From: Formosa algae
Lineage (GTDB): Bacteria > Bacteroidota > Bacteroidia > Flavobacteriales > Flavobacteriaceae
Reading direction: 5' to 3'
Length of the DNA: 64,000 bases
Assembly: GCF_001439665.1 (NCBI RefSeq)
Contig: NZ_LMAK01000004.1
Location: forward strand, 1 to 64,000
A program made the translations under genes and the position numbers. Positions 1 to 64,000 of the stretch are shown here, in pieces. Position 1 is the first letter of the stretch. Each line of letters opens with the position of its first letter. Below the pieces are notes generated by a model. That model saw only the letters and a list, made by a program, of their open reading frames with translations. It was not told where the DNA came from and made no database searches.

Positions 1-10
1 AATGTACTCT

Positions 11-78
11 TGTATTCTTATAACACTATAGCTTTATATAGAGATACTTTTATATCAATGTATTCTTATAACATTATA
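11..78. repeat. Pair of 20-bp direct repeats
   Basis: The 20-bp sequence at 11-30 (TGTATTCTTATAACACTATA) recurs at 59-78 with a single difference (C to T at the 15th base), a period of 48 bp. A related inverted fragment, GTTATAA, follows at 91-97. No gene overlaps. Such repeats can be recombinase or regulator sites, but nothing here shows which. Confidence 0.6.
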
Positions 79-188
79 TTTTAAAGCTTTGTTATAAGTT
101 GTTTAAAAAGATTATTTCTATAAGTGATTGGCTATTTTTAGATAAAATATTATTAAAAGAGATCTGTAAATATTTATTTAAAAATTAT

Positions 189-356
189 AAGTGCAAGATG
201 TACTTTTCTAATCTTGCTTTATTATTTCTCGTTAATTTCAAGTGGTAATAGACAATGGGGAAACACATCCAAATGTGAAGTGCAAGATGTGCCACTTTCC
301 GTACAATTTTGCAAATTGCGGAAACTAGCATTCCTGCTTACTATCGTAAGAGTGCT
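189..356 (+). other. oriT-like palindromes and stem-loops
   Basis: The direct repeat AAGTGCAAGATGT occurs at 189-201 and 278-290; the first copy is also half of a stem-loop (GCAAGAT at 193-199, ATCTTGC at 211-217). An 11-bp interrupted palindrome follows: TTCCG-TA-CAATTT at 297-309, loop TGC, AAATTGCGGAA at 313-323. Just downstream is GCATTCCTGCTTAC (328-341), which resembles the ATCCTG|C nick region of IncP-type origins, and the perfect arms CTTAC/GTAAG at 337-341 and 346-350. A palindrome followed by a nick-like motif is the usual oriT layout, and the next ORF is a decayed reading frame. The 3' hairpin followed by a T-run could instead be a terminator. Confidence 0.35.
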
Positions 357-389
357 TTTTTCGGAACTCAAAAACCTTAAAAAAAAACA

Positions 390-686
390 ATGAAAAATAA
401 TAAGATTAGAAGAATTGAATTAAGGTAAGTTGCCAGAAAAGATAATTGGTTAGAAGTTTGTAAATGTGAAAAATCAACTCTAATTGATCCTGTAATTACT
501 AGGTTAGAAGGGGATATAACACGTTGCGATATAAAAACTAATGAAGGATTATTTGAAAAAAAAGTAGTAAAAAGAATCAAAGTTGAAAGTTATATAAACC
601 AAGTTTTAAAGAGTATTAATATTTCACAGAATGTAAGTGAGAAGAATTTGTGCCGTTTATTGAACTTCTATCTGAATGCAATTTGA
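390..686 (+). pseudogene. Decayed ORF with an in-frame stop (possible mobilisation-gene remnant)
   Basis: An ATG at 390 opens a frame reading MKNNKIRRIELR and then TAA (426-428). The same frame continues open for 85 further codons to TGA at 684-686. The continuation is hydrophilic, rich in Lys/Arg/Glu, and includes an EKKVVKRIKVESYINQVLKS segment, so it looks like coding sequence rather than chance. The start resembles the basic N-termini of small relaxosome/mobilisation proteins that follow oriT in Bacteroidota elements, but the remainder is not recognised. It could be a pseudogene, or the upper part could be a short leader. An overlapping minus-strand ORF at 377-580 looks like its shadow. 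Confidence 0.35.
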
Positions 687-822
687 TAATTCAAGGCAAA
701 AACAATAGCTAAGGTTTACTCTAAAAATAACAAGAGTGAGTTTGTTCAATCTATCGGATAATTATGGTGTTTTTATATAAATATATAAGCATTGTGTGAC
801 GCCTGCCGCTAAGGCTCATTTC

Positions 823-874
823 AAAAATCAGTTGATTGTTTCGAGTTAAATTATAAAAAAATCAACTGATTTTT
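823..874. repeat. 15-bp perfect inverted repeat upstream of hipB
   Basis: The arm AAAAATCAGTTGATT (823-837) is exactly complementary to AATCAACTGATTTTT (860-874), with a 22-nt loop. It lies just upstream of the hipB operators. It ends in A/T runs on both sides, so it could terminate incoming transcription in either direction and insulate the toxin-antitoxin promoter. It could also be a recombination or protein-binding palindrome. Confidence 0.6.
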
Positions 875-885
875 AAAACGTAAAA

Positions 886-980
886 TACACCTTTTCAGGT
901 ATAATAACTACACGAAAATATAATATACACCCATACAGGTATAATATGAATATATTTTATTATATTGTACCCATAAAGGT
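886..980 (+). promoter_or_regulatory. Three operator repeats at exact 40-bp spacing upstream of hipB
   Basis: Three related palindromic units occur at 886-900 (TACACC, 5 nt, AGGT), 926-940 (TACACCCATACAGGT) and 966-980 (TGTACCCATAAAGGT). Each is followed by ATAATA or ATATTA. The repeat period is exactly 40 bp twice. The common core is TACC-N6-GGTA-like, reminiscent of HipB operators (TATCC-N8-GGATA in E. coli). The last copy ends 5 bp before the hipB ATG, and the TATAAT-like sequence next to each copy could serve as promoter. Autorepression by HipB is the expected function. Confidence 0.65.
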
Positions 981-985
981 ATATT

Positions 986-1228
986 ATGAATAATTGGGAT
1001 AGAGAGAACGGTATAGCTCAATTTGTAAGAAATAGGCGTAAAAAAGCAAAACTTACCCAGGTAGAGTTATCAGACTTCACAGGAGTAGGACTACGTTTTG
1101 TACGCGAACTTGAACAAGGAAAGCCAAATCTAATGTCAGACAAAGTAAATCAAGTACTCTTATTTTTTGGACACACATTAACACCAACACCTATAAGCGA
1201 TGAGACAAGGAGAAATATGGGTAAATAA
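986..1228 (+). CDS. hipB: HipB-like XRE-family antitoxin/repressor
   Basis: 80 aa helix-turn-helix protein. Residues 10-65 form a typical XRE (Cro/CI) fold: the segment QFVRNRRKKAKLTQVELSDF is followed by the recognition-helix region GVGLRFVRELEQGK. In HipBST and HipBA systems this subunit dimerises, binds operators and tethers the kinase complex to DNA. The ATG at 986 sits directly after three operator repeats and no Shine-Dalgarno is evident, as is common in Bacteroidota. The 3' end overlaps the next gene by 29 nt, pointing to translational coupling in a three-gene operon. The family is clear; the exact antitoxin activity is inferred. Confidence 0.88.
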   Translation: MNNWDRENGIAQFVRNRRKKAKLTQVELSDFTGVGLRFVRELEQGKPNLMSDKVNQVLLFFGHTLTPTPISDETRRNMGK

Positions 1229-1517
1229 TACACTTGCAGGTGTTTTAACTGAAGGTGACAATGATTATAATTTTGAATATAAAAAAGCATACTTAGAAAA
1301 AGAAGGTGCAATGCAAGTTAGTGTAACCCTGCCTCTACAAAAAGAACCTTTTAAATCTGAGCAATTATTTCCTTTTTTTGATGGTTTAATCCCCGAAGGT
1401 TGGTTGCTAGATATTGCACAAAAAAACTGGAAAATAAACCCAAGAGATCGTATGGGATTATTATTAACTACATGCAGAGATTGTATTGGTAATATTAGCA
1501 TAATAGAGAAAGTATGA
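1200..1517 (+). CDS. hipS: HipS-like protein (HipA N-terminal subdomain as a separate gene)
   Basis: 105 aa, matching only the N-terminal 'couple_hipA' part of HipA. Diagnostic features are the LFPFFDGLIPEGWLL segment (about residues 56-70) and the end CRDCIGNISI. In E. coli HipBST, the stand-alone HipS is the antitoxin that inhibits the HipT kinase, while HipB augments it. Length and order (hipB-hipS-hipT) fit this arrangement. It overlaps hipB by 29 nt and hipT by 4 nt (ATGA), implying coupled synthesis of all three subunits. A simple frameshift of a hipA gene is unlikely, because both halves have proper starts and the split falls at the domain boundary. Confidence 0.85.
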   Translation: MRQGEIWVNNTLAGVLTEGDNDYNFEYKKAYLEKEGAMQVSVTLPLQKEPFKSEQLFPFFDGLIPEGWLLDIAQKNWKINPRDRMGLLLTTCRDCIGNISIIEKV

Positions 1518-2470
1518 AGTATTGCTTAGCTTGTCTTAAAAAACTAAATAAAGGAGATAATAATTATCACCAAAAATGTCTTGCAGATTTTTGGCAAGAA
1601 GATACGCCTGTACTAGAGCTAGATTATGAGTTATCTCAAATCGACGATTTAGCGAAAGAAAACGTAGCACAAAGAATTATTGTCACAGGTGTACAACCTA
1701 AATTATCATTAGGCTTTACAGAAGAAAACACTCAAAATCGACTAACTATTGTTGGAGCGCTAAACGGAAGATATATTTTAAAACCGCCTTTTCAATTATA
1801 CCCACAAATGCCAGAGATTGAGGCTTTGTCCATGTTGTTAACCCAAGCTTGTGGTGTAGCAACAGTTCCTTTTTTATTAATTCCTTTAAAAGATGGATCA
1901 TTAGCATATCTAACTAAGCGAATAGATCGTAATACCACTGGTGAAAAATATCCAATGGAAGATGCTTGTCAATTTACAGAACGGTTAACAGAACATAAAT
2001 ATCGAGGTTCTTATGAGCAAATAGCAAAAGGAATTCTTCGATATACTCAAAACCCTTTACTGGAAACCGTAAAATTTTATCAGCAAGTCATTGTATCTTT
2101 CTTAATTGGGAATAATGATATGCATCTAAAGAACTTTTCTATAATAGCCAATGATAGTAAACATTATGAATTGTCTCCTGCTTATGATATGGTTGCTGTA
2201 AAAATGTTAATTCCAGAAGATCAAGAAGAATTAGCGTTAAATCTTAACGGAAAAAAGCGAAAATTAAAACGTGAAGATTTTAATGAAGCTATGTTAAAAG
2301 CTCATATTCCACAAAAAGCAATTGAAAACCTTTGGAAACGTATCGAAAAAGGAATAGGAAGTTGGGGAGCGTTAATTGATAATAGTTGTCTTAATGATAA
2401 AAACAAAGAAGATTTAAAAGTATTAATTAAGCACAGAACGAGGCAATTAGACATCCAAAATAAGATGTAA
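1514..2470 (+). CDS. hipT: HipT-like Ser/Thr kinase toxin
   Basis: 318 aa HipA-C-type kinase lacking the N-terminal subdomain. The N-terminus carries a Cys pattern (C4, C7, C22 with H19) resembling a small metal-binding knuckle. The glycine-rich loop region reads IIVTGVQPK (55-63), with Thr58 where HipA-family kinases usually carry an autophosphorylated Ser. The catalytic loop is GNNDMHLKNFS and the metal-binding segment is LSPAYDMV, so the active-site motifs are intact. Known HipT/HipA toxins phosphorylate aminoacyl-tRNA synthetases (HipT: TrpS; HipA: GltX); the target here is unknown. A 4-nt overlap couples it to hipS, and the gene ends 76 bp before hsdM. Confidence 0.86.
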   Translation: MKYCLACLKKLNKGDNNYHQKCLADFWQEDTPVLELDYELSQIDDLAKENVAQRIIVTGVQPKLSLGFTEENTQNRLTIVGALNGRYILKPPFQLYPQMPEIEALSMLLTQACGVATVPFLLIPLKDGSLAYLTKRIDRNTTGEKYPMEDACQFTERLTEHKYRGSYEQIAKGILRYTQNPLLETVKFYQQVIVSFLIGNNDMHLKNFSIIANDSKHYELSPAYDMVAVKMLIPEDQEELALNLNGKKRKLKREDFNEAMLKAHIPQKAIENLWKRIEKGIGSWGALIDNSCLNDKNKEDLKVLIKHRTRQLDIQNKM

Positions 2471-2546
2471 TTTTTGACTGTATTTTGATTATACAAATAT
2501 CAAAACAAAGTAAAATATAAAGAGTTAAAACTCATAGAATAAAACA

Positions 2547-5114
2547 ATGAATAAAAAACTAACCCTTTCATGGCTAGAAGGTTTCCTTATGGATGCCTGC
2601 GATATATTAAGAGGTAACATGGATGCCTCAGAGTTTAAAGAATACATTTTCGGGATGTTATTCTTAAAACGTTTAAGCGATAAGTACGAACAAGATCGTG
2701 CTATTCGTTTAAAAGAATTACAAGCCAAAGGATTGTCTGAAGATAAAATAAACCAAGCCTTAGAGCGTGCAAACGCCTACCAATACTATGTGCCAACTCG
2801 CGCACGTTGGAATTATAAAACTACCAACGAAGAAGGACAAGAGGTTAACGAAGGGATTCTTCACCTTAAAAAAGATGTGGGAGATCATTTAAATAAAGCT
2901 TTAGAAGCTTTAGAAGAAGAAAATCCTGATAAATTATCTGGGGTGTTAACCAATGTCAACTTTAACCGTACCATTGGTAAAAACAAAAACGCTTTAAGTG
3001 ATGAAAAACTAATAGAATTCATCACACATTTTAATAAAGTAAGTTTAACAGACGACCGTTTTGAGTTTCCAGACCTTTTAGGTACTGCCTACGAGTATTT
3101 AATAAAATATTTTGCAGATAGTGCAGGTAAAAAAGGCGGTGAATTCTATACACCAAACGAAGTGGTGAAATTATTAGTAACGCTGTTAGAACCTGAAGAA
3201 GAATCGTCAATTTACGATCCAACTTGTGGCTCTGGTGGTATGCTAATTGAAAACAAAAACTATGTAGAAGCGCGTTATGGTGATGCATCGCGTTTGAGTT
3301 TCCATGGTCAAGAATTAAGTGGTACAACATGGTCTTTATGTAAAATGAACATGTTATTCCATGATATTTTCGATGCCGAAATTCTACAAGGAGATACCAT
3401 AGCGAATCCATTACACGTAGAAAACGGCGAATTAAAACGTTTTGATATTGTTATAGCCAACCCACCATTTTCTGCAAATTATAGCGACATTAAAAACTTC
3501 CGTGATCGTTTCCATTACTGGATGCCTAAAAAGAAAAAAGCCGACTTTATGTTTGTGCAACACATGGTATCGGTGTTAAAAGACAATGGTCGTATGGCGG
3601 TAGTAATGCCACATGGGGTGTTGTTTAGAGGTAGCGAAGAAAAAAGCATGCGCCAATGGTTGGTAGACCGTGGGTATTTAGAAGCAGTGGTTGGTTTGCC
3701 ATCTGGTTTGTTTTATGGTACAGGAATTCCTGCTTCTGTATTAATTATCAATAAAAAAGGAGCAGCACAACGTAATGAGGTGTTATTTATTAATGCTGAT
3801 AGAGAATACAAAGAAGGCAAAAACCAAAACAAATTGCGTCCAGAAGATATTGCTAAAATTAGCTACATCTATAAAAGCAAAGAAAATTTAGAAGGCTATG
3901 CTAGAAACATTTCTAAAACTAATTTAGAAAAAGAAGATTACAATTTTAATATCCGTAGGTATGTAGATAATAGTCCGCCTGCCGAACCGCAAGATATCAA
4001 TGCACATTTACATGGTGGTATTCCAACTGCTGAAGTTGATGAATTAGAATCTTATTGGAATAATTACTTAAGCTTACGAACAGCCATTTATCATAAATCA
4101 CCTAAAATAGGTTATGATATTTTGGTAGATAATGTAACATCTAAAGAACAAATAAAAACTATTGTTTTAGAACACGATGATGTTGTTTTAAAAAGAAAAG
4201 AATACACCAATGGCGTAAACCAATGGTGGACAAACAATGTACCGAAACTAGAAGCCTTACCAGAGCAGAAAAATGTGTACGATTTATACAGAGATTTCTC
4301 TGTGAGCATTGCCAACGATTTTAGTGCCTTAGGGATTTTAGACTTACACAAAAGTAGAGGTGCTTTTGCTGCCTATTGGGATGTTTTAGAAACCGATTTA
4401 AAATCGATTGCAGCAAGTGGTTGGAATGCCGAATTAATTCCTGCGGAAGACATACTACAATCGCAATTCCCGGAAGTATTAGAAGAATTAGCCACTAACG
4501 AAGCACGACGCGACGAGTTAGAAGCGGTATTTAACGAAGTAAACGAATTGGAAGAAGGCGAGTTTGACGAAGACAATTACGAAGTCTTCCCAAGCGACGT
4601 ATTAAAAGAACTTAAAACTAACATTAAAACCTACAACGCTGATATTAGAGAGCTGAAGAAAGAAATTAAAGCGCTAAAAATTAGAATTAAAGCCAATGAA
4701 GATGCCACTGCATTAACACAAGAGCTAACCCAAAAACAAAAAGCCCAAACCCAAGCCGAAACCAAAAAAACAATCATTGAGCAACAGCTAGCCAAACACA
4801 CAGAACTCACCAACGAGTTAAAAACCTGCAAAGCCACCATTGCCGAAATAAAAGCCAAAAAAGAAGACTTGGTTGCCAAAGCACGCGAAAAAATAACACC
4901 AGAAGAAGCCAAAACATTAATACTTACCCGTTTTAAAGCCGTGTTACACCATACCGTAATGGATTACGTCAACCGCTACGAACGTGCTTTAATTACCGAA
5001 CTAGAAACCCGCTACACCAAATACCAAAATACATTGGTTAATATTCTAGATAATAGAGAAAAAGCAGCTAACCAATTGAATAACTTTTTAATGGAATTGG
5101 GTTATGAGGGATAA
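2547..5114 (+). CDS. hsdM: Type I restriction-modification methyltransferase subunit (HsdM), long form
   Basis: 855 aa N6-adenine methyltransferase subunit of a type I system. An HsdM N-terminal helical domain (about 8-150) begins [20 protein letters not shown]. The SAM-binding motif [10 protein letters not shown] lies near residue 225, just after FYTP at about 199, and the catalytic NPPF lies near 304 ([13 protein letters not shown]). Classical HsdM is about 500-530 aa. This one continues with a 300-aa extension that includes a Lys/Glu/Gln/Thr-rich coiled coil at about 690-790 and a helical tail. The stop overlaps hsdS by 11 nt, so the modification subunits are translationally coupled. Confidence 0.93.
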
Positions 5115-6312
5115 TTGGGAAGAATGCTTGTTTGAAGGAGAAACATCTTTAATAACGAAAGGTACAACGCCAACATCGTTAGGTAAAGAATTTAAAGAAT
5201 CTGGAATCAATTTTATCAAAGCTGAAAGTATTACTAATTCAGGTAAGTTTATACCTGAATCTTTTGCTTTTATCGACGAAGAAACTCACGCGATTTTAAG
5301 ACGTTCACAGCTTCAAGTTGATGATATTTTATTTTCAATTGCTGGAGTTCTAGGAAGAATTGCAGTTGTTGATAAAACTATTATTCCTGCTAACACTAAT
5401 CAAGCACTTGCGCTAATCAGATTATCCAATAGTTCTATTTTGGATAGAGATTACATTAAATACTATCTAAATGGAGCATTCATAAAGGATCAAATAAGAA
5501 GAATTAATGTGCAAGCTGCTCAAGCAAACTTTAGTTTAGGTGATATTGGTAGATTAAACATTCAATATCCACCTCTACCACAACAAAAAAAAATAGCCAA
5601 AATCCTATCTACCGTAGATGCCGTTATAGAAAAAACCGAAAGCGCTATTGCCAAATACCAAGCCATAAAACAGGGTTTAATGCACGATTTGTTTGAATTA
5701 CGAACAGACGATTATTGGGTTTTTTATGAACTAGGTGAAATTGCTAATATAATTGACCCGCATCCTAGTCACAGAGCACCAAGTATAGATGACAGAGGTA
5801 TTCCTTTTGTTGGTATTGGTGATATTGATGAATCAGGTAATTTAATTAAAAATGCGAGAAAGGTTTCGGAAAAAATTTTCGATGAACACTCGATGAGATA
5901 TAAATTAAGCAACAAAACAATTGGATTTGGAAGAGTTGCTACTATCGGAAAAATAATTCGATTCAAGAATTATGATTTTAAATTTACTATTTCACCAACA
6001 ATGGCAATAATAAATCCAACAAAAATCGAAAGTGATTATTTGTCCTTTGCATTAGATAGTGATTATATGAAAACCCAAATAGACAAATTATTAACAGGTT
6101 CTACAAGGTCTTCATTAGGTATCGAATTGTTAAGAAAATTAATCGTAAAGGTGCCAGTAGATGTAGATGAGAAAATTAAAATTTCAAAAGCACTTAATTC
6201 TATTGTGCAAAAAATAGATTTAGAAAAACAAGTATTAACCAAATACCAACAATTAAAAGCAGGTTTACTGCAAGATTTGTTAACGGGTAAGGTTGCCGTG
6301 AGTGTAGATTAG
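5104..6312 (+). CDS. hsdS: Type I restriction-modification specificity subunit (HsdS)
   Basis: 402 aa DNA-recognition subunit with two target-recognition domains (about 1-155 and 205-345). Each is followed by a conserved helical spacer. The central one starts [19 protein letters not shown] (about 156) and ends [13 protein letters not shown]; the C-terminal one reads [17 protein letters not shown] and ends [17 protein letters not shown]. Two intact TRDs predict a bipartite target, but the target itself cannot be read from sequence. The ATG at 5104 lies inside the end of hsdM. No second hsdS, inverted copy or recombinase is nearby, so phase-variable specificity switching is not indicated. Confidence 0.93.
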
Positions 6313-6338
6313 AAAATAAAGTAAAAAAGAATATTGAA

Positions 6339-8183
6339 ATGTCTAAAATAGAAAACCATAAATTTACCATAGAAGAAGCCTTTAACGATTGCTTTTATAT
6401 CGTTCCAGATTACCAACGCGAATATGTGTGGAGTGATAAGGAAGTAAATAAATTACTAGACGATTTAAATAACGAAATAGAGAGTGGTTCTGCTAGTGAG
6501 TATTTTATTGGTACTATTTTGGTGTCGCCAACCCAACATAAAAAACAGTATGATGTTATAGATGGGCAACAACGTTTAACTACATTTTTCTTAATGCTTT
6601 GTGCACTTAAAGCCTTGTTTAAAGGCGAGCCGCAAGAGGCAATTTTAAGCAACCTAATTAGCACTAGCTTTACAGATAGCGATGGCGAAATTAGTACCAG
6701 TTTAAAGTTAAACCCTAAATACGAAAATGCAGAAGAGGTAATTACTGCCATTATAAAATCGGGGAATCAGCCAGAAACCATTAAAGCATTGCTAAATGCA
6801 GCAGGTGTGTCACAATTTGGTGCTTTAGAAAATATTATAAATGCTTACACAACCATTTACCAGTACCTAAAATATAATTATCAAGAAACAGGAACGTTAA
6901 AAAAGTATTGGGGTAATTTATCAAACAACGTGGTATTTATTCAAATATCAACAGATGTTAGTAGTGCATTAAAGATTTTTGAAACTATTAATGAACGTGG
7001 TGTTGGTTTAAATCCTATGGATTTACTAAAAAATCTATTGTTTACAAATGTTAAGTTAGACGAGTTTACCAAACTTAAAAACGAATGGAAAAAAATAACC
7101 AATCCGTTAGAAGAAAATAAAGAAAAACCATTGCGTTTTTTACGTTATTTTTTAATGGCAAATTATACAATTTCAAACCATAGAAGTGATGGTATTGTAA
7201 GAGAAGACGAAATTTATGATTGGTTTTCTAAAAAAGAAAATATAACTGCTAGTAACTACCAAAAAGAACCTTTTGTATTTGTTCGAAAAATAATTAAAAC
7301 GGTATCTAACTTTTTATTGTTAACCAAAGGAAAAGGAAACGATGGAGAAGATAACGTCTACATGAATAATATTAGAAAACTAACAGGTGGCGGTTTTAGT
7401 TTACATTATGTAATTCTTTTAGCATCATACAATCTACCAAAAGACCTTTTTGATCATTTATTAAAACAATTAGAAACCTTTTTGTTTTACTTTATGGTTA
7501 CTAGAACTTCAACTAAAATATTAGAACGTAACTTTTCTGATTGGGCAGATGAGTTAAGAGCTATTTCAAATAGTACAGATTATGCAACTCAAAAAGTGCA
7601 ATTAAACGAGTTTATTTCTAATCGTTTCGAAAAAAGCACAATAAGTAAGCAACCAGAACTTATAGATGCTTTAAGACGCTATCATTTTTACTCGTTACAG
7701 CAATATAGAACTAGATATATTCTAGCCAAATTTACACAACATGTAAATATGGCATATAAAGGCTTGTTAAGCCCAGATAATTTAAACGATTATACCAATT
7801 TAGAAATTGAGCATATTTTACCAAATACGCCAAATCAAGAATTGTTAAACGATTTCATTTTACATCCTGATAATAAAGACAAAGAGTATCAGCAATACAA
7901 AGTAAAATTAGGGAATTTGACGCTTTTAGAGAAGCCAATTAATATAGTCGCTAGTCGAGATTTTTTTAAGAATAAAAAATCGCAATATAAAATGAGTAAG
8001 TATTACTTAACAAGTAGTTTAGATGCTCTTAATAATGTTGGGGAAAATACATCTATTACAAGAATAAATACAAAGCTTAAACCTTTTAATGATGAATGGA
8101 CTGCTAAACAAATTGATGAAAGACAAGAAATGTTATTAGAATTAGCAGCAGATATCTGGAAAATAGAACCTTTACAAGATTAA
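6339..8183 (+). CDS. DUF262/DUF1524 GmrSD-like protein inside the type I RM operon
   Basis: 614 aa with the two-domain layout of GmrSD-type modification-dependent restriction enzymes. The N-terminal DUF262 domain carries IPDYQREYVW-type (here VPDYQREYVW, about 25-34) and DGQQRLTT (about 75) motifs, a ParB-like nucleotidase fold. The C-terminal DUF1524 His-Me-type nuclease carries EHILPNT (about 490) and KLGNLTLL with a downstream Asn (about 524-535). GmrSD cuts glucosylated hydroxymethylcytosine DNA; related proteins act as standalone anti-phage nucleases. It starts 26 bp after hsdS and stops 4 bp before hsdR, so it is almost certainly co-transcribed. It could add a type IV activity against phages that evade HsdR. 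Confidence 0.88.
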   Translation: MSKIENHKFTIEEAFNDCFYIVPDYQREYVWSDKEVNKLLDDLNNEIESGSASEYFIGTILVSPTQHKKQYDVIDGQQRLTTFFLMLCALKALFKGEPQEAILSNLISTSFTDSDGEISTSLKLNPKYENAEEVITAIIKSGNQPETIKALLNAAGVSQFGALENIINAYTTIYQYLKYNYQETGTLKKYWGNLSNNVVFIQISTDVSSALKIFETINERGVGLNPMDLLKNLLFTNVKLDEFTKLKNEWKKITNPLEENKEKPLRFLRYFLMANYTISNHRSDGIVREDEIYDWFSKKENITASNYQKEPFVFVRKIIKTVSNFLLLTKGKGNDGEDNVYMNNIRKLTGGGFSLHYVILLASYNLPKDLFDHLLKQLETFLFYFMVTRTSTKILERNFSDWADELRAISNSTDYATQKVQLNEFISNRFEKSTISKQPELIDALRRYHFYSLQQYRTRYILAKFTQHVNMAYKGLLSPDNLNDYTNLEIEHILPNTPNQELLNDFILHPDNKDKEYQQYKVKLGNLTLLEKPINIVASRDFFKNKKSQYKMSKYYLTSSLDALNNVGENTSITRINTKLKPFNDEWTAKQIDERQEMLLELAADIWKIEPLQD

Positions 8184-8187
8184 TAAT

Positions 8188-11100
8188 ATGGCAGAATACA
8201 CCAATGTAGAAAAACCATTTTTAGAAAAACTAAAAGACCTTGATTGGCGAATAATCGACCAGGGGAGTTTTGGTATTCCACAAGATCCCGCCAAAAGTTT
8301 GCGTACTAGTTTTAAAGAAGTCACGCTTAAGCAAGAGTTTATAAAAGCGATTAAAAAAATAAATGTTGTTGATGGTGTAAATTGGTTAAGCGATAAACAG
8401 GTAGAAGATTTATATAATGAAACCATTGCAACCGAAAAAGCAAACTTATCTTTATTAGAAGCCAATAAGCAAGTTTTTGAAAAACTAATTGGTGTGACCA
8501 AAACCACAGTCGCAAAAAATGAAATTACAGGAGAAGAAAACCCATTAGTAAAACTCGTAGATTTTAAAAATTGGGAGAATAACGCGTTTGTAGCCATTAA
8601 CCAATTTAGAATTGTTACGCCTGGTGGGCCAAGAGATGGCATCATTCCAGACATTGTATTATTTGTAAATGGTTTGCCTTTTTGTGTTGTAGAATGTAAA
8701 GATGTAGATGTTGCAGACCCAATTTCTAGTGCGGTAGATCAGATCATGCGTTATGCGAATACACGTGGTGATGATTTTGGTTTTACAGATGGTGAAGAAC
8801 GTTTATTTCATTATAATTTATTTAGCATCGCAACCCATGGCGAAGAAGCACGTGTAGGTTCTATCTCTGGAGATTTTGAGTATTATTTAAACTGGAAAGA
8901 TATCTTTCCTGAAGCTTATAAAAATGTAGATGTTCTAAACTATGCAGCAGAAGAAACGGCTAGATATCAAAACAACGGATTACATAATGACCCAAGAGTA
9001 CGCCAAGAAGTGTTAATTAAAGGCATCTTAAACAAAGAAATCTTATTAGACATTTTACAACACTTCACCTTGTTCATGGAAATAAAGGAAGGTACTGAAA
9101 TTAAGGTGGTTTGTCGCTATCAGCAGTACCGAGCAGTAGGTAAAATATTAGATAGAATGCGTAACGAAACTTCAGGAAAAACGCGTTCTGGAGTGGTGTG
9201 GCATACGCAAGGGTCTGGTAAGTCGTTAACCATGGTGTTTTTTGTGCGTAAGTTACGTTCGCAAGCAGATTTGAAAGATTACAAAGTCATTATGATGGTA
9301 GATCGTAAAGATTTAGAAAAACAGTTATCTGCCACGGCTCGTTTAACCAATGAGTTTAAAGAAGCCAATATTGTGGGGTCGCGTAAAGAATTAGTGCCAA
9401 AGTTAAGTGGTACTGCATCTAACTTAAATATGGTTATGGTACATAAGTTTGTGCAAGAAGAATTAAAACATTCTAAAGCACTTATGAAAGCTTTTGTGGA
9501 AGAAGGCAAAGTGCCAGAATTTAAACCGTTTGACGTGGTGAACACATCAGACAGAATAGTTATTTTGATTGATGAAGCCCACAGAACCCAAGGTGGTGAT
9601 ATGGGGGATAATTTATTTACCGCATTTCCACAAGCGACTAAAATTGCATTTACAGGAACACCTTTATTAACCGATAGGCATAAACAAAAAACACACGAGC
9701 GTTTTGGTGGTACTGGCGAGTTTATCGACACCTACAAAATTAGAGAAGCTGTAGATGATCGTGCAACCTTAGATATTATTTACATCGGTAAAACAACCAA
9801 CGACAATATAAAATCGAGAGAAGCTTTTGATGCCGACTTTGAAGATGTTTTTAAAAAGCAAAGCAAGGAAGAAAAAGAAGAAATCCAAAAGCGTTACGGG
9901 ACCATGCAAGCCTATTTAGAAAACATGGACCGTTTACGAAAAATTGCTAAAGATTTAGTAAAGCATTATGTAGATGATATCTTACCAAATGGGTTTAAAG
10001 CCATGGTAGTAGGGAGTTCTATAGTGGCGGCAGCTCGTTATCAATATTTAATTGATGAGGCTTTAAAAGAGCGAGCAGCATTAGAAAGAAATAAACCGGA
10101 ACCAGATATAGACTTAATTAAAAAGATTGAATTTATAAAAATTGGTACAGTGGTTACCAAACAAGATAATAATGAGCAAGCATTTATTAGTGCAGCACGT
10201 AAAAATGCAAGAGAAATAAAAGCAGTAGATAACTTTAAAAAAGATTTTGATTATAGTACAGATGAAGCAGGGAATTATTTAAAACCAGAAACGGGTGTTG
10301 CTTTTTTATGTGTTTGCGATAAACTATTAACAGGTTTTGATGCACCTATTGCTCAAGTCATGTATTTAGACAAAAGCATTAGGGAACATGACTTGTTACA
10401 AGCTATTGCACGTGTAAATCGTACTAAAAAGGATAAAACACATGGTATTTTAGTAGACTACTTTGGCGTATCCAACCATTTAAAAGATGCCTTAAATATT
10501 TGGGGAGCAGAAGACGAAGAAGATATCAAAGAGCTGTTAGAATACTTTAGAGATATCAATAAAGAAATACCAGTGTTAGAAGCACGTTACAACCGAATGA
10601 TTCAGCTGTTTACAGACAAAGGTATAATCGATTTCAAGAAATTTGCCGAGCAACGCATGACAGATAAAGATGCAGAGTTTCAACTAGCAGAAGACTGTAT
10701 TGCATTAGCAGAATCTATTCCGTTTAGAGCACAATTTGATACCTATATAAAAGCGTTTTTTGATAGCTTGGATCTGCTGTTTCATTCGGAAGCTGCAAGA
10801 AAGTATTACATTCCAGCAAAACGTTTTGGATATCTATTAGTCCGTATTAAAAACCGTTATAAAGATCCAAGCATGGACTTAAAATGGGCAAAACCTAAGG
10901 TGCGTAAAATGATTGATGAGCATCTAGAAACCTTAGGTATCGATAGTCGAGTAGCTCCTGTTAGTTTATTGTCTAAAGATTTCGCAAAAGAAGTAGGTAA
11001 GCTTGGTAAAAACTCAAAATCTAAAGCGTCAGAAATGGAGCATGCCATTAGAAGGCATATAAAAGTAAATATTAATAAAGATCCTGCCTTATATAAACGT

Positions 11101-11532
11101 TTCCTTAAGAGAATGGAAGAAATTATAGAGCGTTATCAGGGTAACTGGGATGCTATTGTAGAAGAGTTTGAAAGAGTAAGAGAAGATCTAGAAAAAGGAA
11201 GACAAGGAGAAAATGAAGAAGAAGGATTAGATGACCAAGAATTACCATTCTATGACTTTATAATCTTTAGTGCTTTTAAAGATGAGGTAGTAACGGAAAA
11301 AGAAAAAGAAGCCTTAAAAGCATTAATTATAGAATTGGTAAACCTTTTACAAGATGCTATTAATAAACCTAATTTTTGGGGAGGCAGACCAGCCGAAATT
11401 AGAAAGTTACAAGGAGAAGTAGAAGATTTAATATCGTTTAACGATGTAGATAAAGTATCTAAATTGCATGCTAAATTAAGTGTAGAAATCATGAATTTAG
11501 CTAAACGTAGACATCAAGAATTAACCAAGTAA
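8188..11532 (+). CDS. hsdR: Type I restriction endonuclease/translocase subunit (HsdR)
   Basis: 1114 aa motor and nuclease subunit. The PD-(D/E)xK nuclease motif reads IIPDIVLF followed by VVECKD (about 150-172). SF2 translocase motifs follow: Walker A GSGKSLTM (about 341), DEAHRTQ (about 461), FTGTPL, and motif VI QAIARVNRTK. The C-terminal helical region (about 800-1110) is charged and would contact the methyltransferase core. Length fits the family (1000-1100 aa). The ATG follows the DUF262 gene by 4 bp, and the stop overlaps the next start by one base (TAATG). All key motifs are intact, so the enzyme should be active. Confidence 0.95.
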   Translation: MAEYTNVEKPFLEKLKDLDWRIIDQGSFGIPQDPAKSLRTSFKEVTLKQEFIKAIKKINVVDGVNWLSDKQVEDLYNETIATEKANLSLLEANKQVFEKLIGVTKTTVAKNEITGEENPLVKLVDFKNWENNAFVAINQFRIVTPGGPRDGIIPDIVLFVNGLPFCVVECKDVDVADPISSAVDQIMRYANTRGDDFGFTDGEERLFHYNLFSIATHGEEARVGSISGDFEYYLNWKDIFPEAYKNVDVLNYAAEETARYQNNGLHNDPRVRQEVLIKGILNKEILLDILQHFTLFMEIKEGTEIKVVCRYQQYRAVGKILDRMRNETSGKTRSGVVWHTQGSGKSLTMVFFVRKLRSQADLKDYKVIMMVDRKDLEKQLSATARLTNEFKEANIVGSRKELVPKLSGTASNLNMVMVHKFVQEELKHSKALMKAFVEEGKVPEFKPFDVVNTSDRIVILIDEAHRTQGGDMGDNLFTAFPQATKIAFTGTPLLTDRHKQKTHERFGGTGEFIDTYKIREAVDDRATLDIIYIGKTTNDNIKSREAFDADFEDVFKKQSKEEKEEIQKRYGTMQAYLENMDRLRKIAKDLVKHYVDDILPNGFKAMVVGSSIVAAARYQYLIDEALKERAALERNKPEPDIDLIKKIEFIKIGTVVTKQDNNEQAFISAARKNAREIKAVDNFKKDFDYSTDEAGNYLKPETGVAFLCVCDKLLTGFDAPIAQVMYLDKSIREHDLLQAIARVNRTKKDKTHGILVDYFGVSNHLKDALNIWGAEDEEDIKELLEYFRDINKEIPVLEARYNRMIQLFTDKGIIDFKKFAEQRMTDKDAEFQLAEDCIALAESIPFRAQFDTYIKAFFDSLDLLFHSEAARKYYIPAKRFGYLLVRIKNRYKDPSMDLKWAKPKVRKMIDEHLETLGIDSRVAPVSLLSKDFAKEVGKLGKNSKSKASEMEHAIRRHIKVNINKDPALYKRFLKRMEEIIERYQGNWDAIVEEFERVREDLEKGRQGENEEEGLDDQELPFYDFIIFSAFKDEVVTEKEKEALKALIIELVNLLQDAINKPNFWGGRPAEIRKLQGEVEDLISFNDVDKVSKLHAKLSVEIMNLAKRRHQELTK

Positions 11533-12212
11533 TGAGAGTATCTGGAGTAGACATAGTTATTCAAAAAAGTGAACGTAAAACAGTAAGCATCTTTATAGAA
11601 AGAGATGGAACTGTTTCTGCGCGTGTTCCTGAAAAACTAAGTGATGATGAAATTAGAGATATAATAAAAGCGAAAGAATACCAAATCTTTAAAAATTTAG
11701 CAGAGTGGACACAGCTTAATGAAAATGCAGTTAAGAGAGAGTATGTGAATGGACAATCGTTTTTATATCTAGGACGTAATTATCGCTTGAAATTGGTAGA
11801 TGAAAAACTGGAAGGTATTCAGTTTAAAAGGAATACATTTTTGCTAAGCAAAACAGATAAGAACAAAGCAAAGGAGCTATTTGTTACCTTTTATAAAGAT
11901 AAATTGAACAGTAAAATTCATCCAATAATTGAACGCTATAAAAATCAACTAGGAGTAGAGCCCAATCAAATTAAAGTCATGGAACTACAAAACCGTTGGG
12001 CATCTTGTACACCAAATGGTAACGTAAATTTTCATTGGAAATGTGCCATGGCACCAATTGATGTGTTGCATTATATTATTGTTCATGAATTGGTTCATTT
12101 AATTCATAACAATCATACCCAAGCCTTTTGGAATGAAGTAGATAAAGTTTTACCTAATTACCAAGAGCAAGTTAACTGGCTAAAAATTAATGGTGTTGGA
12201 ATGAGTTTGTAA
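11532..12212 (+). CDS. YgjP-like (DUF45) metallopeptidase, last gene of the RM operon
   Basis: 226 aa zinc-peptidase-like protein of the YgjP/DUF45 (SprT-related, M48-like) group. The active-site motif is HELVHLIHNNH (about 185), with the further motif RWASCTPNGNVNFHW (about 157-170) typical of the family. These proteins are very often encoded directly after hsdR in type I loci, but their role in restriction is not established. Control of HsdR level by proteolysis has precedent in ClpXP-mediated alleviation of type I restriction. The ATG shares one base with the hsdR stop, so it is translationally coupled. Confidence 0.88.
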   Translation: MRVSGVDIVIQKSERKTVSIFIERDGTVSARVPEKLSDDEIRDIIKAKEYQIFKNLAEWTQLNENAVKREYVNGQSFLYLGRNYRLKLVDEKLEGIQFKRNTFLLSKTDKNKAKELFVTFYKDKLNSKIHPIIERYKNQLGVEPNQIKVMELQNRWASCTPNGNVNFHWKCAMAPIDVLHYIIVHELVHLIHNNHTQAFWNEVDKVLPNYQEQVNWLKINGVGMSL

Positions 12213-12262
12213 AAAGTGTCTTTAATGAATTTACACAGTTTATGAGATACTGCCAAAAAAAG

Positions 12263-12607
12263 TTAACTTTCCGTATTTATGTTTAGTTTTTCTTGTGTTA
12301 CAAAATCAATAAAATCAGTTTTTAACATCCTAAAAGCGATTTTCTGTTCATCAACTATAATACTACTCATGGTAATAAATCCGCATAAAGTTGCTCCTTC
12401 GTTAGTTTTTTTCCATGTTCTATTTAGGTTTTCTAATTCCACCATTTGTTCTTCCACAAGTTCTAAATCAAACCCAGAGGCATCAATATAGAAAGTAAGT
12501 AATCGTTTATCAGAGTCCTTTATGAAATCGATGTTTTTTACTGATATACCATCTTCTAGCTTTGATAATTCCAGTTTTAATATTTGATAGATAAGGTTAT
12601 TTTGCAT
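12263..12607 (-). CDS. Hypothetical protein
   Basis: 114 aa, not recognised. The sequence is an acidic alpha/beta-like protein without signal peptide or membrane segment. It reads convergently toward the RM operon, with 50 bp between stops. Upstream on its own strand is AGGTATAATACACAC (12644-12630), whose AGGTATAATA part is identical to the downstream half of the hipB operator repeats; it may simply be a -10 element. The overlapping plus-strand ORF at 12279-12491 looks like a shadow. Coding is likely but not certain. Confidence 0.6.
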   Translation of the reverse strand: MQNNLIYQILKLELSKLEDGISVKNIDFIKDSDKRLLTFYIDASGFDLELVEEQMVELENLNRTWKKTNEGATLCGFITMSSIIVDEQKIAFRMLKTDFIDFVTQEKLNINTES

Positions 12608-12966
12608 TAGTTATATTTCTATTATTATTCGTGTGTATTATACCTAAAACTTGTCAAAATATTATCATTCATGTTGTTTATTGCAATTGTTTCTTTCAAA
12701 TTAAAACAAACAAGATTTAGCAGACTTAGTAAATGTAAACAAAAAATTGAGAATGAATTAAACTAGTATAAATCATCTTTCCGTTATAAGCCAAGCATTT
12801 ATTTAAAATCATGTAGTAGATGTACTCAATGTAGTTCTAAAAACAATATTATTTTTAAAAACAATGTAGTAAGTGTAGTAAATGCACATTTAAAACAAAT
12901 AAAATATTTTAAAGTGAATAGCCTTAATTATAGAAAAGTGTGAAAATAGTGTGAATACGATAAATA
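12608..12966. other. Non-coding spacer with short repeats between the defence block and the tRNA gene
   Basis: This is an AT-rich stretch with no credible ORF. At 12811-12880 the hexamer TGTAGT recurs (12812, 12830, 12865 and a GTGTAGTA at 12873), and AAAAACAAT occurs at 12839-12847 and 12857-12865. Clusters of short repeats beside a tRNA 3' end are common in attachment or excisionase-binding regions of integrative elements. No integrase was found in the window, so the role is unproven. Confidence 0.4.
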
Positions 12967-12996
12967 AAAAAAGGGTTTCAATTTCTTGAAACCCTT
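12963..12996 (-). terminator. Rho-independent terminator of the tRNA-Arg gene
   Basis: Perfect 10-bp stem AAGGGTTTCA / TGAAACCCTT (12971-12980 and 12987-12996) with a 6-nt loop. It is followed on the minus strand by a T-run (complement of the A-run at 12964-12970). It lies 11 bp beyond the tRNA 3' end. Confidence 0.85.
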
Positions 12997-13007
12997 ATAA
13001 ACAGTAG

Positions 13008-13081
13008 TGACCTCGACTGGATTCAAACCAGTAACCTCTTGAGCCGTAATCAAGTGCGCTATTCAGTTGCGCCACGAGGCC
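13008..13081 (-). tRNA. tRNA-Arg(ACG)
   Basis: 74-nt cloverleaf read on the minus strand. The acceptor stem GGCCTCG pairs with CGAGGTC, the discriminator base is A, and no CCA is encoded. The D-arm is GCGC...GCGC, the anticodon arm is CTTGA-TTACGGC-TCAAG with anticodon ACG, and the T-arm is ACTGG-TTTGAAT-CCAGT. ACG is wobble-modified to ICG in bacteria and reads CGU/CGC/CGA. The 3' end faces the hipBST/RM block, the orientation used by many integrative elements. Confidence 0.95.
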
Positions 13082-13221
13082 TTTTTTGTGGGTGCAAATA
13101 TATGAGGTTTCATAATGTTTACCAAATATATTCTTAGGTTTTTTTGTTTTTTTTTGAGCTAAATTCATTTTGTGTATTCAAACAGAATTTAAGTCCTTAA
13201 ATATGAGTTTTGTGTGAGGAA

Positions 13222-13503
13222 TTAAACTATTTCTGCACTTAAACCAGCATCTAATAATTTAGAGCAACGTGGCTCTAAATCTTTATACGGACCTGTTTTA
13301 ACTGTGCATTTTCCTTTGTAGTGTACAATTATAGAACATTGCTCTGCTTGCTCTGGTGTGTGTTCGCAAGCTGCAATAAGTGTATCTATAACATGATCGA
13401 AGGTGTTTACTTCATCATTATATAGCACAATCTCATTTTCATTTTCTTTTTTTGTATCGGTTTCAACGAGAACCTCTTCTAGTACTTCTTCCTTAGTGCT
13501 CAT
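13222..13503 (-). CDS. clpS: ATP-dependent Clp protease adaptor ClpS
   Basis: 93 aa ClpS-family adaptor that binds the ClpA/ClpC N-domain and delivers N-degron substrates. The core begins VLYNDEVNTFDHVIDTLIAA (about 27-46), which contains the conserved N-D-x-x-x-T/F substrate pocket. The end KLLDAGLSAEIV matches the family's VxxLxxAGLxAxI. The acidic N-terminal tail (1-25) is flexible. It is encoded 16 bp downstream of prmA on the same strand and is probably co-transcribed. Confidence 0.93.
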   Translation of the reverse strand: MSTKEEVLEEVLVETDTKKENENEIVLYNDEVNTFDHVIDTLIAACEHTPEQAEQCSIIVHYKGKCTVKTGPYKDLEPRCSKLLDAGLSAEIV

Positions 13504-13519
13504 CTGTTTTACTTTTCTA

Positions 13520-14353
13520 CTAATTTAAAAATTTTAGAGCAACCCAATTATTTCGTTCTAATTTTTCGCTAATTTTTAACATATTTTTAGTGCATTCTGC
13601 TTCAATTGTAGGAATATCGTCGTTATAAAACCCACTTAAAAACAATGCGCCGTTAGTATTTAGGCAAGATGCATAGGTTTTAATATCGTTTAAAAGAATG
13701 TTTCTATTAATATTAGCAATAATAATATCGTAGCTTTTTCCTGCTAATAAAGATGCTTCGCCTTCATAAACCGTAATGTTTTTACACTGATTACGTTCTA
13801 CGTTTTCTAAACTGTTTAAGTAGCACCAATTATCTATATCTATAGCATCTAATTGTTTTGCACCTTTAAATTCTGCTAAAATGGCTAAAACGCCAGTCCC
13901 GCAACCCATATCTAAAACTGTTTTGCCTTCAAAATCTGTTTTTAAAATATGCTGAATCATCATGTGAGTGGTTTCATGATGTCCCGTTCCAAAACTCATT
14001 TTTGGTTCGATAATAATATCGTATTTGGTGTCGAATTTTTCATGAAATGGTGCTCGAACGGCACATACATCGTCTACAACTATTGGGTTAAAGTTTTTTT
14101 CCCATTCTTCATTCCAATTGGTTTGTTCAATATCTTCAAAAGTAAACGTGATTTCAAATTCTTCGGAATCAAGAATCTGTATGTCTTCAAGAATATCTTC
14201 GCGCCATTCTTCCTTCTGAATGTATGCTGTTACGCCTGTTTCAGTTTCTACAAAACTCTCAAATCCTGCATAGCCAAGTTCAGCAATTAATATTTCTACA
14301 CCGGGTTGTAAAGGCGCTACATTAAAATCGTAACCTATATATATTTCTGCCAT
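13520..14353 (-). CDS. prmA: Ribosomal protein L11 methyltransferase
   Basis: 277 aa SAM-dependent methyltransferase that trimethylates ribosomal protein L11. An N-terminal substrate-recognition domain (about 1-110) is followed by a Rossmann catalytic domain: MSFGTGHHETTHMM (about 129-142), SAM motif I VLDMGCGTGVLAILA (about 155-169), and the NPPY-like segment IIANINRNILL (about 211-221). Length is usual for PrmA. The start lies about 70 bp from the divergent porin gene, sharing a short promoter region. It probably forms an operon with clpS. Confidence 0.94.
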   Translation of the reverse strand: MAEIYIGYDFNVAPLQPGVEILIAELGYAGFESFVETETGVTAYIQKEEWREDILEDIQILDSEEFEITFTFEDIEQTNWNEEWEKNFNPIVVDDVCAVRAPFHEKFDTKYDIIIEPKMSFGTGHHETTHMMIQHILKTDFEGKTVLDMGCGTGVLAILAEFKGAKQLDAIDIDNWCYLNSLENVERNQCKNITVYEGEASLLAGKSYDIIIANINRNILLNDIKTYASCLNTNGALFLSGFYNDDIPTIEAECTKNMLKISEKLERNNWVALKFLN

Positions 14354-14371
14354 TTATTTTTTTGTCAAATT

Positions 14372-14403
14372 TACTAAGTATTACGCAGATACTGTTAATT
14401 TTG
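14372..14403 (+). promoter_or_regulatory. Bacteroidota-type promoter for the porin gene
   Basis: TTTG at about 14371-14374 and TAATTTTG at 14396-14403 match the -33 TTG and -7 TAnnTTTG elements of Bacteroidota sigma-70 promoters, about 21 bp apart. The porin ATG follows 18 bp after the -7 element. Confidence 0.55.
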
Positions 14404-14421
14404 TACTAAAATAAGACTAAC

Positions 14422-15621
14422 ATGAATAAAATTATTATTGCCTTAGTATTGCTTGCTTTTGGTTTGACATCTAAAGCACAAAACGACAATGATATTAGGT
14501 TGGCGGCTTTACCATATTATTCTTTCGGGAAAGGTGTAGGTTTAACGTCTCCAGATAGTATTTTTAAACTTAATATTCGTTTTAGAATGCAAAATCGTGC
14601 GACTTACCTGGAATCTGAAACAGATAAAAATGGTGTGGAAGCGATGGTGAGACGTATGCGTTTAAAGTTTGATGGCTATGTGGGTGATCCTAAATTTGTG
14701 TATGTTGTGCAATTATCTTTTGCTCCTGGAGATGTAGGAGTTATAGAAGATGGCGATAATATAAATATAATTCGTGATGCGGTGGTGTTTTATCGCCCTA
14801 ACGCACATTGGAATATTGGTTTCGGGCAAACTAAATTACCAGGTAACAGACAGCGTATAAACTCTTCTGGAGCCTTACAACTAACAGATCGTACTATAAA
14901 TAATGCGAGTTTTAATATAGATCGTGATTTTGGGTTGCAAGTGTATTATTTGAATGAAAAACCAGAAATATTTTCTTACAATATAAAAACAGCGATTTCT
15001 ACAGGTGAAGGACGGAATTGGACCAAATTACCAGAAACTGGATTGGCATATACGGCCCGTTTAGAACTTTATCCGTTTGGTGCGTTTACAGATAATGGAA
15101 CTTTTTTTGAAGGAGATATCGCTCGTGAGCAAACACCTAAATTAATGCTTTCTGGAGTGTATCATTACAACGAAGGTGCACGTAGAACACGTGGTACTTT
15201 GGGCTCGGAGTTATTTGATCAACGCGATTTAACGTCGCTGTTGTTTGATGCTATAGTGAAATATAATGGTTGGGCATTTCAAACCGCGTATATGAAACGT
15301 ATGGCAGATAATCCGATTACCTATAATCCGGAAAATACTAGTGAGTTTCGTTATGTAGTAGCAGGTGAAGGATATGACACCCAGTTGAGTTATATTTTTT
15401 CAAATAATTATGAAATTATCGCACGCTATTCTAATCAGAAACCAAACAAGGATGTAGATATAGTTATGCCGGAAACAAATCAATATAGTGTAGGGGTTAC
15501 CAAATACATTTGGGAACACAGTTTGAAACTTCAGGCAGAATTAACGAAAACAGATTTTACGTTAAATACTATAGATACCGACAGTTGGTACTTGCGTTTT
15601 CAAGTCGAAATAGGGATATAA
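14422..15621 (+). CDS. OprP/OprO-like outer-membrane porin
   Basis: 399 aa beta-barrel protein of the phosphate-selective porin O/P family. The signal peptide is residues 1-19 (cleavage after TSKAQ), and the barrel consists of alternating amphipathic strands. Diagnostic stretches include VRRMRLKFDGYVGDPKFVY (about 75-93) and FGQTKLPGNRQRINSSGALQ near 135-155. The end YLRFQVEIGI is a typical barrel C-terminus. In Bacteroidota these porins are often annotated as phosphate or polyphosphate porins. No pst or pho gene is adjacent, so the substrate is open. Confidence 0.85.
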   Translation: MNKIIIALVLLAFGLTSKAQNDNDIRLAALPYYSFGKGVGLTSPDSIFKLNIRFRMQNRATYLESETDKNGVEAMVRRMRLKFDGYVGDPKFVYVVQLSFAPGDVGVIEDGDNINIIRDAVVFYRPNAHWNIGFGQTKLPGNRQRINSSGALQLTDRTINNASFNIDRDFGLQVYYLNEKPEIFSYNIKTAISTGEGRNWTKLPETGLAYTARLELYPFGAFTDNGTFFEGDIAREQTPKLMLSGVYHYNEGARRTRGTLGSELFDQRDLTSLLFDAIVKYNGWAFQTAYMKRMADNPITYNPENTSEFRYVVAGEGYDTQLSYIFSNNYEIIARYSNQKPNKDVDIVMPETNQYSVGVTKYIWEHSLKLQAELTKTDFTLNTIDTDSWYLRFQVEIGI

Positions 15622-15628
15622 AATTAAA

Positions 15629-15657
15629 AGGCTGTCTTAACCAAGACAGCCTTTTTT
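15629..15657. terminator. Bidirectional terminator between porin and tpiA
   Basis: The stem AGGCTGTCTT (15629-15638) and AAGACAGCCT (15643-15652), with a 4-nt loop, is flanked by A-run and T-run. It serves the porin gene (+) and the convergent tpiA operon (-). Confidence 0.9.
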
Positions 15658-15677
15658 ATTACAATATATTTTTATAA

Positions 15678-16427
15678 TTAAAATGCATTTACAATAGCAA
15701 AGAAATCGTCTGCATTTAGAGCAGCTCCTCCAATTAAACCACCATCTACATCTGGTTTAGAGAAAATTTCTTGAGCATTTCCTGGTTTTACACTTCCTCC
15801 GTATAAGATAGATACACTATCTGCTACATCAGCACCATATTTATCGGCTAAAGTTTTTCTAATAAACGCATGCATGTCTTGCGCTTGTTCTGGACTAGCA
15901 GTTTCTCCTGTTCCAATAGCCCAAACAGGTTCGTAAGCTAATACAATGTTTTTAAAGGCCGAAGCTTCTAAATGAAACAGTGCATTTGTAATTTGACTAC
16001 CTACAACAGCTTCGTGATTTTCAGATTTTCTATCGGCTAATTCTTCACCAAAACAGAAAATTACACGCATGTCGTTTGCTAAAGCGGCATCTACTTTTTT
16101 AGCTAATAATTCGTCTGTTTCGTTAAAATAAGCACGACGCTCACTATGTCCTAAAATCACAGTGTTAATTCCTACGCTTTTTAACATACTAGCGCTAATC
16201 TCACCAGTGTAGGCTCCGTTTTCTGCAAAGTGCATGTTTTGAGCAACAACTTCAATAGCATTATCTTTTAAAGTATTAAAAGCAGACCAGAGGTTTGTAA
16301 AAGTTGGTGCTACCATAACTTCTGCATCAGATGTTATTGTTTTGTTTTTCAGTGCTGTTAACAATGTTTCGGTTTGTGATAAATCATTGTTCATTTTCCA
16401 ATTTCCTGCAACGATGTTCTTTCTCAT
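15678..16427 (-). CDS. tpiA: Triosephosphate isomerase
   Basis: 249 aa TIM barrel interconverting dihydroxyacetone phosphate and glyceraldehyde 3-phosphate. Active-site elements are all present: AGNWKMN (Lys at about 11), ILGHSERR (catalytic His), AYEPVWAIGTG (catalytic Glu) and the phosphate-binding LYGGSV. Length is standard. It is the last gene of a minus-strand run DUF1599-DoxX-permease-tpiA, 20 bp after the permease. This is useful for routing the glyceraldehyde 3-phosphate made from uronate catabolism, but it is a general housekeeping gene. Confidence 0.97.
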   Translation of the reverse strand: MRKNIVAGNWKMNNDLSQTETLLTALKNKTITSDAEVMVAPTFTNLWSAFNTLKDNAIEVVAQNMHFAENGAYTGEISASMLKSVGINTVILGHSERRAYFNETDELLAKKVDAALANDMRVIFCFGEELADRKSENHEAVVGSQITNALFHLEASAFKNIVLAYEPVWAIGTGETASPEQAQDMHAFIRKTLADKYGADVADSVSILYGGSVKPGNAQEIFSKPDVDGGLIGGAALNADDFFAIVNAF

Positions 16428-16447
16428 AGTTTGTTTCTATTAATAAA

Positions 16448-17524
16448 TTATTGAAGTTTTACTTTTGGATCTAACCAAGCATATATGATATCTACAAAAA
16501 TATTGATTATTATGAACAAAAGCGCTATAATTAGCACCGAACCCATAATAACCGGTAAATCTAGAGTATTTAAAGCGTTTACTATTTCTTTTCCTAAGCC
16601 ATTCCATCCAAATACATATTCTACGAATACTGCACCTGCTAGCATGGATGCAAACCAACCCGATATAGCAGTAACAACAGGATTTAAAGCATTCTTTATC
16701 GCATGCTTTTTTATAATCTGATATTCGGTTAAGCCTTTGGCTCTGGCTGTTCTTATAAAATCTTGATTGAAAATTTCTAATAACGAATTTCTCATGAGTT
16801 GAATCACTACAGCCAACGGACGAATTCCTAAGACAATTGCGGGAAGTATTAAGTTTTTCCATTGTAAATGCATAGCTTCTCCGAAATCGTCTAGTTCGTA
16901 TAAACTTCCTGTCATTTCTAAATGCGTGTATTTATGAAGTAGATATCCAAAAACCCAAGCGAATAAAATGGCGCTAAAAAAGGATGGTACACTCATACCA
17001 ATAGTACTTATAAATTGTATGCTTTTATCTAAAAAGGTGTCTTTGTATAAGGCCGAAACGACTCCTAAAACAACACCTATAATTATCGCTATTATAATGG
17101 CCGATACGGCTAGAATAAATGTATTTGGTAAAGTCTCTGCTAAAACACTGCTTACTTTTTTTCCTTGTTTAGTAAAAGATTCTCGTAAATAAGGCGCTTT
17201 TAAAACGACTTGAGTGTTGCTTATATTAAAAAGCGAAATGGCAGTATATTTACCAAGACTTAAAAAGGTATAATCTTTTGGATTTGATGAATGAAACGAG
17301 AGCGGAGATAAATCGTTAACATAATATCCAAATTGGACGGCTAGTGGTTTATCGAAGCCATATTTTTGTTTAATAATGGCTAGTTGCTCGCTGTCTTCAT
17401 TCTGGCCCAACATCATTTGTGCGGGATCTCCTGGTAAGACATTAAATAAAAAAAAGATAACTGTAACTACCCCAAACAATGTTAGTAATGCATAAAACAA
17501 TTTATTTAGAATGTAGTTTAACAC
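16448..17524 (-). CDS. DppB/OppB-type ABC transporter permease
   Basis: 358 aa inner-membrane permease of the peptide/nickel importer family. An N-terminal membrane helix at 8-30 is followed by the characteristic FNVLPGDPAQMMLGQ (about 27-41). A periplasmic insertion (about 50-120) precedes five further helices, and the EAA cytoplasmic loop reads RTARAKGLTEYQIIKKHAIKNAL (about 255-277). Only this permease is present: no second permease, ATPase or binding protein gene adjoins it, so partner subunits must be encoded elsewhere. It lies 10 bp after the DoxX-like gene. Confidence 0.88.
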   Translation of the reverse strand: MLNYILNKLFYALLTLFGVVTVIFFLFNVLPGDPAQMMLGQNEDSEQLAIIKQKYGFDKPLAVQFGYYVNDLSPLSFHSSNPKDYTFLSLGKYTAISLFNISNTQVVLKAPYLRESFTKQGKKVSSVLAETLPNTFILAVSAIIIAIIIGVVLGVVSALYKDTFLDKSIQFISTIGMSVPSFFSAILFAWVFGYLLHKYTHLEMTGSLYELDDFGEAMHLQWKNLILPAIVLGIRPLAVVIQLMRNSLLEIFNQDFIRTARAKGLTEYQIIKKHAIKNALNPVVTAISGWFASMLAGAVFVEYVFGWNGLGKEIVNALNTLDLPVIMGSVLIIALLFIIINIFVDIIYAWLDPKVKLQ

Positions 17525-17534
17525 AGCTTATAGA

Positions 17535-18641
17535 TTAATTCACTTTAATTAGATTTAAATCGTCTACATCGTTCCAGTGTACTTTTTGTATTACCGTTCC
17601 TTTATCTAATATTAATACACCGGGATTAGAACGCACTATGGTTTTTAAAGCGGTTTCGTCTGAGAAGTAAAAATCGAAATTAAAATGATATTCTGCTTTC
17701 AATTTATCTTGAATCTCGTGACCTGAAGCAGTAAGTCCGATCACTTTATAGCCGTTTTCACTCGCTTTGTCTGCAACATTTTTAATGGCTTTTAGTCCTA
17801 AAGATTCCGATTTTTCTAGACTGTAAGCAATGAGTAATACCACATGGTCGTCGTGTAAAATGGCTTCAGTAAAATCTTCTCCATCACGTTCTATTGAAAA
17901 ATCGTGAATAGGTGCCACATAACCAGGATCAATCTCTTTGGTATCCACACTAATAAACTCGCCATCAACCGTAGGGTAAGATCCTTTAGTTGTGATTACT
18001 TTTTCTTCACCATTAATATTAAAAGTCCACATATAGTCTATATCTGCTTTCGGTGCATCTTCTGGTACAATCATATTATCCCATAAATTAGCGCCTACTT
18101 TATAAGGTCTAAAATCTATGGTTGGTAAATGCATTAGGACGTGATATCCAAACCACAAGCAACCAATAAATCCAAACAAAGCTAAAACTGTGGTTTGGAA
18201 TGTGCTAAATACGGGTTTTATGAAACGTATGCCAGAAAATATTATTAGAATCAGGATAAGTAAAACAATGTCTTTAGAGAAGGTTTGCCAAGGTGTTAGT
18301 TTAATAGCATCTCCAAAACAACCACAATCTGTTACTTTATTAAAATAGGCAGAGTAGAAGGTCAGGAACGTAAAAAACAAAATCATGAGTAGTAGACTCC
18401 AAACTGTAAATTTTGCTTTGTATCCAATAAGTAAAAAAATACCCAAGAGGACTTCAAAAATAACCACTAGAATAGAAATAACTAAGGCATAAGGTTCTAA
18501 AGCCGTAAGATTAAGCACTGCGGCACTAAAGTATTCTTCTAGTTTAAAGGAAAACCCAATAGGGTCGTTTAGTTTAATTAAACCTGATATGATGAATAAT
18601 ACACCAACTAAAATTCTACTAATACTTACTATCTTTTTCAT
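17535..18641 (-). CDS. DoxX-like (BT_3928 family) membrane protein with a C-terminal thioredoxin-like domain
   Basis: 368 aa. Residues 1-150 form a four-helix DoxX/MauE-like membrane domain, with a conserved DCGCFGD motif (about 107-113) and a further helix at about 150-170. Residues 190-368 are soluble and resemble a thioredoxin/peroxiredoxin-like fold (HDFSIERDGEDFTEAILHDDHVVLLIAY ... PGVLILDKGTVIQKVHW) but lack a CxxC active site. MauE-like proteins assist disulphide formation. Here the Cys pair of DCGCFGD is the only obvious redox motif. It lies in a run with DUF1599 upstream and the permease downstream. Confidence 0.75.
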   Translation of the reverse strand: MKKIVSISRILVGVLFIISGLIKLNDPIGFSFKLEEYFSAAVLNLTALEPYALVISILVVIFEVLLGIFLLIGYKAKFTVWSLLLMILFFTFLTFYSAYFNKVTDCGCFGDAIKLTPWQTFSKDIVLLILILIIFSGIRFIKPVFSTFQTTVLALFGFIGCLWFGYHVLMHLPTIDFRPYKVGANLWDNMIVPEDAPKADIDYMWTFNINGEEKVITTKGSYPTVDGEFISVDTKEIDPGYVAPIHDFSIERDGEDFTEAILHDDHVVLLIAYSLEKSESLGLKAIKNVADKASENGYKVIGLTASGHEIQDKLKAEYHFNFDFYFSDETALKTIVRSNPGVLILDKGTVIQKVHWNDVDDLNLIKVN

Positions 18642-18686
18642 GAAAATGAGATCTGCTATTATAGGGGATGTTGCGTTCTTTTTATA

Positions 18687-19226
18687 TTATTTTGCGTTTA
18701 AATGAATTAAAGCAAATACAGAATAATTAATCATATCTTGGTAATTAGCATCTATGCCTTCGCTAACCAATGTTTTACCTTTATTATCTTCAATTTGTTT
18801 CACGCGAAGTAATTTCTGAAGAATTAAATCGGTTAAAGAGCTTACACGCATATCTCGCCAAGCTTCTCCATAATCATGGTTTTTATCCATCATTAATTGC
18901 TTGGTTTTCGCTATTTTATCATCGTAAAGGTCTGTGGCTTCAAGTGTACTTAAATCAGGTTGCGTAGCCACACCTTTATCTAACTGAATTAATGCCATAA
19001 TGCAATAGTTTATAACACCTATAAATTCAGAAATTTCATCTTCATCAACTTTTCTAACATCATTTTCTTGTAATCCTCGTATACGTTGTGCTTTTATAAA
19101 AATTTGATCGGTTAAAGATGGAAGTCTTAAAATACGCCAAGCACAACCATAATCTTTCATCTTGTTTATAAATAAACTTCTACAGATGGTTATTACAGCG
19201 TCGTATTGTTTTGAGGTATCTTGCAT
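18687..19226 (-). CDS. DUF1599 protein (two internal repeats)
   Basis: 179 aa cytosolic protein built from two similar halves: KMKDYGCAWRILRLPSLTDQ (about 17-36) and KNHDYGEAWRDMRVSSLTDL (about 113-132). Both carry the pattern K-x-x-D-Y-G-x-A-W-R-x-x-R-x-x-SLTD. This matches DUF1599, a Bacteroidota-enriched family of unknown function. The conserved charged residues in each half could bind a nucleotide or metal, but this is not established. It is divergent from folP across a 73-bp gap and heads the minus-strand run toward tpiA. Confidence 0.82.
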   Translation of the reverse strand: MQDTSKQYDAVITICRSLFINKMKDYGCAWRILRLPSLTDQIFIKAQRIRGLQENDVRKVDEDEISEFIGVINYCIMALIQLDKGVATQPDLSTLEATDLYDDKIAKTKQLMMDKNHDYGEAWRDMRVSSLTDLILQKLLRVKQIEDNKGKTLVSEGIDANYQDMINYSVFALIHLNAK

Positions 19227-19299
19227 ATATTGAATTGAATTTTCCGTAAATTTCGCACAATTTAATGGAATAACAAACTTTAAACATTTCTAATCTGTT

Positions 19300-20130
19300 T
19301 TGAATAAAACAATAAACTGCAAAGGCCAACTTATCGATATCTCTTCCCCAAGTGTGATGGGAATTTTAAATCTAACTCCAGATTCTTTTTACGATGGTGG
19401 AAGTTATAAAAATGAAGCTGATATTATTGCTCAGGTGAAGCAGATGCTTGATGAAGGTGCTACGTTTATAGATGTTGGTGCATACAGTTCCAGACCTAAT
19501 GCAGATCATGTAAGTGAATCTGAAGAATTAGCGCGTATTTTACCTGTTTTAGAGCTACTTATAAAAACGTTTCCAGATGTAATAATATCTGTAGATACGT
19601 TTAGAAGTGGTGTCGCTAAGCTTTGTATTGAAGCTGGAGCAGCTCTAATAAACGATATTTCTGCAGGACAGTTAGATCCGTTAATGTTAGAGACGGTAGG
19701 CAAGTTAAAAGTACCATACATCATGATGCATATGTTGGGTACACCTCAAACCATGCAGCAACACACTAATTATAAAGATTTAATAAAAGAGCTATTATTT
19801 TATTTTTCTGAACGTATCGCTCTAGCAAAACAACATGGGATTATAGATATTATTATAGATCCAGGATTTGGATTCTCAAAAACCTTGCAGCAAAACTTTG
19901 AATTGTTAGACGAATTAGAACTTTTACAAATTGCAGATTTACCCATGTTGGTTGGTGCTTCTCGAAAATCTATGATTTATAAAACCTTGGAAATATCGCC
20001 ACAAGATGCTTTAAATGGCACCACAGTCATTAATACCATTAGCTTGCAGAAAGGCGCTTCTATTCTAAGAGTGCATGATGTTAAAGCCGCCATGGAGTGT
20101 ATAACGCTTGTAAATGCCCTAAAACAATAA
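19300..20130 (+). CDS. folP: Dihydropteroate synthase
   Basis: 276 aa TIM-barrel enzyme joining p-aminobenzoate to the hydroxymethyl-dihydropterin pyrophosphate in folate synthesis; target of sulphonamides. Motifs are VMGILNLTPDSFYDGG (about 19-34), GATFIDVGAYSSRP (about 54-67, normally GGESTRP), LINDISAG and VGASRKSMIY. The frame opens at a TTG (19300) giving MNKTINCKGQ. No ATG lies upstream in frame before a stop, and family alignment supports this start. It begins a three-gene unit with a lipoprotein gene (1-bp gap) and cdaA. Confidence 0.95.
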   Translation: MNKTINCKGQLIDISSPSVMGILNLTPDSFYDGGSYKNEADIIAQVKQMLDEGATFIDVGAYSSRPNADHVSESEELARILPVLELLIKTFPDVIISVDTFRSGVAKLCIEAGAALINDISAGQLDPLMLETVGKLKVPYIMMHMLGTPQTMQQHTNYKDLIKELLFYFSERIALAKQHGIIDIIIDPGFGFSKTLQQNFELLDELELLQIADLPMLVGASRKSMIYKTLEISPQDALNGTTVINTISLQKGASILRVHDVKAAMECITLVNALKQ

Positions 20131-20131
20131 T

Positions 20132-20782
20132 ATGAAACCATTATTAATTATTTTAATATTAAGCCTGTGTTTGTCTTGTGGAAGCGATAAGGAATTGCAA
20201 CTAGCAGAGATACAACATTCGGAGATCAAGGAGGTTTTAGATGTGTCTCCGGCATATATTTTTTATAATACAAAAGCAGAAGATAGTGTAGAGTTAAACA
20301 AGCAAAATTTAATTAGTACTACCAATTGGTTGGTTAACATAGATAAACGTTTAACGTTACAGCAAGCTATTCCAGTAGTTATTGGTTTACAAGAAAAAAA
20401 GCGAAATGCATCTCATAAAAAGAAAGGGGTAAAGAATTATTTTACGGCATTTAATCCCGAGGTAAAGAATTTACGTTTTATAGAGTTTACAAAAGTTCAT
20501 TATCATGTAAATACTACAATAGAGGCTTATGTAAAGACTTTAGATGATCAGGCTGAAGTTTTAACTTTTAATAGAAATGACGTTACGTTCCAAGAGAAGC
20601 AATTAACAGTTGATGCATTTGTAAATCGTTTAAAAACGGCTCCAAACCAGGGACATGTTTTTGTTTTAAATTTTGAAAATCAATTGAGTTTTCAGGAGTA
20701 TTTACACATAAAAGATTTACTTTTAACAGTTAAAAATACAGCTGTATTAATACATACAAACGAGTTTATTTACAAATCATAG
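20132..20782 (+). CDS. Putative lipoprotein between folP and cdaA
   Basis: 216 aa, not recognised as a named family. A lipoprotein signal peptide (1-16) ends in the lipobox LSLCLSC (Cys16), and the mature part is alpha/beta with no transmembrane segment. It follows folP by a single base, and cdaA begins 28 bp later, so the three genes are likely one transcript. CdaA has a membrane-embedded N-terminus and in Firmicutes is controlled by the membrane protein CdaR. Whether this lipoprotein plays a comparable role is only a suggestion from position. Confidence 0.7.
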   Translation: MKPLLIILILSLCLSCGSDKELQLAEIQHSEIKEVLDVSPAYIFYNTKAEDSVELNKQNLISTTNWLVNIDKRLTLQQAIPVVIGLQEKKRNASHKKKGVKNYFTAFNPEVKNLRFIEFTKVHYHVNTTIEAYVKTLDDQAEVLTFNRNDVTFQEKQLTVDAFVNRLKTAPNQGHVFVLNFENQLSFQEYLHIKDLLLTVKNTAVLIHTNEFIYKS

Positions 20783-20809
20783 ATTGTTACATTTATAAAA
20801 AATAGTCCT

Positions 20810-21595
20810 TTGGAAATCTTTAGAGACCTTTTAAAATTTACACTAATAGACATTATAGATGTCTTTCTCGTAGCACTGTTACTTTACTATGTTTACAAAT
20901 TAGTAAAAGGGACTGTGGCCATAAATATTTTTATAGGTATTGTAATTATTTACATTATTTGGAAGGTTACAGAAGCCTTACATATGCAGCTGTTAAGTAA
21001 TATTCTTGGCGGATTTATAAGTGTGGGGATGTTTGCCTTGATTGTGGTATTTCAGCAAGAATTACGTAAGTTTTTATTAATGATTGGATCTACAAATTTT
21101 AGCAAAAGTGGTCATTTGTTTAAACAATTAAAATTTCTTCAAACAGAAAGTAATAATAGTACAGATGTAGATGCTATTCTTTCGGCATGTACTAAAATGG
21201 CTTCTACAAATACTGGGGCTTTAATTGTTTTTGAGCGAAATAACAACCTCGATTTTTTAGCTCAAACCGGAGACGAAATGAATATTACGGTTACCGAGCC
21301 TATTATAGAAAGTATTTTCTTTAAAAATAGTCCGTTACACGATGGAGCTATTATTATAGCAGAGAATATTGTAAAAGCTACACGTGTAATATTACCCGTA
21401 AATAACGATAAAAATTTACCACAGCGCTTTGGGTTACGTCATAGGGCGGCTGTTGGTGTTTGTGAAAAAACTGATGCGCTAGCCTTAGTGGTGAGTGAAG
21501 AGACTGGGCAAATTTCTTATTTTAAAAATGGAGAGTTTATCATGTTTAACTCTATTGAAGAGCTCAAAGGTATTATTAAAGAAGATCTGGTTTAA
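20810..21595 (+). CDS. cdaA: Diadenylate cyclase (c-di-AMP synthase) CdaA
   Basis: 261 aa. The N-terminal part has three membrane helices (about 12-85), followed by the DisA_N/DAC catalytic domain (about 105-245). The DGA motif appears in SPLHDGAII (about 177) and the RHR motif in GLRHRAAVG (about 208), both needed to condense two ATP into cyclic di-AMP. The start is a TTG at 20810 (reading MEIFRDLLKF), which is the usual beginning of the family. The stop overlaps that of the convergent ABC exporter within one TTAA. Confidence 0.95.
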   Translation: MEIFRDLLKFTLIDIIDVFLVALLLYYVYKLVKGTVAINIFIGIVIIYIIWKVTEALHMQLLSNILGGFISVGMFALIVVFQQELRKFLLMIGSTNFSKSGHLFKQLKFLQTESNNSTDVDAILSACTKMASTNTGALIVFERNNNLDFLAQTGDEMNITVTEPIIESIFFKNSPLHDGAIIIAENIVKATRVILPVNNDKNLPQRFGLRHRAAVGVCEKTDALALVVSEETGQISYFKNGEFIMFNSIEELKGIIKEDLV

Positions 21596-23358
21596 GCAGA
21601 GATTTCTTTCATAAACTGTACTTCGTATAAATTTTTATAATAGCCATTTTCTGTTTTAAGTAATTCGCTATGTGTGCCTTGTTCTACAATTTCTCCAGCA
21701 TCCATAACAATAATTTTATCGGCTTTAATAATCGTGGCTAATCGGTGAGCAATTACTATAGATGTTCTTCCTTTTGTAATTTTATCTGTCGCAGTTTGTA
21801 TGAGTTGTTCTGAATAGGAATCTACAGAAGATGTTGCTTCATCTAGCACTAAAATACTAGGATTGGTTACGTAAGCACGTAAAAATGAAATTAATTGACG
21901 CTGACCAGAAGATAGCATGACACCACGTTCTTTAACGTTGTAGTTATAACCATTAGGCAGGCTCGAAATAAAATCGTGTACACCTATATCTTTGGCGGCT
22001 TGAATAACTTGGGCTTCAGTAATGTCGGGATTATTTAATGTAATATTATTTAAAATAGTGTCTGCAAACAAAAATACGTCTTGCAGTACTACGGCAATTT
22101 GAGATCGTAAAGACACTAAAGAGAATGTTTTTATGTCTTTAGAATCTATCAAAATTTTGCCTTTATCAATCTCGTAAAAACGATTTAATAAATTGATTAT
22201 TGTAGATTTTCCAGCACCTGTAGCACCAACAATTGCTACGGTTTGCCCTGCTTTAACATCTAGCGAAATGTCTTTTAAAACTACCTCGTTTTCAATATAG
22301 CTGAAACGTACATTTTTAAATATAATATCGCCTTTAAACTGATTGGCAATTAGTGTACCTGTATCATCTATTTGCGATTTAGTGTCTATCACTTTAAAGA
22401 CTCTGGTGGCTGCAACCATTCCCATCTGGAAGGTGTTAAACTTATCGGCAATTTGTCTTAAGGGTCTAAATAACATTGGAATCATCATCACAAATGCGGT
22501 TAAATCTCCTAAAGAAGAAGAGTTATGCATTACCGCATCTAAGCCTCCATACCAAGCCACTAAACCAATAGTAATAGATCCAGAAAGTTCTGCGATAGGG
22601 AAGAAGATCGAGTTGTACCACACCGTTTTTAACCATCCTTTTTTATGACGTTCGTTTATAGCTTTAAAGTGTTTGTATTCGGTATCTTCTCTTGTAAATA
22701 ATTGAAGAATCTTCATTCCAGTCACTCGTTCTTGTACAAAAGAATTCAGGTTCGATATTTCTGTACGCACTTCTTCGAAAGCTTTTTTCATGTATTTCTG
22801 AAAAATACGGGTCGCATATAAAACCAACGGTAACATTAAGAAGACAATTAAACTTAATTTCCAATTTATAAAAACCATAACGCCGGCCACAACAACCATG
22901 GTTAACGAGTCTCTAAAAATCATGAATAAACCTTCTCCAAAAATATCAGCAATACGCTCCATGTCGGTTACAGAACGTGTAATTAAAACACCAACAGAAG
23001 AATTGTCATAATACTTCATTTTAAAACGAAGCATATGGTTAAACAATTTTACACGAATATCTTTTACCACACTTTGACCTAACCAACCGGAATAGTAAAT
23101 GAAAATAAGCTGAAACGAGACTTCGAAAACTAAAAGCGCTAACATAACTAATATGTAAGGAAAGAAACCTTCAAGTGTTTTAGTCGAAATATTATTATCT
23201 ATGGCTTGTTGTAAAATATAGGGTCTTAGTGCGCCAAATATGGCTAATAACACTACAGATATAAAGACACCAATAAAGACTTTGTTGTAGGGTTTTATAT
23301 ACTCTAAAAGACGTTTAAACAAACTTAAATCTATACTATTTTTTTTTGTGTTATCCAT
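21592..23358 (-). CDS. MsbA/MdlB-like ABC exporter (fused membrane and ATPase domains)
   Basis: 588 aa half-transporter. Six membrane helices (about 15-320) are followed by an ATPase domain (about 340-588) with Walker A VGATGAGKST, signature LSSGQRQLIS (a variant of LSGGQ), Walker B SILVLDEATSSVD and a switch His in IVIAHRLATI. It should act as a homodimer. The substrate could be lipid or drug; the SSGQ signature variant is shared by many Bacteroidota MdlB-like exporters. It lies directly downstream of truA (adjacent codons), so the two are likely co-transcribed. Confidence 0.92.
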   Translation of the reverse strand: MDNTKKNSIDLSLFKRLLEYIKPYNKVFIGVFISVVLLAIFGALRPYILQQAIDNNISTKTLEGFFPYILVMLALLVFEVSFQLIFIYYSGWLGQSVVKDIRVKLFNHMLRFKMKYYDNSSVGVLITRSVTDMERIADIFGEGLFMIFRDSLTMVVVAGVMVFINWKLSLIVFLMLPLVLYATRIFQKYMKKAFEEVRTEISNLNSFVQERVTGMKILQLFTREDTEYKHFKAINERHKKGWLKTVWYNSIFFPIAELSGSITIGLVAWYGGLDAVMHNSSSLGDLTAFVMMIPMLFRPLRQIADKFNTFQMGMVAATRVFKVIDTKSQIDDTGTLIANQFKGDIIFKNVRFSYIENEVVLKDISLDVKAGQTVAIVGATGAGKSTIINLLNRFYEIDKGKILIDSKDIKTFSLVSLRSQIAVVLQDVFLFADTILNNITLNNPDITEAQVIQAAKDIGVHDFISSLPNGYNYNVKERGVMLSSGQRQLISFLRAYVTNPSILVLDEATSSVDSYSEQLIQTATDKITKGRTSIVIAHRLATIIKADKIIVMDAGEIVEQGTHSELLKTENGYYKNLYEVQFMKEISA

Positions 23359-24102
23359 TTATAATATTATCGATTCTGGGTAAGTAATGTGGGTTAAATA
23401 CAAGCCTTTTGCGGGTACAGAATACCCAGCTTCGCTTCTGCTTTTTGATGAGATAATGCGATGAATATCTTCAACATCAAGTTTGTTTAAACCTACATTT
23501 ATTAACGTGCCTACTATGGCGCGCACCATGTTTCTTAAAAACCTATCTGCTGTAATGGTAAAATGTAATTCTGTATCTACAACTTCTAAATGCACCGCCA
23601 TAATATCACAATTATATGTTTTTACATCGGTATTGCTTTTAGAAAAACACTGAAAATCTTTATATGCTAATAATAAATTTGCAGCAGTTTTCATATGTTC
23701 AACATTCAGTTTTGGTTTTACCCAATAAGCTTCTTCAAAATTAAATACATTTTTTTGAAGTGCAATGCGATATAAATACGTTCTGCTTGTCGCATGAAAT
23801 CGGGTGTGTGCATCTGCTTTAACTTTAAAAATGCGGTGTATAGCCACATCTTTAGGCAAATAAGAGTTTAACTTATATTGTAATTCTTCGCTATTAAAGG
23901 TGTCTTCAAAATCAAAATGTGCGAACATTTGTTTGGCGTGTACACCTGTATCTGTTCTTCCCGCTCCCATAATGGCAATTTTCTGTTTTAAAATTACAGA
24001 TAAAGCCGTCTCAATAACCTCTTGTACAGAAATGGCATTGGGCTGATTTTGCCAACCGTGATAGGCTTTTCCGTTATAAGAAAGTTCTAAAAAATATCTC
24101 AA
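23359..24102 (-). CDS. truA: tRNA pseudouridine(38-40) synthase TruA
   Basis: 247 aa, converting uridines 38-40 of the tRNA anticodon arm to pseudouridine. The catalytic Asp lies in GAGRTDTGVHAKQM; other family stretches are YNGKAYHGWQNQP and FLRNMVRAIVGTLINVG. The open frame extends back to an ATG at 24207, but that would overlap the divergent phosphoesterase and add about 35 residues unlike TruA. The TTG at 24102 (LRYFLELSYNG, read with Met) gives the normal length. A promoter -7 element TATCTTTG (minus strand, 24139-24132) sits inside the longer frame, which also favours the short start. Confidence 0.93.
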   Translation of the reverse strand: MRYFLELSYNGKAYHGWQNQPNAISVQEVIETALSVILKQKIAIMGAGRTDTGVHAKQMFAHFDFEDTFNSEELQYKLNSYLPKDVAIHRIFKVKADAHTRFHATSRTYLYRIALQKNVFNFEEAYWVKPKLNVEHMKTAANLLLAYKDFQCFSKSNTDVKTYNCDIMAVHLEVVDTELHFTITADRFLRNMVRAIVGTLINVGLNKLDVEDIHRIISSKSRSEAGYSVPAKGLYLTHITYPESIIL

Positions 24103-24131
24103 GAATAATCGTATTTTTGTTATTGAATCTA

Positions 24132-24139
24132 CAAAGATA
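24132..24139 (-). promoter_or_regulatory. -7 element (TATCTTTG) for the truA-ABC exporter unit
   Basis: On the minus strand TATCTTTG matches TAnnTTTG and lies about 30 bp upstream of the preferred truA start at 24102. A plus-strand TATTTTTG at 24112-24119 may serve the divergent phosphoesterase gene. No strong -33 TTG was recognised for either. Confidence 0.4.
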
Positions 24140-24176
24140 ATTAGTTTTACTAGTTTGAACTCACAATATTCTCTTA

Positions 24177-24668
24177 ATGACAAAAATCCTTTTACTTTCA
24201 GATACACATAGCTATATAGATGATGATGTCTTGAAATATGTAAAACAAGCTGATGAGGTTTGGCACGCAGGTGATATAGGCGATTTAAAGGTTACAGATG
24301 CTATTGAAGCGCTAAAACCTTTACGAGCTGTATATGGTAATATAGACGATGCGCAAGTACGACGAGTATTTCCAGAACATAACAGGTTTATGTGCGAAGG
24401 TGTAGATGTTTGGATTACGCATATTGGAGGCTATCCTAACCGCTATAATATTCGTGTAAAAGACGAGATTAAAGCCAATCCGCCAAAACTGTTTATTTGT
24501 GGACACTCGCATATTTTAAAAGTTATGCCCGATAAAAAGTTGAAATTATTACATATGAATCCTGGTGCAATTGGTAAACATGGATTTCATAAAGTACGAA
24601 CCATGTTGCGATTCACTATAGAGGGGGCAGAAATTAAAGACTTAGAAGTTATCGAGTTTAAAAAATAA
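24177..24668 (+). CDS. YfcE/MJ0936-type metallophosphoesterase
   Basis: 163 aa calcineurin-like phosphoesterase of the YfcE group. The metal-binding motifs are complete: LLSDTHSY (D-x-H), HAGDIGD (GD), VYGNIDD (GN), ITHIGG and FICGHSHI (GHSH). The usual substrates are phosphodiesters tested in vitro; the physiological role is often unknown. It is a single gene, divergent from truA and ending in a strong terminator. Length and motifs match the family closely. Confidence 0.93.
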   Translation: MTKILLLSDTHSYIDDDVLKYVKQADEVWHAGDIGDLKVTDAIEALKPLRAVYGNIDDAQVRRVFPEHNRFMCEGVDVWITHIGGYPNRYNIRVKDEIKANPPKLFICGHSHILKVMPDKKLKLLHMNPGAIGKHGFHKVRTMLRFTIEGAEIKDLEVIEFKK

Positions 24669-24697
24669 AAACCCGAAGCACAACCTTCGGGTTTTTT
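24669..24697 (+). terminator. Rho-independent terminator
   Basis: The stem AAACCCGAAG (24669-24678) and CTTCGGGTTT (24685-24694) is followed by a T-run. It ends the phosphoesterase gene and its A-run side could also stop the convergent DUF4293 gene. Confidence 0.9.
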
Positions 24698-24727
24698 ACA
24701 CGCACTAATACTACTAAGATATAAGGT

Positions 24728-25138
24728 TTAACGTAATCTATCTACAGATTTTACAAGATCTTCATCCTTCTTAATGGCCTTATTAGCTAACACTAATAAC
24801 ACGATAGAAATAATAGGAAGGAACATCCCAATACCTTTCTCTGAAACGTTAGTTTCTCCAGATAAGTTTAGAGATTGATACACGAAAAACACTATTAAAA
24901 AAAAGTTTAATATGATGTTTAGACGCCCCAATACAAATTGAAGCTTTCTATTTGAGTACATAAATAGAGATACTAACGCCAGCAAAGCAGATCCTAAAAA
25001 TAAGCCTAGGCTTAATAAGTTGTCTGTAGCATATACTAAAGCTCCTTCTGTATTGGTCCATAAATTAAACACAAATATAAGTCCGCCACTTACAATAGCG
25101 GTTAAAAGAAGGTATATAGTTTGTATACGTTGTATCAT
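24728..25138 (-). CDS. DUF4293 membrane protein
   Basis: 136 aa with four predicted membrane helices (about 7-27, 42-60, 68-86 and 104-122). It starts MIQRIQTIYLLL, the hallmark of the Bacteroidota family DUF4293, whose function is unknown. The frame is open back to 25231, but the extra 31 residues are unlike the family, so the ATG at 25138 is preferred. It lies divergently from rho with a 200-bp gap, a frequent arrangement in Flavobacteriia. Confidence 0.85.
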   Translation of the reverse strand: MIQRIQTIYLLLTAIVSGGLIFVFNLWTNTEGALVYATDNLLSLGLFLGSALLALVSLFMYSNRKLQFVLGRLNIILNFFLIVFFVYQSLNLSGETNVSEKGIGMFLPIISIVLLVLANKAIKKDEDLVKSVDRLR

Positions 25139-25337
25139 TCGTTTTTTATAAACTAGACAGCAAAAATAGGAGTTTCTTTGAGAATATTTATATAATTTAT
25201 TAAAATAAAAGTTGTATAATTGCAATAACAATGTACAACACTCTTTGTTTTAGATTGTTAATTCTTCAGAATAAGATCATATTTTCTTCAGAATAATTCA
25301 ATATTTAAATTCTAATCAAATATTCAATTGAACATCA

Positions 25338-27068
25338 ATGTTTGAAATCACTCAATTAAAAGAAATGAAGCTTCCTGAATTACAGGAAATTGCAAAAAAA
25401 TTAAATATCCCAAAGTTTCGTACTCTTAAAAAACTAGATCTAGTCTATCAAGTATTAGATCATCAAGCGGCTAACCCTAAGGCAGTTATTGAAGCAAAAA
25501 CAGAAGTAAAAGCTACTGTGGCTCCTCAAGAAGAAGCGCCTAAACCAAAGCGCGAGCGTGTTAAAAAACGTGTTCCTGCTAAAGCTGTAAAAAATACAAA
25601 TACAAAACCTGAAGTAGCTTCTGTTCCTGAAGACAAAGACATACCAAAAGAAGTGCCAAAAGCAGCTCCTGTAAAAAAACAACCTGCTCCAGCCAGAAAA
25701 CCTAATCCAAGACCTGTGGCTTCAAAATCGCCACAAGCTAAGGAAGATAAACCGGCTACTGTGAGTAAAGATGATAAAGCACCAAACACTCCCAAAAAAG
25801 AGAATCAGCCTAATCGTCCAAAAAGAGAAAATCCAAATCAAAAGAAAGATGGTCCGAACCCTAGACAAAATAATAAGTCTAATGGAAACCAGCATCCTTC
25901 TAATAACGGGAACAAAGATACTAGAAACCGTTACAGAGAACCAGAATATGAGTTCGATGCGATTATTGAAAGTGAAGGTGTTTTAGATATTATGCAAGAT
26001 GGTTATGGCTTTTTAAGATCGTCTGACTATAACTATTTATCATCTCCAGATGATATTTATGTGTCGCAATCTCAAATTCGTTTGTTCGGATTAAAAACTG
26101 GAGATACTGTTCTTGGTCAAGTGAGACCACCTAAAGAAGGTGAAAAATATTTCCCTTTAATTAAAGTGAGTAAAATTAACGGTCAGAACCCTAATGTGGT
26201 TAGAGACCGTGTCTCTTTTGAACACTTAACACCATTATTTCCTCAAGAGAAATTTATTTTAGCCGAAAAGCAAAGTACGATTTCTACACGTATCATGGAT
26301 TTATTTTGTCCAATAGGTAAGGGTCAACGTGGTATGATTGTGTCGCAACCTAAAACAGGTAAAACAATGTTGTTAAAAGACATTGCAAATGCGATTGCTG
26401 CGAATCACCCAGAAGTGTATCAAATTATTTTATTAATAGATGAACGTCCTGAAGAGGTTACAGACATGCAACGTAATGTACGTGGTGAGGTTGTAGCATC
26501 TACATTCGATAAAGAAGCACATGAGCACGTGAAAATAGCTAACATAGTGCTAGAAAAAGCAAAACGTTTGGTAGAATGTGGTCACGATGTAGTAATACTT
26601 TTAGACTCTATTACACGTTTAGCACGTGCGTATAACACTGTGCAGCCTGCTTCTGGTAAAATATTAAGTGGTGGTGTAGATGCAAATGCTTTACACAAAC
26701 CAAAACGTTTCTTTGGTGCAGCTCGTAATATTGAAAATGGCGGATCGTTATCTATAATTGCTACAGCTCTTACAGATACAGGATCTAAAATGGACGAAGT
26801 TATCTTTGAAGAATTTAAAGGTACAGGTAACATGGAACTGCAATTAGACAGACGTATTGCTAACCGTAGAATTTTCCCTGCTATCGATTTAATTTCATCA
26901 AGTACGCGTCGTGACGATATTTTATTAGATGAAACCACAATACAACGTATGTGGATTATGCGTAAATATTTAGCAGATATGAACCCAGTTGAAGCGATGG
27001 AATTTATCAATGATAGATTTAAGAAAACAAAAAATAATGAAGAGTTCTTAATTTCTATGAATAGTTAG
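25338..27068 (+). CDS. rho: Transcription termination factor Rho (long form with basic insertion)
   Basis: 576 aa hexameric RNA helicase. A Rho_N domain occupies 1-45 ([20 protein letters not shown]). A long, low-complexity, Lys/Pro/Asn/Ala-rich insertion runs from about 50 to 205. The RNA-binding CSD domain covers about 210-285, and the ATPase core includes [10 protein letters not shown] (Walker A), [31 protein letters not shown] and [20 protein letters not shown]. coli Rho is 419 aa; the extra length is the insertion, typical of Bacteroidota. The gene stands alone and ends at a strong intrinsic terminator. Confidence 0.97.
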
Positions 27069-27091
27069 AAAGAACTTTATCTATATATTAT

Positions 27092-27128
27092 AAAAAAGCG
27101 ATCATCTTATTTAGATGATCGCTTTTTT
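27092..27128 (+). terminator. Strong terminator after rho
   Basis: A 16-bp perfect stem (27092-27107 with 27113-27128), core GCGATCATCT / AGATGATCGC, with a 5-nt loop and flanking A- and T-runs, so it can act in both directions. Confidence 0.92.
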
Positions 27129-27170
27129 TATTGTTCTTTTATAATGTGTAATTGAGACATTATAAAACAC

Positions 27171-27207
27171 AAAATCGCCCATGTAATAATTCACATGGGC
27201 GATTTTT
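27171..27207 (-). terminator. Terminator of the AraC-family gene
   Basis: A 14-bp perfect stem AAAATCGCCCATGT / ACATGGGCGATTTT (27171-27184 and 27193-27206). It lies just beyond the minus-strand AraC stop and has T-rich sequence on both strands. Confidence 0.9.
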
Positions 27208-27217
27208 TATATATAAG

Positions 27218-28240
27218 TTATGCTGTTGCAGCTAACGAATTTTGATTGTCCTGATATTGTTTTGGACTACAGTTATATTTTTCTTTAAAGATTTTAGAGA
27301 AATAACTTCTGCTAGTTAATCCAACAGTATACACAATCTCAGAGATGTTTAAATCTGTTGTTTTAATTAGGTTTTCTGCAGTTTCTACACGTACGTTTCT
27401 AATAAAATCCGTTACTGTTCTGTCGTGTAATAATTTGAATCCTTCTTGTAATTTTGAAGGTGTTAAGCCCGATTTGGTGCTTAAATATTTTAAAGTATAT
27501 TGTTTTTCTGGATAGTTTGTAATAAACTGAGAAACATCTTTAACCGTTTCCATTTCGTCCTTACAAAGTGATCCAAAAGTGTTTCTAGCGACTTCAAGAT
27601 CATCTGTATGTTGTTGAATTTCTAAAGCCAAAATGGTTTGTACTGTACTTTCAACAAGTAAACGTCTAACTACACCTTGTTGTTTAATGGCTTCTAATTG
27701 TTTAATTTTTTCAGAAATCTTTAAGTTATAAGATCCAAAATAGGCGAAATGTTCTGTATCGTTTTTAGTGGTGAAAAGTTCGTTTAATTTAGCGTTTAAA
27801 TCATTGTTAGCAAGTGATACATCATCTGTACTTACAACAACCGTTGAAAATTTAAATAGTATATCTTTTTCAAAATGATACACGTTATTCACGGTTTCCT
27901 TACTTCTTAAAATAGCTGTTTGAAACGCATCTAACGTATTTGTTTTTCCAGTTACAGAAAAACTGTGTTCCACTTGTCCCTCAGAACAATATGTGAAATA
28001 TATAGGAGAAGATTTTAGAATGGTATTTACTAATCTAAAGTCTTTTTTAAATTCAATATCGAATGCAATATAAGTAATACTTTTTTTAATACTCACGGCC
28101 GTAATACTTCCGTAAGCTAAATCATTATCTACTGTTAAAACATATTCTTGGTTTAACGATGTGGTTGTTCCTCCAATATGTTCTTGAAGGTCATTAATCA
28201 TTTTACGTGCTGAAGTTGATTTTATATGTAAAGTTTTCAT
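27218..28240 (-). CDS. AraC-family transcriptional regulator with unrecognised N-terminal domain
   Basis: 340 aa. The C-terminal ~100 residues hold the two AraC helix-turn-helix units: LSTKSGLTPSKLQEGFKLL (about 253-271) and LNISEIVYTVGLTSRSYFSK (about 297-316), followed by FKEKYNCSPKQYQ. The N-terminal 235 residues are alpha/beta and not recognised, with no membrane segment, so it is a soluble one-component regulator. The 440-bp upstream spacer is AT-rich and gene-free. Targets are unknown; the nearby response regulator and kinase may be unrelated. Confidence 0.85.
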   Translation of the reverse strand: MKTLHIKSTSARKMINDLQEHIGGTTTSLNQEYVLTVDNDLAYGSITAVSIKKSITYIAFDIEFKKDFRLVNTILKSSPIYFTYCSEGQVEHSFSVTGKTNTLDAFQTAILRSKETVNNVYHFEKDILFKFSTVVVSTDDVSLANNDLNAKLNELFTTKNDTEHFAYFGSYNLKISEKIKQLEAIKQQGVVRRLLVESTVQTILALEIQQHTDDLEVARNTFGSLCKDEMETVKDVSQFITNYPEKQYTLKYLSTKSGLTPSKLQEGFKLLHDRTVTDFIRNVRVETAENLIKTTDLNISEIVYTVGLTSRSYFSKIFKEKYNCSPKQYQDNQNSLAATA

Positions 28241-28604
28241 AAGATTCTTAATTGAGTTAATAAAAAAGGTGATTGATTTTTTTTTTGCTGGTTACACTGT
28301 ATATATTTATATCTACTTAGTTTTAAGTCCAGATATAATTGAATGGTTAGAATGGTCAATTCTATTTATCATGCTATTTAAGTTGAACATTTTAAAATGT
28401 GATGGCTTCATCACTTTTCCCACACGTGCATTTTGATTAGAAGTCGGTTTCATATTTTGAAATAGTATTTTGGTTATTGATACTCCAAAATTCGATAAAT
28501 TGAAAAGGTTACGTCTTACAGAATTTTTAGATAGTGTTATATAATTTTACGATTTTAGGGTTAATCGACTGTTTTTCAAAGTATTACTATTACGTGTTTT
28601 GAAT
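28241..28604. other. Gene-free AT-rich spacer
   Basis: No credible ORF was seen on either strand. It contains the upstream region of the minus-strand AraC gene and homopolymer T tracts near 28275. No repeat or riboswitch-like structure was recognised. Confidence 0.5.
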
Positions 28605-28644
28605 GCAAAAAGCCCAAATATTAACTTTTGTTAACATTTGGGCT
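28605..28644 (-). terminator. Terminator of the response-regulator gene
   Basis: The arms AGCCCAAATATTAA (28611-28624) and TTAACATTTGGGCT (28631-28644) pair with one mismatch. On the minus strand they are followed by a T-run (complement of AAAAA at 28606-28610). Confidence 0.8.
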
Positions 28645-28682
28645 AGTGTGAGCGACTATTTTTTGAGTTTAATACGAAGGAA

Positions 28683-29129
28683 TTACAAACGCATTATAAA
28701 ATTTTCTTTATTAAGGTTAGAGGTGTTGTACTGCCAATTTATTTGAAGCACTTTCTCTATAACCGATTTTAGTTTACTAAAATCATTAGGTTTGTTAATG
28801 TAAATATTAGCACCATTTATAAAGGTTTCATCTATATCTGTTTCAGATGACGAGGTGGAATATATGGCGACAGATAAATCTTTAAGATGATTTGTTTTAC
28901 GAATTTCTTGTAAACACTCTAGTCCGTTTTTTACAGGCATGTTTAAATCCAAAAAGACCACTTGCGGTAAAGTGGTTTTAGGTAATAGTAAAAAATCCAT
29001 AAACTTTTGTCCGTTTTCAAACATAGACAATTCTGTTTTAATATGAATTTGATCTATTGCTTCTTTAAATAGAAAACGATCGTCTTCATCGTCGTCTACC
29101 AATGCGACTTTTAATTTTTGTAAATTCAT
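28683..29129 (-). CDS. Single-domain response regulator
   Basis: 148 aa receiver domain only: acidic pocket VDDDEDD (11-17), phospho-acceptor Asp61 in VVFLDLNMP, conserved Ser/Thr around 92-95 and Lys113 in INKPNDF. No output domain is present; the C-terminal 25 residues are a short helix and tail. Such proteins relay signals to other proteins, as the CheY or Rcp type do. It lies 143 bp downstream of a multi-PAS histidine kinase on the same strand, its most likely partner. Confidence 0.92.
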   Translation of the reverse strand: MNLQKLKVALVDDDEDDRFLFKEAIDQIHIKTELSMFENGQKFMDFLLLPKTTLPQVVFLDLNMPVKNGLECLQEIRKTNHLKDLSVAIYSTSSSETDIDETFINGANIYINKPNDFSKLKSVIEKVLQINWQYNTSNLNKENFIMRL

Positions 29130-29271
29130 AAAAACAATTGAAATTTATAACAACAATATCATATTTAGGCTGTTATAAATGGCTTTAAGTTAAATTCTTA
29201 TTAATCAAAATTAAGAATAAGTAAAGTTTAAATTTACGAATTAAATCTATTCAATTATAAAAAAATATGTC

Positions 29272-32106
29272 TTAAACTGTAGATATTTCGGTTGGGATGT
29301 AAATGTTAAATGTAACTCCTTTATTTACTTCACCTTTAGCAAAAATATAACCATCGTGGTTTTCGACAATTTTCTTTACTATTGCTAATCCTATTCCAGT
29401 GCCTTCGTATGCGGTTCGGGTATGTAAACGTTCAAAAACTTCGAAGATTTGTTCGCTGTACTGCGGATCGAATCCAATTCCGTTATCAGAAACCTGTATA
29501 TGGCAATATTCGCCTTCTGCAACAAGTTGTTCTAATTTAAAGGAAGACCCTTTATCTATTACACTATCTATTTTAATTACAGGCGGTACATCTGCCTTAG
29601 CAAATTTTATAGAGTTGTTAATCAAATTATTCATGAGCTGTATAAATTGAAACGGAATAATATGTACCGTACATAAATTACCCACTTCTATAGTCACTTG
29701 ATGCTCTTTTATAAGCTCTTTTAAATCAATCTTAACTTCATCTAAAACGGTGTTTAAATCTGTTTTTTCAAAAGCACGGGTAGAGGTGTTGGTTCTGGAA
29801 TAGGTTAATAAGTCTTTAATAAGAACCTGCATTCTATGAGCAGAATTTTGCATGCGGTTAAAATACTCGGTTCCGGTTTTAGATAAATTATCTTTTTCTA
29901 AATCTAATATACGAGATGAAAAAATCTGAATTTTACGTAATGGCTCTTGTAAATCGTGACTAGAAATATAGGCGAATGATTGCAACTCTTCATTCATTCG
30001 CTGTAACTCTTCTACAGAAGTTTCTAATTTTAAATTGGCTTCAGCTAGAAGTTTTGTACGGTCTTTTACTTGACGTTCAAGTTCTTGTAAGAACATTTTC
30101 TGATCTTGAATGTCTGTACTTGTTCCTACCCAACGTTGTATCTTTCCTTTGCTATCTCGTTGTGGTATAGCACGACTTAATTGCCATCTAAACTGCCCGT
30201 CGTGTCTTAAAAAACGGTGCTCCATTATAAAATCTTCACCAGTTTCAATTGATTTATTCCAAAGAAATACATTTTCATCACGATCGTCCGGATGTACAAT
30301 TGTTAACCAATTAGACGGATTTAAGGTCTCTGTAGTATGTCCAGTATATTCGTATACCGTGTGGTTATAATAATCTAACACTCCTTCTGTGTTGGCTGTC
30401 CATATTTGTTGAGGCATTGAATCTGCTAAAAGTCTAAACTTTTGTTCATTTTCAATTAGTTGTTGTTCGTTTCGCTTTTCTGTCGTGATTTCTCTAAGTG
30501 TTCCAAATAATTTTGTTGGTTCGTTATTGTCGTCATAAAACACTTTTCCGTGTGTGCGAATCCAGATAATAGAATTGTCCTTTTTACGTGTTCTAACTTC
30601 GTAAAAATATGTGCCAGTTTGTAAAGCGCGTTCAAAAGCTGGTAATAAAATAGTTTCTAAATCTTCAGGAATAGTTCTACTTCTTATAAATTCTTTAGTT
30701 AGAATAAAATCTTCATCGTAGCCTAAAATATTAGGAAGGCGTTTACTATATGTAATGTCTTTGTTGTGTAAATCTAATTCCCAAGTAGCAAGATCTGCAG
30801 CTTCGGTCGCTATTCGTAAACGTGTTTCAGTCTTTTCAATCTTTTTTCTGGAGTTTACTTTTTCGGTTACATCTACAGCGGTGACAATAATTCCTGTTAC
30901 AATATTATCTCTTTCAATAATTGGTGAATAATCTAAATCGAAATAAAAATGTTTAGTACCATCATTCCCTTTTATAGTAGCAAGCGCTTCTTTTTCGTTA
31001 TAAGTTTTTCCGGTTTTATAGACAGTATCTAGTAACTGAGGAAATTTTTGATCTTTTAATTCTGGAAAAACCTCTACTAAAGGTTTGTCTATACATTGTT
31101 CATACTCTTTTCTCCAAATGTCATTTAACATGGTTTGATTTGTTATTTTGATAACGTGATCTGGACCATGAAAAACAGCAATAGGAATAGGACTTTGTAA
31201 GATTACTTTTTTGAATTTGTCTTCACTTTCTATAACAGTTTGTTTTGCAATTACAGAATCGGTAACTTCTGTAGTCGCCAAGATTAAGCTAGAAATGTTT
31301 TCGTTTACATCTTTTATTGCTTCTCCTAAAACATTGAAATAACAAATTTTAGGACGATCTTTATGAGTAATGCTCACAGGTACTTCTCTGAGTTCAAAAT
31401 TTTCGCCAGTTTCAAAGGCTTGAAGAATCTCTTTCTTTAAATCGAAAGCAGTGTCGGGAATGGCATTTTCATACGCATCGCCAATACTTAAGATATGATT
31501 GTCGTTAAATAACTGTCTGTATTTTTTGTTAATAGTATCTATAGTCTTTGTTTTTGCAGATACTATTAATACACCAATTGGCGCTTGTTTTACAATGTTT
31601 ACAAATCGTGAGGTTAACTTATCAACCTTTTTGTTTGCTTTTATTTGTATGGTTTCGTCTTCGCAATGTGCTAAAACACCCAAGGTTTCATTTGGGATAA
31701 ACTGTACTGCAGAAAAGTTAAAGGACCAATAGGTTTTTATGCGGTTGACATTTCTAAACTCTACAGCATCTTTACTTGTTGGATGTCCTAAATTTAAAGT
31801 ATCTGTAAGAGATTGTATTAATCCTGAAAAGATTTCGGGGTGTTCAGATTTAAATGATTGTCCTAAATAATTGTGATCACTACAGTTAAAAAAAGTATGG
31901 TGAAAAGCTGAATTATAAAAAAACAACAATTCTGTTCCCCAACATAAAAACTGAGGTTGTTTACTGTTAAACATTAAATTTAATGTGAAAACCAAATGCT
32001 TAGGCCAAGTCTCTAAAGCTCCTAAAGAAGCGGAAATATGGGGATTAGCATATATTAGATTTCCTATTTCAGAATTTACAAGTAAATTGTTTTTTTGTGT
32101 GTTCAT
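29272..32106 (-). CDS. Multi-PAS sensor histidine kinase
   Basis: 944 aa, no transmembrane helix evident, so probably cytosolic. Several PAS/PAC sensor modules fill residues 20-690, including the recurrent pattern ending GWVGTSTDIQ-like (here RWVGTSTDIQDQK, about 670). A short coiled coil (about 685-710) leads to the HisKA box SSHDLQEPLRKI (His at about 717). The HATPase_c domain carries NNLINNSIKFA, VSDNGIGFDPQYSEQIF and GTGIGLAIVKKIVE. The kinase resembles phytochrome-like and PAS kinases that work with single-domain regulators. The response regulator immediately downstream fits. The sensed signal is unknown. Confidence 0.92.
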   Translation of the reverse strand: MNTQKNNLLVNSEIGNLIYANPHISASLGALETWPKHLVFTLNLMFNSKQPQFLCWGTELLFFYNSAFHHTFFNCSDHNYLGQSFKSEHPEIFSGLIQSLTDTLNLGHPTSKDAVEFRNVNRIKTYWSFNFSAVQFIPNETLGVLAHCEDETIQIKANKKVDKLTSRFVNIVKQAPIGVLIVSAKTKTIDTINKKYRQLFNDNHILSIGDAYENAIPDTAFDLKKEILQAFETGENFELREVPVSITHKDRPKICYFNVLGEAIKDVNENISSLILATTEVTDSVIAKQTVIESEDKFKKVILQSPIPIAVFHGPDHVIKITNQTMLNDIWRKEYEQCIDKPLVEVFPELKDQKFPQLLDTVYKTGKTYNEKEALATIKGNDGTKHFYFDLDYSPIIERDNIVTGIIVTAVDVTEKVNSRKKIEKTETRLRIATEAADLATWELDLHNKDITYSKRLPNILGYDEDFILTKEFIRSRTIPEDLETILLPAFERALQTGTYFYEVRTRKKDNSIIWIRTHGKVFYDDNNEPTKLFGTLREITTEKRNEQQLIENEQKFRLLADSMPQQIWTANTEGVLDYYNHTVYEYTGHTTETLNPSNWLTIVHPDDRDENVFLWNKSIETGEDFIMEHRFLRHDGQFRWQLSRAIPQRDSKGKIQRWVGTSTDIQDQKMFLQELERQVKDRTKLLAEANLKLETSVEELQRMNEELQSFAYISSHDLQEPLRKIQIFSSRILDLEKDNLSKTGTEYFNRMQNSAHRMQVLIKDLLTYSRTNTSTRAFEKTDLNTVLDEVKIDLKELIKEHQVTIEVGNLCTVHIIPFQFIQLMNNLINNSIKFAKADVPPVIKIDSVIDKGSSFKLEQLVAEGEYCHIQVSDNGIGFDPQYSEQIFEVFERLHTRTAYEGTGIGLAIVKKIVENHDGYIFAKGEVNKGVTFNIYIPTEISTV

Positions 32107-32226
32107 ACTTTAAAACTAATGCTTCAATATTTAGAAATAAATAAGATTCTAAACAAAGAATGCACTTTCTGTATTGCAGATTTATTTAGAGTTCAAGGTA
32201 AAAAAAATATTGAGTTTTTAAAATGT

Positions 32227-32517
32227 TTAATCTTTTTTACCTGTATCTTTTAATTTAGATTCTAAAGCAATAGATGTTTTAGCAATCGCCATTTCTATTG
32301 ACGCTTCTTCTGCAACCGCATAAATACGCGACTCCATAGTGTTTAATTCTATCTTGCACACATTATCTAAATGCTGTGATTTATTTTTCACCTTAAAAAA
32401 GACGTGAGCACCTATAACTACAGGGAATTTTTTCGCAATCGGATTTAAATGTTCTTCAACTAAATATTCGAAATAATTATTTTTAGGTATGTTCACATAT
32501 TCAAATTGTAGTTTCAT
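32227..32517 (-). CDS. HPF/RaiA-like ribosome-associated protein
   Basis: 96 aa with the beta-alpha-beta-beta-beta-alpha pattern of the ribosome hibernation factor HPF/RaiA (FEYVNIPKNNYFEYLVEEHL ... ASIEMAIAKTSIALESKL). It lacks the C-terminal dimerisation domain of long HPF. Family members bind the 30S A/P sites and silence ribosomes in stationary phase or stress. The basic residues are fewer than in canonical HPF, so a divergent paralogue is possible. It lies 120 bp upstream of the kinase gene on the same strand and is divergent from yihY. Confidence 0.75.
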   Translation of the reverse strand: MKLQFEYVNIPKNNYFEYLVEEHLNPIAKKFPVVIGAHVFFKVKNKSQHLDNVCKIELNTMESRIYAVAEEASIEMAIAKTSIALESKLKDTGKKD

Positions 32518-32764
32518 AACCTTTTTTTTTTAATTTATGTAAAATGTAATCTGGTATAGTTTGGGTATTTTATAATGGTACTTTAACCAAAGTTCAGACT
32601 ATTTATCTTGTCAAAATTAAGGGTTAAAGATCGATTGCTTTGACTTTAATGCATTTTAGATGTGCTCAAATCGTAAATTTTTGTTAAAAATGATTTGAGT
32701 TAACATCTCTGTTTTTGCGTACATTTTAATCCTTATTTTTGATATTTAAAAGCAGTTAAGAACT

Positions 32765-33673
32765 ATGAGTCATGTATTTGAAAGTAAATTAAAGCTTAAA
32801 GACGTCCCTTATTTATTTAAAGAAACCTTTAATAGGTGGTTAGAAAGTGATCCATGGCGTTTGAGTGCAATTATTGCATATTACTCCATTTTATCTTTAC
32901 CAGGACTTTTGGTTATTATAATAAACGTAATTGGTTCTATTTGGGGAACTGAGATAGTAGAAGGTGAATTAACCAAACAGATTTCTGATATTTTAGGTGG
33001 GGATACAGCAACTTCTATACAAACTATGATTGCCGAAACTCAAAATTCCAAAAATAATATTTGGTCTACCATTGTGAGTATCGCTACATTGCTATTTGGT
33101 GCCACGGGAGTTTTTTATCAATTGCAAATTTCTTTAAACGATGTTTGGGATATTGAAATGAAACCAGGTTCTAATTTTAGACATATATTATTGAGTCGTG
33201 TGCGTAGCTTCGCATTTATATTAGTTGTTGGCTTTTTATTATTGGTAAGTCTTATGGTGTCTGCCAGTATTTCAATTCTGAATACTTACATCCAAAAAAT
33301 ATTTCCCGATGCCGTCTTATATGCAGCTTATGTTATAGATTTAGGTTTGTCGTTGGCTATAATATCGGCCTTGTTTTCATTAATGTTTAAATATTTACCT
33401 AATGCTAAAATTCCATGGAAGAGTGTATGGATTGGCGGATTTTTAACTGCAGTGTTATTTGTTATCGGACAATCTTTATTGGGGTACTATTTTTCTAAGG
33501 CAGATCCAGCTTCTACTTATGGTGCAGCAGGAACCGTGGTACTAATATTACTATGGGTATCTTACTCTTGTCTTATTTTGTTCTTTGGCGCTCAGTTTAC
33601 ATGGGTGTATGCTAAACATTACACTATAGATATTACACCTACAGCTCACGCCAGATTAAAATCAGAAAACTAA
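32765..33673 (+). CDS. YihY/BrkB-family inner-membrane protein
   Basis: 302 aa with six predicted membrane helices. Family motifs include AIIAYYSILSLPGLLVI (about 37-53), TLLFGATGVFYQLQISLNDVWDI (about 112-134) and YGAAGTVVLILLWVSYSCLILFFGAQFTWVYA near the C-terminus. YihY proteins were once called ribonuclease BN, wrongly; the function is unknown, with proposed transport roles. It is a single gene in a stress-flavoured region, next to csbD. Confidence 0.9.
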   Translation: MSHVFESKLKLKDVPYLFKETFNRWLESDPWRLSAIIAYYSILSLPGLLVIIINVIGSIWGTEIVEGELTKQISDILGGDTATSIQTMIAETQNSKNNIWSTIVSIATLLFGATGVFYQLQISLNDVWDIEMKPGSNFRHILLSRVRSFAFILVVGFLLLVSLMVSASISILNTYIQKIFPDAVLYAAYVIDLGLSLAIISALFSLMFKYLPNAKIPWKSVWIGGFLTAVLFVIGQSLLGYYFSKADPASTYGAAGTVVLILLWVSYSCLILFFGAQFTWVYAKHYTIDITPTAHARLKSEN

Positions 33674-33693
33674 AACTTTAATATATGGTGCAT

Positions 33694-33730
33694 TAAAAAG
33701 CCTCGTTTAATACAATATTAAACGAGGCTC
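33694..33730. terminator. Terminator between yihY and the CsbD gene
   Basis: A 13-bp perfect stem AGCCTCGTTTAAT / ATTAAACGAGGCT (33699-33711 and 33717-33729) with a 5-nt loop. The T-run is on the minus strand, so it primarily serves the CsbD gene and may also block yihY readthrough. Confidence 0.85.
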
Positions 33731-33761
33731 ACCTTTTAAAAAAATTAACTAACAAAAATTT

Positions 33762-33947
33762 TTACCAGTTGTTTATCTCTTCTTGAAGTTCTGCTTTAGT
33801 TTTTCCAGTTTTCTCTTGAAGTCTTCCAACCATTTCGTCGAATTTACCTTCAGAGTATGTTAAATCATCTTCGGTAAGTTCACCATATTTTTGTTTAAAC
33901 TGACCTTTTACTTGTTTCCATTTTCCTTCTAATTGATCCTTGTTCAT
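33762..33947 (-). CDS. CsbD-family stress protein
   Basis: 61 aa, MNKDQLEGKWKQVKGQFKQK at the N-terminus. This is the CsbD pattern (x-D-x-x-x-G-x-W-x-x-x-x-G-x-x-K) followed by GELTEDDLTYSEGKFDEMVG. CsbD is a sigma-B-controlled general stress protein in Bacillus; its molecular function is unknown. It is soluble and highly charged. Together with the DUF7218-like, DUF1328 and AI-2E-type genes next door it suggests a general stress gene cluster. Confidence 0.93.
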   Translation of the reverse strand: MNKDQLEGKWKQVKGQFKQKYGELTEDDLTYSEGKFDEMVGRLQEKTGKTKAELQEEINNW

Positions 33948-34210
33948 GACTTTGTTTTTATGGTTAATACTGATGTAAAATTACATGTAACCTAGAGAGT
34001 AGATTATCTGTTTTGCTATATTTTTTGACGCAATCACAATGTGCCATTTTTTACAGCGATTCTGTCTATATATAGTAGGGTGTATTACAAAGCTAAAATT
34101 ATTAATGTTCATTTAATAGTAGTGCGGTAGAGCTAATATTTGATGGTTTAGCATTAATAGATCTGAAAAAATCTTTCGACATTTGATACACATTGAACTA
34201 ATACATTACT

Positions 34211-34453
34211 ATGATGAGTAGACCAAGAATAAAAAATGAAGAACAATATGATGCCCTAAGAGATAAAGGGTATAGCAAAGAAAAGTCGGCTAGGATTGCT
34301 AATGCTCCAAACTCAGGAACATATGGCGGAAAAGCATCTGCCTATGAAGAACGTACTAAGTCTGAATTGTACGATCAAGCTAAAGAGTTGGATATATCTG
34401 GCCGCTCTTCCATGAATAAAAAGGAATTAATTTCAGCTTTGCGTAATCATTAA
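34211..34453 (+). CDS. Small Rho_N/SAP-like protein (DUF7218-type)
   Basis: 80 aa. The N-terminal half is basic and Gly/Ser-rich, with RDKGYSKEKSARIANAP (about 16-32). The C-terminal ~35 residues form a Rho_N/SAP-like helix-extended-helix, ERTKSELYDQAKELDI ... SSMNKKELISALRNH, which may bind nucleic acid. Translation may begin at either Met1 or Met2 (34211 or 34214). It lies 45 bp upstream of the AI-2E-type transporter and is probably co-transcribed. Confidence 0.75.
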   Translation: MMSRPRIKNEEQYDALRDKGYSKEKSARIANAPNSGTYGGKASAYEERTKSELYDQAKELDISGRSSMNKKELISALRNH

Positions 34454-34497
34454 ATCAATACATTTATATAGTAACAAATAATTAGGAACACAACCAC

Positions 34498-35535
34498 ATG
34501 TATAAAAGAATCTCTCCAAGTATTATAAGGCAAATTTTTATTTTACTACTTATTTGCTCCTTTGCTCTAATGATATTTTTAGAGCTAATTCCTTATTTGT
34601 CGGGTATTTTGGGTGCAATAACCTTCTTTGTATTATTGCAGAGACCCATGAAATATTTATTGAAGAAAGGCTGGAAGCCGTCTTTAGCGGCATCGCTATT
34701 ATTATTTCTATCTTTTATAGGTATACTTATTCCTATTACGGTTACATTACTATTATTAGGAAGCCGTGTAGAGAAAACCATATCTAAATCTGAAGAATTT
34801 GTAAGAACAATTAAAGAACAGGTATTTACTTGGGAGCACGAATTAGGATACCAATTCACGTCAAAAATAGATGCCACATCAATTTCTGGTTGGTTATCTA
34901 ATAATGTTCCAGATTTTTTAGGTAGTACGTTCAATATGTTTATATCTATAGCAATCATGTACGTGATGTTATATTTTATGCTTAGTAATCGTAAAGCCTT
35001 AAAAAATGCGATGTTAGATTATATTCCTATTGGTAACGACAATTTACGTATTATTGGTCACGATAGTTTAGCTATGGTAAAATCGAATGCAATTGGTATA
35101 CCTTTAGTTGCTTTTGCTCAAGGGATCGTTGCTTTAATAGGTTTTCTTATTTTTAATATTCAAGATCCATTTTTCTGGTCGTTAATTGTGTTTGTAGGAT
35201 CAATGATTCCGTTTGTAGGTACATTAATAGGTACTTTACCTGTTTTTGCTCTGTCTTTAATTAATGGAAACGACACCCAGGCTTGGGGAATATTAATATA
35301 TGGTCTAGTTGTAATTAGTTCTACAGATAACTTGCTACGATTATTTATTCTAAAGCGTTTGGACGATGTACATCCTCTAATCACACTTTTTGGTGTGCTG
35401 GTAGGTGTGCCACTTTTTGGATTTATAGGATTGGTTTTTGGGCCGCTATTAATCAGTTTGTTTTTACTTGTCTTACGTATCTATAAAGAAAAATACGGAC
35501 AAGAAAACCCTAACACAGATGGTATGCGATTGTAA
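34498..35535 (+). CDS. AI-2E family (PerM/TqsA-like) transporter
   Basis: 345 aa with 7-8 membrane helices and a cytoplasmic or periplasmic insertion (about 90-150). The C-terminal half has the family signature FVGSMIPFVGTLIGTLPVFALSL and a final GVLVGVPLFGFIGLVFGPLLISLFL. The family includes TqsA (autoinducer-2 export) and Na+/H+ antiporters, so the substrate cannot be deduced. The gene has its own terminator at 35564-35605. Confidence 0.9.
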   Translation: MYKRISPSIIRQIFILLLICSFALMIFLELIPYLSGILGAITFFVLLQRPMKYLLKKGWKPSLAASLLLFLSFIGILIPITVTLLLLGSRVEKTISKSEEFVRTIKEQVFTWEHELGYQFTSKIDATSISGWLSNNVPDFLGSTFNMFISIAIMYVMLYFMLSNRKALKNAMLDYIPIGNDNLRIIGHDSLAMVKSNAIGIPLVAFAQGIVALIGFLIFNIQDPFFWSLIVFVGSMIPFVGTLIGTLPVFALSLINGNDTQAWGILIYGLVVISSTDNLLRLFILKRLDDVHPLITLFGVLVGVPLFGFIGLVFGPLLISLFLLVLRIYKEKYGQENPNTDGMRL

Positions 35536-35563
35536 TTGTTTCACTAACATATAATACACTATT

Positions 35564-35604
35564 AAAGTCTAAAGAAGTAGGTTATCTTCATTTAGACTTT
35601 TTTT
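35564..35604 (+). terminator. Terminator of the AI-2E-type transporter gene
   Basis: The left arm AAAGTCTAAAGAAG (35564-35577) pairs with CTTCATTTAGACTTT (35586-35600), with one bulged base, followed by a T-run. Confidence 0.85.
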
Positions 35605-35769
35605 ATGCTTTATAGTCTTTTTGGAGTGCTGTTATATGTGAAAAAAACAGTGAGTGTGTTGCAAATAGCTGTAATTATGGGGGTTACTTTGTTTGCGTTA
35701 AGTTTAGAACGGATACAGTTAAGTGGTCTTCTAGATCTGCAATATCTTTACAGTAAGGAAATGATATAA
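35605..35769 (+). CDS. Tentative 54-aa ORF
   Basis: The open frame ATG 35605 to TAA 35769 encodes a short protein with one hydrophobic segment (about 16-33, VSVLQIAVIMGVTLFAL). It begins immediately in the T-run of the preceding terminator, which argues against expression, and no family is recognised. It is listed because it fills the gap before the DUF1328 gene and has a plausible membrane segment. It could easily be chance. Confidence 0.25.
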   Translation: MLYSLFGVLLYVKKTVSVLQIAVIMGVTLFALSLERIQLSGLLDLQYLYSKEMI

Positions 35770-35811
35770 CAATTATATCAATTTAATATTAACCATTTAA
35801 AACCATATATT

Positions 35812-35976
35812 ATGCTACGTTGGACAGTAACATTCGTAATTTTAGCAATCGTCGCCGCCATTTTTGGATTCGGTGGAATAGCAGCAGGAGCTGCAGGAAT
35901 TGCAAAAATATTATTCTTTATATTTTTAGTGCTATTTGTAATTTCCCTATTTACTGGGCGAAATACAATTAAATAA
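35812..35976 (+). CDS. DUF1328 (YtjA-like) small membrane protein
   Basis: 54 aa: [20 protein letters not shown], then [20 protein letters not shown] and the basic tail TGRNTIK. Two membrane helices are joined by the Gly/Ala-rich [12 protein letters not shown] loop, which is diagnostic of DUF1328/YtjA. The function is unknown; homologues are often stress-induced alongside CsbD. A minus-strand frame of 69 codons covers the same DNA and is a shadow. It is followed after 25 bp by a mini-lipoprotein gene, with a shared leader motif (AACCATTTAAAACCA) before both genes. Confidence 0.9.
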
Positions 35977-36001
35977 TCAGTAACCATTTAAAACCACAAC
36001 A

Positions 36002-36175
36002 ATGAAAAAATCAGCTTATATATTATTAGTTGCAATAGCAATGACTGCGTCTTTATCAACGTTTACAAGTTGTAGAGACCAAAAGACTACAGGAGATAAA
36101 ATTGAAGATGTCGCCGATGATGTAGGAGACGGTATTGAAGATGCTGCCGACGACGTTGAAGACGCCGTAGATTAA
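36002..36175 (+). CDS. Acidic mini-lipoprotein
   Basis: 57 aa. A lipoprotein signal peptide (1-22) ends at LSTFTSC (Cys22). The mature part is short and very acidic: a 13-residue linker and three near-repeats of the form IEDVADDVGDG / IEDAADDVED / AVD. This resembles the entericidin-like or YtxH-like small stress lipoproteins only in general character. It is likely co-transcribed with the DUF1328 gene and ends at a strong terminator. Confidence 0.8.
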   Translation: MKKSAYILLVAIAMTASLSTFTSCRDQKTTGDKIEDVADDVGDGIEDAADDVEDAVD

Positions 36176-36211
36176 AAAAAGAAAGACACATATTTACTTT
36201 CTATTTATTAT

Positions 36212-36248
36212 AAAAAAAAGGGCGTGTTCTTAGGAATACGCCCTTTTG
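36212..36248 (+). terminator. Terminator after the mini-lipoprotein gene
   Basis: The stem AAAAGGGCGTGTTC / GAATACGCCCTTTT (36216-36229 and 36234-36247) includes one G-T pair and has a 4-nt loop and flanking A/T runs. Confidence 0.88.
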
Positions 36249-36282
36249 CATTGAATTTAAGAACCATCAAAAAAACAACATT

Positions 36283-36630
36283 ATGATTATATCAGACGAA
36301 TTCGCTAAGCATGAAAGCGACTTTATAGCGAAGTATCAAAATAAAGGGTACACCGCAAATTACCGTGTGAAAGACGGTGAATTAATAGATTTAGACACTA
36401 AAGAAACCTTTAAAACTTCAGAAGTTAAAGTTGTTGCAGAACACCGTTATGAAGGGATGAGTAATCCTTCAGACATGTCTATTCTTTATGTTATTGAGAC
36501 ACCAACAGAATCTAAAGGCACGTTTTTAACCGGGTTTGGACCTTCCGCAAATTTAGATGAAGCCGAATTTTTTAAAGCCATTCCAGATGAAAATTATTCT
36601 GAAGATTCTAATATCTTAACAGACGAATAA
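36283..36630 (+). CDS. Hypothetical protein in the stress cluster
   Basis: 115 aa, soluble and acidic, without signal peptide or membrane segment. It begins MIISDEFAKHESDFIAKYQN and contains an alpha/beta region up to about residue 85, then an acidic tail (AIPDENYSEDSNILTDE). Flavobacterial relatives exist in my recollection only as uncharacterised proteins, so no function is assigned. It stands alone between a terminator and an AraC-family gene. Confidence 0.75.
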   Translation: MIISDEFAKHESDFIAKYQNKGYTANYRVKDGELIDLDTKETFKTSEVKVVAEHRYEGMSNPSDMSILYVIETPTESKGTFLTGFGPSANLDEAEFFKAIPDENYSEDSNILTDE

Positions 36631-36758
36631 TAAAATAATCCTTTAAAAACATACACACTTTTATATTAATTATTTAACCTCAATGAAATTCAAATATTAA
36701 ATGGCTAACATGCCAAAGATATTTGTATTTTGCTGAGGTTAAAATTTAAAGGATATAT

Positions 36759-37313
36759 ATGAAATTATTCGTGAAATTCGATTACCAAGTGGTGTGTAAG
36801 CGCGTATTGGAAGCCCAACTAAATGCTTTGGAAATTCCATATACATTGAACGGTATAGGTGAAATTGAATTAGCTTCGAATTTAAAACAAGATAAAAAAG
36901 AAGCTCTTATTTCTGGGTTAGAATTTTATGGAATAGAAATTATTCAGGATGAAAAAGATGTTTTAGTTCAGCGTATAAAAGATATTGTTTCTGATATTAT
37001 TTATAATTCTACAGAAGACAAGGCCTATAATACGTCTACTTTACTTGCAGAAAAACTGAATTATTCTTACAGTTATTTGTCGGGTGTGTTTTCTGAAGTG
37101 ACATATTCTTCAATAGAGAATTTTGTCATTTTAAAGAAGATAGATTATGCCAAAGAACTCATGTCAGGAAATAAAAGCTTGACTTTAACCGAAATCGCAC
37201 ACCGATTACAATATAGTAGTGTTGCACATTTATCTGGACAGTTTAAAAAGATAACAGGATTAACGCCTTCTAGTTTTCAGAAAATTATTGAAAAGCGAAG
37301 ATCTAGACTATAG
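36759..37313 (+). CDS. Small AraC-family regulator
   Basis: 184 aa. The first ~75 residues form a compact beta-alpha-beta domain (MKLFVKFDYQVVCKRVLEAQ ...) that may be a ferredoxin-like sensor. Residues 85-184 are the AraC DNA-binding part: LLAEKLNYSYSYLSGVFSEV (about 95-114), LTLTEIAHRLQYSSVAHLSGQFKK (about 143-166) and TGLTPSSFQK. The N-terminus is unlike the 340-aa AraC protein upstream. It probably regulates neighbouring stress genes, but no operator was identified. Confidence 0.85.
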   Translation: MKLFVKFDYQVVCKRVLEAQLNALEIPYTLNGIGEIELASNLKQDKKEALISGLEFYGIEIIQDEKDVLVQRIKDIVSDIIYNSTEDKAYNTSTLLAEKLNYSYSYLSGVFSEVTYSSIENFVILKKIDYAKELMSGNKSLTLTEIAHRLQYSSVAHLSGQFKKITGLTPSSFQKIIEKRRSRL

Positions 37314-37322
37314 TGGTAATTT

Positions 37323-37360
37323 AAAAAAGGTTCTAAATTAATATTTAGAACCTTTTTTTT
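37323..37360. terminator. Bidirectional terminator
   Basis: The stem AAAAAGGTTCTAAAT / ATTTAGAACCTTTTT (about 37324-37338 and 37343-37357) with a 4-nt loop separates the convergent AraC and SYLF genes. Confidence 0.9.
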
Positions 37361-37379
37361 GTGAGTATGTTTTTTTGAA

Positions 37380-37916
37380 TTATTCAAAAGCTTTGTAGCT
37401 AAATTTCTGCCCTCCTACAGAAGCTTCTGCCATTAATCCTGCCTTAGAATGGGTAAATACAGCTACACCATCTTTGTATTTGGCATCTAAACTCTCACCA
37501 GATTTTAAGGCTACAGCAGAAATACCCGCATCAAATTCAAATTTTTCTTCTTTAAATTTTTCAACATCTTCTAGTTGCTCAAAGAAAATAACTTCAATTA
37601 GTGCTTGTCCGCCAGCTTGTAATCCCACGCTAACTTCTTTTAATACAGCCATTCCTTTTTTATGTCCATATTGGTATAACACACCATTTCCGGAGGCGCC
37701 TCCAATAATAAATCCACCTTTGCCTACATTGGGAAATATGACACACCCTGCAGATTTATCAAAAAAATCTTTTAAACCAGGATTAACTTCCAAAAGTGTT
37801 TTTACAGCAGCATCTGCTTCTTTAATTACTTTTTTATCTTTTTTACTTTGTGCACTCGCTGTAAGTGTCATGCTGCAAATAACGAATAAGGCCAAAATGT
37901 TTTTAAATGCTTTCAT
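37380..37916 (-). CDS. SYLF-domain (YSC84/DUF500) lipid-binding protein
   Basis: 178 aa. The signal peptide (1-22, cleavage after TASAQ) predicts periplasmic export. The SYLF/DUF500 domain fills the rest: AGCVIFPNVGKGGFIIGGASGNGVLY (about 56-81) and a C-terminal GLMAEASVGGQKFSYK. Eukaryotic SYLF proteins bind phosphoinositides; bacterial members are secreted and uncharacterised. It is convergent with the small AraC gene. Confidence 0.92.
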   Translation of the reverse strand: MKAFKNILALFVICSMTLTASAQSKKDKKVIKEADAAVKTLLEVNPGLKDFFDKSAGCVIFPNVGKGGFIIGGASGNGVLYQYGHKKGMAVLKEVSVGLQAGGQALIEVIFFEQLEDVEKFKEEKFEFDAGISAVALKSGESLDAKYKDGVAVFTHSKAGLMAEASVGGQKFSYKAFE

Positions 37917-37920
37917 AATG

Positions 37921-38522
37921 ATTTAATTTTAAGTGGTTTAGAATTAAATTACAATTTTTAGAACAATTAAATAAAATTATACGTTTATCAGATCCATTTA
38001 TCAGTTGAATATCTTTTTGGGGTTAAAATTGTTAGAGTTCAGAGGTGTGTGCTTAATTAAAACGCTTTAGACTCTTTATAGCGCTAAAACAAATTTTATA
38101 CTTCAGTGCAGTTGACCCCTGAAATCAAGTTCTGTTTTTTCTAATTACGTGTTTATATGTCATAAATATTAAAACAAAAAGTTGAGTAAATTGTGGTGTT
38201 TATAACTTTGCTTTGAGGTTTTATATTTGAGTTGTGAGGCTTCATTACGTCTGTTTTTGTGTAATTTATCGTATAAATCATAGCGTAGAACTAAGTTATA
38301 AGAGATGATTTTTCAAATTAATAATTTTGAGTATTTTAGCGTTTTATAATGCAATAACGTAAGAAGATTATCTTTCTCCCTATAAAAGGATATCAAAATC
38401 TGAACTAATACATTTAACTATTACTATTATAGTTAAGATGGTGTTTTCTCTGTTTGGAGGTAACACGAATACTGTAACAATGATTATTTTTTCGAATACT
38501 ATTTAAACCTAAGTTAATTTAA
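37921..38522. other. 600-bp gene-free spacer upstream of the MBOAT gene
   Basis: No credible ORF was found in six frames, and codons are interrupted throughout. It probably contains the promoters for the SYLF gene (-) and the MBOAT gene (+). The short palindrome AACTAT...ATAGTT near 38419-38434 is weak. No riboswitch or RNA family was recognised. Confidence 0.5.
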
Positions 38523-39941
38523 ATGCTATTTAATTCTTTCGAGTTTTTGATTTTCTTTCCGATTGTTTTTATAGCCTATTGGTTATTAAATAATAGGTTA
38601 AAACAACAAAACGTATTATTGCTAATAAGCAGTTATGTCTTCTACGCGTGGTGGGATTGGCGATTTTTGTCTTTAATTATTATAAGTTCGTTTATAGATT
38701 TTAAGGCTGGATCTCAGATATTCAAGTCAGAAACGCCGCAATCCAAGAAAATGTGGCTTATGGTTAGTTTGGTGGCCAATTTAGGAATGCTATCCGTATT
38801 TAAATATTATAATTTTTTCGCAGAATCGTTCTCAGATTTAATGCAAGTATTTGGTTGGCAGCCCAACGATTTAACCTTAAATATTATTCTTCCTGTAGGG
38901 ATTAGTTTTTATACATTCCAAACTTTAAGTTACACTATAGATATTTACAGGAAAGAATTTGAGCCAACTAAAGACATCATTTCTTTTTTTACATATATCG
39001 CCTTTTTTCCGCAATTGGTTGCAGGGCCTATAGAAAGAGCTTCAAATTTGTTACCACAAATAGAAAAGCCAAGAGTGTTTAAAAAGCCGTGGTTTAACGA
39101 AGGACTAATACAAATTTTAGTCGGTTTGTTTCGTAAAATAGTTATAGCTGATACTATTGGGGCTTATGTAGATTTAGTATATGGCGATATAGAATTGTAT
39201 AATTCAACAACAATACTATTAGCCACTTTTCTATATGCGTTTCAGATTTATTACGATTTTTCAGGATATTCTGACATTGCGATTGGTACTGCTAAATTAC
39301 TCGGATTTAAATTTCATCAGAATTTCAATATTCCCTATTTCTCTAAATCACTAACAGAATTTTGGAGAAAATGGCACATGTCTCTTTCCTATTGGCTTAG
39401 AGATTATCTGTACATTTCTTTAGGTGGTAATAGAAAAGGAATTGTAATAACATATAGAAACCTTTTGCTTACCATGTTGTTAGGTGGGTTATGGCACGGA
39501 AGCTCATGGAATTTTATAATTTGGGGAGCAATTCATGGGATTGTATTAAGCATAGAAAAGTTTTTAAAGTCTAAAGGTTATTTAGATAAAGTGAAAAGCA
39601 TAGGCTTTTTAGGTTACCCTATTACATTCTGTGTGGTGCTAGTGTCTTGGGTGTTTTTTAGAGCGCAAGATTTACATTCAGCAAGCTTAGCGATTTCAAA
39701 AATTTTTCAGTTTAATCTGGGTGCGCCATATATTGGAGATATTAATGTTATGGCATCTTCAATATTTGTTTTGGCTATTGGAATTATTTTTGACTTATAT
39801 TTATTTAATAAGAAGATTAATTTAGAAGAGTTTGGGTCTAAGTTTACAGGTGTTAAACTAGCAGTTATTGCTGCCGTTATCATTACACTAATTAATCTGT
39901 TTTATTCATCGTCTAATAACTTTATTTATTTCCAATTTTAA
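38523..39941 (+). CDS. MBOAT-family O-acyltransferase (AlgI-like)
   Basis: 472 aa polytopic membrane acyltransferase. The start MLFNSFEFLIFFPIVFIAYW is the family hallmark. The active-site His lies in GGLWHGSSWNFIIWGAIHG (about 321-339), with the second conserved region FWRKWHMSLSYWLRDYLYISLGG just before it. AlgI/DltB-type proteins move acetyl groups across the membrane onto polysaccharides. The gene directly downstream (3-bp gap) encodes an SGNH-like partner. No polysaccharide polymerase genes are nearby, so the acetylated glycan is unknown. Confidence 0.92.
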   Translation: MLFNSFEFLIFFPIVFIAYWLLNNRLKQQNVLLLISSYVFYAWWDWRFLSLIIISSFIDFKAGSQIFKSETPQSKKMWLMVSLVANLGMLSVFKYYNFFAESFSDLMQVFGWQPNDLTLNIILPVGISFYTFQTLSYTIDIYRKEFEPTKDIISFFTYIAFFPQLVAGPIERASNLLPQIEKPRVFKKPWFNEGLIQILVGLFRKIVIADTIGAYVDLVYGDIELYNSTTILLATFLYAFQIYYDFSGYSDIAIGTAKLLGFKFHQNFNIPYFSKSLTEFWRKWHMSLSYWLRDYLYISLGGNRKGIVITYRNLLLTMLLGGLWHGSSWNFIIWGAIHGIVLSIEKFLKSKGYLDKVKSIGFLGYPITFCVVLVSWVFFRAQDLHSASLAISKIFQFNLGAPYIGDINVMASSIFVLAIGIIFDLYLFNKKINLEEFGSKFTGVKLAVIAAVIITLINLFYSSSNNFIYFQF

Positions 39942-39943
39942 AT

Positions 39944-40891
39944 ATGAATAAAGAACACTTAAAATATCTGGTTAAAATTACATTGTTAGTATTGGTGATC
40001 TCTTTTGTGGTAGATAAAGCTGTGTTTCTGATTTTAAATAAATTGAGCGACAAGGTGTACTCAGGTCAAAGTATTGGTAAGCTAAACCAATATTTAAAGG
40101 TGAAAGATAGTGTAGATTTTATAGTTTATGGCAGTTCAAGAGCTAATCATAATATAGATCCTAGTATAATTTCTAAGTACAGTTTTAATATTGGAATGGA
40201 CGGTGCTAAAATTGCATATTCGTCTGTTTTAATACAGCTTTTGCCAGCAGACAATGCGCAAACAATCTTATTACATATAGACCCGAATTATGCTTTTAAG
40301 CAAAATTATGATGGCGGAGATGTAGCTGCTTTAGTGTCTAAATATAACCGCGATAAGGATATAAAAAGAGAGATAGATAAGCTGGGTAAAAATAACAGTT
40401 TACAAAAGTTTTTCTGGAGTTTAAGCTATAACGGAAAGGTTTTAGGAATCTTAAAAAACTACCTGAATCCTAAAGACGATTATGCTAGACAACTAGGTTA
40501 TGAACCCATTGTGGTAACTAGTATGCAAAGAGAAATCTTTAAAAACATTATAAATAGGGGAGATGTTAGGGATGTTGAAAGTTTTTGTGGTACGAATTAT
40601 AAGATGAATGATATTTATACCAGAGCGCTCTCTGATATAAAAATGTTTTGTGAAGCGAATGGTAAAAAACTCATTTTGTTTACCTCGCCTAAATACGAAT
40701 ATCCTTGTACAGAACTTAATGCTAGATTTAAAGCACAAATCGAAGATCAGGGCTTTGTATATTACGATCTTACCAACTTTTTTAACGACAATAATAAACT
40801 AGATTATTGGAAAGATAAAACGCATTTATCTCATGTTGGAGCACAAATCTTGTCTAAAGCGGTAAAAGAACTTGTAGAAAAAGACAATTAA
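39944..40891 (+). CDS. SGNH-hydrolase-like partner of the MBOAT protein
   Basis: 315 aa. One N-terminal membrane helix (about 10-31) anchors an extracytoplasmic alpha/beta domain. Block I reads VYGSSRANHN (about 61-70) with candidate nucleophile Ser64 or Ser65, and the C-terminal block reads KDKTHLSHVGAQ, supplying the D-x-x-H-type dyad. This is the layout of AlgJ/AlgX/PatB-like acetyltransferases that take acetyl groups from an MBOAT protein. It is translated 3 bp after the MBOAT stop, so it is tightly coupled. The specific acceptor is unknown. Confidence 0.8.
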   Translation: MNKEHLKYLVKITLLVLVISFVVDKAVFLILNKLSDKVYSGQSIGKLNQYLKVKDSVDFIVYGSSRANHNIDPSIISKYSFNIGMDGAKIAYSSVLIQLLPADNAQTILLHIDPNYAFKQNYDGGDVAALVSKYNRDKDIKREIDKLGKNNSLQKFFWSLSYNGKVLGILKNYLNPKDDYARQLGYEPIVVTSMQREIFKNIINRGDVRDVESFCGTNYKMNDIYTRALSDIKMFCEANGKKLILFTSPKYEYPCTELNARFKAQIEDQGFVYYDLTNFFNDNNKLDYWKDKTHLSHVGAQILSKAVKELVEKDN

Positions 40892-40990
40892 CAAGTCGAC
40901 GTCTCATTGTAGATCTACAGACTGCTTATTAATGCATTGATTTTATTATCTTCAAACTAATTAGTGATTAAAAATAGCACGTCGGTTTAC

Positions 40991-41584
40991 ATGAATAGAT
41001 ATAGATTAATTATTAGGTATGTGGTAACAGGGACACTTTTTGTAGTGGTTCCTATTCTTATATTATTAATTTTGTTTGGAAAGGCGCTAACCATTTTAAT
41101 GCCTTTAGCGCATGCATTAACGCATAAATTTAATTTAACCACTGTTCTTGGTCCTGCCGCAGTCTTACTTGTAAGTTCTGTACTTATTTTACTTATCAGC
41201 TTTTTGTCTGGGTATTTTATAGTAAACGGATTTTTAAAGCAATGGAATAATAAATTTGAGGCGACACTCTTTTACCATTTTCCATCCTTTCAGATGATGA
41301 AATACCGGTTTATTTCTGAAGCTGATTATAAAAAGCAAAACTTCTGGCAGCCCATTTTATTGAAAGACGATAAGCTCTATAATATCGCATTTATAACCGA
41401 TAAAAGTCAGCCTAAATTTATATCTATCTATATTCCTGATGCCCCGAAAATGGATGCAGGCGAAGTCCGTTATATGCTAACTAAAGATTGCGAATATATC
41501 CCAATTACCATGAAGGAAGCTATGAATGGTATTCGTGATTTTGGGAAAGGATTAGATCCAAAAGTGTTTTCAAAGACAGCGTAA
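40991..41584 (+). CDS. DUF502-like membrane protein
   Basis: 197 aa with two membrane helices (about 7-29 and 50-77) and a soluble C-terminal domain. The pattern RYVVTGTLFVVVPILILLIL and the later IYIPDAPKMDAGEVRYMLTKD resemble the DUF502 family of unknown function (normally TTPNPTSG in this region). The frame is open from a GTG at 40964, but the ATG at 40991 is a better start for the first helix. A 75-100-bp gap separates it from the MBOAT/SGNH pair. Confidence 0.65.
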   Translation: MNRYRLIIRYVVTGTLFVVVPILILLILFGKALTILMPLAHALTHKFNLTTVLGPAAVLLVSSVLILLISFLSGYFIVNGFLKQWNNKFEATLFYHFPSFQMMKYRFISEADYKKQNFWQPILLKDDKLYNIAFITDKSQPKFISIYIPDAPKMDAGEVRYMLTKDCEYIPITMKEAMNGIRDFGKGLDPKVFSKTA

Positions 41585-41826
41585 TACTTGCTTAATTTTT
41601 ATAGTAATAAGTTACTTCATATTGAATCAGATAACTCTGTTTATGAACTAAGGCAGGCTGAATTTTCAAAAAAACGCCTATAATGTAATCCAATTATCTG
41701 AAGGCTTATAGAAATGTGTAATCCTTGTATTTAACATTAGCTTAGCGATTTTGAATAGTATTTAAAACGAATATTTAGTACCTTAGAAATTAAAGACTTT
41801 ACAATGCAATCTTTAAACATTTACTT

Positions 41827-42264
41827 ATGAAAAATATTTTAGTTACTATAGATTTTGATGGCAAGGAACAGCGTATATTAAATAAGGCATATGATTTTGC
41901 TGTGGCTTTTAAAAGTAAATTATGGATTATGCATATTGCTGCTCCAGATCCAGATTTTGTGGGCTATGGTGTTGGACCGATTGAAGTAAGGGACTCTAGA
42001 GCTAAAGAGCTTAAAGAAGAACACGAAAAATTATACGATTACGCGTCTAAAATGAAAGCACGAGATGTAGATGCTGAAGGTTTATTAGTTGAAGGTGCTA
42101 CCATAGAAACCATTTTAAAAGAAGCCGAAAAATTACATGCAGATTTAATTATTTCTGGACATCAAGAACATGGCTTTTTTTATAAAGCTATTATTGGAAG
42201 TACATCAGAACAACTTATAGCCGAATCTAAAATTCCTTTATTAATTGTGCCTTTAGGCGATTAA
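41827..42264 (+). CDS. Universal stress protein (UspA family)
   Basis: 145 aa single Usp domain. The N-terminal strand ILVTIDFD is followed by the ATP-binding signature G-x2-(x)-G-x9-GS as SGHQEHGFFYKAIIGSTSEQL (split around residues 113-133), then the dimer strand IPLLIVPLGD. The nucleotide-binding form is likely. The stop overlaps that of the convergent LacI-family gene within a TTAA. Confidence 0.93.
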   Translation: MKNILVTIDFDGKEQRILNKAYDFAVAFKSKLWIMHIAAPDPDFVGYGVGPIEVRDSRAKELKEEHEKLYDYASKMKARDVDAEGLLVEGATIETILKEAEKLHADLIISGHQEHGFFYKAIIGSTSEQLIAESKIPLLIVPLGD

Positions 42265-43298
42265 TTTGCAGGTGTTTTTTTGCTAGAAGATTGTCGTATT
42301 TTTAACTTAGGAGCTAGAATAACATTCTTCTCTACTTTTAATAATTTAGGGTCTATAATCTGATCTAAGAAAACTTTGGCTGCAAGTTTCCCCATCTCAA
42401 GAGCACATTGGTCTACAGACGATATTGGGTTTTCCATAAATTTGGTAAAAGGTTCGTTACTAAAACCAATTACAGCAATATCTTCAGGGATTTTCAAACC
42501 ATTAGCTTTAATTTCCTTTATAGCACCAAGTATCATAAAATCACTCGAAGAAAAAATACCATCGGGTCGGTCTTTAAAATTCAGGATTTTTTGGCCTGCT
42601 TTTTTTCCGCCGTTAATGTCGTTTTCTATATCTAAAATTAAGTCGGCATCAAATGGAATGTCATTGTCTTTTAACGCTTGAGTGTAACCTTCAAGACGGT
42701 CTTTGTAAATCCCAACAGATTGATATCCTATAACGGTAAGATGTGTAATGCGATTGCAACCTTGGTTTATTAAATGCTGCGTTGCTTGGTAGGCACCTTT
42801 AAAATCGTCTAAGGTAACAGAGCTGGCGCCTTTCAAATTTAATTTTCTATCTACAAATATTAAAGGGGTGTTTTTATCTAAAATTCTTTCAAATATCGAG
42901 ACATCTTTAGTGTTTTTTGTAATAGATGTAATAATGCCATCTACCTGAGCGTTTAAAAGCGCATTGATGTTTTGGATCTCTTTTTGTTCATTATCATGCG
43001 TCTGACAAATAATAATATGATACCCTCTTGGATATAATTCATCTTCAATACCTCGAATAATAGAACCGAAAAAGTTAATGTCTATTCTAGGAACAATGAC
43101 TCCAATAGTATTACTTCTACCACTTTTTAGAGCTAAGGCTAATTTATTTTGTTCGTAACCCAGTTCTAATGCCGTTTCTTGTACAAGAATTTTTGTCTTG
43201 TTACTTGTTTTCGGATGATCGTTTAATGCTCTAGATACTGTGGCTGCAGAAATATTTAGTTTTTTAGCAATGTCATAAATCGTTGCTTTATCGCTCAT
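42261..43298 (-). CDS. LacI-family transcriptional regulator
   Basis: 345 aa. The N-terminal LacI helix-turn-helix reads TIYDIAKKLNISAATVSRAL (about 5-24), with hinge helix KLALALKSGRSNTIGVIVPR. A periplasmic-binding-protein-like sugar-sensing domain (about 60-335) follows. In Flavobacteriia such regulators usually control a nearby glycan locus. Here no sugar operon adjoins it, and the alginate locus 3 kb away has its own GntR regulator. Binding targets are therefore unknown. Confidence 0.93.
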   Translation of the reverse strand: MSDKATIYDIAKKLNISAATVSRALNDHPKTSNKTKILVQETALELGYEQNKLALALKSGRSNTIGVIVPRIDINFFGSIIRGIEDELYPRGYHIIICQTHDNEQKEIQNINALLNAQVDGIITSITKNTKDVSIFERILDKNTPLIFVDRKLNLKGASSVTLDDFKGAYQATQHLINQGCNRITHLTVIGYQSVGIYKDRLEGYTQALKDNDIPFDADLILDIENDINGGKKAGQKILNFKDRPDGIFSSSDFMILGAIKEIKANGLKIPEDIAVIGFSNEPFTKFMENPISSVDQCALEMGKLAAKVFLDQIIDPKLLKVEKNVILAPKLKIRQSSSKKTPAN

Positions 43299-43531
43299 TT
43301 AAAGATTTTTATAGTGGTGCAAAATAATGAAAAAAATGGAGGCATTGTGGTTGTAAAATATGTTATTTTCATTTAAATCAAGTTGTTAATGCTTATAAAG
43401 ATACGTGTATTGCACTAGTTTAATTATGATTAATGTTTTAATATAGGGTTTCAGACTCAAGAGAATAGCATCTTTTAATTTGTAAAGCTATCTGCGCATT
43501 GTATCTTTAATGTCGTAAAAATAGGATAATC

Positions 43532-43891
43532 ATGACAGTTGAAGATTTAGAGGGCACGTTTACAATATTAGGGAGTAACCAAGACAATAGCGAGCAGGAA
43601 TATAAAGGGACGCTGCAATTAGATGTAGATGTTAATAAACGTATTCAGGCTAAGTGGCTAATTAATAATACGCAAGAGCAATTTGGGTCTGGTTTTTTTA
43701 AGGATAATATATTGGTGATTAATTTTTACTATGTGGGGGCAGAACAATACAAGTTAAAAGGGGTGGTGGTGTATCGTGTTTTATCACCCGATCTTTTAGA
43801 TGGATTCTGGTCGGAGAAATACGGAGATCCATTATTTTTAGGGACAGAACGTGGTTTTAGAGTGACATCAAAACCAACAGTAATAAATTAA
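43532..43891 (+). CDS. Hypothetical protein
   Basis: 119 aa, predicted mostly beta-strand and soluble (MTVEDLEGTFTILGSNQDNS ... LLDGFWSEKYGDPLFLGTER). It has no signal peptide and no membrane segment. The pattern resembles small lipocalin- or fibronectin-like beta proteins in Flavobacteriia, with no assigned function. It stands alone, divergent from the LacI gene and followed by a terminator. Confidence 0.75.
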   Translation: MTVEDLEGTFTILGSNQDNSEQEYKGTLQLDVDVNKRIQAKWLINNTQEQFGSGFFKDNILVINFYYVGAEQYKLKGVVVYRVLSPDLLDGFWSEKYGDPLFLGTERGFRVTSKPTVIN

Positions 43892-43931
43892 AAACAGGTC
43901 TAACTTTAAGTTAAAGCTAAACCTGTTTTAC
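43891..43931. terminator. Terminator
   Basis: The arms AAAACAGGT (43891-43899) and ACCTGTTTT (43921-43929), with additional partial pairing inside, lie between the convergent hypothetical and cytochrome genes. Confidence 0.75.
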
Positions 43932-43957
43932 ATAACATTAAGACGGTAAATTTGCTA

Positions 43958-44449
43958 TTAATCTAAACTTCTTAAGTATTCTAAAAGTGCTCTGGCATTG
44001 TCTTCGCTAATTGGTGCGGTTACCATTGGTGCTTTATTGTATTCTTCGTAAATCCCTTTTGCAAGCGGATCTTTTTTTATCATTTCAGAGGTATTCATAA
44101 TCATATTCATAATCCACTCCGGACTTCTTTTAGAAGTAATATCGCCTAAAGCTGGACCAATAAATTTTTTATCGGTTTTATGGCAAGCCACACATGTGGT
44201 GTTAAAAACCGTTTCTCCTTTTTTTACCCATTCCGTATTTAAAGTCTCGTCCAATTCAACACTTTTTATCGGACCAATACCTTTGTTCTCTAAATCTACT
44301 AAAGATTCAAAAGAAGTTGTTTCCTTTGGCTCTGTTTTAGTCTCTGTAGGTGTTATATCAGGCGTATTATATTCAAATTTCTTTTTTTCAGGCTTGTCAC
44401 CACAACTAAAAACAAGAAGCGCTAAAGCTATAAAAAGTACATTTTTCAT
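43958..44449 (-). CDS. Class I c-type cytochrome lipoprotein
   Basis: 163 aa. A lipoprotein signal (1-15) ends at the lipobox VFSC (Cys16). A Thr/Glu/Lys-rich linker runs from about 20 to 48. The haem site is CVACH (Cys86, Cys89, His90), and a downstream Met (APMV, about 142) is a candidate axial ligand. It is a periplasmic electron carrier, probably membrane-tethered. No oxidase or reductase is encoded nearby, so the partner is unknown. Confidence 0.92.
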   Translation of the reverse strand: MKNVLFIALALLVFSCGDKPEKKKFEYNTPDITPTETKTEPKETTSFESLVDLENKGIGPIKSVELDETLNTEWVKKGETVFNTTCVACHKTDKKFIGPALGDITSKRSPEWIMNMIMNTSEMIKKDPLAKGIYEEYNKAPMVTAPISEDNARALLEYLRSLD

Positions 44450-44679
44450 AAAAAAGAGGTTTAATTTAAGATGTAAAATTACAAATTGTTACTTGGTTCT
44501 AAAATGATAATCATCATGAATTTTAATTAAAAATTTTTATAGCTCTAGTGTAATATTTAAAATTGATGTATGGTTTTGTTTATTTAATATTAAAATTTAC
44601 CACTCTTATTAGTTATATTATATCTTTAGTGACTAGACATACAATCGTAAATTGTATTAAAGTTTAAAAAGTGACTTAT

Positions 44680-46026
44680 ATGAGATTAGCCATTTTGTTT
44701 TTTTTGTTGTTATCTGGGTTTACATTATCAGCACAACAGATTACAGCTAAAGTTTTAGATCGGGAGACGAATATGCCTCTTGAAGATGTTAATATTTATT
44801 TTGAAGGCAATAAAGAGCAAGGCACAGTTACTGCCGAAGATGGCACTTTTGAATTGAGCCTTTCTAAAGCGAATTATGCTACAGATATAATTGTATTTTC
44901 TATGGTGGGTTATACTAATTTAGAATATTCTGTGGACGATATTGCATCTCGTAATTATATACTGTTTTTAGTTAAAAAGGATGAAGTTTTAGAAGAGGTT
45001 GTTGTGGTGTCTGATTTGGAATTACATCCGGAATTAAAATATAATAAGGTAGCAGATTTAGATTTTGGAGTCGCGTATTTTGCTTCTGTTTTAGTTCATA
45101 ATAAGATTTATGTTTTTGGAGGAGATAAAACGCTTAATGAAGGACATGAAAAACGAGCTATGGAAACTGCAGAAGATTTTTCGGAGTTTTTAAAAATGTT
45201 GAAATTAAACATGACTTGGGAAAATTATAGCGATAAATTACAAGTTTACGATGTCGTTAAGGATTCTGTTTATGTTTCAGATTTAGAGTTCAAAAAACGA
45301 GCTTATCACGAAGCAGTTACTGTAAACGATACGGTTTATGTTTTAGGAGGGAAAACACTGTCTAAAAATCAGAAAAAAGAATATTTAGAAAATAATATTG
45401 AAGTTCTTGATTTGGGGACTAACAAGCTAAATTTAGATCATACGTATCCACATCAGGCTATAAATTTTGCAGCAGTCTCTTATCAAGATAACCTAGTTGT
45501 AATGGGCGGTTCTACAAAACGAAGCCGGACTAACGAAAAAACATATAGCGATAAATCATACATTTATAATATTACGTCTGGATATTGGTATGAATTAGCA
45601 AACATGACTCATCCTAAGGAGGTCAATGGTGTACTTGTAGATAAGAAGGTTTATCTTATTGGCGGATTTAATACTAAGGCTTTAAAAACCATTGAATATT
45701 ACGATTTAGAACAAGGAATTTGGCATAACGAAGGCGAGTTGTTTAAAGGTATTGATAATCCTGCATTAACCCAGCACGATCATATTATTTATATATTTAA
45801 TGATGATAGGTTGTTAACTTATAATACTTTAACTAAAGTTTTAAATGCTTATAAAACTAATTTAGATTTATATAATGCTTCACTTTTTTATGCTGAAAAT
45901 AAACTGTTCTTAGTTGGAGGAAATACAACTTACAACTATGCCATAGAGCCTGTTTCAGATATTTATTCTTTTGATATAAGAGAATTACCACGCACAAAAA
46001 TAATAGAAACAAAAACCTTAAATTAA
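44680..46026 (+). CDS. Exported CarboxypepD_reg + kelch-repeat protein
   Basis: 448 aa from the ATG at 44680 (an in-frame GTG at 44671 is less likely). A signal peptide (1-19, LSAQQ) precedes a carboxypeptidase-regulatory-like beta-sandwich (about 20-105, ITAKVLDRETNMPLEDVNIY). The end VLEEVVVVSD is like the domain linker seen before TonB plugs. A kelch beta-propeller fills about 125-440, with recurrent KIYVFGGDK, TVYVLGGKT, NLVVMGGST, KVYLIGGF and KLFLVGGN. This combination is unusual: the regulatory-like domain normally heads TonB-dependent receptors. It is followed by a 220-bp spacer. Confidence 0.88.
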   Translation: MRLAILFFLLLSGFTLSAQQITAKVLDRETNMPLEDVNIYFEGNKEQGTVTAEDGTFELSLSKANYATDIIVFSMVGYTNLEYSVDDIASRNYILFLVKKDEVLEEVVVVSDLELHPELKYNKVADLDFGVAYFASVLVHNKIYVFGGDKTLNEGHEKRAMETAEDFSEFLKMLKLNMTWENYSDKLQVYDVVKDSVYVSDLEFKKRAYHEAVTVNDTVYVLGGKTLSKNQKKEYLENNIEVLDLGTNKLNLDHTYPHQAINFAAVSYQDNLVVMGGSTKRSRTNEKTYSDKSYIYNITSGYWYELANMTHPKEVNGVLVDKKVYLIGGFNTKALKTIEYYDLEQGIWHNEGELFKGIDNPALTQHDHIIYIFNDDRLLTYNTLTKVLNAYKTNLDLYNASLFYAENKLFLVGGNTTYNYAIEPVSDIYSFDIRELPRTKIIETKTLN

Positions 46027-46246
46027 ATGAAGGTTACGTAGATTTTATAATGATGTAATACCAATCGACACGTTAATAATGATATGCTATTGAAGCAAAA
46101 TAGAAACAGTTCTAACCCCATATTTTGGTGTTCAAATATCATGATGTTTTTTAGCGCTAATTATAGACTATACTTTACTTTATGTTTAATATAGAGTAGG
46201 TTTTAGAGTGCTTTTTTGTCAAATTCATTAATATTTCTCTTTTAAC

Positions 46247-46299
46247 TTTTGTAATCTTAAAAAATTCCATACTTTTGGTAAACCAGTGTGGTAAACCAA
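46247..46299 (+). promoter_or_regulatory. Promoter and two GntR-type operators of the PL17 unit
   Basis: TTTTG (46247-46251) and TACTTTTG (46270-46277) form a Bacteroidota promoter with 18-bp spacing. Two 10-bp palindromes TGGTAAACCA follow at 46276-46285 and 46289-46298, exactly 13 bp apart, the first overlapping the end of the -7 element. This location would block RNA polymerase. The cores match TGGTnnACCA, the style of UxuR/ExuR hexuronate operators. Confidence 0.75.
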
Positions 46300-46331
46300 T
46301 TTTAAACAGCCACTTTAATAAACAAACAACT

Positions 46332-46688
46332 ATGCAGTATCACTCTAAAAAGTTATATGTAAACGCTTTCTTGCTAAGTATTTTAGTAGGAGGTGTTGTG
46401 TTAACGATTTGTGATACAAAATTGGAGTCGCAATATAGAGAAACATCTCTAGCGGCTTTTAGTACAACGTTTACAGCTAGCATGCAAGAACAAGTAAATT
46501 CTTTTTCTAATGCTAATTGTAAAAATGCAGAACTTGTTTTAAAGACCCAGCAATCGCCGGAGCGTCTCATTCCACTAACCTTAGAAAATTTAACACAGAC
46601 AGCTTTAACTACAGTTGTTTTAAACCTTGAAAGCTCAGCTGCTTTTAAAGGTGGTTGTGTGTTATCTAATAATAAGGTAAGGATTTAA
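46332..46688 (+). CDS. Unknown small membrane/exported protein at the head of the PL17 unit
   Basis: 118 aa from ATG 46332 (the frame is open further upstream, but through the operators). A hydrophobic helix at about 10-28 (VNAFLLSILVGGVVLTICDT) is followed by a soluble, Ser/Thr/Asn-rich part with three Cys in total. No family is recognised. It lies directly behind the operator-controlled promoter and 24 bp before the PL17 lyase gene, so it should be induced with alginate. Overlap with a minus-strand frame at 46340-46570 is a shadow. Confidence 0.65.
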   Translation: MQYHSKKLYVNAFLLSILVGGVVLTICDTKLESQYRETSLAAFSTTFTASMQEQVNSFSNANCKNAELVLKTQQSPERLIPLTLENLTQTALTTVVLNLESSAAFKGGCVLSNNKVRI

Positions 46689-46712
46689 AAAATTATCAAG
46701 TAAATAAGTAAT

Positions 46713-48947
46713 ATGTTGTATTTAAAAAGAATCGTTTTAATTTGTTGTGTATTAGTTGCACAAAGCGGATTTTCTCAAGAACATCCCAATTTAATATTAA
46801 CCAAGCAAGGGGTTAAAGATATTAAATCGCAATTAGGTAGAGTACCATTGTTTGATGCAACTCTAGCAGAAGTAAAAGCAAAGGTAGATGCTGAAATTTT
46901 AAAAGGGATCGATGTGCCTGTTCCAAAAGATATGGCAGGAGGTTACACTCACGTGCGTCATAAACTAAATTACTTAACCATGCAGGAAGCTGGTGTTCTG
47001 TATCAGATCTTAGGAGACGAAAAGTACGCCGTTTATGTACGTGATATGTTAATGGCTTATGCAGAAATGTATCCGGATTTACCAAGACACCCACAAGAAC
47101 GTTCTTATTCTAGAGGTAAATTATTCTGGCAATGTTTAAACGATTCTAACTGGTTGGTGTATACAGCTCAAGCTTACGATTGTGTTTACGATTACTTAAC
47201 TAAAAAAGAAGTAAAGCACTTAGAAAAGAAATTGTTTAAACCAATGGCGGATTTCTTATCTATAGATACACCTCAGTTTTTTAACAGAATTCATAACCAC
47301 AGTACTTGGGGTAATGTTGCTGTTGGTATGATTGCCTTAGTGATGGATGATGATGCTTTAGTTGAAAGAGCGCTATACGGTATAAAAGATTTAAAATTAG
47401 ATGCAGGTAAAGATAATGATGGTGGGGATATTTTTGTTGAAGGACAAAAAGCTGGTTTCTTAGCCAATTTAGAAGAACCTTTTTCTCCTGATGGGTATTA
47501 TACAGAAGGTGCATATTACCAACGTTACGCTATGTATCCGTTCATGATATTTGCAGAAGCTTTACAAAATGCTAGACCAGAAGTAAAACCTTTCGAACAT
47601 AAAGACGGTGTATTACTTAAAGGTGTAGATGCGTTATTGAACTTGACGGATAAAGACGGTGAGTTTTTTGCTTTAAACGATTCTCAAAAAGGCATGTCTT
47701 ATTTTACAGAGTCGTTAGTATCGGCTGTAGATATTGCCTACTATTATGGTAGTAAAGATCCTAGTTTGTTATCAATAGCAAAAGAGCAAGGACGTGTACA
47801 ATTAGACCAAACAGGATTAGCTGTTGCAGTTGGTATTCGCGATGGAAAAGCAAAACCTTTTGAAAAGAATTCTATGTTATTAACAGATGGTGCAGACGGA
47901 GACCAAGGCGCTATCGGAATTTTACGTTCTACTAAAAATGACAATTTTACCTTAGTTATGAAAAATGCGGCTCAAGGTTTAAGTCATGGACATTACGATA
48001 AATTATCTTTTTCTTTATTTCATGAAGGAGACGAACTATTACAAGATTACGGTTTAGCACGTTTTGTAAACATTGAACAAAAAAATGGAGGTGGTTATTT
48101 AAAAGAAAATAAAACCTGGGCAAAACAAACTATTGCACACAATACCATTATACAAGATGAAACCTCTCATTTTAATGGCGATTATGAAATAGGAAGTAAG
48201 CATCATTCAGACATGTATGTGTTCGATGTAGAAAATCCAGATATTCAAATAGTAAGTGCTAAAGAAAAAAATGCATATCCAGGAACCGTGTTACAGCGTA
48301 CTATGGTTATGCTTAACAATGCAGATTTTGAACAGCCTGTAGTGTTAGATTTAATGCAAGTAAATGCAGAAGCTAAACATCAGTTCGATTTACCATTCTA
48401 TTATTTCGGACAAATTATTTCAACAAATTTTGAATATAATAAAGACGATACATTACATACGTTAGGTAAAGCTCATGGGTATCAGCATTTATGGAAAGAA
48501 GGAGAAGGTGCTTCTAAAAAAGGAGATGCAACTTTAACGTGGAGAAATAACAATACATTCTATTCTATAACAACTACAACTTCTGCAGAAGATAAATTAA
48601 TCTTTGGACGTATCGGAGCACACGATCCAGAGTATAACTTAAGACCAGATCCTGTATTTATAGTTAGAAAACAAACAGATAATGCATTATTTGCTTCTGT
48701 TATAGAAACACACGGAAATTATAGTACAGTTACAGAATTGGCTAAAAATGCATTTTCAAGTGTAGAAGCTTTAAAAGTATTACAAAGTTCTGTAGATTAT
48801 TCTGCAGTAGAGCTTAGTCTGAAAAATGGAGATTCTTATGTGTTTATTATGGCGAATTCAAATGCATCAAAAACAGAAAAACATAGCTTATTAATTAACG
48901 ATAAGACCTATAATTGGACAGGAGTTTATTATTTTTATAAGCAATAA
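46713..48947 (+). CDS. Alginate lyase, polysaccharide lyase family 17
   Basis: 744 aa. A signal peptide (1-21, GFSQE) is followed by an (alpha/alpha) alginate-lyase domain to about 360, with RIHNHSTWGN (about 192-201, the Asn-His pair used by PL17) and EGAYYQRYAMYPFM (catalytic-Tyr region). A heparinase II/III beta-sheet domain includes LSHGHYDKLSFSLFHEG (about 423-439). PL17 enzymes act exolytically on oligoalginate, releasing unsaturated monouronate, which is consistent with a periplasmic role behind SusC. It is followed by a KdgF-like cupin gene 25-35 bp downstream. Confidence 0.93.
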   Translation: MLYLKRIVLICCVLVAQSGFSQEHPNLILTKQGVKDIKSQLGRVPLFDATLAEVKAKVDAEILKGIDVPVPKDMAGGYTHVRHKLNYLTMQEAGVLYQILGDEKYAVYVRDMLMAYAEMYPDLPRHPQERSYSRGKLFWQCLNDSNWLVYTAQAYDCVYDYLTKKEVKHLEKKLFKPMADFLSIDTPQFFNRIHNHSTWGNVAVGMIALVMDDDALVERALYGIKDLKLDAGKDNDGGDIFVEGQKAGFLANLEEPFSPDGYYTEGAYYQRYAMYPFMIFAEALQNARPEVKPFEHKDGVLLKGVDALLNLTDKDGEFFALNDSQKGMSYFTESLVSAVDIAYYYGSKDPSLLSIAKEQGRVQLDQTGLAVAVGIRDGKAKPFEKNSMLLTDGADGDQGAIGILRSTKNDNFTLVMKNAAQGLSHGHYDKLSFSLFHEGDELLQDYGLARFVNIEQKNGGGYLKENKTWAKQTIAHNTIIQDETSHFNGDYEIGSKHHSDMYVFDVENPDIQIVSAKEKNAYPGTVLQRTMVMLNNADFEQPVVLDLMQVNAEAKHQFDLPFYYFGQIISTNFEYNKDDTLHTLGKAHGYQHLWKEGEGASKKGDATLTWRNNNTFYSITTTTSAEDKLIFGRIGAHDPEYNLRPDPVFIVRKQTDNALFASVIETHGNYSTVTELAKNAFSSVEALKVLQSSVDYSAVELSLKNGDSYVFIMANSNASKTEKHSLLINDKTYNWTGVYYFYKQ

Positions 48948-48981
48948 ATATTATTAGACAATTAAACAAAATTTGAAAAAA

Positions 48982-49362
48982 ATGGAACGATTTAGCGAGA
49001 AGTACATTATTACAAAAGACATGGAGTGGGAAGCACTTGGTGGAGGAGTATCAAGAAAATTCTTAGGTTACGATAATCAAATCATGATGGTACAAGTGAA
49101 ATTTGAAGAAGGCGCATTAGGGTCTCCTCATCAACATTTCCACACACAAGCTACATATTGTGTTTCAGGTAAATTTGAATTTGAAATCGATGGAGTAAAG
49201 CAAATTGTTGAAGCTGGAGATGGGGTTTATATCGAGCCTAATTTAATGCATAGTGCCGTTTGCCTTGAAGAAGGTATGTTAATTGATACATTTAGCCCTG
49301 TAAGAGAAGATTTCTTAACTGGTGGAGGTGTATCTTATTTCGGAGATAAAGAAGAAGCTTAG
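48982..49362 (+). CDS. kdgF: KdgF-like cupin (unsaturated uronate linearisation)
   Basis: 126 aa single-domain cupin from ATG 48982 (a TTG at 48973 is in frame). Metal-ligand pattern HQHFHTQ (His50, His52, Gln56) and later His90 in PNLMHSAV. KdgF proteins promote conversion of 4,5-unsaturated monouronates, made by lyases, to the linear 5-keto form that becomes DEH. Placement right after an exolytic lyase supports this role. No signal peptide is seen, so it acts in the cytoplasm. A strong terminator ends the unit. Confidence 0.88.
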   Translation: MERFSEKYIITKDMEWEALGGGVSRKFLGYDNQIMMVQVKFEEGALGSPHQHFHTQATYCVSGKFEFEIDGVKQIVEAGDGVYIEPNLMHSAVCLEEGMLIDTFSPVREDFLTGGGVSYFGDKEEA

Positions 49363-49462
49363 TTGAGCACAACGGGGTAAAATTTTATATTCCGAGGTTT
49401 TTAATACAATATCCATAATTGGTAATTGTGGTTTAAGCCTAAATTTAATTCTTATACATAAT

Positions 49463-49490
49463 AAAAAACCGTCTGTTTAGACGGTTTTTT
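49463..49490 (+). terminator. Terminator of the PL17-kdgF unit
   Basis: The perfect stem AAAAAACCGTCT / AGACGGTTTTTT (49463-49474 and 49479-49490) has a 4-nt loop and a flanking T-run. Confidence 0.9.
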
Positions 49491-50047
49491 TATTTTAATA
49501 TAGGTCCGTTTTTAGTTTGGTAAAAGCTTAAAACAAATAAGTCTTCCTATTGTACATATAAAGGTGATTGCGTCTAATTTTATTCAGAATGGGACACTCA
49601 TTTGCGTTTACTGCAGCTTAATTTCGCTTTATATTCTAAAATTAAAAAGAATTCTGAACAAGATTTTTGTTAGAATTCATCATTTATAGGTGTGTATTCT
49701 TGCGTGCAGCAGTAAAAAAATCATTTTCAATGTTGCTTTCAAGCCATTTAAACTTGAAAAACGTTAACATTAAAATAACAGTTGCTGTGCGACTAATATT
49801 AACATAAAATTCTGTGTTATCTCACGCTGTATTTGGCTTTCTAAATTCATATTGTAAAGACAGCTGGAAAACCAGTTGCTATACTTTACGCTATCCATCA
49901 GGTTTTTATATAATTAAACAGGCCAGTTTTTGGCCGAAATTTGCCTATTTCGAATAAATGGTGTTTAAATAAATTGCCCTTTTTAATATTTAACATTAAA
50001 TGGTGCTTTTTATTGCGATATGATTTTTTTTTAACAAATAATTAATA
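49491..50047. other. Gene-free spacer between the two alginate transcription units
   Basis: No credible ORF was seen. It is AT-rich with several A/T tracts, and it ends at the susC promoter-operator. No convincing repeat, riboswitch or RNA gene was recognised. Confidence 0.5.
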
Positions 50048-50089
50048 TATATTTGGATAACCAAACTGGGTAACCAATCTGGTTTACCA
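50048..50089 (+). promoter_or_regulatory. susC promoter with three operators at 13-bp spacing
   Basis: The -7 element TATATTTG (50048-50055) overlaps the first of three 10-bp palindromes: TGGATAACCA (50054), TGGGTAACCA (50067) and TGGTTTACCA (50080). The starts are exactly 13 bp apart. The first operator begins 6 bp after the -7 start, the same geometry as at 46270/46276. No good -33 TTG was found, which suggests that an activator or another element is also needed. Confidence 0.75.
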
Positions 50090-50367
50090 AACAAATAAAA
50101 ATTGATTAATTTTTATTCGTTTTTGAATAGAAAAATATAAAAAGGAGAGTGTGTGTTTCCTTTTAAATTAAGGCTTCTAAGGAAAAGGGGAGTGTTAGAT
50201 TTTGTTGACGTGAAAGCAAAAGCTTAGTAATTGGAATGATTAAAAATTCATTCGGTTTACTTGGATTAAAGTTGAAACGTTGACTGTTTTTTTTGAATAA
50301 AACGCGTATTGCTTTTTTAAGCAGATTAATCGAAATGCTAAATTATTATTTATTAAAACAACAACAA

Positions 50368-53300
50368 ATGAATTTGAAAAAACAATTAGTATTGTATGTA
50401 GTTCTGTTGCTTAACACAGCGTTGTTTGCACAGGATGTAGTTACAGGTGTCGTTTCAGACGCTCAGGGAGCTCCAATACCAGGGGCAAATGTCCTGGTTG
50501 TAGGAACTTCAAGAGGTGCATCTACCGATTTCGACGGAAATTTTTCTTTAGAAGTTGAGGAAGGTGAGGTATTACATTTTTCTTACATTGGTTTTGTTAC
50601 CAAACTAGTAACTGTTGGTGAAAACAAAACATTGAATGTAATTTTAGAAGAAGATTTAAGTGAATTAGATGAGGTTGTCGTAATTGGTTACGGTACTCAA
50701 AAGAAGTCTCACGTAACTGGTGCGGTTTCTAAAGTTGTTAACGATGATCTTGACCAAATTGCAGTATCAAGGGTTGATGATGCCTTAGTAGGACAAGTAT
50801 CTGGGGTAAACATTCAATCTACAGATGGTGAAGCTGGTGCCGCTCCAACAATTACTATTAGAGGGGTTGGTTCCATGGCAGGAGACTCTACGCCGTTAAT
50901 CGTTGTAGATGGAATTATTGTAGATTCAAGTTTCTTAGGGTCTTTAAATATGAATGATGTAGAATCTTTTGAGATTTTAAAAGATGCAGCATCTTCTTCT
51001 ATTTATGGTTCTAAAGGATCTAATGGTATTATCATGATTAGTATGAAATCTGGTGTAGCTGGAAAAACAAGAGTTAACTATAGTACGTTTACAGGTATGA
51101 AAACGGCTAGAAAAAGTGAAGCTTACGGATTTACTACTCAAGGTTGGGCAGATATGCAAATGGAAGATAACGGTGTGTTATCTCAATATACTCAAGCACA
51201 ATTACAAATAGGTACAGACCGTTCTTGGCAAGATGTATTCTTTGAAGATGGTACTATTACAAACCACTCTTTATCTATTAGAGGTGGTAACGACAAAACT
51301 AAATTCACTATGAGTATGAACTACTCAGAAGATGAAGGGGTAATGTTAGTAGATAACTACAAGAAAATTGGTGCGAGATTAAAAGTAGACAGCAAATTAA
51401 ATGATAAGGTAAGCGTAGGAGCAAACTTTAGCCCGTCTTATACAAACAGAAGAAGATTCTCTGAAAACATTCATAACGTAGCTAGACACCAACCTTGGTT
51501 GCCAATATACCACACAGAACAGTCACTTCAATATGTAGATCCAAATGGTGCTTATGCAGATTTACAAGTTGGTGATTATGCAAGACAAGATCACTTTACA
51601 ATATTTGATTTAGTAGGAGATGACGGGATTAACGACATTCTTACAAACATTGGGAACAGTAATAACGCTAACCCTTATGCAAGAATTGTAGAACGTAACA
51701 GAACAGATAAAAAATTCCAATTATACGGAAGTTTATATGCTCAATACGAAATTTTAGAAGGACTTACCTTTAAAACATCGTTATCTGGATCTTATAATGA
51801 TACTAGACGTATTGATTATATGGGAACACAAGCAAGAGAAAGTGTTACTGATGCTTACATGCAAGAAATTTCTCAAAAAGATAACTACATTATATTTGAT
51901 AACTTCTTTAACTACAACAAATCTTTCGGAAAACACGATTTAGGTGTTACGCTTGGTAATTCTGTTGAAAGTAGAAATTATTTCTACTCTGGGTTTAAAG
52001 GAACTGGATATACTAACGATGTTGTAATGCAAATTACAAACGCTACTGCAATTTCTGAATTTGATGGTTTTGAATGGCAAAAACGTGGTATCTCTTATGT
52101 GTCAAGACTTACGTATGCATACGACAACAAATACTTAGCGTCATTTAGTATGAGACGTGATGGTAGTTCAATCTTCGGATCAGATTTCAAATACGGAAAC
52201 TTCCCAGCAGCATCTTTAGGATGGAACATTGCAAAAGAAGATTTTATGTCTGAAAGCGATGTGATTAACAACTTAAAATTTAGAGTAAGTTATGGTGTTA
52301 CTGGTAACGACCGTTTAAATACTGGTGCAACAGATCCAGATGCAAATGGTAGTGAGGCTACTTTAAGTACAGGTAACATCTTAGTAGATTACTATCCTTA
52401 CTTAGCATTATTAGGAGCAGCTGGAAATAGCTACGCTGTAGATGGTTCTATTACTGCTGGTTTCTCTCCAGTAAACATTGCAAACCCTGGATTAAAATGG
52501 GAGCGTTTAGTAGAGATTAACCCTGGTATTGATTTCGGATTATTAAATAACAGAATTACAGGTTCGGTAGATTGGTACCAAAGAACAAGTGACCAGTTAT
52601 TACTTAACAACCCAATTTCTGTAACAACAGGTTTTGAAGGAGCTTTAGTAAATTTAGGAGAAGTTAAAAATGAAGGTTGGGAATTTGAATTAAGAACTAA
52701 AAATATTTCTTCAGAGAAATTTAGTTGGAGTACTACAGTTATCGCAACTACGAACAAAAACACTTTAGTTGATTTCGCAGATTCTGATGGTCAAATTACA
52801 AGTTTAGACCCAAGTAGACCTGCAGAATGGATTAACTTAGAAGGACAACCAATTTCTCAATTCTACGGTTATGTTGTAGATAAAGAAATCCCGTTAGAAT
52901 ATTTAGACAGACCATACAGACACGTAGGTGCACAGTCAGGTTTAGTATATGTTAAAGATTTAAATGGTGATGGTGTTTTAGATGAAGAAGACAAAACAGA
53001 ATTAGGTAACCCTTACCCAGAATTAATTTGGAGTTTTACTAACGAATTTAGTATTGGAGATTTCGATTTCTCTTTCATGTTCCAAGGATCTCATGGTGCA
53101 GAAGTAAGAAACATTGCAGACCACTACTTATTTAGTAACAACAACAATAGAACCATCTTAGAAGGTACGCCAGATCAAGAATTCTTAGTAGATAAATACT
53201 TTACTAATAGTATTGTTCAAGATGCATCTTACATTGCTTTAAGAAACGTAAACATTGGGTATAACTTCCCAAGTGAAACTTTAGATAAACTTAAACTTCA

Positions 53301-53472
53301 AGGATTAAGAATCTATGCTACAGGGCAAAATTTAATTTACGAAACTGCAGATAACTATACAGGTTGGAATCCAGAAGCACTTGATAAAACAAGTCCTACA
53401 CAATCAGGATACCAAAGAGGAGGTTCTCCTATCTATAGTACAATCTCTCTTGGTTTAAACTTAGATTTTTAA
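50368..53472 (+). CDS. susC: SusC-like TonB-dependent receptor for alginate oligosaccharides
   Basis: 1034 aa from the ATG at 50368, which gives a normal signal peptide (MNLKKQLVLYVVLLLNTALF, cleavage before QDVV). The ORF is open back to a TTG at 50293, but that adds 25 residues ahead of the signal. A CarboxypepD_reg domain (about 22-100) leads to the Ton box/plug linker ELDEVVVIGYGTQKK (about 107-121) and plug, then a 22-strand barrel. It imports oligosaccharides together with SusD in a lid-and-barrel complex. It is followed by susD 31 bp downstream. Confidence 0.95.
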   Translation: MNLKKQLVLYVVLLLNTALFAQDVVTGVVSDAQGAPIPGANVLVVGTSRGASTDFDGNFSLEVEEGEVLHFSYIGFVTKLVTVGENKTLNVILEEDLSELDEVVVIGYGTQKKSHVTGAVSKVVNDDLDQIAVSRVDDALVGQVSGVNIQSTDGEAGAAPTITIRGVGSMAGDSTPLIVVDGIIVDSSFLGSLNMNDVESFEILKDAASSSIYGSKGSNGIIMISMKSGVAGKTRVNYSTFTGMKTARKSEAYGFTTQGWADMQMEDNGVLSQYTQAQLQIGTDRSWQDVFFEDGTITNHSLSIRGGNDKTKFTMSMNYSEDEGVMLVDNYKKIGARLKVDSKLNDKVSVGANFSPSYTNRRRFSENIHNVARHQPWLPIYHTEQSLQYVDPNGAYADLQVGDYARQDHFTIFDLVGDDGINDILTNIGNSNNANPYARIVERNRTDKKFQLYGSLYAQYEILEGLTFKTSLSGSYNDTRRIDYMGTQARESVTDAYMQEISQKDNYIIFDNFFNYNKSFGKHDLGVTLGNSVESRNYFYSGFKGTGYTNDVVMQITNATAISEFDGFEWQKRGISYVSRLTYAYDNKYLASFSMRRDGSSIFGSDFKYGNFPAASLGWNIAKEDFMSESDVINNLKFRVSYGVTGNDRLNTGATDPDANGSEATLSTGNILVDYYPYLALLGAAGNSYAVDGSITAGFSPVNIANPGLKWERLVEINPGIDFGLLNNRITGSVDWYQRTSDQLLLNNPISVTTGFEGALVNLGEVKNEGWEFELRTKNISSEKFSWSTTVIATTNKNTLVDFADSDGQITSLDPSRPAEWINLEGQPISQFYGYVVDKEIPLEYLDRPYRHVGAQSGLVYVKDLNGDGVLDEEDKTELGNPYPELIWSFTNEFSIGDFDFSFMFQGSHGAEVRNIADHYLFSNNNNRTILEGTPDQEFLVDKYFTNSIVQDASYIALRNVNIGYNFPSETLDKLKLQGLRIYATGQNLIYETADNYTGWNPEALDKTSPTQSGYQRGGSPIYSTISLGLNLDF

Positions 53473-53503
53473 TTATTTTTTTAACGATTTAACAAATAAT
53501 ATT

Positions 53504-54961
53504 ATGAAATATTTTAAATATATCGCTTTAATATTAATGGGGAATGCCTTCATTTCTTGTAGCGACTTTCTAGACCCAACACCAAGTTCGTCTATTACGA
53601 CAGACAACTATTATACTACAGCAGACGAATTAGAAACTGGACTAATTGGTGTGTATGCTGGAATAAAAGGTATTAACAGTAGTAGTAAAGACGATAACCA
53701 TGGTGTACAATGGGAGTTTTACGTAACTGAAATGCGTACAGACAACACAAGTACTAAGAGTCCAGATTCTGAAGATGCTTCAGATGCAGGACAAATGGAA
53801 AGCTTTGCTGTATTACCAACAAACAACTTTGTATTAAACTACTATACGAGTTCTTTCGAAACAATTTATAGAGCTAATGTTATATTAGAAAACTTAGATG
53901 TTGTAGAAGATGAAGCAACTTATGCTGCTATTGAAGGGGAAGCTAAATTTTTAAGAGCTTACTCTTACTTTCACTTAGTACGTTTATTCGGAGATTTACC
54001 TTTAATTGATCAAGTTGTAGACCCTTCAGATGTAGAAACTCAATTTACTAGAGTAGATGAAAGTGTTATATACGATTTAATTATATCAGATTTACAAACT
54101 GCAGCAGAAGGTATTGCAGATCACGGATACAAAACCAGAGCATCTAAAGATGCTGCAAAAGGTTTATTAGCTAAAGTATACTTATCTTTAGAAACTCCAG
54201 AATACGCAAAAGCACAAGTTTTATGTGAAGAGATTATGTCTAGTGGAGAATATGATTTATTAGATGATTATTACGATGTATTCTATTCAGAATTAAACGA
54301 CGAAATTATTTTTGCTATCGGTTACAACAGTGGTATCCAAGATAACAGTCAAATATTCTCTGCAGAATTTATGAATGCTGTAGGTCATACAAGTGGTGTT
54401 AACTACGCAACTACAGATGCTAAAGCAGCTATCGATGAATACGGAGGAAACAGAACAGAAGTATCTTATAGAGAAGATCCTCTTACATTATTTGGAGGTA
54501 CTATTAGATACCAAGTAGGAAAATATTTTCCTGACGGTGAAACAGGAGGAAGCGACGGACAAACATTTACAGGTTTACCTCAGTTAGCAGGTAACGACTG
54601 GATTGTATTACGTTATGCAGATATATTATTAATGCACTCTGAAGCTATTTTAGCCGGTGCAGAAGAAACCACTAGTGCTACAGCAATAGATTCTTACATG
54701 GAAGTACGTTCAAGAGCAGGTTTTGAAGACCGCCCTACAAGACTTACTAAAGATGCTTTATTAGTAGAAAGACGTGTAGAGTTAGCGTTTGAAAACCAAA
54801 GATTTTATGATTTAGTGCGTTTCAATGAAGCACAATCAACATTATCGGCTTTCGCAGCAGCTAATGGATTTACTTTTACTTCAACAGATTTATTATTGCC
54901 AATTCCGCAAAACGAAATAAATCTTAGTCAAGGTGCAATGTATCAAAACCCAGGATACTAA
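53504..54961 (+). CDS. susD: SusD-like surface glycan-binding lipoprotein
   Basis: 485 aa. A lipoprotein signal ends at FISC (Cys19), followed by SDFLDPTPSSSITTDNYYT, the standard SusD N-terminus. The helical TPR scaffold includes EGEAKFLRAYSYFHLVRLFGDLPLI (about 144-168). The C-terminal RagB/SusD part has RVELAFENQRFYDLVRF (about 427-443) and LPIPQNEINLS. It caps SusC and presents alginate oligomers. The spacing (31 bp before it, 31 bp after) fits one transcript with the downstream PKD protein and lyase. Confidence 0.95.
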   Translation: MKYFKYIALILMGNAFISCSDFLDPTPSSSITTDNYYTTADELETGLIGVYAGIKGINSSSKDDNHGVQWEFYVTEMRTDNTSTKSPDSEDASDAGQMESFAVLPTNNFVLNYYTSSFETIYRANVILENLDVVEDEATYAAIEGEAKFLRAYSYFHLVRLFGDLPLIDQVVDPSDVETQFTRVDESVIYDLIISDLQTAAEGIADHGYKTRASKDAAKGLLAKVYLSLETPEYAKAQVLCEEIMSSGEYDLLDDYYDVFYSELNDEIIFAIGYNSGIQDNSQIFSAEFMNAVGHTSGVNYATTDAKAAIDEYGGNRTEVSYREDPLTLFGGTIRYQVGKYFPDGETGGSDGQTFTGLPQLAGNDWIVLRYADILLMHSEAILAGAEETTSATAIDSYMEVRSRAGFEDRPTRLTKDALLVERRVELAFENQRFYDLVRFNEAQSTLSAFAAANGFTFTSTDLLLPIPQNEINLSQGAMYQNPGY

Positions 54962-54992
54962 TTAATTTATTAATTAAAAAGACAAGAAAACA

Positions 54993-55928
54993 ATGATTAA
55001 TTTAAAAAAATACATAATCGGAACGGGTATAACTGCCCTAGCGCTTGCAGTAAGTCTTTCTTTTACAGCATGTGATCCATCAATTAGTGCTTTGGAATTT
55101 GATTTGCCAGAAGCAAACTCTCAAGAGGATTTAACACCTCCAACAGCAAGTTTTACAGCAACAGTATCATCAGACTATTTAACATACGATTTTTCTAACA
55201 CATCGGCTAGTGCAACAGACTATGTTTGGGATTATGGAGATGGTAATACTGGTGTAACTGTAGATGGTGTAAATACTTACCCAGCAGAAGGTGTATATAC
55301 AATTACATTAACAGCATCAGATAAATTAGGAAAAGTAGATTCTTATTCAATGGATATTGAAGTTGTAGAACCAGAAGTGCCTGCAGCAATCTATCCAGAA
55401 GTTTTAAATGGAGATTTTGAAGATGGTACCACTAATTGGAAACCAGAAAATTGTACAGATTGTAGTACAAATGCTTTCAATTCAAGTTCAGACGGATCAC
55501 CACTACTTTATGATGGTACAGAATCTGGAGCAAGTAAAACTGGAGGAGCTAAATATACAAGTTCAACTTCTGCAGGAGCCAACTTAAGTAGTAATACAAG
55601 ATATGGTTACCAAGCCATTTATGTATCTCCAAATACAAACTATATTTTAGAATATGAGTATGCTATTAAAACAGATAATGAAGATGTTGACGGTGGAGAC
55701 CGTGCTATAGTAAGTATCTTAGATGGGTATTACGATGATGCAGCTGTTGCAGCAGCAAGTGAACCATTAGTAAGTATTGTAGGAGATGAAGCAAGTGGTA
55801 AAGGTGTATTCGATACCGTTAAACAAGTATTTACATCAAACGCTTCAGGAGAAGTTTCAATATTATTATATGCTATAACTAATGATGAGTTATACATAGA
55901 TAACGTGAAAGTTTATCCAGTAGAATAA
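54993..55928 (+). CDS. PKD-domain surface lipoprotein (putative alginate-binding protein)
   Basis: 311 aa. A lipoprotein signal ends at SFTAC (Cys27). A PKD domain (about 48-125) contains the core VWDYGDGNTGV and YTITLTASDK. The C-terminal domain (about 138-311) starts VLNGDFEDGTTNWKPENC and looks like a jelly-roll carbohydrate-binding module. In Bacteroidota PULs, the gene after susD often encodes an extra surface glycan-binding protein, and this position and layout match. Binding of alginate is inferred, not shown. It ends 11 bp before the PL7 gene. Confidence 0.85.
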   Translation: MINLKKYIIGTGITALALAVSLSFTACDPSISALEFDLPEANSQEDLTPPTASFTATVSSDYLTYDFSNTSASATDYVWDYGDGNTGVTVDGVNTYPAEGVYTITLTASDKLGKVDSYSMDIEVVEPEVPAAIYPEVLNGDFEDGTTNWKPENCTDCSTNAFNSSSDGSPLLYDGTESGASKTGGAKYTSSTSAGANLSSNTRYGYQAIYVSPNTNYILEYEYAIKTDNEDVDGGDRAIVSILDGYYDDAAVAAASEPLVSIVGDEASGKGVFDTVKQVFTSNASGEVSILLYAITNDELYIDNVKVYPVE

Positions 55929-55939
55929 TTAGGTTGATT

Positions 55940-56860
55940 ATGAAAAACTTCCGTAAAGAAATATTTGGATTATTGGTAATAGTTTTTCTTTCTGTTAACG
56001 CTACTTGTCAAGAAAAGACAAGTAGCGCAACAGATTCATCTTCCAAAGTAGAGAAAAAGGATAAAAAGAAAAAGAAGAAGAAAAAGTACAAATTGCCTAA
56101 GATAGATTTAAGCCACTGGAGTGTTACTACACCAGAGCTTAATAAAAAAGGTGGAGCAATGAATATTGAACCACCAGCAATTTTGGATTATGCTACAGAT
56201 GAAAGATTAATCCCTTATATGTATAATGATTCTGTAAATGGTGCTTTAGTCTTTTACTCTTTTCCTAGTAACGCAACTACTGCAAATACAAAATACACCA
56301 GATCTGAATTAAGAGAGCAAATGGTGCCAGGCGATAATAATACAAACTGGACCTTTGCAGATGGTGCATATATGAAAGGTAAATTGGCCATGGAAGATGT
56401 TTCAAAATCATCTGATGGAAAATTTCATAAAGTAATCATCATGCAAATTCATGGACGATTAACAAATGAGCAACGCGATTTAATCGGGCAAAAAGATAAT
56501 AATGCACCACCTATCTTAAAAATTTATTGGCAAGATGGAAAAGTGCGTGTTAAAACTAAAAAGCTTAAAAACGTAAGTGCTACAGATGAAGAGTTATTAC
56601 ATGAAGATGCTTGGGATGATGACGATGGTTTTACTTTTGAACAAGAAGTTGGCTTTGGGAAATTTATTTTAGAAGTTAAAATCTCAGAAGGTAAAATGGT
56701 CGTTGTGCTTAATAAAAACGAATATGCCGTTTATGAAGATGTGAGTATGAGAAGATGGGGCATTTTTGAAAATTACTTTAAAGCTGGTAATTATTTTCAA
56801 TCGAGAGACGAAGGATCTTTTGCCAAAGTTAAATATTACGAGTTAGAAGTTAAACATTAA
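55940..56860 (+). CDS. Alginate lyase, polysaccharide lyase family 7, with poly-lysine linker
   Basis: 306 aa from ATG 55940 (TTG at 55934 is in frame). A lipoprotein signal ends at VNATC (Cys23), so surface display is likely. A Ser/Thr stretch and a Lys tract (about 36-49, mostly Lys) precede the PL7 jelly-roll, which holds all family motifs: RSELREQ (121-127), QIH (169-171) and YFKAGNYFQ (279-287). Family knowledge links QIH to G-containing stretches (polyG or MG) and QVH to polyM. It acts endolytically. It is followed by a 117-bp gap and the gntR promoter. Confidence 0.92.
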   Translation: MKNFRKEIFGLLVIVFLSVNATCQEKTSSATDSSSKVEKKDKKKKKKKKYKLPKIDLSHWSVTTPELNKKGGAMNIEPPAILDYATDERLIPYMYNDSVNGALVFYSFPSNATTANTKYTRSELREQMVPGDNNTNWTFADGAYMKGKLAMEDVSKSSDGKFHKVIIMQIHGRLTNEQRDLIGQKDNNAPPILKIYWQDGKVRVKTKKLKNVSATDEELLHEDAWDDDDGFTFEQEVGFGKFILEVKISEGKMVVVLNKNEYAVYEDVSMRRWGIFENYFKAGNYFQSRDEGSFAKVKYYELEVKH

Positions 56861-56935
56861 CAACATATTGTATTTATTAGTGTTTTATTAACGTTTATAG
56901 GGGATGTAAGGCCATGAATTATTTGAATTTTTTTG

Positions 56936-56966
56936 TAATTTGCGGCAACTAAACTGGTAAACCAAT
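56936..56966 (+). promoter_or_regulatory. gntR promoter and single operator
   Basis: A -7-like TAATTTGC (56936-56943) is followed by TGGTAAACCA at 56955-56964, 19 bp from the -7 start. That equals the second operator register at the PL17 and susC promoters (6 and 19 bp). The first register (56942-56951) holds only a degenerate match. It predicts autoregulation of the GntR protein. Confidence 0.65.
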
Positions 56967-56977
56967 TTTTGAGATAA

Positions 56978-57685
56978 ATGAAAGTAGGAGGAGTTCTATC
57001 GAAAAACGATAATGAAGAGATTCATAATAAGATTATAGTTCAAATTGCAGAACTTATTAACTTAAAGAATCTAGAACCTGGAGACAAATTGCCATCAGAG
57101 CGTATGTTGTCGGAGAAATTAGATGTGAGCAGGAGTGCTGTAAGGGAAGCTATTAATAAACTAGAATATTATGGTTTATTAAAATCTATTCCGCAAAGTG
57201 GAACTTTTGTTGCTAATATAGGTGTAACCGCCATGAATGGTATGGTGGAATATATTTTAGGCCTAGGCGATCCAGACTTTAAATCGTTAGTAGAAACCCG
57301 AATTCTTTTAGAATTAAAAATTGTAAAATTAGCGTCTTTAAGACGTACTACAGAAGACTTAGTAAATATTAAGAACGCATTAGAAGCTTATGAAGAAAAA
57401 GTTCTAAATGGTGAAGATGCCGTTCAAGAAGATTTATTATTTCATTTAGCCATAGCCAATACATGTGGCAATAGTACGCTTAACGGTTTTATGTTAAAAA
57501 TAACACCAGAGATTATTACTAACTTCAAGAAATATCATGTTTGTGGAGATGAGTTATCGGTAGTAGCGATAAAAGAACACAAACAAATTTATGAGGCGAT
57601 TAAAAATCAAGAAACTCAGAAAGCGAGAGAAATAATGAAAGTTCACTTTAAGACACTTTACCAATATTGTTATAACATCAAATAA
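56978..57685 (+). CDS. GntR-family (FadR subfamily) regulator of the alginate locus
   Basis: 235 aa. A winged helix-turn-helix at about 12-80 includes LPSERMLSEKLDVSRSAVREAINKLEYYGLL. A helical FCD ligand domain follows (about 95-225), with DLLFHLAIANTCGNSTL near 150 and H-K-Q-I-Y-E-A-I late, the usual metal-binding His region. The fold is that of UxuR/ExuR-like regulators, which sense hexuronates and bind TGGTnnACCA palindromes like those found in this locus. DEH or KDG would be the logical ligand; this is inferred. Confidence 0.92.
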   Translation: MKVGGVLSKNDNEEIHNKIIVQIAELINLKNLEPGDKLPSERMLSEKLDVSRSAVREAINKLEYYGLLKSIPQSGTFVANIGVTAMNGMVEYILGLGDPDFKSLVETRILLELKIVKLASLRRTTEDLVNIKNALEAYEEKVLNGEDAVQEDLLFHLAIANTCGNSTLNGFMLKITPEIITNFKKYHVCGDELSVVAIKEHKQIYEAIKNQETQKAREIMKVHFKTLYQYCYNIK

Positions 57686-57752
57686 GTATTAATGAATACC
57701 CGGAAGATAAAGTGAAGTAACCGTCTCTTCCAAAAAAAACTAAAAAAGTATT

Positions 57753-59036
57753 ATGAAAGTAAAAGGATTAAGGTGGTTTATTATTGGGCTAATATTTTTA
57801 GCCTCGGTAATTAACTACATCGACAGAAGTGCACTAGCAGTAATGTGGGGGAATGAAAATCTTCCAGGTTCAATTTCTTACGATTTAGGTTTAACTAAAG
57901 AACATTATAGTTACATTCTTAACATCTTCATGGTAGCATATGCTCTAGGACAATTGTTTTCTGGAAAGTTGTTTGACAAAGTTGGAACACGTATAGGTTA
58001 TGTACTTAGTATTGGTATATGGGGATTATCTTCTTTCTTACACTCTACAGTTAGAGGATTTCTTGGATTAGCATTTTTTAGAAGTACTTTAGGTTTGTCT
58101 GAAGCAGGTAACTGGCCAGGAGGAGTTAAAAGTAATGCAGAATGGTTCCCTATTAAAGAACGTGCTATTGCACAAGGTTTGTTTAATGCAGGAGCATCTA
58201 TAGGTTCTGTAATTGCGCCACCGTTTATCGCAATGCTTTTTGTGGCATACGGATGGAGAACAACTTTTATGGTAGTTGGTTCTTTTGGTATTCTTTGGAT
58301 TATCCCATGGTTACTTATTAACAAAGCAGGACCAAAGAAACACCCTTGGATTACAGCTGAAGAACAAGAATTTATCTTAGATGGTCAAAGTCAAGCAGAC
58401 CGTGATGCAGAAGATAATGTAAAAGGATTAAGCTTAACACAAATTTTATCTCACAGAGAAGCGTGGTCTATTGTTGTTGGTCGTTTCTTTTTAGAACCAA
58501 TCTGGTGGTTATTTGTAGGTTGGATGCCAATTTATCTATTCGATGTTTATGGCTTTAATGTAAAAGAAGTAGGAATGTTTGCTTGGGTACCTTACGTTGG
58601 TGCTGCCATTGGTAGTATTGTTGGAGGATATGTATCAGGTCAGATTATTTCTAAAACAAACTCTATAGATAAAGGAAGAAAGTATACCATTTTAATTGGT
58701 GGTATAATTATGTTCTTAGGTCTTGTAGCAACCATATTCTTTGGTAATACACCAGAACGTTTTGTTGGTATTGTATTCGTAGTATTATTTGGTTTCCAAT
58801 TTGCTATTGGTAACGTTCAAACTTTACCAAGTGATTTATTTAGTGGTAAAAACGTAGGATCGTTAGCTGGTTTAGGTGGAATGGTAGGAGTATTTTCTGT
58901 TATTATCATGAACTTTATTGTACCAATAGTAGCTAAAGTATCTTATACACCAGTATTTATTGCGATTGCATTATTTGTGCCGCTAGGAATTGGAGCGATT
59001 TATTATTTCGCAAAAGAGATTAAATCAGTAGAATAA
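57753..59036 (+). CDS. MFS transporter, ExuT/ACS type (uronate uptake)
   Basis: 427 aa with 12 membrane helices. Signature regions include NYIDRSALAVM (about 21-31), GKLFDKVGTRIGY (MFS motif A) and SEAGNWPGGVKSNAEWFP. These fit the anion:cation symporter (ACS) group containing ExuT. The likely job is moving unsaturated or keto-uronates from periplasm to cytoplasm after PL17 action. It sits between gntR and the DEH reductase gene, in the same direction. Confidence 0.9.
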   Translation: MKVKGLRWFIIGLIFLASVINYIDRSALAVMWGNENLPGSISYDLGLTKEHYSYILNIFMVAYALGQLFSGKLFDKVGTRIGYVLSIGIWGLSSFLHSTVRGFLGLAFFRSTLGLSEAGNWPGGVKSNAEWFPIKERAIAQGLFNAGASIGSVIAPPFIAMLFVAYGWRTTFMVVGSFGILWIIPWLLINKAGPKKHPWITAEEQEFILDGQSQADRDAEDNVKGLSLTQILSHREAWSIVVGRFFLEPIWWLFVGWMPIYLFDVYGFNVKEVGMFAWVPYVGAAIGSIVGGYVSGQIISKTNSIDKGRKYTILIGGIIMFLGLVATIFFGNTPERFVGIVFVVLFGFQFAIGNVQTLPSDLFSGKNVGSLAGLGGMVGVFSVIIMNFIVPIVAKVSYTPVFIAIALFVPLGIGAIYYFAKEIKSVE

Positions 59037-59069
59037 AAATAAATAAGTTAAATATTAAATAAATTAAAG

Positions 59070-59834
59070 ATGAGTGATTTAAAAGATAAGATTGCTGTTA
59101 TTACTGGAGCTACAGGTGGAATCGGTTTTGAAGTAGCAAAAAGATTAGGTCAAGACGGTTATACTGTTATTTTAAACGGTATTGAAGATGAAGTAGGTGC
59201 AAAACGTATTGAAGAACTTACTGCTGAAGGAATTACTGCTGAATATATCGGATTTGATATGACAAAAGACGAAGCAGTTACTGAAAATATTACTAAAATT
59301 GGTGAAAAATATGGGAAAATCGATGTTCTTGTAAACAACACTGGTGGTATTGGTGTAAGAGCTAGATTTGAAGAAATGACAACTGAACAATACAGATTTG
59401 TTATGGCTTTAAACTTAGATTCAGTATTCTTTGCTTCAAGAGCAGCTATCCCTTTCCTTAAGAAAAGTGATAACCCAAGCATCATTAACTATACGTCTAA
59501 TGCAGCTTGGAATGGTGCAGGACCTGGAGCTGGAATCTATTCAGTATCTAAAGGTGGAGTACAATCTATCACTAGAGCTTTAGCTAAAGATTTAGCTGAA
59601 TACGGAATTAGAGTAAATGCAGTATCTCCTGGTACTATTGATACACCTTTCCACGCTCAAATTAAAGCGACTAAACCAGAAGTTTTTGCTTCTTGGGCTA
59701 ATAGTGTTTTATTAGGTAGATTAGGTCAGCCAGAAGAAGTTGCTGGTGTGGTTTCTTTCTTAGCTAGTAAAGATGCTTCTTTTATTACAGCTGAAACTAT
59801 CCAAATTGGTGGTGGTCAAGCTTTAGGTATCTAA
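59070..59834 (+). CDS. SDR-family dehydrogenase, probable DEH reductase
   Basis: 254 aa classical short-chain dehydrogenase. The cofactor loop is TGATGGIG (12-19), with VNNTGG (88-93, a variant of NNAG). The catalytic set is Ser143, Tyr157 and Lys161 in YSVSK, and Asn115 lies in the expected MALNLDS. In alginate loci this position is filled by the reductase that converts DEH (4-deoxy-L-erythro-5-hexoseulose uronate) to 2-keto-3-deoxygluconate. NADH or NADPH use cannot be settled by eye. It follows the MFS gene by 33 bp and ends the locus. Confidence 0.88.
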   Translation: MSDLKDKIAVITGATGGIGFEVAKRLGQDGYTVILNGIEDEVGAKRIEELTAEGITAEYIGFDMTKDEAVTENITKIGEKYGKIDVLVNNTGGIGVRARFEEMTTEQYRFVMALNLDSVFFASRAAIPFLKKSDNPSIINYTSNAAWNGAGPGAGIYSVSKGGVQSITRALAKDLAEYGIRVNAVSPGTIDTPFHAQIKATKPEVFASWANSVLLGRLGQPEEVAGVVSFLASKDASFITAETIQIGGGQALGI

Positions 59835-59874
59835 ACAAATAATAATATTGCTTTTAGTAATATTTCAATGTATT

Positions 59875-59906
59875 TAGAAGGCCGTTTACGGTCTTCTATT
59901 TTTTTA
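59875..59906 (+). terminator. Terminator at the end of the alginate locus
   Basis: The stem TAGAAGGCCG / GGTCTTCTA (59875-59899, one G-T pair) with a short loop is followed by a T-run at 59900-59906. Confidence 0.8.
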
Positions 59907-60219
59907 TAGTAACTCGTGGTACTACGTGTTACTCCTTATTTAAACTTTAGTGTTTATTGTACTTACCGAGTGTCGAGATTAATCATTTTACTGTGTTTAG
60001 TTCCTAATTTAATCTCACAATATAACGTCTGCTTTTAGTAGTTGCTATATGTCTCACTCTTTTAAGTCCTGTAAATGCTAAAGTTTTTTGTTTTAATAAA
60101 GATTGTACCTTTATCTATTTCTACTTAAAGGCATTATTTTTATCTTCAACTTTATAAAAATATATTCTAGTTCTCTAGATACATTTTCAATGTTTAGTCA
60201 TTAAATTTTAATACAACAT
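59907..60219. other. Gene-free spacer
   Basis: No credible ORF or structured element was seen. It contains the upstream region of the DUF1304 gene. Confidence 0.5.
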
Positions 60220-60582
60220 ATGTACGTAATAGCACAAATATTAACAGCTTTGGTTGCTGTAGAACATTTATATATTTTATGGATGGAAATGTTCGCGTGG
60301 GAAACTGCAGGGCAGAAAACGTTTAATACGCTCCCAAAAGACTTATTTAAACAGACTACGGTTTTAGCAGCCAATCAAGGATTATACAATGGATTTTTAG
60401 CAGCTGGTTTAATTTGGTCTTTCTTTATTTCTGATCCCATTTGGGTGAAGAACATTCGCATTTTCTTTTTAAGTTGTGTTATAATCGCCGGACTTTATGG
60501 CGCTAAAACACTGGTAAAGAAAATATTTGTGGTACAAGCCATACCTGCTATTTTAGCTCTAATCTTTGTGTTTCTAGCTTAA
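60220..60582 (+). CDS. DUF1304 membrane protein
   Basis: 120 aa with four membrane helices (about 3-22, 50-68, 78-93 and 100-118). The N-terminal VAVEHLYILWMEMFAW and FKQTTVLAANQGLYNGFLAAGL are the diagnostic stretches of DUF1304, a family of unknown function. It is a stand-alone gene with its own strong terminator. Confidence 0.93.
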   Translation: MYVIAQILTALVAVEHLYILWMEMFAWETAGQKTFNTLPKDLFKQTTVLAANQGLYNGFLAAGLIWSFFISDPIWVKNIRIFFLSCVIIAGLYGAKTLVKKIFVVQAIPAILALIFVFLA

Positions 60583-60601
60583 TATAGCCATTATAAGACA
60601 T

Positions 60602-60634
60602 AAAAAAAGCGAGGATTTATCCTCGCTTTTTTTT
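60602..60634. terminator. Bidirectional terminator
   Basis: The perfect stem AAAAAAAGCGAGGA / TCCTCGCTTTTTTT has a 4-nt loop and lies between the convergent DUF1304 and beta-barrel genes. Confidence 0.92.
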
Positions 60635-60654
60635 ATAATATATTTATCTAAAAT

Positions 60655-61515
60655 CTATTCTGTTTTAGATTTTCCTTTAAACTTGTAAGTCACACCAAAA
60701 TTAAGTCCGAAAGACGAATAAGGTACTTTTACAGCAAGCTCTTTAGCATCAGTATTAGTATGAGCTAACTCATCTACATATTCTGTTTTAATATCGTAAC
60801 CGTCAGGTAAATTATCAATAGTATAAACACCTTCAGCAGCAAGTGTACCATCTGCTAAGAAAAAATCTGTGTTAAATTCTTGAATTTCAGAATCTTTACG
60901 TTTTAAACTTATCCCGTAATATTCTGCTTCAACAAATAAGCTAATGCTTTCATTAAGGTCATATTTGTATCCAAGAGCAGCTACAAATCCAAGAGGGAAT
61001 ACACCATGAAAATCTTCAACATAATTTGTTTCAGAATACGAACCGCTAGGTAATCCAATGTATGTCGCTTCAGCATCAGAAAACACTGAAGTACTACTTA
61101 CAACCGCTTCTGTTTTTCCTCCAACTTTAATTAAAGCACCAAAACGGCCATAAATATTATTTGTAAACTTATAAACTACAGATGCAGATGCACCAAAAGC
61201 ACGCGCTCTAGCAATGGCATCTACTTGTTGAGTATCAAGATCTACTTTAGAAACTGTTTGATCTGATCCATGTAAATAACCAAAACTTAAATCGGCACCA
61301 AAACTATCGTTAAAAAAGTAAGTACCTCTTATCTGGAAGTTTACACCTTCTCCATAACTACCATATGTATTCTTTGTACGAGATGAATTTACTTCTTCTC
61401 CTAATTTCATACCGGCACTACTAATAGCATATCCGGTACTTGCTGATATTTGAAATTGTGCATAAGACATCGTACTTAATAGTAGGACTCCTAAAAATAG
61501 TATCGTTTTTTTCAT
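60655..61515 (-). CDS. Outer-membrane beta-barrel protein (OmpW/OmpA-barrel-like)
   Basis: 286 aa. The signal peptide (1-19, cleavage after SYAQ) is followed by an 8-strand-like barrel with alternating hydrophobic residues: FQISASTGYAISSAGMKLG, GADLSFGYLHGSD, SISLFVEAEYYGISLK and the final FGLNFGVTYKFKGK. No extra domain is present. The C-terminus is followed by a short charged tail (GKSKTE). The substrate is unknown. It stands alone. Confidence 0.85.
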   Translation of the reverse strand: MKKTILFLGVLLLSTMSYAQFQISASTGYAISSAGMKLGEEVNSSRTKNTYGSYGEGVNFQIRGTYFFNDSFGADLSFGYLHGSDQTVSKVDLDTQQVDAIARARAFGASASVVYKFTNNIYGRFGALIKVGGKTEAVVSSTSVFSDAEATYIGLPSGSYSETNYVEDFHGVFPLGFVAALGYKYDLNESISLFVEAEYYGISLKRKDSEIQEFNTDFFLADGTLAAEGVYTIDNLPDGYDIKTEYVDELAHTNTDAKELAVKVPYSSFGLNFGVTYKFKGKSKTE

Positions 61516-61728
61516 AAATTTTGAATTTAGTTTAAAGCAAAAATAGAAATTAAATCATATTACGCAACATTCTTTGAATAATATTTAATTTAAAAGGGGT
61601 AAAATTGTAATAAATGCATATTTAGACGATGTGGTGCATTCTTTTTATTAATTAAAAAAATGTACGAAGACCGTTTTTAAATGCTCAATGCATTAAAAGT
61701 TTAGTTACTTTTACATAAACAGATTTTT

Positions 61729-62421
61729 ATGTCTAATCGTATTTTTATCTCTCTGCTAAAAAGCATAGATAAACAGTTTATAAAAGTTCTGGCACCAGAG
61801 ATTGCTCTTAACGATTATGTGTCTATAGATTTGTCTACGTCTAATGAATCTTTGCAATATGTTAACGTCTCTTCTTCCCAAGATTTAAATCAGTATATAA
61901 ATTTGTACATGGCAGAACATGGTGCGCATATTGCCTATGGTGGTTACATGGAAGTGCGCGATATATATAAACGCAGTACATATTTTAATACAGCTGTTAA
62001 TACGTCTATCAGGAATATACATATTGGAATGGATTTGTGGTGTAAAGCAGGAACTCCAGTATTAGCGGCTTTAGATGGCGAAGTGCATGGTTTTAAAAAT
62101 AATATGAATTACGGAGATTATGGCCCTACTATTATTCTGAAACATACAATTTCTGATGTTGTGTTTTATACGTTATATGGCCATTTAAGTTCTGAATCTA
62201 TTGCTACATTAGAAGTCGGACAACAGGTTAAACAAGGTCATAAAATAGCCGAATTAGGTACTTCTGACGTGAATGGCGATTATCCACCGCATTTGCATTT
62301 TCAAATTATACACGATATTCAAGAATATTTTGGAGATTATCCAGGAGTTTGTAGTGAAACCGATTTAGAATTTTACACTGCCAATTGTCCAGATCCTAAT
62401 TTATTATTGAAAATGTATTAA
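61729..62421 (+). CDS. M23-family (LytM-like) peptidase without evident signal peptide
   Basis: 230 aa. The M23 metal site is complete: HIGMDLW (His98, Asp102) and PPHLHFQII (about 186-194), with YTLYGHLSS between. M23 enzymes cut peptidoglycan peptide bridges in the periplasm. The N-terminal ~60 residues (SNRIFISLLKSIDKQF) do not look like a Sec signal or membrane helix, so export is uncertain. It lies 12 bp before the sulfurtransferase gene. Confidence 0.88.
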   Translation: MSNRIFISLLKSIDKQFIKVLAPEIALNDYVSIDLSTSNESLQYVNVSSSQDLNQYINLYMAEHGAHIAYGGYMEVRDIYKRSTYFNTAVNTSIRNIHIGMDLWCKAGTPVLAALDGEVHGFKNNMNYGDYGPTIILKHTISDVVFYTLYGHLSSESIATLEVGQQVKQGHKIAELGTSDVNGDYPPHLHFQIIHDIQEYFGDYPGVCSETDLEFYTANCPDPNLLLKMY

Positions 62422-62433
62422 TTCATCTTTAAT

Positions 62434-63264
62434 ATGAATACAATACTTGTAAGCAGTACATGGCTAAATAATCATTTAAACGATTCGGATTTAATTGTAT
62501 TAGATGCTAGCCAAGCGAAGACTGCGACTGGTGAAAAATCGGATTTAGAAAACATCCAAATTCCTGGAGCGCGTATTTTTAATTTAAAAAAAGATTTTAG
62601 TTTACAGTCTTCAGATTTACCAAATATGTTACCAGAAGCACGTACATTTGAAGCATCTTGTAGACGTTTAGGTATTAATAAATCGAGTAAAATAGTTGTT
62701 TACGATAATTTAGGAGTCTATTATAGTCCTAGAGTTTGGTGGATGTTTAAAACAATGGGGTACGAAAATATAGCTGTGTTAGATGGAGGTTTACCACATT
62801 GGGTTAGTAATCGATATAAAACAGAACCTAAAGTTTGTTCACGTTTTAACACAGGTGATTTTACGGCAACGTTAAATAGTAAGCACGTTAAAACCTTCAG
62901 TTTTGTAAAACAAAATATAAAAAATCAGGATAGTATACTTATAGATGCCCGATCTGAAAAACGTTTTAAAGGTCTTGCTCCAGAGCCACGAGAAGGGTTA
63001 GCTTCTGGACATATTCCAAATGCCATAAATATACCGTTTACAACTGTACTTGACACGGATTGTTTTAAAACAAAAACAGCACTCAAAGCCGTTTTCGCTG
63101 CTTATAATATTAAGGATAAACCTTTAGTGTTTAGTTGTGGTTCTGGTGTAACGGCATGTATTGTTTTACTTGGCAGCACTTTGGTTTTAACTCAAGAAAC
63201 GGCTGTTTATGATGGATCTTGGACGGAGTGGGCACAACATAAAGATTCCGAAATTATCTGCTAA
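62434..63264 (+). CDS. sseA: 3-mercaptopyruvate-type sulfurtransferase (tandem rhodanese)
   Basis: 276 aa with two rhodanese domains. The N-terminal one (about 5-125) is inactive, and the C-terminal one (about 150-270) carries the active-site loop SCGSGVTA (Cys at about 232). The CGSGVTA form is typical of mercaptopyruvate sulfurtransferases rather than CRKGVTA thiosulfate enzymes. It transfers sulfane sulfur, possibly from mercaptopyruvate to thiol acceptors. It is co-directional with the M23 gene, 12 bp apart. Confidence 0.92.
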   Translation: MNTILVSSTWLNNHLNDSDLIVLDASQAKTATGEKSDLENIQIPGARIFNLKKDFSLQSSDLPNMLPEARTFEASCRRLGINKSSKIVVYDNLGVYYSPRVWWMFKTMGYENIAVLDGGLPHWVSNRYKTEPKVCSRFNTGDFTATLNSKHVKTFSFVKQNIKNQDSILIDARSEKRFKGLAPEPREGLASGHIPNAINIPFTTVLDTDCFKTKTALKAVFAAYNIKDKPLVFSCGSGVTACIVLLGSTLVLTQETAVYDGSWTEWAQHKDSEIIC

Positions 63265-63284
63265 AACAGAAACGTAAATAACGT

Positions 63285-63776
63285 TTACTTTATTTTTTCA
63301 AATTCAAAAGGAATAGTAATCTCTTTATTTGAAACTTCGGCATGAGCTACTGCGCCTTCAGTCCAATACTTAATCAGATTTGGGAACTCTATCTCGGTGT
63401 TCTCAAAAGTGAAAGATGTATCATCATGCTGAATATTATTAAATGTAACCCAATCGGCTTCATCAGGTGTTTTAACTTTTAAAATCCATCCTTCAGACGC
63501 TTTAATAAATTGCATGTGTTCTTGTTGTATTGTGTCTCCATTATGCATAGTAAAACCAATGCCGTCGTAGTGCGATACGTCTATTTTTTTCCAATGTTCA
63601 AAAGTGTCTTTGCCATCTTCTTCATTTAAACGTTTCCATTCTCCTAATAACCAATCAAAATCTTTAGCATCTTCAGCTATCGTTATTGGCGTATCTTCAA
63701 GTATTTTGTCTTGCTTTTTACTTTGATTGCATGCGCTCAGGACAACCCCTAAACAAATAATGATAAGTTTTTTCAT
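63285..63776 (-). CDS. DUF6265 lipoprotein
   Basis: 163 aa. A lipoprotein signal ends at VLSAC (Cys16). The core DFDWLLGEWKRLNEEDGKDTFEHWKKIDVSHYDGIGFTM (split around 39-76) is a beta-rich region of the DUF6265 type (lipocalin-like). The function is unknown; it is probably periplasmic and membrane-attached. It stands alone on the minus strand, convergent with the sulfurtransferase gene. Confidence 0.85.
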   Translation of the reverse strand: MKKLIIICLGVVLSACNQSKKQDKILEDTPITIAEDAKDFDWLLGEWKRLNEEDGKDTFEHWKKIDVSHYDGIGFTMHNGDTIQQEHMQFIKASEGWILKVKTPDEADWVTFNNIQHDDTSFTFENTEIEFPNLIKYWTEGAVAHAEVSNKEITIPFEFEKIK

Positions 63777-63799
63777 AAGTTATAGTTGGATTTAAGTTT

Positions 63800-64000
63800 C
63801 TAATTTAAACTAAAAACATGATAATCACCTGATTTTAAGTTGGTTTTACTGTTTGTGTTAGCGTTTACAGTGATGGTGGTTTCTGTGTCTCCAAGGTTAT
63901 ATACTTTTAATGTTCCGTTAATAACTTCGAGATGTAAATCCGATTTTTCAGTAGCTTCTAATATTATCCCATTATGATTCATTTTCTGTATTCCAAAGGC
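63800..64000 (-). CDS. 3' end of a gene that continues beyond the window
   Basis: The minus-strand frame stays open to the last base of the window: six codons precede the first Met (63982) with no stop. The visible 66 residues end DYHVFSLN, with a beta-rich pattern (LHLEVINGTLKVYNLGDTET) like the C-terminal beta-sandwich of many larger secreted enzymes. I do not recognise the family. Starting the gene at 63982 would be wrong if the frame continues upstream. Confidence 0.55.
   Translation of the reverse strand, partial: AFGIQKMNHNGIILEATEKSDLHLEVINGTLKVYNLGDTETTITVNANTNSKTNLKSGDYHVFSLN

Follow-up and report, generated by a model that had tools for sequence, protein, structure and literature searches.

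Embedded GmrSD-type nucleases

Type I restriction–modification (RM) domains are the commonest defence neighbours of GmrSD proteins (Machnicka et al. 2015, PMC4619093). RloF of Campylobacter jejuni (R-linked ORF F), as cited in PMC4619093 and PMC11411939, is a DUF262 protein encoded between hsdS and hsdR. TgvAB, located within a type I operon of V. cholerae, protects against Tevenvirinae, and complementary barriers have been proposed for TgvAB and the type I enzyme (Vizzarro et al. 2024, PMC11411939). According to the same report, tgvAB homologues outside type I clusters are 17 times commoner than the five-gene operon, and the TgvAB protection pattern is similar when the HsdR nuclease is mutated. 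With regard to BREX, Picton et al. (2021, PMC8565348) reported that BREX and BrxU of pEFER give complementary protection, BrxU cutting 5mC DNA, and a 2026 survey names GmrSD among the auxiliary effectors of BREX (PMC12839542). HEC-05 is equated with BrxU in PMC11411939, and HEC-06 has been reported to be antiviral and to act independently. The prototype GmrSD is said to act on glucosylated sites only, and in print PrrC serves as the model for genes lying inside a type I locus. DndI and SspE sense phosphorothioate via a P-x-Y-Q patch, that is, a mark of the host and not of the phage.

In this work, we focus on a gmrSD-like gene of Formosa algae found in the first 64,000 nucleotides of contig NZ_LMAK01000004.1, hereafter called the window. 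Its operon layout and the idea of two barriers are already in print in the reports on RloF, TgvAB and BrxU in BREX. New in this analysis are the contexts beyond type I occupied by its clade, and the exchangeable contents of the slot in which it lies. Outside the embedded-defence preprint of Payne et al. (2024), the literature searched yielded no statement of a single clade, with members above 92% identity, spanning type I, type III and BREX-like systems.

The gmrSD-like gene and its host operon

The gene belongs to a run of five genes on the + strand (window 2547-12212), separated by -11, 26, 4 and -1 bp.

2547..5114, + strand: hsdM, type I adenine methyltransferase subunit (855 aa; HsdM_N, N6_Mtase, NPPF)
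5104..6312, + strand: hsdS, specificity subunit (402 aa; Methylase_S in two stretches; 11-bp overlap with hsdM)
6313..6338, + strand: hsdS-gmrSD junction (26 bp; site of extra genes in the related loci L034 and L079)
6339..8183, + strand: gmrSD-like gene (614 aa, ATG start, no internal stop)
8184..8187, + strand: gmrSD-hsdR junction (4 bp; site of a McrB-McrC pair in L079)
8188..11532, + strand: hsdR, restriction/translocase subunit (1114 aa; HSDR_N, SWI2_SNF2; PD...ECK, GSGKS, DEAH)
11532..12212, + strand: YgjP-like metallopeptidase gene (HELVH; one-base overlap with the hsdR stop)

All three subunits of a type I RM enzyme, HsdM, HsdS and HsdR, are thus encoded with their catalytic motifs. 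The YgjP-like gene goes with the operon and is tied to this hsdR subfamily, ygjP being found by tblastn beside hsdR in 26 of 31 HsdR-selected loci. The preliminary description placed a DUF262+DUF1524 protein between hsdS and hsdR with gaps of 26 and 4 bp, and the ORF, the Pfam domains and the spacing all agree with it.

The spacing fits one transcript, and the five genes are probably co-transcribed. Consensus scans of positions 2400-13600 returned 43 sigma-70-like sites against 45.6 expected, and five terminator-like sites against 5.6 expected. Two of these five lie on the + strand, within hsdM (2683) and hsdS (5237), and none was found on that strand from gmrSD to the end of ygjP. A Bacteroidetes-type promoter pattern occurred in none of three stretches, including the one before hsdM, which leaves it without a positive control. 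These promoter and terminator scans neither prove nor exclude an internal promoter. The claim that one transcript supplies two barriers stands in part: the spacing fits, and a second, different nuclease barrier is a sensible reading, of a logic that others have tested for TgvAB and BrxU; the idea itself had been published.

Upstream of hsdM (window 986-2470, + strand) are three small genes, the first coding for an 80-aa protein resembling a helix-turn-helix regulator, the others for two HipA domain proteins, one N-terminal (105 aa) and one C-terminal (318 aa). This split layout resembles that of HipBST. HipA parts also precede hsdM in the related locus L033, and tblastn detected none in L079.

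The protein carries both Pfam domains of the GmrSD family in a single chain, joined by a helical middle part.

Residues 13-235: DUF262/GmrSD_N (PF03235; Pfam E 4.3e-42, above the curated cut-off)
Residues 437-601: DUF1524/GmrSD_C His-Me nuclease domain (PF07510; Pfam E 2.7e-18, above the curated cut-off)

No NCBIfam model matched it at E 0.001. The top PADLOC family is Orf5 (PDLC02688, E 1.3e-89), followed by HEC-06 (PDLC04157, E 4.8e-68, residues 1-608), with far weaker scores for SspE (5e-21), mREase_IV (1.1e-10) and HEC-05 (E 1.2e-10, residues 7-43 only). When the family motifs listed in PMC11411939 are followed, the DUF262 part harbours Q26R27, DGQQR (D75-R79) and F214..N218 (FxxxN), and the His-Me finger (H...N...H/N) harbours H492, N526 and N535. 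In an alignment of 56 sequences, the window's included, Q26R27, DGQQR, F214, N218, N526 and N535 are invariant, and H492 is kept in 55. With the three relatives whose proteins are 85-91% identical to the window's (L033, L034 and L079), 151 of 226, 255 of 399 and 206 of 309 nucleotide differences fall at third codon positions, as under purifying selection. The ORF is thus confirmed as intact and conserved beyond chance.

Comparison with the described systems brings out partial likenesses. The window gene shares with RloF the position between hsdS and hsdR, as RloF is cited, and the likeness drawn here is one of position and DUF262 domain. Like the TgvAB genes in their published setting, it codes for a GmrSD-family protein amid type I genes, with a dual-barrier hypothesis already attached; however, TgvAB needs two DUF262 proteins, whereas this operon has a single DUF262-DUF1524 protein. 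A TgvA-like second protein was sought and is not in the operon. Elsewhere in the genome, PF03235 has just one more match, on another contig (L002, contig C48:12627-13082), in a 464-aa protein with a C-terminal classical HNH domain in place of DUF1524. BrxU, as published, is also a single-chain DUF262+DUF1524 protein inserted in a methylation-based defence operon, where it forms an independent layer, but its sequence relation to the window protein is weak (HEC-05 E 1.2e-10 versus HEC-06 4.8e-68). HEC-06 gives a full-length profile match, although Orf5 scores better; it is named for its Hma context, as an Hma-embedded candidate, and the window gene is hosted by a type I RM operon and not by Hma.

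Predicted fold

An AlphaFold2 model built from a 38-sequence alignment (mean pLDDT 85.0, pTM 0.71) was compared with solved structures. At E <0.001, Foldseek retrieved only DndI (9jfl) and SspE from the PDB, and by sequence 9jfl alone passes E 0.001 (E 3.4e-6). With VIA-align, DndI (9jfl_A) gave Z 25.4 over 535 aligned residues at an rmsd of 5.3, followed by SspE (7drs_A, Z 20.4) and BrxU (Z 13.4); the larger rmsd of the latter two suggests a different domain placement, so that Z-scores alone do not rank kinship. DndI and SspE, which are phosphorothioate-sensing DUF262-DUF1524 nickases, are the closest solved full-length folds, at 14-16% sequence identity in the structural alignments. The model has their DUF262-DUF1524 architecture and also the P-x-Y-Q patch, as PDYQ in 52 of the 56 sequences and PDFQ in 4. 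This patch falls within a conserved QR motif common to the DUF262 proteins aligned.

Defence contexts of the clade

Species genomes of GTDB were scanned with the GmrSD protein. Among the 66 loci retrieved, from several phyla, most are 57-65% identical to the window protein; one with a 33-residue match (L098) was dropped, leaving 65. A recognised multi-gene defence system adjoins the gene in 33 of the 65, context labels coming from Pfam/PADLOC scans for chosen representatives and from tblastn similarity for the other loci. In the type I setting, eight copies lie between hsdS and hsdR (L033, L034, L035, L066, L077, L078, L079, L088), and five just after hsdR or hsdR-ygjP (L043, L045, L070, L073, L090), with an HSDR_N match at matching coordinates in all five genomes. 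In L093 (3114-12059), the gene for a 37% identical GmrSD has an hsdM on either side, within one type I operon of the order hsdM-gmrSD-hsdM-hsdS-hsdR-like. Two type I look-alikes were left uncounted: L067, with an HsdR fragment at the contig edge, and L094, with hsdS downstream.

The remaining systems are of other kinds. The gene follows type III mod-res in three loci (L053, L080, L097), a BREX-like PglX-BrxC-PglZ set in five (L042, L046, L052, L057, L068), and another BREX-like set, N6_N4 methylase, BrxHI and PglZ, in five more (L040, L041, L051, L060, L089). L041 and L060 have one additional gene between the BREX-like system and gmrSD, whereas for L057 and L089 no more than the end of the system is visible on the contig. 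Five copies accompany a methylase and an SNF2 helicase (L062, L074, L076, L096, L072), and one follows Wadjet JetC-JetD (L082). All 33 systems except Wadjet are of a methyltransferase-carrying type; the methylase gene itself was found by Pfam/PADLOC in the scanned L040, L042, L053, L062, L072 and L093, and a DUF1156 protein in L096.

Six further copies precede a LOTUS protein (L036, L038, L044, L047, L048, L050); five of these lie on contigs that extend far enough to show a recombinase gene, and all five have one. Another 26 copies have no recognised neighbour, partly due to contig ends. At the LOTUS loci, gmrSD lies directly before the gene for a 283-aa OST-HTH/LOTUS protein, and two divergent genes without Pfam family (scanned in L044) complete the picture, the recombinase being of the serine type. 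These loci look like a mobile island.

Copies from different contexts can be nearly identical. Seven copies from six contexts, hand-picked from short tree branches, share 92.4-96.2% pairwise identity, and three others, from three contexts, share 92.2-93.5%; none of the copies in either set exceeds about 60% identity to the window protein. Stops or frameshifts affect 5 of 60 matched ranges. Among plasmids, 1163 records match the GmrSD protein, one at 60-80% identity and the rest lower.

Descent of the clade and of its type I neighbours

A maximum-likelihood tree was inferred for the window protein and 55 relatives, leaving out the partial L085, L087, L089, L090, L091 and L098 as well as L075, L082, L083, L096 and L097, which have stops in the matched range. 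With context labels placed on 35 of its rows, 16 changes are required against a shuffle mean of 23.3, a value as low being reached in none of 200 shuffles; ten long branches are flagged in this tree, and long rows may in places be wrongly joined. Copies from the hsdS-hsdR slot require two changes, as do the LOTUS copies, each as low in none of 500 shuffles. The five other context labels are no more clustered than in the shuffles. The nearest kin of the window gene (L033, L034 and L079) without exception occupy the type I slot. Although the clade as a whole moves between systems, the group to which the window gene belongs has kept to this slot.

Over nine loci with gmrSD in the type I slot, GmrSD and HsdR distances correlate with r 0.91, falling to r 0.49 without three close Flavobacteriaceae; moreover, L077 and L088 have HsdR proteins 80% identical and GmrSD proteins 64% identical. 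Both observations indicate that the linkage is loose outside close kin. Among 397 Flavobacteriaceae genomes, 64, own included, match GmrSD, the best other match (E 2.0e-26) having internal stops, and 170, own included, match HsdR, the best-scoring other being 34% identical. An HsdR match occurs in all six genomes of the window's genus, the best other at 32%, and in 7 of 13 genomes from the genus of the Lacinutrix genome, where the only close match is that of L079 itself. Apart from that of L079, these genomes thus gave no close HsdR relative with which the presence of gmrSD could be compared.

Contents of the hsdS-hsdR slot

The three closest operons delimit what is shared. DNA homology with L033, L034 and L079 stops at the ygjP stop (window 12203-12214), and starts at hsdM in L034 and L079, and further upstream, at the hip genes, in L033. 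In L034, a 293-aa gene without Pfam family lies ahead of gmrSD. In L079, from Lacinutrix mariniflava, the slot contains in order a REase-ARP nuclease, an 86-aa ORF, a 308-aa protein, gmrSD, an AAA_5-McrC (McrBC) pair and hsdR; its alignment with the window runs over gmrSD from 6337 to 8168 and resumes with hsdR from 8182, the McrBC pair lying in between. A second copy of the hsdS 3' end (L079:7972-8052; 81 nt, 80% identical) stands between the REase-ARP cargo and gmrSD of L079, and looks like the scar of a cassette exchange. REase-ARP, GmrSD and McrB-McrC are thus stacked between hsdS and hsdR at L079:5461-13990. The hsdS of this locus comes out as two ORFs, of 127 aa and 238 aa, and may therefore be broken or recombined. 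Other clade members have further variations: the L078 slot holds a 258-aa protein and a DUF4357 protein, and a YhcG-like nuclease gene lies between hsdM and hsdS in L066.

A panel chosen by HsdR was drawn from a sample of 343 Planctomycetota and 395 Bacteroidota genomes, of which 33, own genome uncounted, have an HsdR match of at least 35% identity at E <1e-60. G455 (the centre of the search) was dropped, as were eight truncated, fragmentary or contig-edge cases (G603, G659, G1100, G1014, G1104, G1097, G1079, G1010), the fragments G1039 and G1127, and G1138 (35% over 2-788), leaving 21 operons with HsdR 36-60% identical. The slot is empty, with no ORF of at least 100 aa, in nine (G597, G519, G602, G1018, G998, G983, G1112, G1130, G1034), holds a DUF262 protein in four and something else in eight. 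One of the four DUF262 proteins (G453) is of the window's gmrSD clade, the others being G754 and G875, with both domains, and G940, with DUF262 only. The eight comprise four Schlafen/AlbA_2 proteins (G639, G755, G1180, and G547, in one frame with hsdS), an Abi_C protein (G618), a 136-aa PDDEXK_3 protein (G995), unidentified large genes (G1179), and an integrase-core (IS-like) gene with unidentified genes (G649). Since DUF262 proteins of distant lineages occupy the same position, the slot has been entered more than once; it is a cargo port.

Frequent absence from like operons, which the preliminary description held to speak against its reading, is borne out in part: nine of the 21 slots are empty and one has this clade, whereas all three operons with HsdR 83-93% identical keep gmrSD, having been found with the gmrSD protein as bait. 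In other respects, a single open frame at L205:7327-10005, immediately ahead of hsdR, combines hsdS domains with a Schlafen/AlbA_2-HATPase part, possibly a fusion of specificity subunit and cargo. A TIR-domain protein is encoded between hsdM and hsdS in an HsdR-related Planctomycetota operon (L213:3846-4745).

Function, and the alternatives

We consider it probable that the window gene encodes a DUF262-DUF1524 nuclease that is autonomous and made of a single chain, following the logic of GmrSD and BrxU, and that the type I operon carries it between hsdS and hsdR as exchangeable cargo. HsdMSR would restrict invading DNA devoid of the host adenine methylation, and phages with heavily modified bases would escape it. 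The DUF262 domain would then sense modified DNA, with nucleotide binding or hydrolysis at the DGQQR motif, and permit its nicking or cleavage by the DUF1524 His-Me finger; gmrSD and hsd genes would have a transcript in common, but not subunits. The cutting of modified phage DNA is a property carried over from the family, and the substrate and phage protection of the window gene are likewise presumed.

Of the other explanations, the one that fares best, although we regard it as unlikely, is that the protein reads a mark of the host, as SspE and DndI do, in this case N6-methyladenine set by the neighbouring methyltransferase, and cuts DNA lacking it. That DndI and SspE are the nearest folds leaves room for such a reading, to which the conserved P-x-Y-Q patch and the methyltransferase-carrying type of 32 of the 33 recognised systems also lend themselves. 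However, copies 92-96% alike accompany systems of type I, of type III and of the BREX-like kind, whose methylated sequences would differ, and at 6 of 65 loci the sole recognised neighbours are a LOTUS protein and a recombinase. The tyrosine of the patch, moreover, belongs to the motif common to the DUF262 proteins aligned. Phosphorothioate itself is unlikely as the mark, since the DndC model TIGR03183 found no match in the 82 contigs of the own genome, in a search that gave five signals, none over the cut-off, in 14 control genomes. Gating of the gmrSD-like protein by phosphorothioate, with a partner of the DndC kind, was accordingly set aside as unlikely.

A somewhat lower probability attaches to the protein guarding the type I enzyme or working with it, as PrrC does with EcoprrI in the published model. 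As a guard, it would be kept inactive by HsdMSR and released once a phage anti-restriction protein blocks this enzyme; as a partner, it would be an extra nuclease subunit. The tight spacing between hsdS and hsdR and the clustering of slot copies on the tree both fit, and a partner would also explain why the window lineage has kept to type I operons. On the other hand, other members of the clade are found behind type III, BREX-like and MTase-SNF2 systems, and in related hsd operons 9 of 21 slots are empty and 11 hold other families or other DUF262 lineages. The TgvAB pattern reported with the HsdR nuclease mutation (PMC11411939) points the same way. Relatives nearly identical to each other, occurring in type I, type III, BREX-like and other contexts, indirectly make dependence on Hsd subunits unlikely. 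The preliminary description had raised a physical link to these subunits; as the 92-96%-alike relatives follow so many systems, this is unlikely for the window copy too, although the case for its probable independence draws on relatives only about 60% identical to it.

It is slightly more doubtful again that the nuclease, while independent of Hsd, responds to another signature, such as a non-cytosine modified base or a DNA structure. Genes for C5-cytosine methyltransferases were present in 25 of the 42 clade-holding genomes scanned (out of 59), those of L033 and L034 included, a coexistence that speaks weakly against plain 5mC as a general target, unlike the case of BrxU. Yet such a gene need not be expressed, or its product may modify few sites, and none was found in the own genome or in that of L079. 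Furthermore, the limitation of the prototype GmrSD to glucosylated sites, as described, means that coexistence with 5mC does not count against a GmrSD-like substrate.

Very improbable, in our estimation, is a general plug-in effector for adenine-methylating systems that would take N6-methyladenine in any sequence as the mark of self. The reading keeps some footing, nearly all partner systems carrying a methyltransferase and the model fold being nearest to DndI and SspE; if true, one protein would be the second effector in operons of type I, of type III and of the BREX-like kind alike. Least credible of all is a neutral hitch-hiker between hsdS and hsdR: related operons do lack the gene and 5 of 60 matched ranges are interrupted, but the strong third-position excess against three relatives and motifs identical in 55 or 56 of 56 sequences tell against it.

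Under the preferred reading of an autonomous, exchangeable nuclease, the clade looks like a portable second layer, its 92-96%-alike members being appended to several kinds of system, and the L079 operon goes further by combining a type I enzyme, GmrSD and McrBC. Together, the portable clade and this stacked operon make the idea of layered barriers testable with one family in several natural contexts.
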